64,000 nucleotides of DNA from Siphonodentalium dalli (Eukaryota; Mollusca; Scaphopoda; Gadilida; Siphonodentaliidae), in assembly GCA_032622095.1 (NCBI GenBank), contig CP136062.1:141688351-141752350 (forward strand), in the 5' to 3' direction. The notes beneath the pieces were generated by a model, which did not search any database, had not been told where the DNA came from, and worked only from the letters and a program-made list of their open reading frames with translations. A program made the translations under genes and the position numbers. Below, in pieces: positions 1 through 64,000 of the stretch. Each line of letters starts with the position of its first letter. Position 1 is the first letter of the stretch.

Positions 1-308
1 TTGAAAGAAAAGAAAAAATTGAATTAAAAAAAAACATTTTTCTGGTCAATGAACAGACAATCAAATTCGTTAAAACAATAATTTAGTCACTTTTTTTTTT
101 TAAATAAAAAAAAAATTAATATATATTTTTTTTAATCTCAAAAAACATTTTTCTGGCCATTTCAGAACCAAACGATATCAAATGAGTGAAATTATTTTTT
201 AGTCGTACATGGGGGGGGGGGGAAGATATCCAGGGTGGGGGAAAGATATCCTAGGATATCTTCCCCCCCGGGGGGGGGGGGATATATCCAGGGGGGGGGG
301 AGATATCC
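1..308. repeat. Low-complexity flank with G-run/GATATCC inverted repeat
   Basis: The first 200 bases are A/T-rich simple sequence. From 209 to 308 there are four runs of 5 to 12 G separated by GATATCC or its complement, including an imperfect palindrome around CCTAGG near 250. The homology to the other array units begins immediately afterwards with the CCGGTCGTGTCGTG of the signal-peptide exon, so this is the left junction of the array. No gene is seen. Confidence 0.6.
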
Positions 309-395
309 CTGTTACACCGGTCGTGTCGTGTACAGATATTTCTCAAAATGGTAGCTATCTAATGCCAAAATCTAGTGATTATTGTGTGAATGGGT
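309..395 (+). pseudogene. Truncated copy of the signal-peptide exon
   Basis: The sequence repeats the second half of the exon-like block at 13455-13572, from the VVSCTDIS coding stretch to the Asn-Gly end. It lacks the initiator Met and the hydrophobic core because the array junction cuts it. After the shared part the frame stops at once, so it cannot be expressed as it stands. Confidence 0.55.
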
Positions 396-479
396 GAACA
401 ACACCAGACCAGCTTAATCTCTGAGGGGGTGTTTCTTATACAGTTTAATTGCACTCAGTTAAGAATAAGTATAATTGGG

Positions 480-1010
480 GTGGGGTCCATTTTTGTTCTG
501 TGGACCTGTGTCGAGAAATGGCATGGGTCGCCCATTTTACACCGGGTTGGGTTGTGGGGCCACCATACAACACTCTTTGTATGACCTAAATATGTCAAGG
601 GGTGCTTGAAGGGGCCCAGGAATTGCATGGGTCCCTTAGTTGAACCCATCTGGACGGCAGGCTTTTTGGGTCGGGTGGGTGTGTGGTGAATATTTGTATT
701 GTCTTTGTGTGCCACCATACACCACTCTGTTTGACATAAATCTGTTAAGGGCCAAGAAATGGCATGGGTCCATATATTCATGATTCCCTCTGGACGCCGG
801 CCATTTTTGGATCGGGCGGGGTAAGTGGAGTGAATATTGAGATTGGTTTGGGGTCCGCCCTACAACACCATTTGTCAAAAAACTGAATCGGTCAAGGGGC
901 CCTATTTGAACCCATCTGGACATGCAGTGGCCAGTTTGGAGCGGGGTTGGTGTGTGAAAAGAGTGCCTTGTTTAAAATTCTAAAACACCCTTTGTTTAAC
1001 CAAAATATAA
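480..1010 (+). repeat. Tandem repeat, about 170-bp period (unit 1)
   Basis: At least three diverged repeats carry AAATGGCATGGGTC, then CCATCTGGAC, then a GGGTCGGG-like run, then GCCACCATACACCACTC followed by TTTGACATAAAT. The same block is present in unit 2. Open frames across it on both strands are repeat artefacts. Confidence 0.7.
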
Positions 1011-1227
1011 AAATTTCGAATAAGGAATGGAATTCACTTCGTGCTGTTCGAGTCATGAATGGGGAGCGGCAACCAAAACTGATAGTGATACCATTATGTT
1101 TAGCTCTAGTTTCCACAAATTCATACACGTTATTCTCAAATGAAGCAAATCATGTGAGTTAAAGACGCCACATGATTGATGACCCAATATGATCACGATG
1201 GCCATGGCCCTCACACGAACCAACTAC

Positions 1228-1231
<4 letters not shown>

Positions 1232-1287
<56 letters not shown>
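1232..1287. repeat. (AT)n microsatellite, unit 1
   Basis: An uninterrupted AT dinucleotide run of 56 bases. The homologous site in unit 2 is longer and interrupted, and in units 3 and 4 it is absent because the homology starts just downstream. Confidence 0.95.
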
Positions 1288-1290
<3 letters not shown>

Positions 1291-1744
1291 AAATCGGTAA
1301 ATTGCATTTGCTTCACGCCATTAGGTTAAATAGTTTTCGAATTACTGGCTATTCAAACTTTCTAACAGTCGGAAATATAGCGAACATTTTGCAAAGCTGC
1401 AAAATATGAGGAATGTTGCACACTTAAATTCCTAGCAAAAACTTAGGGTCTCCAGATACTTAATAGTGAAAAACCCTCCCCGTGCTCACGTCGCTAACAC
1501 AACATTAGTTCCTATGTTATGAGCGGAATATCATTTGTCATGGAACTTAATATATATATTTTTACACGCTTGTTCCCAGAAGTACAGTGTTAAAGCTGTT
1601 CCATATTTACAAATACGTATGGAACGTACGTTCCACACGCGTCTCGTTGACGTAAAATGACGTTCGCCTCAGCCATGAAACCGGAACTATAAAATAAAAG
1701 CATCATCACACACGACAAAACACGCCCTCTATGTGCCTCGTGCT

Positions 1745-1800
1745 GTCGCGGAAGGATAGAACTCGAGGCGCAAGCGCCTCTCGTTCTATCCTTCCGCGAC
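1745..1800. repeat. 56-bp hairpin, unit 1
   Basis: Two 27-base arms beginning GTCGCGGAAGGATAGAAC are separated by AA and pair with two mismatches. It would form a strong cruciform or RNA hairpin. The same hairpin occurs in unit 2, and one arm is missing in unit 4. Confidence 0.9.
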
Positions 1801-2829
1801 AACACTCGTGTCGTATCGACAAACCCATTTACACATCACGTCGTTCTGTGTATATATCAAGACATGTGCACTTGCTATACATGATGACTATAAAGAGCGA
1901 TTGTTTCACTCATGTGTGCGAATCTGATAACAGCTGGTGAATTTATGTGGTTTGAGTGACGCGGTTCGAGGGTTCCGTTGGTGGTGTCCCACTTATAATT
2001 TTCAACTACCACACCCCTTGAACCAGTCTAAATTTCGTTATTTGACACCACCCCTCCCCGTGAGCGAAATTTTCCAACTATAATAGTACCACAAATATTC
2101 AACATGATAAATGAACTCCTGTTGGTTGTATGGAACTTGTCCAAATGATGGTGATGTTAGTCCTAACATAAATTGGTCAAATATTTGGAAAATATAGACT
2201 TGGTCTAAAAAATAACTAATCACACAATATAGATTTTGTTGGTAAAAGTATCAAACAATGTTAACCTGTTTGTGGTCTGAAGTATCTAACTAAATTTAAT
2301 GTTGTTTCAGACATAAGATTTCCAACTGTTGAACAAGGTGATGATCGTTGGTTGGGGGGGGGGGGGATGAGACACATCCACCCCTTTTGCCATGACATTG
2401 CCCCCGAATGACGTCGGTTCTCTCACTATATACACGGTACATCCGTACATTAGTTTATCGTGTTTTATTGAAGCCATTTTGATTGCCATAATGTACCAAA
2501 AAATCAATAAATTATCTTTGTTTACAAAATTAATGAGAGTTGAAAATTATTTGGCATTTAATATAACTTTGCTCACCATGCACGTGCAGTTTTGTTCTCT
2601 GTTTTGTTCTTTAAGATGGAATTGTCCCCACATTTCCGATATATCTCCCAATCTATATCTATATTTGCGAATGTCTGTCTGTCTGTCTGTCTGTCTGTGT
2701 TCTATAGAAATTCACAGTGGACCACCTAGATGACACAAAAGGGGTCTAATAGGGGTAACTTTTTACAAGAAAGATAACGGCGAGGGTTATAATTTTCTAA
2801 AGTGACGCCGTTGTTGTCAGGGGCAGAAA

Positions 2830-4560
2830 AGGGGGAGTGGCAGAAAATAATATGTCGCCGATTGCCACCAAACTTATATATAATCACCCCCATAATATGA
2901 GGAATCTAATGGTGTGGTTTAAATATGTCAAGAGTGGCGCCGTTCGCATCAGGGATGCCCGGAATGGGAGAGGGGCACCAAAATTGATCAAAAATAATTT
3001 TAGCGCCGAATTCCACCAAATTGATGCACATTCTTCTGAGATCTTCTCCATGATACAAGGAATCTTATTGTATGATTTAAAGACGCCAAATTGGTGCCGT
3101 TGGGGTGATAGATTGGGGGGGGGGGGCGGTGGGGGGGGGGGGGGTAATAAATCTGATAAGAATTCGTTTAGTCGCCGATTGCCACGAAACTTATACAAAT
3201 TCATCCCCATGGTATGAGGTGTCTAATTGCGTGGCTTAAAGCTGTCAAAAGTAGCGTCATTCGATTCAGGGGTGCACTGAAAGGGAGAGGGGCACCAAAA
3301 TTGATACACAATATTTTTGGCGCCAATTTCCACCAAATTGATACACATTCTTATCCATGATTTGAGGAATATAATCGTGTGATTTTAAAGACGTCATATT
3401 GGTGCTGCTTTGGTGAGAGATGGGGTGGGGTGGGGTGAACACTAAATTTGATAACAAATTGTTTAGTCGCGGATTAGCACCAAACTTACAAATAATACTC
3501 GCCATGATATCAGGAGTCTAATTGTGTGGTTTAAAGGTGTCAAAAGTGGGGCCATTCGAGTCAGGGGTGCACAGATGGTGAGAGGGACACACACATTGAT
3601 AAACAATATGTTTAGCACGGATTTCCACCTGATTGAAAAAATATTCTTCTCCGTGATATGAATAATCTAATCGTGTGGTTTAAATGCGCCAAATTGGTGC
3701 CGTTTTGGGTGAGAGATATGCAATGGTGGCCCTAAATATGATACGAATTTGTATACTCGCCAATTATATTAAATTTTATATATATTCATCTCTATAATGA
3801 GTCTAAGTGTGTGGTTTAATTATATCAAAAGTGGCGCCGCTTGAATCCGAAATAGGGACGGGAGGGTCACCAAAAACTTATACAAATATGTTAGTGCCAA
3901 TTACCATCAAACTCATACACGTTCTTCTCAAATGATACAATGAATCAAATATTTGCGAATATCTGTCTGTGTTCTATATATAACTTTAAGGGTACGATCG
4001 AGATGGCACCAAGGCGGTCTAACAGGGGTACATTTTTTAATGGTGCGGGTTAAAATTTTCTAACGTGACGTTGTTGGTGTCAGGGGATGGCTATTTTTAG
4101 CGCAGATTTAGACCAAATTGATATATTATTATTCTCCGTGATACGAGGGATATAAACGTGTGATCTAAAGACGCGAAATTGGTGCCGTTTGGGTGAGAGA
4201 TGGGGGGGGGGGTAATAACTATGATAAGAATTTGTTTACCGATTACCACCAGACTTATATATAATCATCTCCATTATATAATGCATGCACGAATCTAATA
4301 GACGTGGTTTAAATATGACAAAAGTGGCGTGGTTCAAGTCATGCATGAGGGGAGTTGCACCAAAGTTGATACAAATATATTTAGCGCGGATTCCACCAAA
4401 TTCATGCACGTTCTTCTCTAATGATATGATGAATTAAATCACATTTGGGGTCGTTTGGGTCATGGATGGCGAGAGGAAATTCACTAGCATTTATAAGATT
4501 GTTCAATTCGCCGATATCCAACAAAGTTATATATAGTCATCTCCCAGGCCATCTCCATGT
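2830..4560. repeat. Satellite-like tandem array, about 155/310-bp period (unit 1)
   Basis: Diverged tandem copies alternate two half-units. Recurrent blocks are TTGCCACCAAACTTATA, GGGAGAGGGGCACCAAAA and TTCCACCAAATTGATACAC, followed by a GTGTGGTTTAAA block and often by a poly-G run and TAATAA. The copies at 20240-21910 and 46340-48060 align along their whole length. Open frames of 80 to 130 codons here (for example 2837-3217) are by-products of the repeat. Confidence 0.8.
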
Positions 4561-5601
4561 CGTTCTAATGAGTTTTTGGCATTCCAATTTCACAATCTCG
4601 ACAAATGGTTACCGAATTAAGTCACTTGAACAATTATATCTTCTCAACTGCCATATTTATATGGGGATGGAAATCAGGTCATTCCTATAATGATCTAGCA
4701 GCACAGATACATAGAATAAAGCATTAAAAGTATATTTATATCAATCTATTTAAGAGATACATATATTCATTCAAACTGTGGGACCTTGAATCGTCAGAAG
4801 ATTGCATATTAGAATGGCTCATGTATATATTATAACACAATTGAGTCTGTCCCATTCAATATAGTTTCCACAAAAAAAGTTACAATTGCCTAGAGATATG
4901 GAAATGTAGAGCAGGCCAGTTCAAAAATAGTGGTCACAGTGTGCAGTCAAATATGGTTACTTCTGAGATAAAGGAAAACACAGTTCGTAGCACATGACTT
5001 TTCAGGATCCTCCAATGGTGACATCTGACAAGGGTAAATCTGCCCGATACAGAGGATGTCTTTCATTTTTTAGAACAGACTCATCGCCTAACATAAACAA
5101 CTCAAAATCTCGCTGTGTCTGGCACATGTAGCTGCTATAACTGCATAACATCATTTCTTTTAAACTGAAAATGATTAGCCAGTATATAGCACCAGAACAG
5201 AGGAGCGCCTGGATATATCTTAAAAACATCTGTATCTTCATGAAGATATGATAAACTAGATTGATTGATTGATACATCTCTATGTAAATCACAATTGTCG
5301 TCTTTTATTTTTTCGAACTAATGTGTTTATGGTGTTCATGTTTTGTGCTATAACGTCTGAGGTATACGCAGTTGTAAATAAATAAATACTTCTTTATTGG
5401 TGGGATGGATTAAACGCGATAAACAAAATGATAATCGCTCCGACCTGACAAGGTGAGCAACTACTTATATTCCATGTGTAAGAATAATGTTTTGTGATGC
5501 CATTTGGATATACAATTTATGAGAATACGTGTAACACGTTGAGAGCAAGTGTATTCTCTATTCCCACCAAAATATCCACAGAGGGTTTCACATCACTTTA
5601 A

Positions 5602-5629
5602 CCTGGGCAACGCCGGGTAACCCTGCTAG
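5602..5629 (+). mobile_element. Helitron-like 3' terminus, unit 1
   Basis: The stretch has an AACGCCGGGTAACCC segment able to form a short hairpin, then TG and CTAG followed by T. Hairpin-plus-CTRR next to T is the known 3' end pattern of Helitrons and Helentrons. The 5' end was not located. The same end is present in units 2 (22945-22976) and 4 (49113-49141). Confidence 0.4.
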
Positions 5630-5880
5630 TTGTATATATGTTCGGTTTATGGATCGATTTTTTACATGGATTTCTCAATTCGATCTGACGAAATACCTTC
5701 CACATGCTATCCAAATATCCAATAATTCATGCAAGAGAACATACTCATCCCGTTATCTCCACAATCAGCTAATTAAACTGACCGGTATTTATTCTCACTG
5801 ATTAATGACAACTCAGTGGGTGTTCATACATGGCTTTGACAACTCACAGCAGTTTCAGATTGGATACGGCCATCGTTGGG

Positions 5881-6820
5881 CCAGGCCAAGTCCAAGTCTT
5901 CTCGTACTAAAACCAGCTAAGATATTGGGATGGCTAGATGCTGGCATTTAGTCCGAGTTCGCGCCCTATACATTCTTATGACACGAGTTAAGCGTTAAAA
6001 AAATGACCCGCTCAAATAAATCCACAATTATATGAAATAAAATATCACAATTGCGACAATAAACGGATATTTTCCGCAGAAGACATGCTATTTGATCTGA
6101 AACCCACATCAGTTGTGAATTGACAGCGGTAATTTAATGTGACAAAAGACATTTACCGCAGTGTTTACATATTTTTTAAAGTATGCGACCTCAGTTGACC
6201 TCGCGAACTGTGTTCGGCACGTTCCGTTGAAAATATTCCGTAGATTTTCGGCTATATATAACCACGCACATGACGATGAATTTTCCATTGTAATCGTAAT
6301 TATGTGTGTCAATAAATAAATAAATACATAGATTAAGTAAACATTGAAGATATAAATGTAATACATTAAATAAATTACGGGAATTACAACCCTCTCACAG
6401 TTTAAAACAGTGTAAACACAACGAGCATTAGAATACTATGGGGTCTGCCATTTTGTTTGTACTGGACTATGCGGAAGTTCTTCGTAACACTTCGGCTTTC
6501 AGTTAAAACGTAAAAAAAAACTAAAAACAGCGATGTCGGTGACAATCAACCGGAATATTCTATGCGTAATTTAACATGAAAGTTAGATTATTATACCTCA
6601 TTATGACCATAAGATGTCACTCTTTCCGATGTATATAACATCATGTATTGATTTGTTAGGTAAATCGAGTAAAATACACCACATATTCCCGCCACAAATC
6701 CTGGGCGTAACTCGTGTCATAAGAATGTATAGGGCGCGAACTCGGACTAAATGCCAGCATCTAGCCATCCCAATATCTTAGCTGGTTTTAGTACGAGAAG
6801 ACTTGGACTAGGCCAGGCCA
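5881..6820. mobile_element. Long-inverted-repeat (foldback) element, unit 1
   Basis: Arms of about 110 bases at 5881-5990 and 6708-6820 are almost perfect reverse complements (for example GACACGAGTTA against TAACTCGTGTC). They enclose about 720 bases with no recognisable coding sequence. This is the structure of a foldback or long-TIR non-autonomous DNA transposon. A target duplication is not obvious. Copies are in units 2 and 4. Confidence 0.8.
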
Positions 6821-7170
6821 GGCAAAGGTGTAGCTTTGTTTAATGATTTGGAGAATGTTTGGATGAATGTACATGAATGACTATCGTTGTGGGGGGCATG
6901 TGACAAATCACCCCCGTATCGCAGTGACATTGTCCCTGAGATTGCCTGTATGACTTTGGTTTTACATTAGTTTAGCATGTATTGTTTGTGCTGAACCGAT
7001 TCCTAATATTCCAACGCCGATCGATCGAGAAAACGCTATATTTTACAAAGTTGCTTCACAATTCTTGGATAAACTGCTCGACAACTTATGAAACAGACGA
7101 TGAACAAAACATGTAACAATGATTGGAATAAACAATCAATCAAGCTGCGCCGGTGCATCATTACAGATCA

Positions 7171-7290
7171 TATACCCGTGCATTATCTTATATATGCGTA
7201 CATGTAGCCTCGCATATATATAAGAGAATGCACTGGCTAACAAGGTCAATGTAAATATTTTAAGGCTCTTATATATATATGCGAGGCTCC
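7171..7290. repeat. Palindromic CTTATATATGCG motif cluster, unit 1
   Basis: Three copies of a CTCTTATATATGCGAGGC-like arm occur in alternating orientation. The same arm builds the hairpins of the piggyBac-like MITE at 14875-15264 and its relic at 31927, so this is probably a remnant of that family. Copies lie at about 24530-24640 and 39330-39440. Confidence 0.6.
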
Positions 7291-9184
7291 ATATGGGAGA
7301 AAATAAATATGAAGCCCCCCTGTCCGCAAATGCTTCTATCAATTAATATTGATTATATTTCGAATTTTCTGGTATAATCAATGGTACAATCAATTTGGGA
7401 CATTCCAGTGACGGCGTTCGTTCTGAGCGTATCATGGGCGATAGCTCTATTTAAAACATCTTAAAATGGTAACGAAAAAATGTCCCACATGGCCATCGCA
7501 TTATGTAAGAAAATATCGATATAAAATCAATACTAATTGATAGAAGCGTGTCCGGAAAGGTGTCTTCGACTCATATTTATTATTTTATACTCCGGAAACC
7601 AGATAAAACGTATTTAGGAAGGGATCGACCATCTTTAACTCCAGTGTGGACTAATCAATCTAAACCAAAGTTGGCATGTCAGTTTCTCAGCCAAAACTAC
7701 ATATCAAGTTCGAATATGGGTTCTGTCCAGTGATTTCAGCATGAGTTACGACTTCGAAATTACATGTACATATACAAATGTACATGTGCCTGCATGATTT
7801 AATAACATTTTGGTTTGCAACAGATTTACGCAGTTCGGAATATTTTATCAGAAGTTTGTATAGAAATACAGGTCGACAAGTTCAACTATGGGTTCAGATC
7901 AACGCGTTTTCACGAGTGGTGCAGACAGGTTTCAGACTTGGAATTTATCCAATTTGAAAACATATTTGTTTCTGACTGATAACTCCAGATTTGGTTATTT
8001 TCTCGCAACTAAAATTGGTACATGTGTGCTTTCAAAATTGCAGGCAACTTCAACGTTTCGAATATGGGTAGGGTCCTCCGTTGATTTTGCACGAGTTCAA
8101 GCCCTTCTCAACATAATTAATCCGAGTTGATGTAATTTTTTATGAGTTTAACAAACTGGCGTATTTAGCCACGCCCAAGCGATGCTCTTGAATTCGGAAC
8201 ATTTAGTTCCGATAGTTACTACATGTTTTCATTTTATTATTTATTTTGTAATTAAAATATGTTGATATATTTTGCATTGCTTACTCTCTAAATTGAAGTC
8301 GTGACAATGATAGCCTCGGACCCGTTTGTCTCTAGCATGTGACAATACAGAGCGTTTGTTTAATTATTTATTTAAACGTTGAAAATAAAGAGCGTTCGTC
8401 TACATTATGTGATAAACGTTGAATGCAGTTGATAAATATTTCCGACTTTGTCTGACTTTGTTAAGTCTTTCTCATGCATACGAATTATGTATAAATAAGT
8501 ATTTCAGATATTGATCGGCCCATTTTGTTAACAGGAACGCTACAAAAGCAAGACATTCCTATATTTAGTTATTATCCCACTTGCAGGTTGGGGATATACT
8601 TGATTTGTTTGAACATATTTATTGTGACCCAAATATTACAACATCCTAAAGGAGATCGACCTATAATCGTCAGTTTTTTACTTACCGTTTAAATTTCGAA
8701 ATAGCACGAGCACAAGGAACGCAGTCCATAGAACTAAATATTCACAAAATCATTCCTTTACTTGGAAAACACAATATACCAACATTATAATTAGTCGAGA
8801 TCGAAGTAGTATAAAACAGAACTTTTAAGTGAGTACCCACGACCTGACGAATCAATGATGGGGGTAACATAAAGTCGGCAAGGCATACGACATTGAGTCG
8901 CCATACCCGACCTATAGTCGTCAGTATGTAAGTTAAAAAAAACAAATGACATTTGAACACTGAAAAACGAAACTATGAATCGTGAACAATTATTTATTGT
9001 AGTTATGAATCTTGATTCTGATTAACGGAAAGTCTCTTGCAGCTTCCTCGAATGCCGCGACGTATACATCTGCCACGAGAAAGACGGTCATGCGCAGCTG
9101 TTGCGGCCCAGTTCGTCTGCTCAGAAGTATGTAAATAACTGAATTTAATTACAAATCAGACGAGCAATGTCATGAATATCTCGT

Positions 9185-9190
9185 TTTATT
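9185..9190 (-). terminator. Poly(A) signal of light-chain copy 1
   Basis: AATAAA on the minus strand, about 290 bases beyond the stop codon. It is conserved at 41296-41301 and 57776-57781. Confidence 0.6.
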
Positions 9191-9477
9191 TGTTCAGACA
9201 ACGATTTGCTTCATTATTAGATAGATTCCGAGTGATATTTTAAAGAAACTGGACTTTGCGAACACCATGCGTGCCTTTAAGCTATAGTTCCAAGAAGAAA
9301 CAGTGTATTTTCATTGTCGAATATCCAATAATCGCCAAAGAACATTAACATATCATACCCACAGAGAATGTCCACATAAAATAGTCTCTAACTTTTCTCT
9401 CACGTAACACATCTCGCCCATGAATTTAAACCTGCCACAGAATTAAAGTCCACATCATCAAGTGCAGCTAGACTTGA

Positions 9478-9957
9478 TCAATCATCGTTGTGCTTTCCTT
9501 TGATGATGTTAACGAACTCATTGTAATTGAAGTGTCCTCCGGAGATAGGTGCTTCCTTCCAGGTCCGCGCGATCTCATCTTTAGTGAAGTTATCTCCCAT
9601 GTTTTGAAGCAGATCTTTGAGGTATGCTTCCGGAATTGTTCCTTTCCCTTCCTCGTCGAACATTTTGAAAGCATCAATAAGTGTACTCTCAGAATCCGTC
9701 CCGCCGATTTTCTCCCCAAACAAGGTCAGAAACATCGTGAAGTTAAGCGGACCTGGAGCCTCTTTCAGCATTTCTTTAAGATCCTTATCGTTCGGCGTCT
9801 TTCCGAATTGCGAATAAATTTCTTTCAAATCAACCAACTCGATCAAGCCATCTCTATTAGAATCGATCACAGAGAAAGCCTCTTTAAGTTCCTGCATAAC
9901 TTTCTGTGGGAGTTTGGTGAAGGCTCCTGAAGCGCATTGTTTCGTCTTGTCAGCCAT
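9478..9957 (-). CDS. Myosin regulatory light chain, copy 1
   Basis: The 159-residue EF-hand protein has the size and layout of molluscan myosin regulatory light chain, which wraps the myosin neck and confers calcium or phosphorylation control on the motor. Start is MADKTKQ, the first Met conserved in all three copies. A longer in-frame start 27 bases upstream is not conserved. EF-hand 1 (residues 32-43, DSNRDGLIELVD) keeps Asp at positions 1, 5 and 12 and Gly at 6. The KEAPGPLNFTMFL block follows, typical of this family. The later EF-hands (around FDEEGKGT and the C-terminal ISGGHFNYNEF) have degenerate loops. The frame has no intron. It differs by one residue from the copy at 58069 and by four from that at 41603. 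A TATA-like TATAAG lies about 90 bases upstream. Function is from family knowledge and the muscle or non-muscle type is not decided. Confidence 0.93.
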   Translation of the reverse strand: MADKTKQCASGAFTKLPQKVMQELKEAFSVIDSNRDGLIELVDLKEIYSQFGKTPNDKDLKEMLKEAPGPLNFTMFLTLFGEKIGGTDSESTLIDAFKMFDEEGKGTIPEAYLKDLLQNMGDNFTKDEIARTWKEAPISGGHFNYNEFVNIIKGKHNDD

Positions 9958-10044
9958 TTCGATTCTTGATTTCGATATCGACAACAGGAACGTATGTCAG
10001 CCAGCGAATTGTGAGGTTTGATGATGATTTCAGAGTCCGATACT

Positions 10045-10050
10045 CTTATA
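10045..10050 (-). promoter_or_regulatory. Weakened TATA box of light-chain copy 1
   Basis: The minus strand reads GGTATAAGAG, where copies 3 and 4 read CTATATAAGAG. A deletion of about 26 bases in this copy removed the sequence just upstream and the first TA. The CRE-like site further up is also changed to TGATGTCA. Confidence 0.5.
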
Positions 10051-10939
10051 CCGCCGGGTAGCATGAGCGCATCACACCCGCTGGTGGCATATGTGATGTC
10101 ATACTGGGCACAGCACCCGGTGTATGGCAATACTCGTATCTGATATGGCCGGTCAACTAATTGGATATATGTTAATTGTGTATAACAACGGATAAAGATG
10201 TCATAATTATGTTATATCAACGTCCGTCTTACATATTAATTCAAGAATAAACATCCCGCGTATGAGGGCTGCTGGGTATGCATTCATGCTGCATACCCAC
10301 ATCTTGTCCTTGTTTTCAATCTGTGGATTTCTATAATTCAAGAATTAGTAATATTCATAAACGACCATCCCTTTTATCTGGTCATGCAAGCACCACGTCC
10401 GATGTCAGTCCATGCATGCTATCAATCTATGGGGAACCACAGAGCGATTTTAGTCTAGACGCGGCTGTTGGTCCTGATTTTGGTTTAGATATATATTCAG
10501 GGTTTCAGACCTCCAATTACAATCGTCGTCTGTTGTGTTCTGTTGAAAAAATGCAGAAAACTGAATATGACTTATAAACTAGACCTAAAATACCAAAGAA
10601 TATAATTAAGTTATTGAAAATTTGACCAATAAATTCTTTTTGTCCCTTTAAAACAACGAAATTGTCTGAAATATTTGCATTGAAAATTCAATATCAAACA
10701 AAATAACGCATTTTACGTGGCACTTCTCGTTCCAAACCTGCTATTCTATACATACATTTGTAAGATTCAAAATAAAAGGTAATTATGTCATATATCATAA
10801 TAATTAGTCTGGAACCCTGAATACATCTTTAATATTTTGGACATGCATAGGGATATTTTGAAGTCCATGTTTGCAAAAGATAAGATATTGTGACCACGTT
10901 TTGACTCAGAACTACTGGCCTTGATGACGGTCGAATATA

Positions 10940-11712
10940 GCCGTTATACTTGGATCTTTCAATATCCAACAGAGCAGCAACACAAGCAGCTACGTCTGGT
11001 GTCAGATTGCCAACTTTATTGGTACCGTCGAACACGGCAACAGTATTCTTGTCGTGCCCCGTTTGATTCTCGCATTAGGCGGGAACCATCAGGGGTGGTC
11101 CAAACGTTAGCCATTTTTTTGTGGGATAAGGCCGGCGGTTACCAATGTGTGCTCTCGTTTTTCGAGTTGTTGAGATTGACTTTCGTGACAATTATTGTTG
11201 TCACTGCATTGGAGCTTAAGACGCTTCCATGATTGAATGGTATTGAATTGAAGATCTGCGTGCACTTTGAATGCTTCTTTATAAAAGCGCTTTTTTGTGG
11301 ATTGATCGAGCATTCAATCGCTAGGCTGGTGCACAGGTCCCCAGACGTGGTCACACCACCATCGGCACAAATACTGGCATCGCTGGCGACTACAAGCGAT
11401 TCTTGGTAACCGTGCCCACATGCCACGTTGATAATTCCGTCTTCACATATACAAACATTGATTGGTTTGTCCTCTTTGTCTGGTGGATTGGCGACTGCTG
11501 TTCTGCAAGACTTGTAGTTTCATCATCCTGTTCATCTTGGGTTTCTTGTTCGCTTCCCAACGATACGTCTAGGTTAATGTTATTTGGATCAGCATCACTA
11601 GAACAACCACATAGTAACATCACAGTCTCATCACAGTTATATATTTTGCTCCGGATTATATCGCAAGACGTTCGATTCGAGTGTTGTCCCCAATAAGGTG
11701 AAGTGTAATTCC
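10940..11712 (-). pseudogene. Degraded Cys-rich gene of unknown family, copy 1
   Basis: Comparison of three array copies shows a common coding stretch. It starts after a splice acceptor TTCTAG and encodes TSPYWGQHSNR, a Cys cluster (YNCDETVMLLCGCSSD), an acidic linker (SEQETQDEQD), a second Cys-rich part (ICADGGVTTSGDLC) and a C-terminal part (LVTAGLIPQ, then VAVFDGTNKVGNLTPDVAA). In this copy a missing base near 11491 (GGCGACTG where the others have GGACGACTG) breaks the linker, and further frame changes occur near 11170 and 11070. I do not recognise the family. Cysteines and lack of Lys/Arg clusters suggest a secreted or extracellular protein, which is inference. It is probably an internal exon, and no first exon was found. 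Confidence 0.5.
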
Positions 11713-12989
11713 CTAGAACAGTATATCAATACTTTTTCAACTGCAAACTGTGGAACACAAATTAGTATTTCTTACAATACTTAAGAGCCGTAAATATTAA
11801 GTTCACTTGTATATTATGGTGCTAGAACATGTACTTACTTTTATCCGTTGAGTGTGTTGGGTCGATTTATCTATAGGTAACTTATAGGTATTCACAGGTA
11901 AATTGAGACATTGAAATTAAATCAAAATCCTGGGTCCGTGCCTACCAGAATTATAAACTAAACATTAGTTCACCATTCACATAAAGAGGAACATCTAACT
12001 TTTATAGGGTAATGATTCTGACAAAGTCTGCATGGGGCGTATGTAGTTTCGAACTAATCTGCCACATATATTGTGGCCTGTTGAACTGTTCCTCCACCAA
12101 GCAAAATAATTTTCTGACATGCATGGGAAGGGAAAAATATCGTATAATGTAGAGGGGATCTTATTGATTTGGCTATATATTGCCCATTCAATGTTTTCAG
12201 CAAATAATTGGAAGGGTATTGGTGTTTTTCAGCAATCCTAAAGTCGTCAGTGCCGTCCTAATGTCGCCAGCTTGAAAAAAAATATGTTTTTATATCAACA
12301 CGGAGAAGTAACGATGGAAGATAGGTAACTCTAAATGAACTTCACACCCTCTCTTCCACGATGTAACCCAACTAGAAAGTAAACAATCACGGTTTTAATG
12401 TACACCCATTTTTCGATAATATTGTCGCCAGTGATTGCTTCCAGCTGGGTACAAACATAGTACTTACGAAATATGTTTATTTCTGTGAGAACATATACGT
12501 ATGCCGTTTGATGGCAGTGATTACTTTCGATTTGTGGCGAGATAATTGATCTTTCTAAACACGCGACACTTGAACTTATTTTGCCTCGCACTAGAACGAG
12601 ATTAACTGACGATATTACATAGGTGACGACTTTATGTCAATGTACGTTAGATTACAATTTTATATGAACATATTGGATGAGGGTGCACATGGGATTGAAC
12701 ATAAGTTATATAACTTAGATTAGAACCTCTTCCTGTTCACTGAAGATCACCGAGCTACTATGTATCTGAAATGTGTAAAATTGTGTAGAATACGTTGAAA
12801 TTCCGATACTGAATATGATAATTAATAATAACTTGGCATAAGTTGCTGTGGCCCATGTTACTTACGTTGGGCAATACTCAATTCGTATATTCGGTCATGA
12901 GGACGGGAAGAATTACAATACCCCCTCCCTGTGTTGAACCATCGCACCTAACTGGATCAGAAAGCCTCTAATTTAAATGTCCTCTTATA

Positions 12990-13205
12990 TGGAAATTAGT
13001 GTCAATATGAGTTTCAGTGAAACGTAAGATAACATAGCATATGTCGATTATTCGCTATAGGTATGTGTCTAATACTGATATGAACTATTGATAAGAAGTT
13101 TTGGTCACCGTTGGCCGATATATTTTCTGGGCCTGGAATTTGATGAATGTCGCCGCACCTAATCAGTAGAATTTCTTGATTCGGTTCCGGCGTATCAAAT
13201 GAAAA
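12990..13205 (-). pseudogene. Non-LTR retrotransposon 5' fragment, unit 1
   Basis: The minus strand encodes FSFDTPEPNQEILLIRCGDI, then HQIPGPENIS and FLSIVHISIR. GDIxxNPGP followed by LSIxHxxxR is the start of the endonuclease-RT protein of many non-LTR elements. Here the Asn of NPGP has become Ile (ATT for AAT). Nothing of the endonuclease active site or reverse transcriptase follows, so it is a short relic. The unit 4 copy keeps NPGP. Confidence 0.6.
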
Positions 13206-13454
13206 GTCCCTATCGAGTTTCTCCGTTTAATAATTCTTCAAGAGCCATTCGAGATGGTGTTATAATTCATTCGTCCGTACGTCCATCCGTTTGTGAGTAC
13301 ATCTGTCCGACCGAGCAAATATCGCAGCCAAGGGTTGTTGGATCTGAGTGAAATTGACATGGTTGGCAAACAGAGGGCCTTTTAAAAGACGTTGTTCGCA
13401 TTTTCTGTTCTGTTGTGTATAACAAATATCCTTTTCGTATCTATATATAAACAA

Positions 13455-13592
13455 ATGGGCGGTCTCTTGGTGCTTACATTTTTGTACCTCGTTCCGGTCG
13501 TGTCGTGTACAGATATTTCTCAAAATGGTAGCTATCTAATGCCAAAATCTAGTGATTATTGTGTGAATGGGTGGTTTCGCCTACTTGTCTGA
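13455..13592 (+). CDS. Signal-peptide exon of an unidentified secreted protein
   Basis: The block begins with ATG after AAACAA. Residues 1-17 (MGGLLVLTFLYLVPVVS) form a classical hydrophobic signal peptide, followed by a mature start rich in Ser, Asn and Cys (CTDISQNGSYLMPKSSDYC). The shared homology with the start of unit 2 ends at about 13572, near a possible GT donor, which would suit a first exon. Without splicing the frame stops at 13592. The downstream exons were not found, so it may be an orphan exon duplicated with the array. The partial copy at 309-395 and the broken copy at 16821 support sequence conservation but not function. Confidence 0.4.
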   Translation: MGGLLVLTFLYLVPVVSCTDISQNGSYLMPKSSDYCVNGWFRLLV

Positions 13593-13668
13593 TGTCTTGA
13601 TCTTTGAACGCACAAAAAGAAATCGCATGCAACAATTATAATCCCGCTTTCTATAAGCCATAATTATA

Positions 13669-13773
13669 TCAGTCCATCGTCAAAGCTTCATTGGAAGACT
13701 CGCGTTGCAGGGATGCGAGTACAAATGTCCTACTGAAGCATAACAGTACGATGATAAAACAAAATCGTTTCAT
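13669..13773 (-). CDS. Possible short secreted peptide or first exon
   Basis: A 34-codon frame starts MKRFCFIIVLLCFSRTFVL and ends after SSNEALTMD. The N-terminus has basic residues and then a hydrophobic core, as in a signal peptide. It is single copy in the window, no clear promoter was seen, and a chance open frame is quite possible. Confidence 0.2.
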   Translation of the reverse strand: MKRFCFIIVLLCFSRTFVLASLQRESSNEALTMD

Positions 13774-14870
13774 GCAAGACTTGTGGTGATCACTGGTCGG
13801 AGAAGGCCGGCCCCTTAGATCGAATATTTTGTTTTTACAAATTTCCCAATGTATACATTTTATGACCACTGTTTTTACTATAACTCTAAATCCGTGTCTT
13901 TGTTTCAGTTCAAGATACAAACCATAATGAACTATCAGGTTTAAATGAGGTAGCAATCAACGATTTCTGGCCATTTTCACAATTTTGAGTGGTTACTGTA
14001 CTACAACCTTCTGCTGCACCATGGTCATTGACAAACAGCACACGAATGTTTGGCTACAAGAGACAGAAAATGCACTAAGCATTCAACTGTCTGTACTTTG
14101 ACTGGACTGTCACATCACAAATTGAATTATCTCCCTTAGACTGTCCATGCAATACACCAATTTTTAACCATTGTTTGGCCGAAAGTGGTCGTCTTCGGCC
14201 CCATAGTTAACCATGACAGAGCGAATGTCAGTCTATGGTCACCTTGTGAGCAGATAGAACCTAGATAGATGTAAGATGTTTTAAAAACTAAAGACAAATT
14301 ATCGTATCAATTTTGAAATTTTGTTTTGGAACTGGAGAAGACTGTTTTCAAGGGAAATAAATCAAGCTCTTTTCCGGTGTATTATTACCACATTGAGCTG
14401 GTCCACACCAGATACGAAACACATACTTCGTAATTCAAACATCATCCCATTTTGTGAACTATGGTATCTTTATAAAATAATTAAACCATTTAAACAGTAC
14501 TCACATTAATAACAAATGTCGAACTGACAGTTACAGCCCTTATATTCTTAAAATCCTATTTTTCAGCCCTCCTACAAACCCATGAAATCGTGTATGGATA
14601 CTTGAACTATAACGCATAGTATTGTCGATGACAGTGTTGCCGTGCACGAACGTGCTTATTAATCTAAATTGTTTATTTCAGATGGTTGGAACTAATATTT
14701 TGTCTGAATTTCGGTATGTTTGTTCTGTCAGTCACATGCCCCTTGTTTCGAATTTACAAAACACCACATTTCCACCACGTTCTTTTGGCGATATTTGACC
14801 CAGAAGCAAACAATGGCAAAGCGAATGACAGCAAATAATCATACCATCGCATGTTAGAACTATGCTGGCA
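13774..14870. other. No recognisable gene
   Basis: Single-copy sequence between the end of array unit 1 and the MITE. No conserved frame, RNA gene or repeat was recognised. Confidence 0.5.
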
Positions 14871-15268
14871 TTAACCCTTTACCCAACAAACCGGCCAAAA
14901 CCGGCCAAATAAAGCTTCAACAGCCTAAAATATCTTCGGTCTGTCTCAATAGAACCATACAAATATGGGTATCATTGGAACCGGCTCCTTGACCACATTG
15001 TGATAGTTACAGTTATGCCCTGTGCCAATGCATTCTCTTATATATGCGAGTCGACCATAGGTCGCCTCGCATATATAAGAGAATGCATTGGCCTAAACAA
15101 AATCTTTTTTAACACTTTTTCCATTTTTTCTTACATTCTTTAACAATTTTATAATTTTTAATGTGTTAAGCCAATGCATTCTCTTATATATGCGAGGCGA
15201 CCTATGGTCGACTCGCATATATAAGAGAATGCATTGACACAGGGCCATTCTGTTGGGTAAAGGGTTAA
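14871..15268. mobile_element. piggyBac-like MITE with TTAA target duplication
   Basis: A 390-bp element (14875-15264) begins CCCTTTACCCAACA and ends with its reverse complement TGTTGGGTAAAGGG, flanked on both sides by TTAA. CCC termini and TTAA duplication are the signature of the piggyBac superfamily. Inside are two 70-base palindromes (about 15020-15090 and 15168-15240) built from GCATTCTCTTATATATGCGA arms, and each palindrome is the reverse complement of the other. It has no coding capacity. A half copy lies at 31927. Confidence 0.85.
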
Positions 15269-15830
15269 CCTATATTGGAATTAGAAATAAACCCATCACA
15301 GTGGCTGGCTCTCAATGCCTTTTCCTTCAGAAATAATGCAGCGGTCAAGCAGCCGTCAGAAGTGTTATAAATGCGGATTCTAGTTTCCCTACACACATTC
15401 AAGAAGCGCAGCTCTAATGATTGATTTACATGTAACCATGCATACGGCAATATAAATTGTAACATTATATACGTCGAACGTGTGCGCGTGCCATAAATCT
15501 AACTCAGAACCGAAAGCATTCAGTTTTATTTGTCAGTAATATATTGATACGCTTAACATCTTATGCATCTATACAATTCGCTTGTTTAGTTGACATTATA
15601 CTCAATTTTACACCGCGCACAGTGAAACGAGTAATACTTCAAATTCACGGAGCAAGTGGGAAGCGCCGATGCATGTTGTGACACGAATTTGAATGCAACG
15701 CAAAGTAAACACTTCATTGCCACTCGAAAGCTGTGTTGTTGTACTCGAAAGATCGCCGAACCAATCAAATAGCGTTGATTAGGCGGAACAGAGGCCACTA
15801 CGTTCTTGTAAAAACACCCCCTTCCAGACC
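15269..15830. other. No recognisable gene; presumed nanos upstream region
   Basis: Single-copy sequence between the MITE and the nanos promoter. No element was recognised by eye. Confidence 0.4.
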
Positions 15831-15839
15831 CCGTGCAAG

Positions 15840-15847
15840 TATATAAA
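15840..15847 (+). promoter_or_regulatory. TATA box of nanos
   Basis: TATATAAA lies 107 bases upstream of the candidate ATG at 15947, which leaves room for a start site near 15870 and a 5' UTR of about 75 bases. Confidence 0.6.
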
Positions 15848-15946
15848 TCCAGATTGGTTTCATATCAAACCATATCATTCGTTCACTGTCACTCGATCGT
15901 TCTAAATCATAACCATTTCAGTCGAAAATTAGAAATTATCATCATT

Positions 15947-16574
15947 ATGTCATCAGTTGCAGGCATCGACATGAAAGGGGGACGTTTTGGTTTCCTCATA
16001 GATTCAGCGTTTACGTTCAGTGATCAGGATATTTCACAATCGCATGGGAAAATAACCAGGTCGTGTGTATCAACAAATATCGCTTGCTTCAATTCGAGCG
16101 AACGACACAGATGATTTCAATGTGAATGGCACGGAGGTCGACCTTGACGATTATGATTCCTACCAAGCTCAACTGAGGGGTCAAAATGTCAGCAGTTCCA
16201 TTCTGTTTTCTGTGGGGTGTGATGCAGCGACAGATTCGAAAGACAAGAAAGGAATCAAGCGAGCATGTGCCGAAGCCTTTCTGCCCCCAAATAAGAGACC
16301 GGTAGTGAACAGTTTAAGGAACAAATCAAAAGAATATTGCGTTTTCTGCAAACACAGTAAAAAGCCAGCACGGTTGTACAAAAGTCACCTGGTAAAAGAC
16401 GACAATGATGTAGTTATCTGTCCGATTCTCCGACGGTACAAGTGCCCTCTATGTGGTGTTAATGGTGACAACACTCACACGATCAAGTATTGTCCATCAT
16501 ACGACGGGATATCCATGAGCGTTGCCGTAGCCAGGAGAAGAATGTTCGACAGCAAGAGAATCAGGTCTTCATAA
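15947..16574 (+). CDS. nanos: Nanos homologue (translational repressor), apparent frame break
   Basis: The 3' part encodes a complete Nanos zinc-finger domain (DNA 16338-16493). It reads C-x2-C-x12-H-x10-C-x7-C-x2-C-x7-H-x4-C, with the diagnostic CPLCGVNGDNTHTIKYCP block. Nanos binds RNA with Pumilio and recruits CCR4-NOT to silence mRNAs in germline and stem cells (family knowledge). After the finger come 26 residues rich in Arg and Ser, then TAA. The N-terminal half starts with ATG at 15947 (MSSVAGIDMKGGRF) in frame 2, whereas the finger is in frame 3, whose upstream limit is a TAA at 16053. The frames must change between 16056 and 16112. Loss of one GT from the GTGTGT run at 16063 would explain it, and no convincing intron fits. 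It may be an assembly error, polymorphism or a damaging mutation. Identity of the domain is certain and integrity of the gene is not. Confidence 0.93.
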
Positions 16575-16721
16575 GCAGCAAGCCATATTAACACACGCTA
16601 TGTGTCTAAATGCCCGTTTTGTTTAAATATTATTCAATTGTTTATATATATATATATATATGCCTTTAATTTATGTTGGTGCGCATGGAATTTGAAACAT
16701 GCGCACAATTTGTATTGTATA

Positions 16722-16778
16722 AATAAACAATTTGTAATGAATTATATGCAAAGAAGCTTTTACATATTAGGCAATAAA
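16722..16778 (+). terminator. nanos poly(A) signals
   Basis: AATAAA occurs at 16722-16727 and again at 16773-16778. The second ends at the exact base where array unit 2 begins (GTGTGTATAACAAATATCC at 16779). Confidence 0.6.
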
Positions 16779-16820
16779 CGTGTGTATAACAAATATCCTT
16801 TCGTATCCATATATAAACAA

Positions 16821-16907
16821 ATGGGCGGTCTCTTGGTGCTTGCATTTTTGTACCTCGATCCGGTCGTGTCGTGTACAGATATTTCTCAAAATGGTAGCTA
16901 TCTATAA
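16821..16907 (+). pseudogene. Signal-peptide exon, broken copy in unit 2
   Basis: Same start as at 13455 (MGGLLVLAFLYLDPVVSC), but an extra TA after GCTATC converts the frame to a stop at QNGSYL. An Asp in the hydrophobic core also weakens the signal peptide. Confidence 0.5.
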
Positions 16908-17029
16908 TGCCAAAATCTAGTGATTATTGTGTGAATGGGCGAACAACACCAGACCAGCTTAATCTCTGAGGGGGGTGTTTCTTATACAGTTTAATTGCAC
17001 TCAGTTAAGAATAAGTATAATTGGGGTGG

Positions 17030-17560
17030 GGTCCATTTTTGTTCTGTGGACCTGTGTCGAGAAATGGCATGGGTCGCCCATTTTACACCGGTTGGGTTGT
17101 GGTGCCACCATACAACACTCTTTGTATGACCTAAATATGTCAAGGGGTGCTTGAAGGGGCCCAGAAATTACATGGGTCCCTTAGTTGAACCCATCTGGAC
17201 GGCAGGCTTTTTGGGTCGGGTGGGTGTGTGGTGAATATTTGTATTGGCTTTGTGTGCCACCATACACCACTCTGTTTGACATAAATCTGTTAAGGGCCAA
17301 GAAATGGCATGGGTCCATATATGATTCCCTCTGGACGCCGGCCATTTTTGGATCGGGCGGGGTAAGTGGAGTGAATATTTAGATTGGTTTGGGGTCCGCC
17401 CTACAACACCATTTGTCAAAAAACTGAATCGGTCAAGGGGCCCTATTTGAACCCATCTGGACATGCAGTGGCCATTTTGGAGCGGGGTTGGTGTGTGAAA
17501 AGAGTGCCTTGTTTAAAACTCTAAAACACCCTTTGTTTGACCAAAATATAAAAATTTCGA
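17030..17560 (+). repeat. Tandem repeat, about 170-bp period (unit 2)
   Basis: Near-identical to 480-1010 with small indels, for example loss of four bases at the second CATGGGTCCATATAT. It holds no gene. Confidence 0.7.
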
Positions 17561-17763
17561 ATAAGGAATGGAATTCACTTCGTGCTGTTCGAGTCATGAA
17601 TGGGGAGGGGCACCAAAACTGATAGTGATACCATTATGTTTAGCTCTAGTTTCCACAAATTCATACACGTTATTCTCCAATGAAGCAAAGCATGTGAGTT
17701 AAAGACGCCACATGATTGATGACCCAATATGATCAGGATGGTCATGGCCCTCCCACGAACCAA

Positions 17764-17789
17764 CTATATATATATATATATATATATAG

Positions 17790-17846
<57 letters not shown>
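17764..17846. repeat. (AT)n microsatellite, unit 2
   Basis: An AT run of about 80 bases with one AGCT interruption near 17788. It is the allelic counterpart of 1232-1287. Confidence 0.95.
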
Positions 17847-18298
17847 CCGAAATCGGTAAATTGCATTTGCTTCACGCCATTAGGTTAGATAGTTTTCGAA
17901 TTACTGGCTATTCAAACTTTCTAACAGTCGGAAATATAGCGAACATTTTGCAAAGCTGCAAAATATGAGGAATGTTGCACACTTAAATTCCTAGCAAAAA
18001 CTTAGGGTCTCCAGATTCTTAATAGTGAAAAACCCTCCCAGTGCTCACGTCGCTAACACAACATTAGTTCATATGTTATGGGCAACATTTGAGCGGAATA
18101 TCATTTGTCATGGAACTTTATATATATTGTTTTACACGCTTGTTCCCAGAAGTACAGTGTTAAAGCTGTTCCATATTTACAAATACTCCATACGCGTCTC
18201 GTTGACGTAAAATGAGGTTCGCCTCAGCCATGAAACCGGAACTATAAAATAAAAGCATCATCACACATGACAAAACACGCCCTCTATGTGCCTCGTGC

Positions 18299-18354
18299 TG
18301 TCGCGGAAGGATAGAACTCGAGGCGCAAGCGCCTCTCGTTCTATCCTTCCGCGA
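18299..18354. repeat. 56-bp hairpin, unit 2
   Basis: Identical in both arms to the hairpin at 1745-1800. Confidence 0.9.
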
Positions 18355-19017
18355 CAACACTCGTGCCGTATCGTTCTGTGTATATATCAAGACATGTGCA
18401 CTTGCTATACATGATAACTATAAAGAGCGATTGTTTCACTCATGTGTGGGAATCTGATAACAGCTGGTGAATTTATGTGGTTTGAGTGACGCGGTTCGAG
18501 GGTTCCGTTGGTGGTTGGCCACTTATAATTTTCAACTACCACACCCCTTGAACCAGTCTAAATTTCGTTATTTGACACCACCCCTCCCCGTGAGCGAAAT
18601 TTTCCAACTATAATAGTACCACAAATTTTCAACATGATAAATGAACCCCTGTTGGTTGTATGGAACTTGTCCAAATGATGGTGATGTTAGTCCTAACATA
18701 AATTAGTCAAATATTTGGGAAATATAGACTTGGTCTAAAAATAACTAATCACACACTATAGATTTTGTTGGTAAAACTATCAAACAATGTTAACCTGTTT
18801 GTGGTCTGAAGTATCTAACTAAATTTAATGTTGTTTCAGACATAAGATTTCCAACTGTTGAACAAGGTGATGATCGTTGGTTGGGGGGGGGGGGGGCATT
18901 AGACACATCAACCCCTGTTGCCATGACATTGCCCCCGAATGACGTCGGTTCTCTCACTATATACACGGTACATCCGTACATTAGTTTATCGTGTTTTATT
19001 GAAGCCATTTTGATTGC

Positions 19018-19913
19018 CATAATGCAGGGGGGGGGGGGGGCGGAAAAAAACTGCAGACACAGGGTGGAAAAAGCTGTTTTCTTCGGTTTGGGTACCCCCC
19101 CCCCCCCCCAAAACAGCAAAAACTGCAGTTTTTTTCCACTGACCATTTGCCCCCACCCCCCCCCGAAAAAAAAAAAATCTAACCCTGCCGGACAACAACT
19201 CGGTTTGACCGGAAACCGAAAAAAAAACACCGGAGCATACAATTCACGAGAAGGTGCTTGGTAACTTAGTTTAGATTATTATGACTAAAATGGTCATTGT
19301 CTACCAGTAGAACGCAGATTTGTACCTCGTGATGTCATGACTCATGACATGTACAAACATGTATATTGGTGATCGCAACGCTTTGTATGCACTTTAAAAA
19401 ATGACAACTAGTCATTACCTCGACTTTGAAAAAGATGCAAATGAGATGAGTGAGATACCAGCATATAACTGTTTTCTGATACCATTGGAGGAGATTGTTT
19501 AATACATGGGATAGTTCTGCAGTAAAAATTTGCCAGATAAGCGATCGCAGGGTAGAATTCTGCATTCGACTGGTAGACACTGACATAATCGGCATTATTA
19601 AGAGGGTTAATGGGGTCAATATAACATGTAAACCAAGACAGTGGTTATCCAAAATTGTTTTAGGTGGATTGTACTACTCATGTATATATTATTTGGATAT
19701 TAAGGTTAATCCATATTCTATAAAATGAGAGAAAATTGAAGTTGTGAGTCTGAAAATACATATTTGGAAAAAAATTACATGCAAATTTTTTCCGACCCCC
19801 CCCCCCTAAATGAATAAGGAAAAAATTTACGTGTAAATTTTTGACGCCTATGTACCCCCACCCCCCGGTACGTTTTGTCCCGCATTTTTTCCGCCCCCCC
19901 CCCCTGCATAATG
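19018..19913. mobile_element. hAT-like non-autonomous element with G-run termini
   Basis: Units 1 and 4 have an empty site (GCCATAATGTACC). Here 882 bases (19025-19906) are inserted between two copies of CATAATG. The element starts CAG plus about 14 G then CGGAAAAAA, and ends with the inverse TTTTTTCCG plus a C run and CTG. CAG...CTG ends with a 7- to 8-base duplication suit the hAT superfamily. Internal C/G runs near 19096-19109, 19147-19164 and 19796-19867 resemble the ends, suggesting nested relatives. It has no transposase. Confidence 0.75.
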
Positions 19914-20239
19914 TACCAAAAAATCAATAAATTATTTTTGTTTACAAAATTAATGAGAGTTGAAAATTATTTGGCATTTAATATAACTTTGCTCACCATG
20001 CACGTGCAGTTTTGTTCTCTGTTCTTTAAGATGGAATTGTCCCCATATTTCCGCTATATCTCCCAATCTATATCTATATTTGCGAATGTCTGTCTGTCTG
20101 TCTGTCTGTGTTCTATAGAAATTCACAGTGGACCACCTAGATGACACAAAAGGGGTCTAATATGGGTAACTTTTTACAAGAAAGATAACGGCGAGGGTTA
20201 TAATTTTCTAAAGTGACGCCATTGTTGTCAGGGGCAGAA

Positions 20240-21910
20240 AAGGGGGAGTGGCAGAAAATAACATGTCGCCGATTGCCACCAAACTTATATATATGAGGAA
20301 TCTAATGGTGTGGTTTAAATATGTCAAAAGTGGCGCCGTTCGCATCAGGGATGCCCGGAATGGGAGAGGGGCACCAAAATTGATCAAAAATAATTTTAGC
20401 GCCGAATTCCACCAAATTGATGCACATTCTTCTGAGATCTTCTCCATGATACAAGGAATCTTATTGTGTGATTTAAAGACGCCAAATTGGTGTCGCTGGG
20501 GTGATAGATTGGGTGGGTAATAAATCTGATAAGAATTCGTTTAGTCGCCGATTGCCACGAAACTTATACAAATTCATCCCCATGGTATGAGGTGTCTAAT
20601 TGCGTGGCTTAAAGCTGTCAAATGTGGCGTCATTCGAGTCAGGGGTGCACTGAAATGGAGAGGGGCACCAAAATTGATACACAATATTTTTGGCGCCAAT
20701 TTCCACCAAATTGATACACATTCTTATCCATGATATGAGGAATATAATCGTGTGATTTTAAAGACGTCATATTGGTGCTGCTTTGGTGAGAGATGGGGTG
20801 GGGTGGGGTGAACACTAAATTTGATAACAAATTGTTTAGTCGCGGATTAGCACCAAACTTATCAATAATACTCGCCATGATATCAGGAGTCTAATTGTGT
20901 GGTTTAAAGGTGTCAAACGTGGGGCCATTCGAGTCAGGGGTGCCCAGAGGGTGAGAGGGACACACACATTGATAAACAATATGTTTAGCACGGATTTCCA
21001 CCTGATTGATACATATTCTTCTCCGTGATACGAATAATCTAATCGTGTGGTTTAAATGCGTCAAATTGGTGCCGTTTTGGGTGAGAGATATGCAATGCTG
21101 GCCCTAAATTTGATACGAATTTGTATACTCGCCAATTATATTAAATTTTATATATATTCATCTCTATAATGAGTCTAAGTGTGTGGTTTAATTATATCAA
21201 AAGTGGCGCCGCTTGAATCCGAAATAGGGACGGGAGGGTCACCAAAAACTTATACAAATATGTTAGTGCCAATTACCATCAAACTCATACACGTTCTTCT
21301 CAAATGATACAATGAATCAAATATTTGATAATATCTGTCTGTGTTCTATATATAACTTTAAGGGTACAATCGAGATGGCACCAAGGCGGTCTAACAGGGG
21401 TACCCTTTTTAATGGTGCGGGTTAAAATTTTCTAACGTGACGTTGTTGGTGTCAGGGGAGGGCTATTTTTAGCGCAGATTTCGACCAAATTGATATATTA
21501 TTCTTCTCCGTGATACGAGGGATATAAACGTGTGATCTAAAGACGCGAAATTGGTGCCGTTTGGGTGAGAGATGGGGGGTAATAACCGATTACCACCAAA
21601 CTTATATATAATCATCTCCATTATATAATGCATGCACGAATCTAATAGACGTGGTTTAAATATGACAAAAGTGGCGTGGTTCAAGTCATGCATGAGGGGA
21701 GTTGCACCAAAGTTGATACAAATATATTTAGCGCGGATTCCACCAAATTCATGCACGTTCTTCTCTAATGATATGATGAATTAAATCACATTTGGGGTCG
21801 TTTGGGTCATGGATGGCGAGAGGAAATTCACTAGCATTTATAAGATTGTTCAATTCTCCGATATCCAACAAAGTTATATATAGTCATCTCCCAGGCCATC
21901 TCCATGTCGT
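20240..21910. repeat. Satellite-like tandem array (unit 2)
   Basis: Homologous to 2830-4560. The poly-G tracts are shorter: the tract after AGATTGGG is reduced to GGGTGGG and the one near 21573 to six G. Confidence 0.8.
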
Positions 21911-22944
21911 TCTAAGGAGTTTTTGGCATTCCAATTTCACAATCTCGACAAATGGTTACCGAATTAAGTCACTTGAACAATTATATCTTCTCAACTGCCA
22001 TATTTATATGGGGATGGAAATCAGGTCATTCCTATAAAGATCTAGCAGCACAGATACATAGAATAAAGCATTAAAAGTATATTTATATCAATCTATTTAA
22101 GAGATACATATAATCATTCAAACTGTGGGACCTTGATTCGTCAGAAGATTGCATATTAGAATGGCTCATGTATATATTATAACACAATTGAGTCTGTCCC
22201 ATTCAATATAGTTTCCACAAAAAAAGTTACAATTGCCTAGAGATATGGAAATGTAGAGCAGGCCTGTTAAAAAATAGTGGTCACAGTGTGCAGTCAAATA
22301 TGGTTACTTCTGAGATAAAGGAAAACGCAGTCCGTAGCACATGACTTTTCAGGATCCTCCAATAGTGACATCTGACAAGGGTATATCTGCCCGACACAGA
22401 GGATTTCGTTCATTTTTTAGAACAGACTCATCGCCTAACATAAACAACTCAAAATCTCGCTGTGTCTGGCACATGTAGCTGCTATAACTGCATAACATCA
22501 TTTCTTTTAAACTTAAAATGATTAGCCAGTATATAGCACCAAAACAGAGGAGCGCCTGGACATATCTTAAAAACATCTGTATCTTCATGAAGATATGATA
22601 AACTAGATTGATTGATTGATACATCTCTATGTAAAACACAATTGTCGTCTTTTATTTTTTCGAACTAATGTGTTTATGATGTTCATGTTTTGTGCTATAA
22701 CGTCTGAAGTATACGCAGTTGTAAATAAATAAATACTTCTTTATTGGTGGGACGGATTAAACGCGATAAACAAAATGATAATCGCTCCGACCTGACAAGG
22801 TGAGCAACTACTTATATTCCATGTGTAAGACTAATGTTTTGTGATGCCATTTGGATATACAATTTATGAGAATACGTGTAACACTTTGAGAGCAAGTGTA
22901 TTCTCTATTCCCACCAAAATATCGACAGAGGGTTTCACATCACG

Positions 22945-22976
22945 TTAACCTGGGCAACGCCGGGTAACCCTGCTAG
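22945..22976 (+). mobile_element. Helitron-like 3' terminus, unit 2
   Basis: Same CGCCGGGTAACCC hairpin segment and terminal CTAG as at 5602-5629. Confidence 0.4.
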
Positions 22977-23227
22977 TTGTATATATGTTCGGTTTATGGA
23001 TCGATTTTTTACATGGATTTCTCAATTCGATCTGACGAAATACCTTCCACATGCTATCCAAATATCCAATAATTCATGCAAGAGCACATACTCGTCCCGT
23101 TATCTCCACAATCAGCTAATTAAACTGACCGGTATTTATTCTCACTGATTAATGACAACTCAGTGGGCATTCATACATGGCTTTGACAACTCACAGCAGT
23201 TTCAGATTGGATACGGCCATCGTTGGG

Positions 23228-24165
23228 CCAGGCCAAGTCCAAGTCTTCTCGTACTAAACCAGCTAAGATATTGGGATGGCTAGATGCTGGCATTTAGTCC
23301 GATTTCGCGCCCTATACATTCTTATGACACGAGTTAAGCGTTAAAAAAATGACCCGCTCAAATAAAACCACAATTATATGAAATAAAATATCACAATTGC
23401 GACAATAAACGGATATTTTCCGCAGAAGACATGCTATTTGATCTGAAACCCACATCAGTTGTGAATTGAAAGCGGTAATTTAATGTGAAAAAAGACATTT
23501 ACCGCAGTGTTTACATATTTTTTTAAGAATGCGAACTCAGTTGACCTCGCGAACTGTGTTCGGCACGTTCCGTTGAAAATATTCCGTAGATTTTCGGCTA
23601 TATATAACCACGCACATGACGATGAATTCTCCATTGTAATCGTAATTATGTGTGTCAATAAATAAATAAATACATAGATTAAGTAAACATTGAAGATATA
23701 AATGTAATACATTAAATAAATTACGGGAATTACAACCCTCTCACAGTTTAAAACAGTGTAAACACAACGAGCATTAGAATACTATGGGGTCTGCCATTTT
23801 GTTTGTACTGGACTATGCGGAAGTTCTTCGTAACACTTCGGCTTTCAGTTAAAACGTAAACAAAATTAAAAACAGCGATGTCGGTGACAATCAACCGGAA
23901 TATTCTATGCGTAATTTAACATGAAAGTTAGATTATTATACCTCATTATGACCATAAGATGTCACTCTTTCCGATGTATATAGCATCATGTATTGATTTG
24001 TTAGGTAAATCGAGTAAAATACACCACATATTCCCGCCACAGATCCTGGGCGTAACTCGTGTCATAAGAATGTATAGGGCGCGAACTCGGACTAAATGCC
24101 AGCATCTAACCATCCCAATATCTTAGCTGGTTTTAGTACGAGAAGACTTGGACTAGGCCAGGCCA
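23228..24165. mobile_element. Long-inverted-repeat element, unit 2
   Basis: Arms at 23228-23336 and 24053-24165. It is colinear with 5881-6820. Confidence 0.8.
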
Positions 24166-26533
24166 GGCAAAGGTGTAGCTTTGTTTAATGATTTGGAGTA
24201 TGTTTGGATGAATGTACATGAATGACGATCGTTGGGGGGGGGGGGCATGTGACCAATCACCCCCGTGTCGCAGTGACATTGTCCCTGAGATTGCCTGAAT
24301 GACTTTGGTTTTACATTAGTTTAGCATGTATTGTTTGTGCTGAACCGATTCCTAATATTCCAACGCCGATCGATCGAGAAAACGCTATATTTTACAAAGT
24401 TGCTTCACAATTCTTGGATAAACTGCTCGACAACTTATGAAACAGACGATGAACAAAACATGTAACAATGATTGGAATAAACAATCAATCAAGCTGCGCC
24501 GGTGCATCATTAAAGATCATATACCCGTGCATTATCTTATATATGCGTACATGTAGCCTCGCATATATATAAGAGAATGCACTGGCTAACAAGGTCAAGG
24601 TAAATATTTTAAGGCTCTTATATATGCGAGGCTCCATATGGGAGAAAATAAATATGAAGCCCCCCCCCCCCCCTGTCCGCAAACGCTTATATAAATTAAT
24701 ATTGATTATATTTCTAATTTTCTGGTATAATCAATGGTACAATAAATTTGGGACATTCCAGTGCCCGCGTTCGTTCTGAGCGTATCATGGGCGATAGCTC
24801 TATCTAAAACATCTTAAAATGGTAACGAAAAAATGTCCCACTTGGCCATCGCATTATGTAAGAAAATATCGATATAAAATCAATACTAATTGATAGAAGC
24901 GTGTCCGGAAAGGTGTCTTCGACTCATATTTATTATTTTATACTCCGGAAACCAGATAAAATGTATTTAGGAAGGGATAGACTATCTTTAACTCCAGTGT
25001 GGACTAATCAATCTAAAGTTCTAAACCGAAGTTGGCTTGTCAGTTTCTCAGCCAAAACTACATATCAAGTTCGAATATGGGTTCTGTCCAGTGATTTCGG
25101 CATGAGTTACGACTTCGAAATTACATGTACATATACAAATGTACATGTGCCTGCATGATTTAATAACATTTTGGTTTGCAACAGATTTACGCAGTTCGGA
25201 ATATTTTATCAGAAGTTTGTATAGAAATACAGGTCGACAAGTTCAACTATGGGTGCAGATCAACGCGTTTTGCACGAGTGGTGCAGACACTTTTCAGACT
25301 TGGAATTTATCCAATTTGAAAACATATTTGTTTCTGACTGATAACTCCAGATTTGGTTATTTTCTCGCAACTAAAATTGGTACATGTGTGCTTTCAAAAT
25401 TGCAGGCAACTTCAACGTTTCGAATATGGGTAGGGTCCTCCGTTGATTTTGCACGACTTCTAGCCCTTCTCAACATAATTAATCCGAGTTGATGTAATTA
25501 TTTATGAGTTTAACAAACTGGCGTATTTAGCCACGCCCAAGCGATGCTCTTGAATTCGGAACATTTAGTTCCGATAGTTACTACATGTTTTCATTTTATT
25601 ATTTATTTTGTAATTAAAATATGTTGATATATTTTGCATTGCTTACTCTCTAAATTGAAGTCGTGACAATGATAGCCTCGGACCCGTTTGGCTCCGACAT
25701 GTGACAATAAAGAGCGTTTGTTTAATTATTTCTTTAAACGGTGAAAATAAAGAGCGTTCGTCTACATTATGCGATAAACGTTGAATACAGTTGATAAATA
25801 TTTCCGACTTTGTCTGACTTTGTTAAGTCTTTCTCGTGCATACGAATTATGTATAAATAAGTATTTCAGATATTGATCGGCCTATTTTGTTAACAGGAAC
25901 GCTACAAAAGCAAGACATTCCTAGATTTAGTTATTATCCCACTTGCAGGTTGGGGATATACTTGATTTGTTTGAACATATTTCTTGTGACCCAAATATTA
26001 CAACACCCTAAAGGACATCGACCGTTTAAATTTCGAAATGGCACGAGCACACGGAATGCAATCCATAGAACTAACTATTCACAAAATCATTCCTTTACTT
26101 GGAAAACACAATATACCAACATTAGTCCAGATCGAAGTAGTATAAAACAGAACTTTTATGTGAGGCCAAAACGAAGAATATCTGTGTTTAGGGTAACCCG
26201 CCCGCCCCTACTCAAAACCTGCCGCCAAATTCCATTTTATCGTTTTTCAAAAATTTCCTCCGACTTCATTTTGTTTTTTGGTAATTAGGATTTCGCGACT
26301 GCGGAATTAGCTTAAACAAGTAAACCATTTCCTTGCAAATATCGTCAATTCACGAAAAACGGAAGCGCCGCCATTGTTGTAGTATATTCGTGTTCCCTCG
26401 TCATTGTTCGGCAAATCTCGCCGATTTCTCGAAAGCGGAAACCGGAAAAAACGCAATACTTGGCCCGGAATTTGTATTAACTAGCAAATCGAACGTAACC
26501 GGATATGTTGCCGATTGCACATGGCGAATAAAT

Positions 26534-29500
26534 ATGGCAGAAACTCTTCCGTGTGCGGAGAAATTCTGCATTATTGCTATCAAACTGCACAAATGTTCTC
26601 ATATGAAACAGCCTAAAAACATCATGGCGCCTGTAAATTATAATACAGACATGTTGTCGTGCATGAACCGGTATCACACCGGTTCTGTACTGACTGAAAA
26701 AGATATAGTTATTAAGTGTCAAATTAAAAATAATATTGACACTTTTGTTAGTTTTGAAATCGATCCAAAGCTTAAAATTGGAGATGTTGTCAAGCAATTT
26801 GCCATAAATACGCTAGAGTTTCAATGCATTAAAGAGAATGAAGAAGCAGAAGAAGAAAGCTGTGCGCCCAAAATCAATGCATTTCAAACACTGATGGGCG
26901 CTTCTAGTGTGAAGTGTTTCGCACTGGCCAAAAAAGAAAACAGGTATGTGTTGTCATATTTATAGTCACTGCTAGCCTGAGTTTCTGCAACTGTTAACGT
27001 TGATTCTGATTTGGTTAACAGTCTGGTTACAAAGCGCTCATATTTTGGGATACCACTCACCTGATCGGGTGAGAGGCCTATATTAACTTCTATCTCCCAC
27101 AACCAATAATAAAACCAAAACATACGGAATTATGAATCTTTCACGCATCTGTACGTATAAAAATAGTCTGCCAAAAATATCTCTCACTTGCCTCTTCAGG
27201 GTTAGAAACAAGACTAACCATCGGTTGTTAATACATTCTGCCGATCAGTTCTGTATATGAATTTATAATCAAGTGACCTGTTTAAATATTATTTAGATCC
27301 ACGGGTCAGAGGTCAGACAACAGAGGTTCATATATGCATGACCTTTTGGGTTCTATTGTTGATTGTGGGGGTAAAAGTTATAGGTCCCAAAAAATGAGCA
27401 CATTCAGCCTTTGCACTCAGGCTGTTTTAAAACCAAATCAGAATCAACGTTAACAGCCTGCGGAAACTCAGGCTATTAAGCCACTGCATGATCGGAATCA
27501 CAAATGTTAATTAAACTGGATACAGTAAAGGTATCCTGCGAGTGTAGTATTTTGATGTCACACCAGTCTGTTTAATAAATACATGATGTTTAATATGCTG
27601 TAAATGTACAGTACTCGTTCTTGTAAAAACATTTTTCTACTTTCACCAAAAATGAGCATGGCAGAATGCTAAAACGGAACAGAGCAGATATCGTTCCGTT
27701 CAAATTATTTTGCTGTTCAATAACTCACGACGTGAGTTTCAATCTGTGCCAAGTGCCTGTATTGTGTACAGATAGACCAGAATGGAACTCAGGTCACGAA
27801 ATGGCAATACAAAGATTGGAGATCAATTCAGGCATCAACAGTCATTAATATTATTATCCAACCACGCTAAAAAGTTCATTTATGCTTCTGGTGTGTATGT
27901 CATGTGTGCATCATACAGATATAAATATTGTCGATATACATTTTTTCAGCGACGACTTGAATTCCAAAGAATTACTGTATAATAAAATAATAAAGATGTT
28001 CAACGACCAAGAATGTAGCTTTGTTGGGCTGTCAGCGGCAGAAACAACTGGATGCTATATTGTTCAGGTATATAAATGTATATAAAATTAAAATTTCAAT
28101 TAAATCTGACATCACCTCAATTTGATGTATTTTGTTGGGTCCTGGTCACTTCGTCACCGGACACTTCACCACCAGGCCGTTTTGGTCGCAATGTGTCTTT
28201 GGTATCGGTGGCGAACGGTCTCAGGTCCTGGTGTCAACGTGTCTCGAGTTAGGGTATGGAATATTACAACAAGACAAATAAAAATATAGGCCAACATGTA
28301 ATATAATTACCCCATATAATAATTTAACATATTCCCCTGTAATCCACCAGAATATGTTTAATACTATAATTATTATATAGATTAATTAGATTATAAAATT
28401 CACGCATAGGATGTAAAATAGGGTTGTACTAGTATAAACGTGTGTACGCAATCAGACACCTGTTTCAAATATCATTTGTATGTCTATATACACCTAAATT
28501 AACATACGTTTAGGCTGAGTCGCTCATTTATTTAAAGTCATGTGGACAATTATGAACACAACGTTTATAAGCATCCGGTTCAATCTAGACATTTGTATTA
28601 TTGTCTAAGTATGGAGCTTCTACCATTTTAAAGATTCACATAGATGAATAAATTCACAGAATATGGTGAATGGTGTTATTTTGTTGATATTATAGTCAAA
28701 TAGTCTTGTGTTTCGTTTAGTTTATAAAGCGATATCCTATTTATAATATTTTAAATACAGATTATCACCAATGCACTATGGTGTGTAACAAATGACCATG
28801 CCATGACCAAAGATGCAGTCGCAAGAAATAAAGATGTAACACAGATTCCCCCAGTATTTGCAGATTACCAGAATCTGTATGATTTCAAAGCTATCAAGAA
28901 AAAACGCAAACAACTGTCAGCAGTTGAGACGAACAGCCATGCTCAGGTAAATATGCATATACTGGTACTATGAAAAAGAAACGATACTCTATACATGTAA
29001 ATTACTACAGCGGGAGAAGTTGAGTGTGTCTGTTCATACATGGTGTTATTGAGGTGGGGATATCAGATCGAGAGTCATGACCATCGTGATCTTTGTCCCA
29101 TGGATTGTAACATGGATGTGGGAGTTTGGATTCTCATAGTAGGACAATATTTATAAATAACCGAATATGTATATGTACATTCCTCAATAGCGATGAATGT
29201 TGCTTGCTTGGAATGTACACATTTTGTTTGCTATTAAAAGTAAGTTGTACCATGTTTTATTTTTATAGGCCCTGTATAGTGTGTTGATGAAGCCTGTGAT
29301 GAAAATATATGTAGCTTGGCTAAAGATGAATGACAATATCAAGATGTTAGCAGACAGTCTACATTCGTATTCCAAGTTTCTCGACACAACATGTGACAAC
29401 ATGAAAAGAATTCATTGTATGGACCATCCAGCTAGACAGGTGTCCAAAGATTGCTCTGATGAGTTCAGACAGTGTGTTCGTCCAAAGAATGTTGATCCTA

Positions 29501-32500
29501 AGTATGGCATTTTGGATCGTCTTGTCGAAGAAGAAAGCATCGTCTTCTTTGATGAGCATGTTCATGTAAAACAACGATTCAAAGATAAGATGCAACGACA
29601 TAGGTATAATTCAATTTACTCATATTAATATTAGTTTAAGTTCTTTTGTTTATTCATTAACATGTTGTTTAGAATGAGAATTTCGTTATTTATAGTTCCA
29701 GTTTATTCCTTATAAAATTTGAATGAATTTTATTTTTTAGTTTGTTACTAATATTTGTGTTTCATATTGTTGTTTATTTCAGTTTTGTTTAATTGACCAT
29801 TTACTTTCATACAGGTTGTGTCAAGAATTCATGCTTTATTTTGTGTTCACTGTTTTTTTAAATTTTATTTGTATTCAGATATATTCTCAAACCTCATGTA
29901 CTGCTATGACCAGATGTTTGGAAGCACATACAATCAGGTTGCTAAGCAGGTAAATAATAAGTTTTATTGGCGGAATGGTCGCTTTATTCAACATTCGTTC
30001 TATTTACGACTGATAGTAATAGTAGTCACATCATTCTATGCAATACAAAACAAATTTTGGTTCTTACTGTACCAAATGCATTCGTTCTAAAAATACTCAA
30101 GCATTGCATATGAAAAATGCATGTAATTGCATGTTTTTAGTTTGAAACCGAGTATTTCAATAATTTGATTTTTTGTGGTATTTACATATCGCGACAGGAG
30201 TTCCATTCTGGTCTGTCTGTGCACATAAAGCACAGGGACTTTAGCACAGATTGGAACTCACGTCTCAATATTTTAAGACAAATTAGAAACAAACTAACTT
30301 GTTTTTCTGAAGAATAGATGGTACATTGCATGTACATACTTGTAAATGGTATATTCAATTTACAGGTTCTTGGAGAATCATTATTTAAGTCACCCCATCG
30401 ACGTATATAGATTTTCGGCTGGGGGCAGTTCAATAACAACTGCCTGTGTTGTTAAAGTTAGAGATGGCAGAACTGACAACGAGAAGATGACCGAAGCAGT
30501 ACAGTTCATGGCAACTGATGACGTAAAAAAAAACTTTAGAGAGTACCACACACGTCTTCAGCGAAAAGTCTTCAAAGAGAAGCTACAGAACTTAGCTTCA
30601 GGTAAATGTGTTTTGCATGTACATTCATAAATTAACAGAACTATATAAAAACATATTGATATGTATGTGCTACATAGATTAATAATAAATATTATTTCCC
30701 CACCTTGCCCGGGTGGGGGGGGGGGGGGTCGGAAAATATTTGTAGGCACGTATGCTGATTTTTGACTTTCGACCCTTGTTGGGACCCACCCACCCCTGCG
30801 TCCAAATTATTTTCCGTTTTCGGCAGTTTTTTCCGACCATTTTTTGACACCCACCCCCTTTTTAACAATAAAACAGAGATTTGCAAGGGGAATTTCACTG
30901 TAAACAGTTGTATATGAATTTCTGTGCATACTATTTATCACGGATGTGAACATTGACATGTAAATAGGAACAAGTCATTTTGGGGTTATTCAGTCCAAAA
31001 AAACATGGCTGCCAGCAGCCATCTTGGATTTCAATATTCAATCCATTATCATGCGCTACAGGCTATACTGTTTGTCTGATCATGATGAAATTTGTCATTT
31101 ATGTTAATATTGACATATAGATGTGTTTTAATCCAAACTCATTGCAAAAACAGTCAAACAGACTTGCAGGAAAAATATTTTTGAGTTGCGAAAAAAATTG
31201 TTTGTATGTCCTATCGACCACCCACCCACCTCGGCATATGTGCCAGGAAAGTTTTTTTTCAACCCCCTGACCTTGCTAGAAAGTACTTCTACCAATGTCA
31301 GAACTTATGATGAGAACAAATTTGGTTTATTCTAAAATGATTTACACACAAATTGGAATTAGCACATACTTGTATATGAATAGTAGTTCCAAAATGAAAT
31401 GACTATGACATGCCAAATCAGTCCGTACACTGTTTTAATTTATGGGATTTTTATTTCCAGTACAACCAGCTGTGACTGATTTGATATATCGGGAACTTGC
31501 TGTGGATGCTTCAGTTGCAGCACACCCGATAACTGCACAACGAATGAGATTGATTTTCCTTGGACATGAAGACCTGATTGCTGATTTGAGGAACCTGAAC
31601 CCTGGACGACCAGGAAATAATTTTGATCTTTTTTTTTGTACAACTTGAAAAGGTACATAATTGTACATTACACAACTATTTAATATGTTTTATATGAAAC
31701 TATTGCTTCAGTAGTGTATCACTTCATACATACAATGTTACAAATCTGGCAGTGGATATCCAACATGTAGATATTGTAAATACCACATTGCAAATTATTT
31801 AATCATTTAGTACCAAATGTTGTGATTTTACTTACATAATTTTATATTTTGTGGATTATTTTCCAGCATTTAGAACGTTTTTCTGGTGTATATAATTTTA
31901 TTGGTTGTGATGGATATTCAAATTAACCCTTTACCCAACAAAACATCCAAAAACGCCCAAATAAAGCTTCAACAGCCTAAAATATCTTCGGTCTCTCTCA
32001 ATAACACCATACAAATATGGATATCATTGGAACCGGTTCATTGACCACATTGTGATGGTCATAGTTATGCCCTGTGCCAATGCATTCTCTTATATATGCG
32101 AGTCGACCATAGGTCGCCTCGCATATATAAAAGAATGCATTGGCCTAAAAAAAAAGATATTAATAATCACTTGAATGCATCAATACATCGTTGCTAATTG
32201 ATATGACGGCAAATACGCAATAATATTCGCAATAGTTTATTATAACTGAAGTAAAATAGTGGACCGGACCGGCGGTAAAAAGCGGTCCAGTCCAATTCAG
32301 TGACACTCGGTCCAAAGCGGACTGGTCCGCATCACTAATAGTCTTAGTTAAACAATATATTTAATAGATGGATTGATGGGTATATGAATGATTTTTAGAT
32401 TGTGGAAGAAGTAACTGCTGCTGATGACCGCCGTCACAATGTTGCTCATCTTGCTGCCTGGATTTCAATCCGAGACTTAATTGAGCAGTGTATTGCCGCC

Positions 32501-33194
32501 TGTCCAGAAGGAACACCAATACCATCTGAAAGTCTTGTAAGACTCCAGTTTTCACCGAAAAATGCATATTCCAAAACGGCATTGAAATTTACTTCTAGGA
32601 TTAAGGTACTAACATAGTTCTTGATTTTGTTAACAGAGTATCACTTTCATTAATATTTAAATTATAGATAGATCTGGTACTGATATTGAGACAAAGTGTT
32701 CAAGTATCTGGACAGTGGACATGGTATGTTTTTGGATGTACTCTTTTCCCATTGTTGTTCTCTCGTCTGCATTTTCTCTATATAGTTTTATTGTGTAAAC
32801 AATATTTATTCCCGAAATGTATACATGAATGACAAGACATATAAACATAACATACATACACAATATCAGACAGGTAAACGGGAGAGGAGTGGACAACAAG
32901 CTGGGTGGCTTTTATAAGTCTTCTCTAAAATAGAGAATCTCACAGAGCAATAAGGCAGACAAATTTATATATGCCTACAAATTGTGCAGTGGTGCCGAAA
33001 ATATATATAGTCTTATAATTATTCCCAGGTACAGTACAAGATCCAACGCAGGCAGTTGAGGGCTACTCACCCTGATCAACATTACGCAGCTGCTCAATTC
33101 AGATATATGAGAGAAATGGTAGTCGAACTTGGACCAACAAAAGCAATGCTGATCTTTGCTGATGATAAAGCAAAGGTTCCTATTGGAGAACCAG
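26534..33194 (+). CDS. Nine-exon unclassified DDK-GEPG gene (transposase-like), 3' truncated
   Basis: Exons inferred from GT/AG sites, phase and frame: 26534-26943, 27950-28067, 28761-28946, 29269-29603, 29815-29949, 30366-30601, 31461-31652, 32399-32605, 33029-33194. The start MAETLPCAEKFC is the first in-frame ATG of exon 1. Phases match at most junctions. Successive recognisable pieces are MNRYHTGSVLTEKD, YGILDRLVEEESIVFFDEHV, QMFGSTYNQVAKQ-VLGESLF, RFSAGGSSITTACVV, SLVRLQFSPKNAYSK, HPDQHYAAAQFRYMRE and finally AMLIFADDKAKVPIGEPG. From memory, similar uncharacterised proteins exist in cnidarians and molluscs. The hydrophobic-strand-then-DDK layout resembles the first strand of an RNase H-like transposase core (inference). 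Frame breaks sit in a T run (29865), a TA run (30405) and a nine-T run (31630). The next exon is missing, and a dispersed repeat starts at 33307. Confidence 0.6.
26975..27473. mobile_element. MITE with TA duplication in intron 1
   Basis: The 499-bp element has inverted ends of about 45 bases: GCCTGAGTTTCTGCAACTG at the left and its complement at the right, both continuing through GTTAACGTTGATTCTGATTT. It is flanked by TA on both sides, as in Tc1/mariner-type elements. There is no coding sequence. Confidence 0.75.
28200..28750. other. Intron 2 interior
   Basis: AT-rich intron sequence between exons 2 and 3 of the DDK-GEPG gene. No further feature was recognised. Confidence 0.5.
30711..31268. 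mobile_element. G-run element, copy A (intron 6)
   Basis: About 560 bases are homologous to 38520-39074 throughout (GCACGTATGCTGATTTTT, ACATGGCTGCCAGCAGC, GACCACCCACCCACC). The left end is a run of about 14 G followed by TCGGAAAATATTT. The right end is degraded here. A non-autonomous element of unknown superfamily. Confidence 0.6.
31923..32150. mobile_element. Truncated piggyBac-like MITE
   Basis: TTAA then CCCTTTACCCAACAAA, matching the left half of 14875-15264 up to and including the first palindrome (GTCGACCATAGGTCGCCTCG), then a run of nine A. The right half is missing. It lies in intron 7 of the DDK-GEPG gene. Confidence 0.75.
32255..32340. repeat. GGACCGG-rich inverted segment
   Basis: Contains GTGGACCGGACCGG, AGCGGTCCAGTCC and AAGCGGACTGGTCCGCATCACT, which pair partly with one another. 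It may be the fused ends of a DNA transposon with GTGATGCGGACC-type termini. No duplication was found. Confidence 0.3.
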
Positions 33195-33639
33195 GTATAA
33201 TTTTAATTCTTTATAATAACAATATATTACGCTGAGAAATGCATGATTCAGATCTGATATTTACTTGTGTACATTCACACACTATAGTTTTCTGTGTCAT
33301 GTCCTACAAGAAAACTAAGATGCATGCATCAGGTCGGCCGTGAACTATCTACCATAGAATTGTTGTAGCTATCGATTATACATTTTGGAACACCTGTCTG
33401 TATATATGTGTGTATGCATGAATGCATGTGTGTATGTGTTATAGACTCTAACACTGCTCTACTGATCCGACTCGGATTTGGTATTTAACGTGTCAACTTG
33501 ACCTCGCTCATAGGCATGTTTCTGGACCTTGACCGATCCGACTAAACATTTGTGTGTAGGACTACTTCGATCCCGGGAGCAATATTGACTGGTCCAATTT
33601 CACGTGGGACCATGTTCTCGAACGTGTAGATGTAGGCAT

Positions 33640-34034
33640 GTTTCTGGACTATTTGGACGGGTCAAATCTTGATCCCGACCTGACTTTGACATTCAAAAAG
33701 ATCAATTCAAGGTCAAATCTGGTAAAACGAAGTATTTCAACGAAATATAATACCTACTGTTACTTTTGTCCCAGGAGTGTTTCGGGTGGGTCAAATTATG
33801 ACCCTGACCTGATCTTGACATTCAAAATTGTCAATTCAAGGTCAAATCGGGTAAAGCCGGGCGGATTTCGACGGGTACTTTTGTCGTGACTTTTGTCCGG
33901 GGAGTGTTTTGGGTGGGTCAAATCGTGACCCGACATGACGTTCACCTTTAAAATGGTCAATTCAAGGTTAAATCGCGCAATTCTCCGAAAATCAGAGGGG
34001 AACATCCCGGACGAAGTAGGGTCCACCAGCTACT
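33640..34034 (+). repeat. 130-bp tandem block ending in a Helitron-like terminus
   Basis: Three repeats of GGGTCAAAT, GACCTGA, TTGACATTCAAAA, TCAATTCAAGGTCAAAT and ACTTTTGTCCxGGGAGTGTTT. The block ends CCCGGACGAAGTAGG, then GTCCACCAG and CTAC before T, that is, a hairpin and a CTRR-like end. Confidence 0.6.
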
Positions 34035-35586
34035 ATTATATATTTCTAGATTTAGTTACAAACTAAATACCTGTATATTGTACAAAGAAATGTTTGACAA
34101 ATATATCTGTATCAATATTACCATACGGGTCATTAAAATAGATACGACGAAACAAATTTTGAAGGGTGCATGGTATCAGGTAAATTTTTATATTTCAAAT
34201 GATGACAGGAATGCGGAAAGTTGAAGTACCTACGTAATACTGGCTATCCGAATGAAGAGATATACATGTATATAAAAACCAAAATAGAAGATGACTGCTG
34301 GCGACAATGTTTTCCAAAAAAATTCAAAGCATTCGATAGCTCCCATCTAGTTGTCAGCCCGAAGATCAATATAAAGTGTGGTGACTATCAGATGAGGGAT
34401 ATGACTGTACAGTTGCTAAACAATTCAGTCACGCAAAAGAGGATCAAACAGTAAGATACCAAATTGCTGCCTGTGGTAATGTTTTTTAACGAAATTCGGG
34501 AAAATTAGATTACTCTCCCCCTGGTTATCCAGAAGATCATTGTGGAATATGGTGACGATCGGACAAGGGGTGTCGTCTGTAGGATCAACCAAATTATTTA
34601 GCCATAAAAATAGTAAAATTCAAGATCACCGCTGGCAGTGATGTCTTCACAAGGACAGCTTGAGAACAAAACATGGCTCACATCTAGCGGTGACCCAAAC
34701 TATCCACATGAGAAAAAGTTCTCCAATAAAAGCTGGCTGCAGGGTGCGCCAATTGATTCAAATTCGAAATTTAACAGGGTGTACTGCTTGTGGCCATGTT
34801 TTCCCCGCAAATTTGATAGACTGATGGACAAAACCACTGAATCCGTTGAATCAATATACATTTATACATGGATTAATGTATATGCATTGTTATACACAGT
34901 ACTGGTATATAAAGGTACTGAAAATAACAATATTACTAGTATACACAAAATAAACCATATATCATGGCTATGGGTTCTAATATCCGAATATGACAGCTGA
35001 TAACTTGGTGTGAATTGAAGAGTGGTGGTGTCTCACGCATATCTAACCCTCCACGTTAGAAACATGCCATTAAATGTCATAAGTATAATCTAGCTTGAGG
35101 ACAGAAGTTATCCATAAAACCCCCCTTAATTCAACCAGGTCCTCGCGCGATGTATGGTCGATCACATGATGATCTAGGGGGGGGGTTAGAATTGTTGTAT
35201 AAAAACAGCACTGCATGTAAATATAAAATAAAATAGTGCTACATCTTATTACAGATTATTGCCATATATAATCAGTGACTATACAGACAGTCTGACAAAA
35301 TAAAGTTTCAGTGACACTCTATCCGAAGAGGGGAATAATTCCATCTGTTACAGTCAATGGAGCAATTATGAATCTGGAAAGGTGAAATTTCTAAGTAATA
35401 CTAGATATCGACATGACGCGATAACATATAACGTAAATGCAATATGGCCGCTGGCGACCATTTTTTCCTATAAAATTAAAAAAATATTTGATAGCTCTCA
35501 TCTGATAGATCAATATCAAGATAAATATGAAGTTTAGTGATGATCGGATGAGTGAAGTGGACTGTGCTAAACGGTTTAGTAATGCT

Positions 35587-35890
35587 TAAAAAGATGTTTA
35601 CCTTAATATTTTTATGTTCACTTTATAAACTTCACTGAGTCATCTTTGTCATGTATTGAGTTTGATATCTTTTGTTAACAGTTTATAAATCATGTATGTC
35701 TCATGTTTGTTATTTTAATTTATGTGTTTATTATCATTAAATAAAGTTGCATTCCTTAAAAAGATTCTTACCTCAATGTTTTTATGTTCACTTTATAAAC
35801 TCCACTGAGTCATCTTTGTCATGTATTGAATTTGATATCTTTTGTTAACAGTTTATAAATTATGTATGTCTCGTGTTCGTTATTATATTA
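35587..35890 (+). repeat. Tandem duplication of a 171-bp block (copy A)
   Basis: Two copies of a block running from AAGAT(G/T)CTTACCT to ATTAAATAAAGTTGCATTCC. The block contains an AATAAA, suggesting that a transcript 3' end was duplicated. The same pair is at 54122-54430. Confidence 0.7.
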
Positions 35891-36796
35891 TATACACTTT
35901 ATAGTGTGTTTCAGAACGAAAACTAAATGAATAAAATCAACAAATTTGTAAATTTAAAAACAATTCAAACGTTGTTGTATTCCATGTCCCAGCCCGGACA
36001 TATACACCAAATTTCAATAATATTCATTGAGAAACAACGGACCAAACGCCATATAACACCCCGTATGCATCTTTTATTCCGAGTTGGCCTTTTATTCCGA
36101 GTTGGCACTCCCGATTGGGGCGAGTTAGCCATGGGGCGAGTACGCCGATTCCGACACCTTTTCTATTTGCAGCAGGTTAAGTTTACGCGTAATTTAATTT
36201 ACAAAGTTCCCCAATTGGTATCGTAAATAGAGCGACCTTATTTGACAGAGAATGCCTCTGTTATTGATTATAAAGTTGCTATACATTAAAAACGACAATT
36301 CACATGCTCGTTCAAGCGCAGTAGTCTATTTCCCCCATGTTAAAGGACATCCACAAATACTAAATAACGCTAACTTACTGCCGAATGTTTTACACGACAA
36401 CTGTTAACATATTTGGGCTGAATTCATCTGACGCGGTATTATTCCTCAAAATAAACAACAAAACCATCGTTACTTGGAAATGTAGTTTGGGCTAACATTT
36501 ACATAAATCCTCCACATCATTATTCCGACACACACGTCAGATGAAAAAGTCACATGAAGTAACCGGCCAAATTGGCCGAAATGATCACCGCCCCTCGTTT
36601 CGATTTATTTTCGTGTATTTCCAACTGATACACGCCAGTGATTTCGATGTGCACGTATTGCCGATAGATTCCGCTGTCGGAATGTTATAAAAGATTCCGC
36701 AAGTTATGCTCAGGAATTAAACAAAACGCACTAAAATACCGATTAGGGCAAAATTTGACCTCCCCCTACGAGTTTGTACACCCTATTTGTTCTGCT

Positions 36797-37262
36797 TTAA
36801 ACAAAGGCCAGATCGTCCAGAGTCGAACTGAACATCACCAGGTGACCCCTCCACTGGGTAAATGCAAAATTGATCGTATATACCTTTCCATTGTCGTTTG
36901 TGTCGTTATTTAGCGGTCCAGTTCTAATTATGATACCATTATATCGCTTAAAACCACTGACATATTCCTGTGGAGCACTGGTATTCCGCGAGCCGATTGG
37001 ACATGTTAACATACTCGCTCGCATTTTGTTTGGGCACATGTGTGTGCAAAATCGCTGCAACATCGCTTTGCATGGATTCTCCATGGACCAATAAAGAGCA
37101 TTTCATATTAACATTTCCGGATACGGTAAACATAAAGAGCGTTAATGTCTTTTCGACTCCGAAGTTATATCTGAAGTATTGTTCCTCTCTATATATATTA
37201 AATGCTTCAATGTCTTCGAAATTGTCCATTATAAGAAACAGAAATATGACCGCCTTTTCAGA
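36797..37262 (-). pseudogene. Unrecognised coding-like stretch, minus strand
   Basis: An upstream frame reads KAVIFLFLIMDNFEDIEAFN, then FGVEKTLTLFMFTVSGNVN, LLVHGESMQSDVAAILHTHV and QNASEYVNMSNRLAEYQC, stopping at 36948. An overlapping frame continues with SAPQEYVSGFKRYNGIII, NGKVYTINFAFTQWRGHL and FSSTLDDLAFV, stopping at 36797. The composition looks globular and possibly secreted. The two parts would form one protein of about 150 residues if a single frame change occurred near 36960-37000. I do not recognise the family. Confidence 0.35.
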
Positions 37263-37427
37263 AATCTAATTCGGACGTATAACATCAATATGTCTGGATT
37301 ATTTGAACTCTCTCGGTCAAGCGGTGTATGACACCTATTGCTTTTGTAACATTACGGCGATCAAATTATATGATAAAGGTCGACACATATACTAATATAA
37401 TTTTACACCATGCGCGGGATGACTTAC

Positions 37428-37531
37428 ATGACTCAAAGCAGGAACAGGATTTGCGTGCCCGCCCGAAGGGCGGCACGAGGACGGTGTGGGCTCACCCGGA
37501 GGTCGCCCTTACGCCCTGGCATGACTCAAAG
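37428..37531. mobile_element. 82-bp GC-rich insert between 11-bp direct repeats
   Basis: ATGACTCAAAG occurs at 37428-37438 and again at 37521-37531. Between them lie 82 bases that are far more GC-rich than their surroundings, with a stem CCGCCC-GAA-GGGCGG. A perfect 11-base flanking repeat is typical of target-primed insertion of a short RNA-derived sequence. The source was not identified. Confidence 0.55.
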
Positions 37532-37539
37532 AATTTCAT

Positions 37540-38509
37540 CAGCTGTTTTGAACTTTCGGCGCAACAGTACAACATATCGTCGCGCAAATACGCACTTAAT
37601 CGACCTATGGAGTGAGATAGGTAATAATTGATTATTTGATTATGAAATAAGCAGATAATGGAGTCATAGCCGTTATTTCGTTTTATGGCGCGGGCTACAG
37701 TGAAAACACATGTTAGAACGTGAACCTGAAAAGTCTTGGTTAGCTTATTTGTGTCAATGTCCGCATATAATCTTTTTAGAATCGCCTCATAATGAGTCGA
37801 TAATGTGACTAAAATGTCCCGCATTTTCAGCATATTATCGACTCAAAAAGAGAACATTCTAAGCAGACTATCTACCTAAACTAGTTCTCTATAAGCAGAT
37901 AATGGCCGGGTTTTCATGAGAATAGGCTGAATAGTAAGGAAACGTTCTTATACTCATTACCAAATCAAGAACAGACTAACCCGGAATGCTCGTTACTATG
38001 TAATATATTACAATTAAACCTTGTAATATGTTCCTTTTATCGAGTTTCTTGTATCAACATGAGCTATAAATATATGTCACAAAAGACTTATGCCACCCCC
38101 ACAACCTGAGGATTCTGAGGGTTCGTCCGTACAAACTAGCTATTTTCCTTCTGTACAATATGCAAGTAGCATTGCTACTTAACTACCAGTAATTGGATTT
38201 GAATATATACATGTATATACGATAGAACGATAAGTATAATCCATTTTAATTTCTTCACCAGAGTTACGGTCCTTCTTGGACTTAGAAAATAGCCACATTT
38301 TCCTCCTTACAAGCATTTAGCATTTCCCACCCTATAGAATGAGCGTCGTGGCATATGCACGCTTGGCATTGCACTCGTTGGAGTCGTGAGAGAATGATAG
38401 CCTCAGACACAGGGGCGCGCCCCTAAAAACGAGTAAAAAATTATAAATTAAAAACTATAAATTAAAAAACGAGCGCGCCACTTTAACAAACACATCAGTA
38501 TTGATATAA
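37540..38509. other. No recognisable gene
   Basis: Single-copy sequence. A 113-codon minus-strand frame at 37492-37833 overlaps the GC insert and shows no recognisable motif. Confidence 0.4.
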
Positions 38510-39084
38510 TATGTTACACAGGGGGGAGTCAGAAAATATTTGCAGGCACGTATGCTGATTTTTTACTTTCGACCTTTGTTGTGACCCACCCCGCGTCCAA
38601 ATTATTTTCCGTTTTCGGCAGTTTTTTCCGGCCATTTTTGGACACCCACCCCCCTTTTAACACTAAAACAGAGATTTGCGGTGGGAAATTCACTGTAAAA
38701 TGCTGTATATGAATTTCTGTGCATACTATTAATCATGGATGTTAACATTGACATGTAAATAGGAACAAGTCATTTTGGGGTCATTGTAAAAAAAAAACAA
38801 CATGGCTGCCAGCAGCAATCTTGGATTTCAAAATTCAATCCATTAGCAAGGGCTACAGGCTATATTGTTTGTCTGATCATCATGAAATTTGTCATTTATG
38901 TTAATATTGACACATATATGTGTTTTAAGCCAAACTCATTGCAAAAACAGTCTAAAAGACTTGCAGGACAAATATTTTTGAGTTGCGGAAAAAATTGTTT
39001 GTTGGTCCTATCGACCACCCACCCACCCCGACATACGTGCCCGGAAAAAACTTTTTTTCCACCCCCCCCCCCCCTATGTTACAC
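38510..39084. mobile_element. G-run element, copy B, with 10-bp duplication
   Basis: The element (about 38520-39074) lies between two copies of TATGTTACAC (38510-38519 and 39075-39084). It starts AGGGGGGAGTCAGAAAA and ends TTTTTTTCCA plus a run of C, so the ends are inverted G/C runs followed by A/T runs. It parallels the hAT-like element at 19025. The exact duplication length (8 to 10) depends on which end base is assigned. Confidence 0.7.
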
Positions 39085-41295
39085 GGGAGTTCACTATTTC
39101 AAATTCGTCCTAATTTCTAACGGCCATAATTCACAGACGCCTGAACCGATTCCTAATATTCCAACGCCATCGATCGAGAAAACGCTATATTTTACAAAGT
39201 TGCTTCACAATTCTTGGATAAACTGCTCGACAACTTATGAAACAGACGATGAACAAAACATGTAACAATGATTGGAATAAACAATCAATCAAGCTGCGCC
39301 GGTGCATCATTAAAGATCCTTTACCCGTGCATTCTCTTATATATGCGTACATGTAGCCTCGCATATATATAAGAGAATGCGCTGGCTAACAAGGTCAAGG
39401 TAAATATTTTAAGGCTCTTATATATGCGAGGCTCCATTTGGGAGAAAATAAATATGAAGCCCCTGTCCGCAAACGCTTCTATCAATTAATATTGATTATA
39501 TTTCGAATTTTCTGGTATAATCAATGGTATAATCAATTTGGGGCAGCCCAGGGCCCGCGCTCGTTCTGAGCGTAGCATGAGCGATATATAGCTCTATCTA
39601 AAACATCTTAAAATGGTAACGAAAAAATCTCCCACTTGGCCATCGCATTATGTAAGAAAATATCGATATAAAATCAATATTAATTCGGAAAGGTGTCTTC
39701 GACTCATATTTACTATTTTATACTCCGGAAACCAGATAAAACGTATTTAGGAAGGGATAGACCATCTTTAACTCCAGTGTGGACTAATCAATCTAAACCA
39801 AAGCTGGCATGTCAGTTTCTCAGCCAAAAATACATATCAAGTTCGAATATGGGTTCTGTCCAGTGATTTCGGCATGAGTTACGACTTCGAAATTACATGT
39901 ACATAGACAAATGTACATGTGCCTGCATGATTTAATAACATTTTGGTTTGCAACAGATTTACGCAGTTCGGAATATTTTATCGGAAGTTATATATAGAAA
40001 TACAGGTCGACAAGTTCAACTATGGGTTCAGATCAACGCGTTTTGCACGAGTGGTGCAGACACTTTTCAGACTTGGAATTTATCCAATTTGAAAACATAT
40101 TTGGTTTCTGACTGATAACTCCAGATTTGGTTATTTTCTCGCAACTAAAATTGGTACATGTGTGCTTCAAAACTGCAGGCAAATTCAACGTTTCGAATAT
40201 GGGTAGGGTCCTCCGTTGATTTTGCACGAGTTCTAGCCCTTCTCAACATAATTAATCCGAGTTGGTAATTTTTTATGAGTTTAACAAACTGGCGTATTTA
40301 GCCACGCCCAAGCGATGCTCTTGAATTCTGAACATTTAGTTCCGATAGTTACTACATGTTTTCATTTTATTATTTATTTTGTAATTAAAATATGTTGATA
40401 TATTTAGCATTGTTTACTCTCTAAATTGAAGTCGTGACAATGATAGCCTCGGACCCGTTTGTCTCCAGCATGTGACAATAAAGAACGTTTATTTAATTAT
40501 TTCTTTAAACGGTGAAAATAAAGAGCGTTCGTCTACATTATGCGATAAACGTTGAATGCAGTTGATAAATATTTCCGACTTTGTTAAGTCTTTCTCATGC
40601 ATACAAATTCTGTATAAATAAGTATTTCAGATATTGATCGGCCTATTTTGTTAACAGGAACGCTACAAAAGCAAGACATTCCTAGATTTAGTTATTATCC
40701 CACTTGGAGGTTGGGGATATACATGATTTGTTTGAACATATTTCTTGTGACCCAAATATTACAACATCCTAAAGGACATCGACCTATAATCGTCAGTTTT
40801 TTACGTACCGTTTAAATTTCGAAATGGCACGAGCACACGGAACGCAGTCCATAGAACTAACTATTCACAAAATCATTCCTTTACTTGGAAAACACAATAT
40901 ACCAGCATTATAATTAGTCCAGATCGAAGTAGTATAAAACAGAACTTTTATGTGAGTACCCACGACCTGACAACTCAATGATGGGGGGTAACACAAAGTC
41001 GGCAAGGCATACGATATTGAGTCGCCATACCCGACCTATAGTCGTCAGTATGTAAGTTAAAAAAAACAAATCACATTTGAACACTGAAAAACGAAACTAT
41101 GAATCGTGAACAATTATTTATTGTAGTTATGAATCGTGATTCTGATTAACGGAAAGTCTTTTGCAGCTTCCTCGAATGGCGCGACGTCTACATCTTCCAC
41201 AAGAAAGACTGTTGCGGCCCAGTTCGTCTGCTCAGAAGTATGCAAATAACTGAATTTAATTACAAATCAGACGAGCAATGTCATGAATATCTCGT

Positions 41296-41301
41296 TTTAT
41301 T
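41296..41301 (-). terminator. Poly(A) signal of light-chain copy 2
   Basis: AATAAA on the minus strand about 300 bases after the stop. Confidence 0.55.
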
Positions 41302-41602
41302 TTTTCATACAACGATTTGCTTCATTATTAGATAGATTCCGAGTGATATTTTAAAGAAAATAGGATTTTGCGAACATCATGCGTGCCTTCGAGCTATAGT
41401 TCCAAGAAGAAACAGTGTATTTTCATTGTCGAATATCCAATAATCGCCAAAGAACATTAACATATCATACCCACAGAGAATGTCCACATAAAATAGTCTG
41501 TGACTTTCCTCTGAAGAAACACATCTCGACCATGAATTTAAACGTGCCACAGAATTAAAGTCCACATCCTTCAGTAATTAGTGCGAATGCAGCTAGACTT
41601 GA

Positions 41603-42082
41603 TCAATCATCGTTGTGCTTTCCTTTGATGATGTTAACGAACTCATTGTAATTGAAGTGTCCTCCGGAGATAGGTGCTTCCTTCCACGTCCGCGCGATTT
41701 CATCTTTAGTGAAGTTATCTCCCATGTTTTGAAGCAGATCTTTGAGGTATACTTCCGGGATTGTTCCATTCCCTTCCTCGTCGAACATTTTGAAAGCATC
41801 AATGAGTGTGCTCTCGGAATTTGTCTCGCCGATTTTCTCGCCAAACAAGGTAAGAAACATCGTGAAGTTAAGCGGACCTGGAGCCTCTTTCAGCATCTCT
41901 TTAAGATCCTTGTCGTTCGGCGTCTTCCCGAATTGCGAATATATTTCCTTCAAATCAACCAACTCGATCAATCCATCTCTATTAGAATCGATCACAGAGA
42001 AAGCCTCTTTAAGTTCCTGCATAACTTTCTGTGGGAGTTTGGTGAAGGCTCCTGAAGCGCATTGTTTCGTCTTGTCAGCCAT
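41603..42082 (-). CDS. Myosin regulatory light chain, copy 2 (array unit 3)
   Basis: An intact intronless 159-codon frame with the same start (MADKTKQC), the same canonical first EF-hand (residues 32-43) and the same KEAPGPLNFTMFL block as the copy at 9478. It differs at four residues: GG to GE and D to N in GEKIGETNSE, K to N in FDEEGNGT, and A to V in PEVYL. It is the most diverged of the three. No stop or frameshift is present. It has a full TATATAAG box and a perfect TGACGTCA upstream. Confidence 0.93.
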   Translation of the reverse strand: MADKTKQCASGAFTKLPQKVMQELKEAFSVIDSNRDGLIELVDLKEIYSQFGKTPNDKDLKEMLKEAPGPLNFTMFLTLFGEKIGETNSESTLIDAFKMFDEEGNGTIPEVYLKDLLQNMGDNFTKDEIARTWKEAPISGGHFNYNEFVNIIKGKHNDD

Positions 42083-42169
42083 TTCGATTCTTTATTTCGA
42101 TATCGACAACAGGAACGTATGTCAGCCAGCGAATTGTGAGGTTTGGTGATGATTTCAGAGTCCGATACT

Positions 42170-42177
42170 CTTATATA
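42170..42177 (-). promoter_or_regulatory. TATA box of light-chain copy 2
   Basis: TATATAAG on the minus strand, 88-95 bases upstream of the ATG. Identical in copy 3 (58635-58642) and eroded in copy 1. Confidence 0.6.
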
Positions 42178-42242
42178 GGGGCTATTTGACCATACATACC
42201 CGCCGGGTAGCATGAGCTCATCACACCCGCTGGTGGCATATG

Positions 42243-42250
42243 TGACGTCA
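42243..42250. promoter_or_regulatory. CRE-like palindrome upstream of light-chain copy 2
   Basis: A perfect TGACGTCA, the CREB/ATF consensus, about 165 bases upstream of the ATG and next to an E-box CATATG. Conserved at 58708-58715, mutated to TGATGTCA in copy 1. Confidence 0.45.
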
Positions 42251-43104
42251 TGCTGGGCACAGCACCCGGTGAATGGCAATACTCGTATCTGTTATTACAG
42301 GTCAACTAATAGGATATACGTTAATTGTGTATAATAACGGATAAAGATATCATAATTATGTTATATCAACGTCCGTCTTACATATTAATTCAAGAATAAA
42401 CATCCCGCGTATGAGGGCTGCTGGGTAGGCATTCATGCTGCATACCCACATCTTGTCCCTGTTTTCAATCTGTGGGGTTTCTGTAATTCAAGAATTAGTA
42501 ATAATTCATAAACGACCATCCCTTTTATCTGGCCATGCAAGCACCATGTCCGATGTCAGTCCATGCATGCCACCAATCTAAGGAGAACCGCAGAGCGATT
42601 TTCGCCTAGACGCGGTTGCTGCTCCAGATTGTGGCTTAAATATGTATTGAGGAGTCCAGACCTCCAATTACAAAATAGAAATTATATCATAATATCGTCT
42701 TCTGTTGTGTTCTGTTGAAAAATTCAGAAAACCGAACATGACTTATAAACTAGACCTAAAATACCAAAGAATATAATTAAGTTATTGAAAATTTGACCAA
42801 TAAATTGTTGTTGTCCCTTTAAAACAACGAAATTATCTTAATATATGCATATAAAATTCAATATAAAACAAAATAACGCGTTTTACGTGGCACTTCTCGT
42901 TCCAAACATGCTATACATAAGAATCAAAATAAAAGCTAATTATATCATATATCATAATAATTAGCCTGGAACCCTGAATACATCTTTAATATTTTGGACA
43001 TGCATAGGGTTATTTTGAAGTCCAAATTTGCAAAAGATAAGATAAGATATTGTGACCAACTTTTGACTCAAAACTACTGGCCTTGATGACGGTCGAATAT
43101 AGAG

Positions 43105-43946
43105 GTTGGACTTGGATCTTTCAATATCCAACAGAGCAGCAACATAAGCAGCGACGTCTCGTGTCAGTTTGCCAACTTTATTGGTGCCGTCGAACACGGC
43201 AACAGTATTCTTGTCGTGCCCCGTTTGATTCTCGCATTAGGCGGGCATCATCAGGGGTGGTCAAAACGTTAGCCAATTTTTGTGGGATAAGCCCGGCGGT
43301 TACCAATGGATGCTCTTTCGTGTTTCGAGTTGTTGAGATTGGCTTTCGTGACAATTATTGTTATCACTGCATTGGAGCTTAAGACGCTTTCGTGATTGAA
43401 TGGTATTGAATTGAAGATCTGCGTGCACTTTGAATGCTTCTTTATAAAAGCGCTTTTTTGTGGATTGATCGAGCATTCAATCGCTAGGCTGGGTGGGCAT
43501 TCCCCAGACAATCGGTCAAAAGCCCTTCAGAGCTTGTGTTTGTAATATGTTTAAATACCTCCGACTTTTAAATAAAATTTATCTGTTGACGTGGTCAAAC
43601 CACCATCGGCACAAATACTTGCATCGCTGGCGATACTTGATTGCCGTTCCCACGTGCACGTTGATAATTCCGTCTTCACATACACAAACATTGATGGGCT
43701 TGTCCTCTTTGTCTGGTGGATTGGACGACTGCTGTTCTGCAAGACTTGTAGTTTCAGCATCCTGTTCATCTTGGGTTTCTTGTTCGCTTCCCAACGATAC
43801 GTCTAGGTTAATGTTATTTGGACCAGCATCACTAGAACAACCACATAGTAACATCACAGTCTCATCACAGTTATATATTTTGCTCCGGATTATATCGCAA
43901 GACATTCGATTTGAGTGTTGTCCCCAATACGGTGAAGTGTATTTCC
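43105..43946 (-). pseudogene. Degraded Cys-rich gene, copy 2 (unit 3)
   Basis: It starts after the acceptor TTCTAG and is open for about 85 codons (LGKYTSPYWGQHSNRMSC, YNCDETVMLLCGC, the acidic linker, PPDKEDKPINVCVCEDG). The linker frame is intact here, unlike in copy 1. About 85 extra bases at 43509-43594 interrupt the second Cys-rich part. The C-terminal stretch (LVTAGLIPQKLANVLTTPDD) is present in another frame. Family unknown. Confidence 0.5.
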
Positions 43947-44433
43947 CTAGAACAGTATATCAATACTTTTTCAATTGCAAACCGTGGAACACAAATTAGT
44001 ATTTCTTACAATACTTAAGAGCTGTAAATATTAAGTTCACTTGTATATTATGGTGCGCTAGAACATGTACTTACTTTTATCCGTTGAGCGTGTTTGGGTG
44101 GATTTATCTATAGGTAACTTATAGGTATTCACAGGCAAATTGAGACATTGAAATTGAATATAAATCCTGGTTCCGTGCCTACCAGAATTATAAACTACAC
44201 ATTAGTTCACCATTCACATAAAGAGGAACATCTAACGTTTATAGGGTAATGATTCTGACAAAGTCTGCATGGGGCGTATGTAGTTTCGAACTAATCTGCC
44301 ACATATAGTGTGGCCTGTTGAACTGTTGAACTATTAATAATAACTTGGCATACGTTGCTGTGGCCCATGTTAATTACGTTGGGCAATACTCAATTCGTAT
44401 ATACGGTTATGAGGACGGGAAGAATTACAAGAC

Positions 44434-44721
44434 CCATACCCCATTTTCACCCCCTCGGGGTGGCACCCCCCCCCCCCCGGGGGTGATGGGTGGGGGTCGG
44501 GGTGTTTCTAGGTGGTATTTGGGGCCGGCCACCCACCCATGCCGTCAAATCGGTCGAAATCCTTACCGTTCTCGAAAATGGTCCATACCCCATATTCACC
44601 CCCTCGGGGTGGCACCCCCCGGGGGTGATGGTGGGGGGTCGGGGTGTTTCTATGTGGTATTTGGGGCCGGCCACCCACCCATGCAGTCAAATCGGTCGAA
44701 ATCCTTACCGTTCTCGAAAAT
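44434..44721 (+). repeat. Tandem duplication, about 145 bp, GC-rich
   Basis: Two copies of a block running from CATACCCCATATTCACCCCC through GGGGCCGGCCACCCACCC to CCTTACCGTTCTCGAAAA. They differ mainly in the length of the C run (about 13 against 6). The block fills the junction between units 3 and 4. Frames through it are artefacts. Confidence 0.85.
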
Positions 44722-44834
44722 TATTATCAGCTAATTAGCTGATACGTATGTGCTAATTAGCTGATATTATCAGCTAATTAGCTGTTATTATCAGCTAATT
44801 AGCTGATACGTATACGTATGTGCTAATTAGCACT
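44722..44834. repeat. Array of ATCAGCTAATTAGCTGAT palindromes
   Basis: Repeats of the palindrome CAGCTAATTAGCTG alternate with ACGTATGTGCTAATTAGC. Nearly every base lies in a self-complementary segment. It sits at the unit 3/unit 4 junction. Confidence 0.85.
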
Positions 44835-45299
44835 TACTGGGCCATTTTTCTTCTTCAAAATGGCACCAATACGCTTCCATACCATTAGGTTAGATAGTTT
44901 TCGAATTACTGGCTCATCAAACTTTCTAACAGTCGGAAATATAGCGAACATTTTGCAAAGCTGCAAAATATGAGGAATGTTGCACACTTAAATTCCTAGC
45001 AAAAACTTAGGGTCTCCAGATTCTTAATAGTGAAAAACCCTCCCCGTGCTCACGTCGCTAACACAACATTAGTTCCTATGTTATGGGCAACATTTGAGCG
45101 GAATATCATTTTTCATGGAGCTTAATATATATATTTTTTACACGCTTGTTCCCAGAAGTACATTGTTAAAGTTGTTCCATATTTACAAATACGTATGGAA
45201 CGTACGTTCCATACGCATCTCGTTGACGTAAAATGACGTTCGCCTCAACTATGAAACCGGAACTATAAAATAAAAGCATCATCACACATGACAAAACAA

Positions 45300-45326
45300 G
45301 CGCCTCTCGTTCTATCCTTCCGCGAC
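45300..45326. repeat. Half hairpin, unit 4
   Basis: Only the right arm (GCGCCTCTCGTTCTATCC onward) is left. About 55 bases, including the whole left arm, are missing relative to units 1 and 2, as expected for a deletion at a palindrome. Confidence 0.8.
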
Positions 45327-46339
45327 AACACTCGTGCCGTATCGACAAACACATCGTGTCGTTCTGTTTATATATCAAGACATGTATATTTGCTATGCAT
45401 GATAACTATAAAGAGCGATTGTTTCACTCATGTGTGGGAATCTGATAACAGCTGGTGAATTTATGTGGTTTGAGTGACGCGGTTCGAGGGTTCCGTTGGT
45501 GGTGTCCCACTTATAATGTTCAACTACCACACCCCTTGAACCAGTCTAAATTTCGTTATTTGACACCACCCCTCCCCGTGAGCGAACTTTTCCAACTATA
45601 ATAGTACCACAAATTTTCAACATGATAAATGAACCCCTGTTGGTTGTATGGAACTTGTCCAAATGATGGTGATGTTAGTCCTAACATAAATTGGTCAAAT
45701 ATTTGGGAAATATAGACTTGGTCTAAAAATAACTAATCACACACTATAGATTTTGTTGGTAAAACTATCCAACAATGTTAACCTGTTTGTGGCCTGAATT
45801 ATCTAACTAAATTTAATGTTGCTTCAGACATAAGATTTCCAACTGTTGAACAAGGTGATGATCGTTGGTTGGGGGGGGGGGGGGGCATGAGACACATCCA
45901 CCCCTGTTGCCATGACATTGCCCCCGAATGACGTCGGTTCTCTCACTATATACACGGTACATCCGTGCATTAGTTTATCGTGTTTTATTGAAGCCATTTT
46001 GATTGCCATAATGTACCAAAAAATCAATAAATTATTTTTGTTTACAAAATTAATGAGAGTTGAAAATTATTTGGCATTTAATATAACTTTGCTCACCATG
46101 CACGTGCAGTTTTGTTCTCTGTTCTTTAAGATGGAATTGTCCCCACATTTCCGCTATATCTCCCAATCTATATCTATATGTGCTAAGGTCTGTCTGTCTG
46201 TCTGTGTTCTATAGAAATTCACAGTGGACCACCTAGATGACACAAAATGGGTCTAATAGGGGTAACTTTTTACAAGATAATGGCGACGGTTATAATTTTC
46301 TAAAGTGACGCCGTTGTTGTCAGGGGCAGAAAAGGGGGA

Positions 46340-48060
46340 GTGGCAGAAAAAATTATGTCGCCGATTGCCACCAAACTTATATATAATCATCCCCATAATA
46401 TGAGGAATCTAATGGTGTGGTTTAAATATGTCAAAAGTGGCACCGTTCGCATCAGGGATGCCCGGATTGGGAGAGGGGCACCAAAATTGATCAAAAAATA
46501 TTTTAGCGCCGAATTCCACCAAATTGATGCACATTCTTCTAAGATCTTCTCCATGATACAAGGAATCTTATTGTGTGATTTAAAGACGCCAAATTGGTTT
46601 CGTTGGGATGATAGATTGGGCGGGGGCGGTGGGTGGGTAATAAATCTGATAAGAATTCGTTTAGTCGCCGATTGCCACGAAACTTATACAAATTCATCCC
46701 CATTGTATGAGGTGTCTAATTGCGTGGCTTAAAGCTGTCAAAAGTGGCGTCATTCGAGTCAGGGGTGCACTGAAAGGGAGAGGGGCACCAAAATTGATAC
46801 ACAATATTTTTGGCGCCAATTTCCACCAATTTGATACACATTCTTATCCATGATATGAGGAATATAATCGTGTGATTTTAAAGACGTCATATTGGTGCTG
46901 CTTTGGTGAGAGATAGGATGGGGTGGGGTGAACACTAAATTTGATAACAAATAGTTTAGTCGCGGATTAGCACCAAACTTACAAATAATACTCGCCATGA
47001 TATCAGGAGTCTAATTGTGTGGTTTAAAGATGTCAAAAGTGGGGGCATTCGAGTCAGGGGTGCCCAGATGGCGAGAGGGACACACACATTGATAAACAAT
47101 ATGTTTAGCACCTATTTCCACCTGATTGATACATATTCTTCTCCGTGATACGAATAATCTAATCGTGTGGTTTAAATGCGCCAAATTGGTGCCGTTTTGG
47201 GTGAGAGATATGCAATGGTGGCCCTAAATTTGATACGAATTTGTATACTCGCCAATTATATTAAATTTTATATATATTCATCTCTATAATGAGTCTAAGT
47301 GTGTGGTTTAATTATATCAAAAGTGGCGCCGCTTGAATCCGAAATAGGGACGGGAGGGTCACCAACAACTTATACAAATATGTTAGTGCCAATTACCATC
47401 AAACTCATACACGTTCTTCTCAAATGATACAATGAATCAAATATTTGCGAATATCTGCCTGTGTTCTATATATAACTTTAAGGGTACAATCGAGATGGCA
47501 CCAAGGCGGTCTAACAGGGGTACCTTTTTTAATGGTGCGGGTTAAAATTTTCTAACGTGACGTTGTTGGTGTCAGGGGGGGGGGATATTTTTAGCGCAGA
47601 TTTCGACCAAATTGATATATTATTCTTCTCCGTGATACGAGGGATATAAACGTGTGATCTAAAGACGCGAAATTGGTGCCGTTTGGGTGAGAGATGGGGG
47701 GGGGGGGGGGGGTAATAACTATGATAAGAATTTGTTTACCGATTGCCACCAAACTTATATATAATCATCTCCATTATATAATGCATGCATGAATCTAATA
47801 GACGTGGTTTAAATATGACAAAAGTGGCGTGGTTCAAGTCGTGCATGAGGGGAGTTGCACCAAAGTTAATACAAATATATTTAGCGCGGATTCCACCAAA
47901 TTCATGCACGTTCTTCTCTAATTATATGATGAATTAAATCACATTTGGGGTCGTTTGGGTCATGGATGGCGAGAGGAAATTCACTAGCATTTATAAGATT
48001 GTTCAATTCGCCGATATCCAACAAAGTTATATATAGTCATCTCCCAGGCCATCTCCATGT
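46340..48060. repeat. Satellite-like tandem array (unit 4)
   Basis: Homologous to 2830-4560. The poly-G tract near 47696 is expanded to about 17 G, against 11 in unit 1 and 6 in unit 2. Confidence 0.8.
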
Positions 48061-48758
48061 CGTTCTAAGGAGTTTTTGGCATTCCAATTTCACAATCTCG
48101 ACAAATGGTTACCGAATTAAGTCTCTTGAACAATTATATCTTCTCAACTGTCATATTTATATGGGGATGGAAATCAGGTCATTCCTATAATGATCTAGCA
48201 GCACAGATACATAGAATAAAGCATTAAAAGTATATTTATATCAATCTATTTAAGAGATACATATATTCATTCAAACTGTGGGACCTTGAATCGTCAGAAG
48301 ATTGCATATTAGAATGGCTCATGTATATATTATAACACAATTGAGTCTGTCCCATTCAATATAGTTTCCACAAAAAAAGTTACAATTGCCTAGAGATATG
48401 GAAATGTAGAGCAGGCCTGTTCAAAAATAGTGGTCACAGTGTGCAGTCAAATATGGTTACTTCTGAGATAAAGGAAAACGCAGTCCGTAGCACATGACTT
48501 TTCAGGATCCTCCAATAGTGACATCTGACAAGGGTATATCTGCCCGATACAGAGGATTTCTTTAATTATTTAGAACAGACTCATCGCCTAACATAAACAA
48601 CTCAAAATCTCACTGTGTCTGGCACATGTAGCTGCTATAACTGCATAACATCATTTCTTTTAAACTGAAAATGATTAGCCAGTATATAGCACCAGAACAG
48701 AGGAGCGCCTGGACATATCTTTAAAACATCTGTATCTTCATGAAGATATGATAAACTA

Positions 48759-48789
<31 letters not shown>

Positions 48790-49112
48790 ACATCTCTATG
48801 TAAAACACAATTGTCGTCTTTTATTTTTTCGAACTAGTGTGTTTATGATGTTCATGTTTTGTGCTATAACGTTTGAAGTATACGCAGTTGTAAATACATA
48901 CTTCTTCATTGGTGGGACGGATTAAACGCGATAAACAAAATGATAATCGCTCCGACCTGACAAGGTGAGCAACTACTTATATTCCATGTGTAAGAATAAT
49001 GTTTTGTGATGCCATTTGGATATACAATTTATGAGAATACGTGTAACACTTTGAGAGCAAGTGTATTCTCTATTCCGACCAAAATATCCACAGAGGGTTT
49101 CACATCACTTTA

Positions 49113-49141
49113 ACCTGGGCAACGCCGGGTAACCCTGCTAG
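49113..49141 (+). mobile_element. Helitron-like 3' terminus, unit 4
   Basis: Same hairpin segment and terminal CTAG as in units 1 and 2. Confidence 0.4.
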
Positions 49142-50567
49142 TTGTATATATGTTCGGTTTATGGATCGATTTTTTACATGGATTTCTCAATTCGATCTGA
49201 CGAAATACCTTCCACATGCTATCCAAATATCCAATAATTCATGCAAGAGCACATACTCGTCCCGTTATTTCCACAATCAGCTAATTAAACTGACCGGCAT
49301 TTATTCTCACTGATTAATGACAACTCAGTGGGCGTTCATACATGGCTTTGACAACTCACGGCAGTTTCAGATTGGATACGGCCATCGTTGGGCCAGGCCA
49401 AGTCCAAGTCTTCTCGTACTAAAACCAGCTAAGATATTGGGATGGCTAGATGCTGGCATTTAGTCCGAGTTCGCGCCCTATACATTCTTATGACACGAGT
49501 TAAGCGTTAAAAAAATGACCCGCTCAAATAAAACCACAATTATATGAAATAAAATATCACAATTGCGACAATAAACGGATATTTTCCGCAGAAGACATGC
49601 TATTTGATCTGAAACCCACATCAGTTGTGAATTGAAAGCGGTAATTTAATGTGACAAAAGACATTTACCGCAGTGTTTACATATTTTTTAAAGTATGCGA
49701 ACTCAGTTGACCTCGCGAACTGTGTTCGGCACGTTCCGTTGAAAATATTCCGTAGATTCTCGGCTATATATAACCACGCACATGACGACGAATTCTCCAT
49801 TGTAATCGTAATTATGTGTGTCAATAAATAAACAAGAAAACCATAGTCAGAAATGGTAACGCCACCAATATCATATTATTAGCCATAAATATAAATTATA
49901 ATACAATTATTCTAAAAGCTTTCAAATTTTATGTGGGAAATTTGCATACTTCCATATTTCAAGTTTTCCTGTTTCTCGTGTTATACATTACTTTTTTCAA
50001 ACTGTCTACTTTATTACACAAGCTGATGGGCCCGACTTCGTCCGGGCTGTTTCCCATCTGATTTCCGACGAAAGGGGCGATTTGACCTTCAATTGACTAT
50101 TTCGAAAGTCAAGGTGGTCAGGGTCAGGGTCACGATTTGACCCGTCCAAAACACTTCCCGGACACAAAGACCCATACGTATCAAATTACGTTGAAATCTA
50201 TGGAAAGCCGAAGAGGACATGTTAGTTGCTAATTGCTAGATATACGACGCACGCCTTGTCTGCGCAGTTTGTTATAGCCTCCAGTATTTATTGAGCGTTA
50301 TAGCCCCACTGTTATAATTCGCCTTTAGCAGGCGTACTCTTGCCTCAGATTATTGAGATATTAGGTCACACGTAATTACATTAAATCGCATGGAAACATA
50401 GCAATTGTGTGGGCTGCTTGGCGTGAATATGTAATGAGAAATAAGGTCATACGTAATGACATTAAACTCAAGAAAACCCGCGAAAACAAAACAAAATCAC
50501 ATTTAATGTTTTAAGTTATTTCCTTCATAAAAAGAATCTTCGTGATTAACCTTAAAATAACATAAAC

Positions 50568-50686
50568 ATTCGGAATACAGAACCTTTGGAATAACGAACC
50601 TTCGGATTGGTGAACCTTCGGAATAGCGAACATTCAGAGAAATTTCGGAATAGTGGACTTTCGGAATAGTGAACCTTCGGAATAGA
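50568..50686. repeat. 16-bp minisatellite TTCGGAATAGCGAACC, block 1
   Basis: About seven imperfect repeats of TTCGGAATAGCGAACC, followed by a run of 13 C. Confidence 0.8.
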
Positions 50687-51121
50687 CATGCCCCCCCCCC
50701 CCCAATATTCATATTATATGCCCAGAGTTCAAAGGTATGGGCTCATAAAATTCTAAATTAGGCCCTTAAAATATTGAACTCCAAATTGGAGCCCACACAG
50801 AACATCCCTTAAGACAACTGTACCTGTGTCATGTCCCAATGCGGGAGGGTCCATATATACCACAACATTCATATTATATGCCAAGAATTCAAAGGTATGG
50901 GCCCAAGTAATCACATTAAATCTCAAGAAAACCCGCGAAAACAAAACAAAATCACATTTAATGTTCTAAGTTAAGTTATTTCCTCCTGTATCTGTATCGG
51001 TATGCGCGCAGGATCAGTTCGGATGTGAGCGCACACTCCATAAAAAGAATCTTTGTGATAATGAACCCTCTCAAATTAGTCTCAATACTTTACAATATAG
51101 AATTAACCTAAAAATAACAAA

Positions 51122-51186
51122 GACCTTCGGAATAGAGAACCTTCGGAATAGCGGACCTTCGGGATAGCGAACCTTCATAATAGAAC
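51122..51186. repeat. 16-bp minisatellite, block 2
   Basis: Four further copies of the same repeat (CCTTCGGAATAGAGAA and relatives), 430 bases from block 1. Confidence 0.75.
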
Positions 51187-51359
51187 CATGTCCCCACAAT
51201 TACACCGGTGACGTAAACACACTTGCTAATCTTTGTCGTACTATCGTGACTCTATCGGTACGGTTTATACTCAAGTACGAAATAACCATAATACATTCGC
51301 CCAGTGGATTATCGATCGACCACAGAATATGAAAAACTCTACACCACTGTGTGGCGTAA

Positions 51360-54300
51360 TAACAAGAAAACTAAGATGCATGCATCAGGTCGCCCTTGAA
51401 CTATCTACCATAGAATTGTTGTAGCTATCGATTATACATTTTGGAACACCTGTCTGTATGTATGTGTGTATGTATGAATGCATGTGTGTATGTGTTATAG
51501 ACTCTAACACTGCTCGACCGATCCGACTCGGATTTGGTATTTAACGTGTCAACTTGACCTCGCTCATAGGCATGTTTCTGGACCTTGACCGATTCGACTA
51601 AAAAATTGTGTGTAGGACTACTTCGATCCCGGGAGCAATATGGACACGTCCAATTTCACGTGGGACCATGTCCTCGAACGTGCTGATATAGGCATGTTTC
51701 TGGACCAATTGAACAATAGTTTGGCCAGACGCTGTATATACTGGGTACTGTCCAGATGGAGGCGATCACAAAAAAATCCCTAAATAGCCCGAATGAAGTC
51801 GAGTACATCAGCTAGTCTAATATATATTTTGGACATTTGTCTGTCTGTTTGTCTGTTAGCTATGGCCGGGAAAACTGCCGGACAGATTTGACGAAATTTG
51901 ATACCTAGGGGAAATTATTTCCAGGGAGTATTTTGGACGGGACGGACAAATCTTGATCCCGACCTGACTTTGACATCCAAAAAGATCAATTCAAGGTCAA
52001 ATCTGGTAAAACGGAAGGATTTCAACGAAATTTGATACCTACCGTTACTTTTGTCCCAGGAGTGTTTCTGATGGGTCAAATCATGACCCCGACCTGATCT
52101 TGACATTCAAAATTATCAATTCAAGGTCAAATCGGGTAAAGCCGGGCGGATTTCGACGGGTACTTTTGTCCGGGGAGTGTTTTGGACGGGTCAAATCGTG
52201 ACCCCGAAATGACCTTCACCTTTAAAATGGTCAATTCAAGGTTAAATCGCGCAATTCTCCGAAAATCAGAGGGGAACATCCCGGACGAAGTCGGGTCCAC
52301 CAGCTACTATTATATATTTCTAGATTTAGTTACAAACTAAATACCTGTATATTGTACAAAGAAATGTTTGACAAATATATCTATATCAATAATACCATAC
52401 GGGTCATTAAAATAGATACGACGAAACAAATTTTGAAGGGTGCATGTATCAGGTAAATTTTTATATTTCAAATGATAACAGGAATGCGGAAAGTTGAAGT
52501 ACCTACGTAATACTGGCTATCCGCATGAAGAGATATACATGTATATAAAAACCAAAATAGAAGATGACTGCTGGCGACAATGTTTTCCAAAAAAATTCAA
52601 AGCATTCGATAGCTCCCATCTAGTTGTCAGTCCGAAGATCAATATGAAGTTTGGTGACTATCAGATGATGATCGGACAAGGGGTGTCGTCTGTAGGATCA
52701 ACCAAATTATTTAGCCATAAAAATAGTAAAATTCAAGATCACGGCTGGCAGTGATGTTTTCACAAGGAAAGTATGAGAACAAAATATGGCTCACATCTAG
52801 CGGTGACCCAAAATATCCACATGAGAAAAAGTTCTCCAATAAAAGCTGGCTGCAGGGTGCGCCAATTGATTCAAATTTGAAATTTAGCAGGGTGTACTCA
52901 CTGTACTGCTGGTGGCTACACTCTTAGAACAAATGTGTATAAATACTACACAAAATGTGTTACAATTGATCTTAAACAAAATTGTGTAGAAATGACTTTT
53001 CGCCTCGGAGGCCAACATTACCAATTTTCGACCAAGCGCGGGTAATCTGCGGTAGCAACCTGTGACTCTCTTAAGGTAGGCTTTCGGAAGGGACGCTCGG
53101 CCGAGTTTGCCCGCCTCGACGGGTCGCCATTTTCGAGAGAGGCCGGCCGCGCGCGCGCACGCATCGCCTTATATATAGCTTGGACATCCCATCTGTGGTC
53201 AAACGAAGAAAAACACATCGACTTCGCCCTAAGCGAAGGTGTTATCGATAGCTCTTTTCGGCCATCTTTAGCCTCGGTGCCGTGGGACCCTCGGTCGAGA
53301 ACGAAACACAGGCGCCTGTTTCGCCCGCCGCGGCCTGAAATTTGATAGACTGGTGGACAAAACCACTGAATCCGTTGAATCAATATACATGTATACATGG
53401 ATTAATTTATATGCATTGTTATACACAGTACTGGTATATAAAGGTACTGAAAATAACTATATTACTAGTATACACACAATAAACCATATATCATGGCTAT
53501 GGGTTCTAATATCCGAACATGACAGCTGAGAACTTGGTGTGAATTGAAGAGTGGTGGTGTTTCAAGCATATCTAACCCTCCACGTTAGAAACATGCCATT
53601 AAATGGCATAAGTATAATCTAGCTTGAGGACAGAAGTGATCCATAAACCCCCCTTAATTCAACCAGGTCCTCGCGCGCGATGTATGGTCGATCACATGAT
53701 GATCTAGGGGGAATTAGAATTGTTGTATAAAAACAGCACTACATGTAAATATAAAATAAAATAGTGCTACATCTTATTACAGATTATTGCCAAATATAAT
53801 CAGTGACTATACAGACAGTCTGACAAAATAAAGTTTCAGTGACACTCTATCCGAATAGGGGAATAATTTCATATGTTACAGTCAATGGAGCAATTATGAA
53901 TCTGGAAAGGTGAAATTTCTAAGTAATACTAGATATCGACATGACGCGATAACATATAACGTAAATGCAATATGGCCGCTGGCGACCATTTTTTCCTATG
54001 AAATTCAAAAAATATTTGATAGCTCTTATCTGATAGATCAATATCAAGATAAATATGAAGTTTGGTGATGATCGGATGAGTGAAGTGGACTGTGGTCTGT
54101 GCTAAACGGTTTAGTAATGCTTTAAAAGATTCTTACCTTAATATTTTTATGTTCACTTTATAAACTTCACTGAGTCATCTTTGTCATGTATTGAATTTGA
54201 TATCTTTTGTTAACAGTTTATAAATCATGTATGTCTCATGTTTGTTATTTTAATTTATGTGTTTATTATCATTAAATAAAGTTGCATTCCTTAAAAAGAT

Positions 54301-55486
54301 TCGTACCTTAATGTTTTTATGTTCACTTTATAAACTTCACTGAGTCATCTTTGTCATGTATTGAATTTGATATCTTTTGTTAACAGTTTATAAATTATGT
54401 ATGTCTCGTGTTCGTTATTATATTGTATGTGTTTATTATCATTTAAAATAAATGTATTCACGTCCTCAATTATTATTTCACAAAAAAGCTCAAATACCCC
54501 AAAAACACAATAGTTTAGAGTCGCCAATTAGTTAATCCGATTACCTATAACACTAAGCACATAAGCCGCTTAATCTTTTAAATGGGACCGACCGTTTACA
54601 CTTTATAGAATGAAAGAACGAAAAGTTGAATAAAATCAACAAATTTGTGAATTTAAGAACAATTCAAACGTTAATATTGTCCATGTCATAACCCGGACAT
54701 ATGCACTATATTTCAGTCTTGTCCATTTATAAACAAAGAAGATAATGCGACATCAAGTCCGCTCACACATTTTATACACCTTTATAGTGTGTTTCAGAAC
54801 GAAAAAAAAATGAATAAAATCAACAAATTTGTAAATTTAAAAACAATTCAAACGTCGTTGTATTCCATGTCCCAGCCCGGACATATACACCAAATTTAAA
54901 TAATATTCATTGAGAAACAACGGACCAAACGCTATATAACACCCCGGTTACACCTTTTATTCCGAGTCGGACTCGGCCTCGGATACATCTTATAGTCCGT
55001 ACCGAATTGGCACACGTCGACTGGGGCGAGTTGGCCCTGGGGAGATTAGGCCGATCCGACACCTTCTATAATTTACAGTATGTACCCGTTTACGCGTAGT
55101 TTACTTTAGAAAGTTCCGCAATTAATACCGTAAATAGAGCGACTGTATTTGACAGGGATTGCCTCTGTTATTGATTATCAAGTTGCTATACATTAAAAAC
55201 AACAAATTCACATGCTCGTTCAAGCGCAGTAGTCTATTTTCCCCATGTTAAAGGACATCCACAAATACTAAATAACGCTAACCTACTGCAAATGTTCTAC
55301 ACGACAACTGTTAACATATTTGGGCTGAATTCATCTGATGCGGTATTATTCCTCAAAATAAACAACAAACCATCGTTACTTGGAAATGTAGTTTGGGCTA
55401 ACATTTACATAAATCCTCCACGTCATTTATCCGACACACACGTCAGATGAAAAACAGTCACCAGATAAACGCCCAAATTGGGCGAA
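51360..55486 (+). repeat. Dispersed repeat X, copy B
   Basis: Homologous to 33307-36570, from ACAAGAAAACTAAGATGCATG to the CCAAATTGGxCGAAAT end. It carries extra segments relative to copy A, notably 52917-53335 and about 250 bases near 54470-54780. It includes the 130-bp tandem block (51930-52307), a second Helitron-like end (GAAGTCGAGTACATCAGCTAG at 51795) and the 171-bp duplication at 54122-54430. Confidence 0.75.
52917..53335. mobile_element. GC-rich insertion with a 28S rRNA-like site
   Basis: Absent from copy A of repeat X (empty site near 34796). It begins TACACTCTTAGAACAAA. The last 335 bases are a GC island including GGCCGGCCGCGCGCGC. At 53063-53079 it reads TGACTCTCTTAAGGTAG, the highly conserved 28S rRNA segment cut by R2 retrotransposons, preceded by a poor match to the next 28S bases. 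Whether it derives from rDNA, an rDNA spacer or an rDNA-targeting element is undecided. Confidence 0.5.
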
Positions 55487-57775
55487 ATAAATACATAGAT
55501 TAAGTAAACATTGAAGATATAAATGTAATACATTAAATAAATTAACGGAATTACAACCTTCTCACAGTTTAAAACAGTGTAAACACAACGAGCATTAGAA
55601 TAATATGGGGTCTGCCATTTTGTTTGTACTGGACTGTGCGGAAGTTCTTCGTAACACTTCGGCTTTGAGTTAAAACGTAAAAAAATATAAAAACAGCGAT
55701 GTCGGTGACAATCAACCGGAATATTCTATGCGTAATTTAACATGAAAGTTAGATTAGTATACCTCATTATGACCATAAGATGTCACTCTTTCCGATGTAT
55801 ATAGCATCATGTATTGATTTGTTAGGTAAATCGAGTAAAATACACCACATATTCCCGCCACATATCCTGGGCGTAACTCGTGTCATAAGAATGTATAGGG
55901 CGCGAACTCGGACTAAATGCCAGCATCTAGCCATCCCAATATCTTAGCTGGTTTTGGTACGAGAAGACTTGGAATAGGCCAGGCCAGGCAAAGGTGTAGC
56001 TTTGTTTAATGATTTGGAGTATGTTTGGATGAATGCACATGAATGACGATCGTTGGGGGTGTGACCAATCACCCCCGTGTCGCAGTGACATTGTCCCTGA
56101 GATTGCCTGAATGACTTTGATTTTACATTAGTTTAGCATGTATTGTTTGTGCAGAACCGATTCCTAATATTCCAACGCCAATCGATCGAGAAAACGCTAT
56201 ATTTTACAAAGTTGCTTCACAATTCTTGGATAAACTGCTCGACAACTTATGAAACAGACGATGAACAAAACATGTAACAATGATTGGAACAAGCAATCAT
56301 GCAAGCTGCGCCGGTGCATCATTAAAGATCATTTACCCGTGCATTATCTTATATATGCGTACATGTAAATGTACATGTGCCTGCATGATTTAATAACATT
56401 TTGGTTTGCAACAGATTTACGCAGTTCGGAATATTTTATCGGAAGTTTGTATAGAAATACAGGTCGACAAGTTCAACTATGGGTTCAGATCAACGCGTTT
56501 TGCACGAGTGGTGCAGACACTTTTCAGACTTGGAATTTATCCAATTTGAAAACATATTTGGTTTCTGACTGATAACTCCAGATTTGGTTATTTTCTCGCA
56601 ACTAAAATTGGTACATGTGTGCTTCAAAACTGCAGGCAAATTCAACGTTTCGAATATGGGTAGGGTCCTCCGTTGATTTTGCACTAGTTCTAGCCCTTCT
56701 CAACATAATTAATCCGAGTTGATGTAATTTTTTATGAGTTTAACAAACTGGCGTATTTAGCCACGCCCAAGCGATGCTCTTGAATTCTGAACATTTAGTT
56801 CCGATAGTTACTACATGTTTTCATTTTATTATTTATTTTGTAATTAAAATATGTTGATATATTTTGCATTGCTTACTCTCTAAATTGAAGTCGTGACAAT
56901 GATAGCCTCGGACCCGTTTGTCTCTAGCATGTGACAATAAAGAGCGTTTATTTAATTATTTCTTTAAACGGTGAAAATAAAGAGCGTTCGTCTACATTAT
57001 GCGATAAACGTTGAATGCAGTTGATAAATATTTCCGACTTTGTCTGACTTTGTTAAGTCTTTCTCATGCATACGAATTATGTATAAATAAGTATTTCAGA
57101 TAATGATCGGCCCATTTTGTTAACAGGAACGCTACAAAAGCAAGACATTCCTAGATTTAGTTATTATCCCACTTGCAGGTTGGGGATATACTTGATTTGT
57201 TTGAACATATTTATTGTGACCCAAATATTACAACATCCTAAAGGAGATCGACCTATAATCGTCAGTTTTTTACGTACCGTTTAAATTTCGAAATGGCACG
57301 AGCACACTGAACGCAGTCCATAGAACTAAATATTCACAAAATCATTCCTTTACTTGGAAAACACGATATACCAACATTATAATTAGTCGAGATCGAAGTA
57401 GTATAAAACAGAACTTTTATGTGAGTACCCACGACCTGACGAATCAATGATGGGGGTAACATAAAGTCGGCAAGGCATACGATATTGAGTCGCCATACCC
57501 GACCTATAGTCGTCAGTATGTAAGTTAAAAAAACAAATGACATTTGAACACTGAAAAACGAAACTATGAATCGTGAACAATTATTTATTGTAGTTATGAA
57601 TCGTGATTCTGATTAACGGAAAGTCTTTTGCAGCTTCCTGGAATGCCGCGACGTATACATCTGCCACGAGAAATACGGTCATGCACAGCTGTTGCGGCCC
57701 AGTTCGTCTGCTCAGAAGTATGCAAATAACTGAATTTAATTACAAATCAGACGAGCAATGTCATGAATATCTCGT

Positions 57776-57781
57776 TTTATT
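57776..57781 (-). terminator. Poly(A) signal of light-chain copy 3
   Basis: AATAAA on the minus strand about 290 bases after the stop. Confidence 0.55.
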
Positions 57782-58068
57782 TGTCCAGACAACGATTTGC
57801 TTCATTATTAGATAGATTCCGAGTGATATTTTAAAGAAACTGGACTTTGCGAACACCATGCGTGCCTTTAAGCTATAGTTCCAAGAAGAAACAGTGTATT
57901 TTCATTGTCGAATATCCAATAATCGCCAAAGAACATTAACAGAACATACCCACAGAGAATGTCCTTATAAAATAGTCTCTGACTTTTCTCTGACGTAACA
58001 CATCTCGCACATGAATTTAAACCTGCCACATAATTAAAGTCCACATCATCCAGTGCAGCTAGACTTGA

Positions 58069-58548
58069 TCAATCATCGTTGTGCTTTCCTTTGATGATGT
58101 TAACGAACTCAGTGTAATTGAAGTGTCCTCCGGAGATAGGTGCTTCCTTCCAGGTCCGCGCGATCTCATCTTTAGTGAAGTTATCTCCCATGTTTTGAAG
58201 CAGATCTTTGAGGTATGCTTCCGGAATTGTTCCTTTCCCTTCCTCGTCGAACATTTTGAAAGCATCAATGAGTGTGCTCTCGGAATCCGTCCCGCCGATT
58301 TTCTCCCCAAACAAGGTAAGAAACATCGTGAAGTTAAGTGGACCTGGAGCCTCTTTCAGCATCTCTTTAAGATCCTTATCGTTCGGCGTCTTTCCGAATT
58401 GCGAATATATTTCCTTCAAATCAACCAACTCGATCAATCCATCTCTATTAGAATCGATCACAGAGAAAGCCTCTTTAAGTTCCTGCATAACTTTCTGTGG
58501 GAGTTTGGTGAAGGCTCCTGAAGCGCATTGTTTCGTCTTGTCAGCCAT
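58069..58548 (-). CDS. Myosin regulatory light chain, copy 3 (array unit 4)
   Basis: An intact intronless 159-codon frame. It is identical to the copy at 9478 apart from N to T in the C-terminal HFNYTEF. The first EF-hand loop DSNRDGLIELVD (residues 32-43) and the KEAPGPLNFTMFL block are unchanged. The upstream region keeps the TATATAAG box at 58635-58642 and TGACGTCA at 58708-58715, so with copy 2 it has the best preserved promoter. Low divergence implies recent duplication or gene conversion. Confidence 0.93.
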   Translation of the reverse strand: MADKTKQCASGAFTKLPQKVMQELKEAFSVIDSNRDGLIELVDLKEIYSQFGKTPNDKDLKEMLKEAPGPLNFTMFLTLFGEKIGGTDSESTLIDAFKMFDEEGKGTIPEAYLKDLLQNMGDNFTKDEIARTWKEAPISGGHFNYTEFVNIIKGKHNDD

Positions 58549-58634
58549 TTCGATTCTTTATTTCGATATCGACAACAGAAACTATGTCAGCCAGCGAATA
58601 GTGAGGTTTGGTAATGATTTCAGAGTCCGATACT

Positions 58635-58642
58635 CTTATATA
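58635..58642 (-). promoter_or_regulatory. TATA box of light-chain copy 3
   Basis: TATATAAG on the minus strand about 90 bases upstream of the ATG. Confidence 0.6.
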
Positions 58643-58707
58643 GGGGATATTTGACCATACATACCCGCCGGGTAGCACGAGCGCATCACTCCCGCTGGTG
58701 GCATATG

Positions 58708-58715
58708 TGACGTCA
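58708..58715. promoter_or_regulatory. CRE-like palindrome upstream of light-chain copy 3
   Basis: A perfect TGACGTCA adjacent to CATATG, in the same position as in copy 2. Confidence 0.45.
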
Positions 58716-59524
58716 TACTGGGCACAGCACCCGGTGTATGGCAATACTCGTATCTGATATGGCCGGTCAACTAATTGGATATACGTTAATTGTGTATAAC
58801 AACGGATAAAGATGTCATAATTATGTTATATCAACGTCCGTCTTACATATTAATTCAAGAATAAACATCCCGCGTATGAGGGCTGCTGGGTAGGCATGCA
58901 TGCTGCATACCCACATCTTGTCCTTGTTTTCAATCTGTGGGGTTTCTATAATTCAAGAATTAGTAATAATTCATAAACGACCATCCCTTTTATCTGGCCA
59001 TGCAAGCACCACGCCCGATGTCAGTCCATGCATGCTATCAATCTATGGGGAACCACAGAGCGATTTTAGTCTAGACGCGGCTGTTGGTCCTGATTTTGGT
59101 TTAGATATATATTCAGGGTTTCAGACCTCCAATTACAATCGTCGTCTGTTGTGTTCTGTTGAAAAAAATGCAGAAAACCGAATATGACTTATAAACTAGA
59201 CCTAAAATACCAAAGAATATAATTAAGTTATTGAAAATTTGACCAATTAATTGTTGTTGTCCCTTTAAAACAACGAAATTGTCTGAAATATTTGCATAGA
59301 AAATTCAATATCAAACAAAATAACGCATTTTACGGGGCACTTCTCGTTCCAAACCTGCTATTCTATACATAAGATTAAAAATAAAAGGTAATTATATCAT
59401 ATATCATAATAATTAGCCTGGAACATGCATAGGGTTATTTTGAAGTCTATGTTTGCAAAAGATAAGATACTGTGACCACGTTTTGACTCAGAACTACTGG
59501 CCATGATGACGGTCGAATATAGAC

Positions 59525-60300
59525 GTTGGACTTTGATCTTTCAAGATCCAACAGAGCAGCAACACAAGCAGCGACGTCTGGTGTCAGATTGCCAACTTTA
59601 TTGGTACCGTCGAACACGACAACATTATTCTTGGCGTGCCCCGTTTGATTCTCGCATTAGGCGGGCATCCTCAGGGGTGGTCAAAACGTTAACCAATTCT
59701 TGTGGGATAAGCCCGGCGGTTACCAATGGGTGATCTCGTTTTTCGAGTTGTTGAGATTGGCTTTCGTGACTATTATTGTTATTATTGTAATTGAAGCTTA
59801 AGGCGCTTCCATGGTTGAATGGTATTGAATTGAAGATATGCGCGCACTTTGAATGCTTCTTTATAAAAGCGTTTTTGTGAGGAGTGATCGAGCATTCAAT
59901 CGATATGCTGGGTGGGCAGTCCCCAAACGTGGTCACACCGCCATCGGTACAAATACTGGCATCGCTGGCGACTATAATTAAGTTACTTTTGGTTACCGTT
60001 CTCACAAACCGCGTTGAGAATTCCGTCTTCATCCATACCAACATTGATCGGCTTGTCCTCTTTGTCTGGTGGATTGGACGACTGCTGTTCTGCAAGACTT
60101 GTAGTTTCAGCATCCTGTTCATCTTGGGTTTCTTGTTCGCTTCCCAACGATACGTCTAGGTTAATGATATTTGGATCAGCATCACTAGAACAACCACATA
60201 GTAACATCACAGTCTCATCACAGTTATATATTTTGCTCCGGATTATATCGCAAGGCATTCGATTCGAGTGTTGTCCTCAATAAGTTGAAGTTGAAGTATT
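59525..60300 (-). pseudogene. Degraded Cys-rich gene, copy 3 (unit 4)
   Basis: The 3' part is the most open of the three. One frame runs from ASDASICTDGGVTTFGDCPP through FIKKHSKCAHIFNSIPFNH, an Asn-rich stretch (NYNNNNN) and LVTAGLIPQELVNVLTTPED to a stop at ARQE. The 5' part (MPCDIIRSKIYNCDETVML to NVGMDEDG) is in another frame. The acceptor AG is lost (TTCTTG for TTCTAG), and the WGQ region carries a stop. Probably non-functional. Confidence 0.5.
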
Positions 60301-61306
60301 TCCAAGAAAAGTATATCAATACTTTTTCAACAGCAAACTGTGGAACACCAATTAATATCTCTTATAATATTCAGGAGCCGTACATATAAGTTCACTTGTA
60401 TATTATGGTGTGTTATAAACATCTACTTACTTTTATACGTTGCGCGTAATTGGATCTATTTAGGTATAGGTAAGTTATAGGTATTCACAGACAAATTGAG
60501 TCATTGAAATTGAATCAAAATCCTGGTTCCGTGCCTACCAGAATTATAAACTGCACATTATTTCACACTCACACAAAGGGGAACATCTAATTTTGATAGG
60601 GTAATGATTCTGACCAAGTCTGCATGGGGCGTATATATATATAGTTTCGAGCATATCTGCCAAATATATGGTGGCCTGTTGAACTGTTAATCCACCAAGC
60701 AAAATAATTTTCTTACATGCATGGGAAGGGAAACACGATGAAAGATAGGTAAATGTAAATGAACTTCACATCATCTCTTGCGCATGCACTTTTTAACCCC
60801 AAAAGAAAGAAAACAATAACGGTTTCGATGTACAAGATTGTCGACAAAGGCACCTGTTATTCGAAAATGCTGTCGTCAGTGATGGCTTCTATGGTACGAA
60901 CATAATACTTACGAAATATGTATATTTCTGTGAAAACGCATGCCGTTTGATGGTAGTGATTACTTTTGGTTTGTGACGAGATAATTGATCTTTCTAAACA
61001 CGCGACACTTGAACTTATTTTGCCTCGCCCTAGAACGAGATTAACTGACGACATTACCTAGGTGACGACTTTATGTCGATGTACGTTAGATTGCAATTTT
61101 ATATGAACATATTGGATGAGGGTGCACATGGGATTGAACATAAGTTATATAACTTAGATTAGTTCCTCTTCCTGTTCACTGAAGATCACCGAGCTACTAT
61201 GTATCTGAAATGTGTAAAATAGTGTAGAACACGTTGAAATTCCGATACTGAATATGATAATTAATAATAACTTGGCATAAGTTGCTGTGGCCCATGTTAC
61301 TTACTT

Positions 61307-62294
61307 TTAGGGTGCATTTACATTGCTATAGAAATGTATACAGATCTGTATGAAGTCACGTGTCGCGCATTACTGTGATCACAACATGATTACTAATAGT
61401 GAACGCGCGCTCATCAGTACTCTGGTAATTGACAATTCACTGCGAGTCGTGTCAGTTTAGGCCAGACATAAAAATGTATCAACTATCAACAGATAACAGC
61501 GATTTGGTATGTGCCGCAGGTATTTAAAGTGTATCCTTATACCACTTGATAATGGTTCGAAGAAAGAATGAAAATCATGCAGTTACCCTACAACACCCTT
61601 TATTTGACCAAATGTAGTAAATTTTCCAACTGATGACAATTCCAATGACAATGTTGACCAGTGTAGGACAATATTGTTTTCTTAAATTACATGCAGTTTT
61701 TATATATAGCTGTTAGACAATAAATATGATGATAATGACTGGCCACGGGGAGGGAACAGGTCACAATCTTTCCAAGTGTTGGACATTTCCAACATTACAC
61801 CCGCCCCTATGATAAGGTTGGAAAATTTCCAGCTGATGGCCATTCCAGCTCAAAATTTTGATAAAAAGTAGGAAATTATGCAAATATTGGTCCGAAAACA
61901 ATACCCCCCCCCCAAATAAAATGTTTGAAAATCAAACTACAAGATCATTTTCAATCTATTGCTGGTTTGGAAATTACAACTAATGTTGTGTCAGGTATGA
62001 AATATCCAACAATTGAACAAGTTGCCACGTCCCTATCCGTGTTCAATATTCGAAATACACGGGTTGAAATGACAACGAAAACTAAAACACATTCGCCAAG
62101 CCCGAGTAACAATTAATCAAAACTGATTTGCCTGTCGCAATGCTTCGGCGTTGACCGTGACGTATAGCGGACACGATTTTTGCTCACACGAACTAATACC
62201 GTTTTCTTTCTGTGTGCATTTCTATATCAACCCGTTTACACTAGTCTGATTGTAGATCTATGTACATTTCTATAGCAATGTAAATGCACCCTTA
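61307..62294. mobile_element. Harbinger-like non-autonomous element with TTA duplication
   Basis: The empty site is preserved in unit 1 at 12868. The 982-bp element (61310-62291) starts GGGTGCATTTACATTGCTAT and ends with its reverse complement. The arms match for about 40 bases with few mismatches, and TTA flanks both sides. A 3-bp T(T/A)A duplication with G-rich ends suits PIF/Harbinger. The 63-codon frame at 61925-62116 does not resemble a transposase. Confidence 0.85.
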
Positions 62295-62447
62295 GCAATA
62301 CTCAATTCGTATATTCGGTCATGAGGACGGGAAGAATTACAATACCCCCTCCCTGTATTGAACCATCGCGCCTAACTGGACCAGAAAGCCTCTAATTTGA
62401 ATGTCCTCTTATATGGAAATTAGTGTCAATATGAGTTTCAGTGAAAC

Positions 62448-62641
62448 GTAAGTTAACATATCATATGTCCATTATTCGCTATAGGTGTGTGTCTAACACT
62501 GATATGAAATATTGATAAGAAGTTTTGGTCACCGTTGGTCGACATATTTTCAGGGCCTGGATTTTGATGAATGTCGCCGCACCTAATCAGTAGTATTTCT
62601 TGATTCGGTTCCGGCGTATCAAATGAAAAGTCCATATCGAG
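62448..62641 (-). pseudogene. Non-LTR retrotransposon 5' fragment with 2A-like motif, unit 4
   Basis: A frame starting MDFSFDTPEPNQEILLIRC continues GDIHQNPGP (62552-62578) and then ENMSTNGDQNFLSIFHISVR. GDIxxNPGP at the N-terminus followed by LSIxHxNxR (start of the apurinic-type endonuclease domain) is the usual opening of ORF2 in several non-LTR families. NPGP is the core of 2A peptides that cause ribosome skipping, although the preceding Glu of classical 2A is His here. The frame ends 60 codons in, and no catalytic domain follows. Confidence 0.65.
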
Positions 62642-62689
62642 TTTCTCCGTTTGGATAATTCTTCAAGAGCCATTCGAGGTGGTGTTATA

Positions 62690-63120
62690 CTTTATTCGTC
62701 CGTCCGTCCATCCGTGTGTGAGTACATGTGTCCGACCGAACAAATATCGCAGCCAAGGGTTGTTGGATCTGAATGAAATTGGCATGGATGTTGGCTAACA
62801 GGATGCCTTTTAAAAGACGTTGTTCGCATTTTCTGTTCTATAGAGTTGTCCTTCTTTGTCTGAAAATGATGTTTACTGATCGTCCGCACATATACATGTA
62901 TTTCAGCCGTGATTGAACGGATCTCAATGAAAAATCGTAGGGTGGATCGCAACCAGAAGTGCTCTCAAAATAATGGTCACTGGCGTTCGCGTTTCCTGTT
63001 CTAGAGTTATCCTTTCTTCCTGGAAATGATTTATTTCTGTCCGTCTTTGCAGATATATGTATCTCAGCCATTGCTTATCGGATGGCAATAATGGGTACAT
63101 GTTTATCAACACGTGTATCA
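62690..63120 (+). repeat. Diverged tandem repeat after unit 4
   Basis: Two to three degenerate repeats of about 150 bases share CGTCCGTCC-like starts, CAGCCxxxGxTTG, GGATCTxAATGAAA and CGCxTTTTCTGTTCTAxAGTTxTCCTT. Overlapping frames on the minus strand are artefacts. Confidence 0.55.
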
Positions 63121-63229
63121 TGTGGTGCATGTTTTAAGCTTGGGTTACACGTTATTTTAAATGCATGTTTGGGTTACACGTTATTTTAAATGCATGTTTC
63201 GTATATATCTTGGTGGAATACATATTTTT

Positions 63230-64000
63230 GTCCCATTGTATGACTCAGTTCATGACAGAACAGGATATGACGCACTTGTAGTACATGACCAAATCGAGGA
63301 CAAGATATCAGCTCAACTTGACGAAGTCAAGTTTGAGCTATATATTGCCATGGGTTGGCGTCCGGTGTGCGCGTCCGTCAACAATTTGGCACAACCTACT
63401 GACCACACATTCATCCGATCGTCACAAAACTTCAGATGGATTTTCTGGGAGCAATCGATGCTTTTCCGAATTTCGTCAAAAACATGGCCAGCAACTGCCA
63501 TCATGGATTTCAAATTTGAACACACCGGTACAATCGGCAGTCCGCATTTATTGGGGAATTTGTTTAGTTTACAGGTATGTTTAGGGTCACCTGTTGGTGG
63601 ATGCATGCTATCGAATTTGACCGATTTTCGATGAAAAACATGAGCCACCGACAGCCATCTTGGATTTTTACATCATTTGCGTGAATAATCCTTTGGCACA
63701 CACTATACAGACCGCATTATTCATCCGATCGCCACCAAACTTCATATGGATCTTCGTGGTTACCATTAGATGGGAGCCATCGAATTTTTCCGAATTCCGA
63801 ATTTCGTTAAAAAAAATCTTGTATTTTATTCTTTCCATGACTGTATCCTTCGGCACACCCTACATGCCATATCCATATTCCGATCGTCACCAATCTTAAT
63901 TTAGATCTTTGGGATGGCCTCTATATGGGATCCATCAAATTGCGCCGACAGCCATCCTGGATTTTACATTTGAACCAATCGGTATAGGTATTGTAGAAAT
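63230..64000. repeat. Diverged satellite with CCGATCGYCACCAAACTT core
   Basis: Three repeats of about 230-300 bases carry TCATCCGATCGCCACCAAAC, ATATGGATCTTC, TTTCCGAATTTCGT and GCCATCxTGGATTT. The minus strand matches segments of repeat X (AAGATCAATATGAAGTTTGG at 52638), and the core also matches the satellite at 2870. It runs off the window. Confidence 0.6.

What the first reader, a model, noticed from the sequence alone, without database searches (positions are those of the whole stretch)
26534..33194. Multi-exon gene of an unclassified family ending in an ADDKAKVPIGEPG motif
Nine exons can be chained by splice sites and phase. The last carries a hydrophobic strand followed by DDK and GEPG. 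I recall this signature from large uncharacterised protein families in cnidarians and molluscs but know no described function. The layout is compatible with the start of an RNase H-like transposase core, so this could be an undescribed cut-and-paste transposase or a domesticated derivative. It is spliced, which favours an old or domesticated gene.
Basis: partly seen in the sequence, partly recalled or inferred. Interest (0 to 1): 0.75.

Follow-up and report, generated by a model that had tools for sequence, protein, structure and literature searches.

The report
Broken copy of an unclassified transposase
The stretch is the front part of a spliced gene that looks like a DNA cut-and-paste enzyme; an intact copy sits on another chromosome, and its family is a widespread kind of jumping gene that we could not match to any named group.

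Summary
Window 26534-33194 carries eight, not nine, exons of one gene. This copy is broken: a frame break in exon 6, and the 3' half is missing. An intact 13-exon copy (1114 aa) lies on C4 with the triad D609-D712-E756; a second broken copy lies on C5. Homologues (144 and 177 proteins in two searches) continue with DGGxD and NPxER; the D-E distance is 44 in all 79 of 120 listed that show all three motifs. AlphaFold models have RNase H order with the triad in place; Foldseek's best PDB match is Mos1 mariner (E 4e-7). The same genome holds near-identical mobile relatives, 4.2-8.0 kb, with inverted repeats starting GGCC and 3-bp target duplications (15 of 16 independent copies); one empty site lies inside this window. 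So this is a DDE cut-and-paste transposon family plus a spliced relative without detected inverted repeats. No Pfam transposase family was seen; profiles match neither Harbinger nor mariner, although the ends resemble Harbinger's. Relatives are named from cnidarians to fishes and in mycorrhizal fungi. Repbase/Dfam could not be searched, so 'unnamed superfamily' is likely, not proven.

The parts
26534..26943 (+). exon 1 (start codon; N-terminal region)
   Evidence: matches exon 1 of the C4 gene at 96.6%
27950..28067 (+). exon 2
28761..28946 (+). exon 3; 12 of 164 homologues have a ..FQ|V(L/I)CNALW junction at its start, read as ORFs that run out of the preceding intron, so that intron seems shared
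   Evidence: intron reading is inference
29269..29603 (+). exon 4
29914..29949 (+). NOT an exon: open 36-nt piece that a pure splice-phase chain would include
   Evidence: P0051 and P0069 have no residues here; absent from the C4 gene model
30366..30601 (+). exon 5
31461..31652 (+). exon 6, with a one-base frame break in the T run 31629-31637
   Evidence: the C4 copy is open here
32399..32605 (+). exon 7
33029..33194 (+). exon 8: first strand of the RNase H core with the DDK motif; last coding piece present
33195..33303 (+). start of the next intron, cut off at about 33304 by an abundant repeat
26163..33304 (+). segment shared with the intact gene on C4 at 96-98% (with gaps around 31877-32154); the C5 stretch that was fetched matches it from 28240 on
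   Evidence: for the duplications on either side
15066..15270 (-). paralogous empty site of mobile element D1 (C1:257346588-257354589): its flanks joined with a single TTG match here at 92.7% over 205 columns

Best explanation
The window holds the truncated, frame-broken duplicate of a spliced gene for a DDE/RNase H-fold transposase. The family is a group of cut-and-paste DNA transposons with terminal inverted repeats that start GGCC (33-53 bp by an ungapped 75% criterion) and 3-bp target duplications (TWA in most copies, TGA and TTG in one each). The protein is about 1.1 kaa: a helical/HTH N-terminal part, an RNase H core with D-(~105)-D-44-E, and a Cys-rich, probably zinc-binding C-terminus. 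Most likely working: the transposase binds the inverted repeats, cuts at the GGCC ends with metal ions held by the triad and joins them to a target cut 3 bp apart (binding, chemistry and cut positions are inferred; insertion with a 3-bp duplication is shown by one empty site). A lineage of this transposase became a 13-exon gene on C4 without detected inverted repeats, keeping all catalytic residues; it was duplicated, and two duplicates, the window's among them, decayed. A host function of the C4 gene is inferred.
For: Homologues: 44 proteins of 52 candidates, 144 of 1996, 177 of 1202. Motifs: 79 of the 120 listed have all three; D2-E distance 44 in 79 of 79; in 74 aligned rows D214 is invariant and D107, D108 and E258 are at 90% or more. 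Fold: b1-b2-b3-a-b4-a-b5-a with the triad at the end of b1, after b4 and in the last helix (mean pLDDT 80.5 and 84.6). Foldseek: Mos1 E 4.6e-4 and 4.0e-7, probability 1.00, next non-Mos1 row 8e-3. Mobility: groups of copies 98.1-99.8% identical, inverted repeats 25-29 of 30 in 17 of 17 copies measured, equal 3-bp flanks in 16 of 17, 15 of 16 independent, an empty site, 189 exact TWA-plus-repeat termini against 0 for the reversed control. Gene: intact 13 exons, close copies only on C5 and, cut short, in the window, no GGCC repeat pair above background around it, 159 of 164 near-invariant residues kept.
Confidence: 0.86

Rival explanations
1. It is a very divergent branch of PIF/Harbinger (PHIS): same kind of ends (GGCC) and same kind of target duplication (TWA).
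For: TWA flanks in most copies equal the PIF/Harbinger TSD given in PMC4482050 (passages); PMC12477816 gives TNA for classic Harbinger (passages), which also covers the TGA copy. That GGCC starts are common among Harbinger/Tourist elements is recalled.
Against: No PF13359 hit: complete lists for 6 element proteins, and not among the families shown for 53 and 44 homologues (25 of 38 and 25 of 27 families shown), while the same genome yields 150 PF13359 places. hhalign of the family core against 12 local Harbinger domains: probability 0.3, halves of Harbinger against each other 100; but Harbinger against mariner also gives only 0.1, so this silence is weak. No second large ORF is evident in the five elements listed (small ORFs not scanned). 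TTG flanks in D1.
Confidence: 0.12
2. It belongs to another superfamily that I could not compare by sequence: Academ, Zator or a Sola group.
For: Academ, Sola and Zator are reported from bivalves (PMC10294476, passages) and Sola-2 from Rhizophagus irregularis (PMC11075540, passages); Zator makes 3-bp TSDs (PMC10045372, passages); Academ TSDs of 3-4 bp are recalled.
Against: No XPG, helicase or ISAzo13-type domain in the complete lists for 6 element proteins nor among families shown for 53 and 44 homologues; a helicase marks AcademH (PMC10799480, passages), XPG in AcademX and the ISAzo13 link to a Pfam model are recalled; the Sola TSD of 4 bp (recalled) does not fit the 3-bp empty site.
Confidence: 0.2
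3. The window copy is a working gene: the frame break is an assembly error in a T run and the 3' exons lie beyond a long intron.
For: The break lies in a homopolymer; the splice borders are GT/AG throughout.
Against: No downstream exon recognised in the remaining 30 kb; the next exon's DNA occurs at high identity only on C4 and C5; the copy carries substitutions at conserved sites, one in a column conserved at 97%.
Confidence: 0.05
4. The intact C4 gene is not domesticated but a transposon copy, spliced like D1, whose inverted repeats have merely decayed.
For: A mobile element (D1) with inverted repeats and TSD also has its homology in several blocks; the gene keeps its catalytic residues.
Against: 13 exons over 14 kb; no GGCC repeat pair above background within about 3 kb on either side.
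Confidence: 0.35

Closest known systems
Mos1 mariner (IS630-Tc1-mariner)
   Same: RNase H core order, acidic triad, Foldseek's best solved-structure match; the full-length model aligns from residue 163, also over Mos1's HTH part, but at rmsd about 14
   Different: about 14% identity; 3-bp instead of 2-bp TA TSD; protein about three times longer; hhalign against three local DDE_3 sequences probability 0.2-0.4
PIF/Harbinger (PHIS)
   Same: TWA target duplication in most copies, GGCC ends
   Different: no PF13359 similarity seen, no second large ORF evident, single ~1.1-kaa ORF in three of five elements listed
Zator / ISAzo13
   Same: 3-bp TSD (literature passage)
   Different: no ISAzo13-type Pfam hit seen
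Academ
   Same: amplified in bivalves, known in animals and fungi (literature passages)
   Different: no XPG or helicase domain seen; transposase core could not be compared here

Membership tests
DDE cut-and-paste transposons (as a kind) | RNase H fold with D, D, E at b1, b4 and the last helix | tested here: met
   (predicted models, not solved structures)
DDE cut-and-paste transposons (as a kind) | terminal inverted repeats | tested here: met
   25-29 of 30 bp in 17 of 17 copies measured; control: 10 of 1126 GGCC pairs reach 20 of 30, a count that includes the true pairs of A13, A15 and D1. Loci in which no pair was recognised are told in the Against line
DDE cut-and-paste transposons (as a kind) | fixed-length target site duplication and empty site | tested here: met
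   16 of 17 copies, 15 of 16 independent; one empty site of 16 copies tested, window 15066-15270
DDE cut-and-paste transposons (as a kind) | transposition by the encoded protein | not testable with these tools
   needs an assay
PIF/Harbinger | TSD TWA (TNA) | tested here: met
   exceptions: TTG in D1, unequal flanks in L023
PIF/Harbinger | DDE_Tnp_4-type catalytic domain | tested here: not met
   Searches (complete lists, 6 proteins; families shown): no hit; hhalign probability 0.3
PIF/Harbinger | second ORF with Myb/SANT domain | tested here: inconclusive
   five elements, ORFs of 90 aa or more listed: no second large ORF evident; small ORFs were not scanned for domains
Tc1/mariner | catalytic-domain similarity | tested here: inconclusive
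   structure yes (tied with integrases and Argonaute), Pfam and hhalign no; the mariner profile had only 3 sequences
Tc1/mariner | 2-bp TA target duplication | tested here: not met
   3 bp
Zator/ISAzo13 | ISAzo13-type DDE domain in Pfam (model recalled) | tested here: not met
   (complete lists, 6 proteins); not among families shown
Academ | XPG nuclease (recalled) or helicase domain | tested here: not met
   (complete lists, 6 proteins); not among families shown
Academ | Academ-type transposase core | not tested
   no Academ sequences were at hand; the AcademH paper is not held
Sola | 4-bp target duplication (recalled) | tested here: not met
   3 bp

The most novel reading that the evidence does not exclude
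An undescribed superfamily of eukaryotic DDE transposons, recently active, present from cnidarians to fishes and in arbuscular mycorrhizal fungi (suggesting horizontal transfer), whose transposase was captured at least once as a spliced host gene that keeps a complete catalytic triad and so may still cut DNA for the host.
Probability: 0.35. Interest if true: 0.8.

Novelty: new variant of a known kind. Interest (0 to 1): 0.66.

Why it matters
Hundreds of these proteins sit in public databases unnamed or as 'uncharacterized'. Identifying them as transposases would explain a large multi-copy family in marine invertebrates, add a candidate DDE superfamily whose target choice equals that of Harbinger though the enzyme does not, and offer a candidate domesticated recombinase with intact catalytic residues.

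Tried and rejected
Rejected: nine-exon chain. Rejected: a C-terminal CW zinc finger; 12 of 44 proteins hit PF07496 (best 9.1e-5), but of nine proteins scanned singly five matched, all below the curated cut-off. Rejected as meaningless: CRISPR ring nuclease, ribosomal and other hits in PDB sequence searches and single weak Pfam hits such as RVT_3, 1 of 53 at 0.057, and Terpene_synth, 2 of 53, best 0.0016. No relatives in viral contigs or in the bacterial and archaeal contigs. The clade-B inverted repeat pattern with up to 3 mismatches is not in the window. Motif strings were not found in papers (one search's one hit is about cetaceans). Paper searches for a matching superfamily showed none in their listings, several of them capped; Repbase, Dfam and most subscription papers were out of reach. 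No Harbinger, Academ or Sola structure appeared among the fold matches shown, which says nothing.

hhalign does not link Harbinger with mariner either (probability 0.1), so its silence about our family only says it is no closer to them than they are to each other.

Full report
What is there. The window lies at G000:C2:141688351-141752350 of a 2.23-Gb, 9-contig genome, probably a mollusc (its myosin light chains match scallop and similar muscle myosin entries best; inference). Exons with GT/AG borders chain from 26534 to 33194. tblastn of full-length homologues shows eight exons; the 36-nt piece at 29914-29949 is bridged by both homologues shown that cover it. The exon 31461-31652 has a one-base frame break. 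Pfam finds nothing for the two pieces.

Homologues. A search with the last two exons gave 44 proteins among 52 candidates; a second with residues 380-629 of the chained translation gave 144 of 1996, 120 of them listed, up to 1101 aa. They continue past GEPG for about 500 residues with DGG[TVP]D[QH]R and NPxERxMS. Of the 120 listed, 79 show all three motifs by strict patterns; of the other 41, 15 lack the third, 10 show only the first, 3 lack the first, 3 lack the second and 10 show none (fragments and variants). D2-E distance is 44 in 79 of 79, D1-D2 99-109. In 12 of 164 proteins an ..FQ|V(L/I)CNALW-type junction stands exactly where exon 3 begins; I read these as ORFs running out of an intron shared with the window gene. 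In several such homologues the rest is one open frame, where the window gene has further introns.

The mobile relatives. A search of the own genome with P0051 gave 1729 first-look candidates, 48 scored, 68 matches, many of them long open frames up to 1156 aa. Seven groups of copies among the 30 loci are 98.1-99.8% identical, mostly on different contigs; L041/L042 share one. Fourteen of the 30 loci have GGCC-type repeats at both ends, L036 at one, 15 at neither, their stretches reaching only 1.5 kb beyond the match. Of five loci extended, L013 (A13), L015 (A15) and L017 (D1) then showed both ends, L014 and L018 (D2) none. L026/L037 shows a GGCC-type end on one side only. Over the 17 copies with both ends, the repeats agree in 25-29 of 30 bases and the 3-bp flanks are equal in 16; L024 and L028 share flanks, so 15 of 16 independent ones; L023 is the exception. 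In the 13 independent copies all flanks are TWA, so equality by chance would be one half each; 12 of 13 has a chance of about 0.002 (own arithmetic). A13 has TAA, A15 TGA, D1 TTG on both sides. The joined flanks of D1 with one TTG match window 15270-15066 at 92.7% over 205 columns: a paralogous empty site. Of the 16 copies tested against the window and loci in hand it is the only convincing one. The pattern TWA-GGCCAYAYAAANTTAATNNTNNGTTTCTCA occurs 189 times in the genome, the reversed control 0 times. The five elements whose ORFs were listed are 4.2-5.0 kb; three have one ORF of 1094-1122 aa, two have it split.

The spliced gene. C4:223330877-223344865 (-) carries 13 exons in one frame, 1114 aa, triad D609, D712, E756. 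The C5 copy has a stop and a frame break, and its exon 9 is split by about 9.5 kb with a 9-bp overlap of the two pieces. The window copy ends at about 33304, where 36 of 40 scored genome matches cover only the sequence from there on. Exon 9 DNA gave 14 matches: C4 itself, two C5 pieces at 98-99%, and eleven at 65-88%, the longest identity on 51 bases. Around the C4 gene, 84 GGCC pairs in the 20 kb held were tested; the best reaches 17 of 30, against 29 of 30 for the true pair and 19 of 30 for the next of 551 in the A13 control. C4 keeps 159 of 164 near-invariant residues, 97.0% (other members: median 98.7%, minimum 95.3%). At sites where copies differ, C4 has the commoner family residue in 16 of 21 for the window copy (4 against, 1 tie) and 16 of 24 for C5 (6 against, 2 ties). 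In a FastTree of 220 cores (of 315 sequences; those not matching the core pattern were dropped) the gene falls in a clade of 87, all DGG[TV]D, support 1.0, with own-genome loci L014 and L015; L015 has both transposon ends. Splicing is not proof of domestication: D1 has its homology in several blocks.

Distribution. Named hits include bivalves and gastropods, Priapulus, a starfish, a crinoid, an acorn worm, amphioxus, a hagfish, two teleosts, three cnidarians, and the fungi Rhizophagus irregularis, R. clarus and Ambispora leptoticha at 51-59% identity to element L021 over the core. Horizontal transfer is a natural reading but was not tested; for eight fungal members the nearest neighbours are mostly other fungal ones and the unnamed P0170.

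Classification. No transposase family in the complete Pfam lists of 6 element proteins nor among the families shown for 53 and 44 homologues. hhalign of the core: DGG[TV]D against DGGPD clade 100; against Harbinger domains of the same genome 0.3; against three DDE_3 domains 0.2-0.4; Harbinger halves 100; Harbinger against DDE_3 0.1. PMC9587614 (passages) lists 20 DDD/E superfamilies of Repbase; of these, by target length, Harbinger, Zator and (recalled) Academ come nearest, and each lacks a defining feature as far as tested. I saw passages only of PMC4482050, PMC9587614, PMC10294476, PMC10045372, PMC10799480, PMC11075540, PMC12477816 and PMC13155389; other papers only as search listings. Statements marked recalled come from no call.

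Mechanism. Shown: triad conservation, inverted repeats, 3-bp duplication, one clean insertion; predicted: the fold. Inferred: binding by the helical N-terminal part and the Cys-rich tail, metal-dependent cutting at GGCC, and any host role of the C4 gene.

Noticed in passing
window 9478-9930, 41603-42055, 58069-58521 (-): Three copies of a myosin regulatory light chain gene lie within segmental duplications that cover much of the window.
   Followed up: partly
window 33304 onward: An abundant repeat begins here: 36 of 40 scored genome matches cover only this part and begin at query bases 696-707 (window 33295-33306).
   Followed up: no
window 30721-31267 and 38521-39066; 31922-32154 and 14870-15102: Repeats sit inside introns of the broken gene; the second has no match in the C4 copy but lies within the C5 match.
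   Followed up: no
G000:C5:170496979-170506484: Exon 9 of the C5 copy is split by about 9.5 kb, with a 9-bp overlap of the two flanking pieces, like an insertion with a 9-bp duplication.
   Followed up: no
P0064: A protein filed under a Sedimenticola MAG belongs to this family: probably host DNA in the bin (inference).
   Followed up: no
window 15066-15270, 32069-32162 and several loci: A short partly palindromic repeat (ATGCATTCTCTTATATATGCG) recurs in many fetched stretches; element D1 is inserted in one copy of it.
   Followed up: partly
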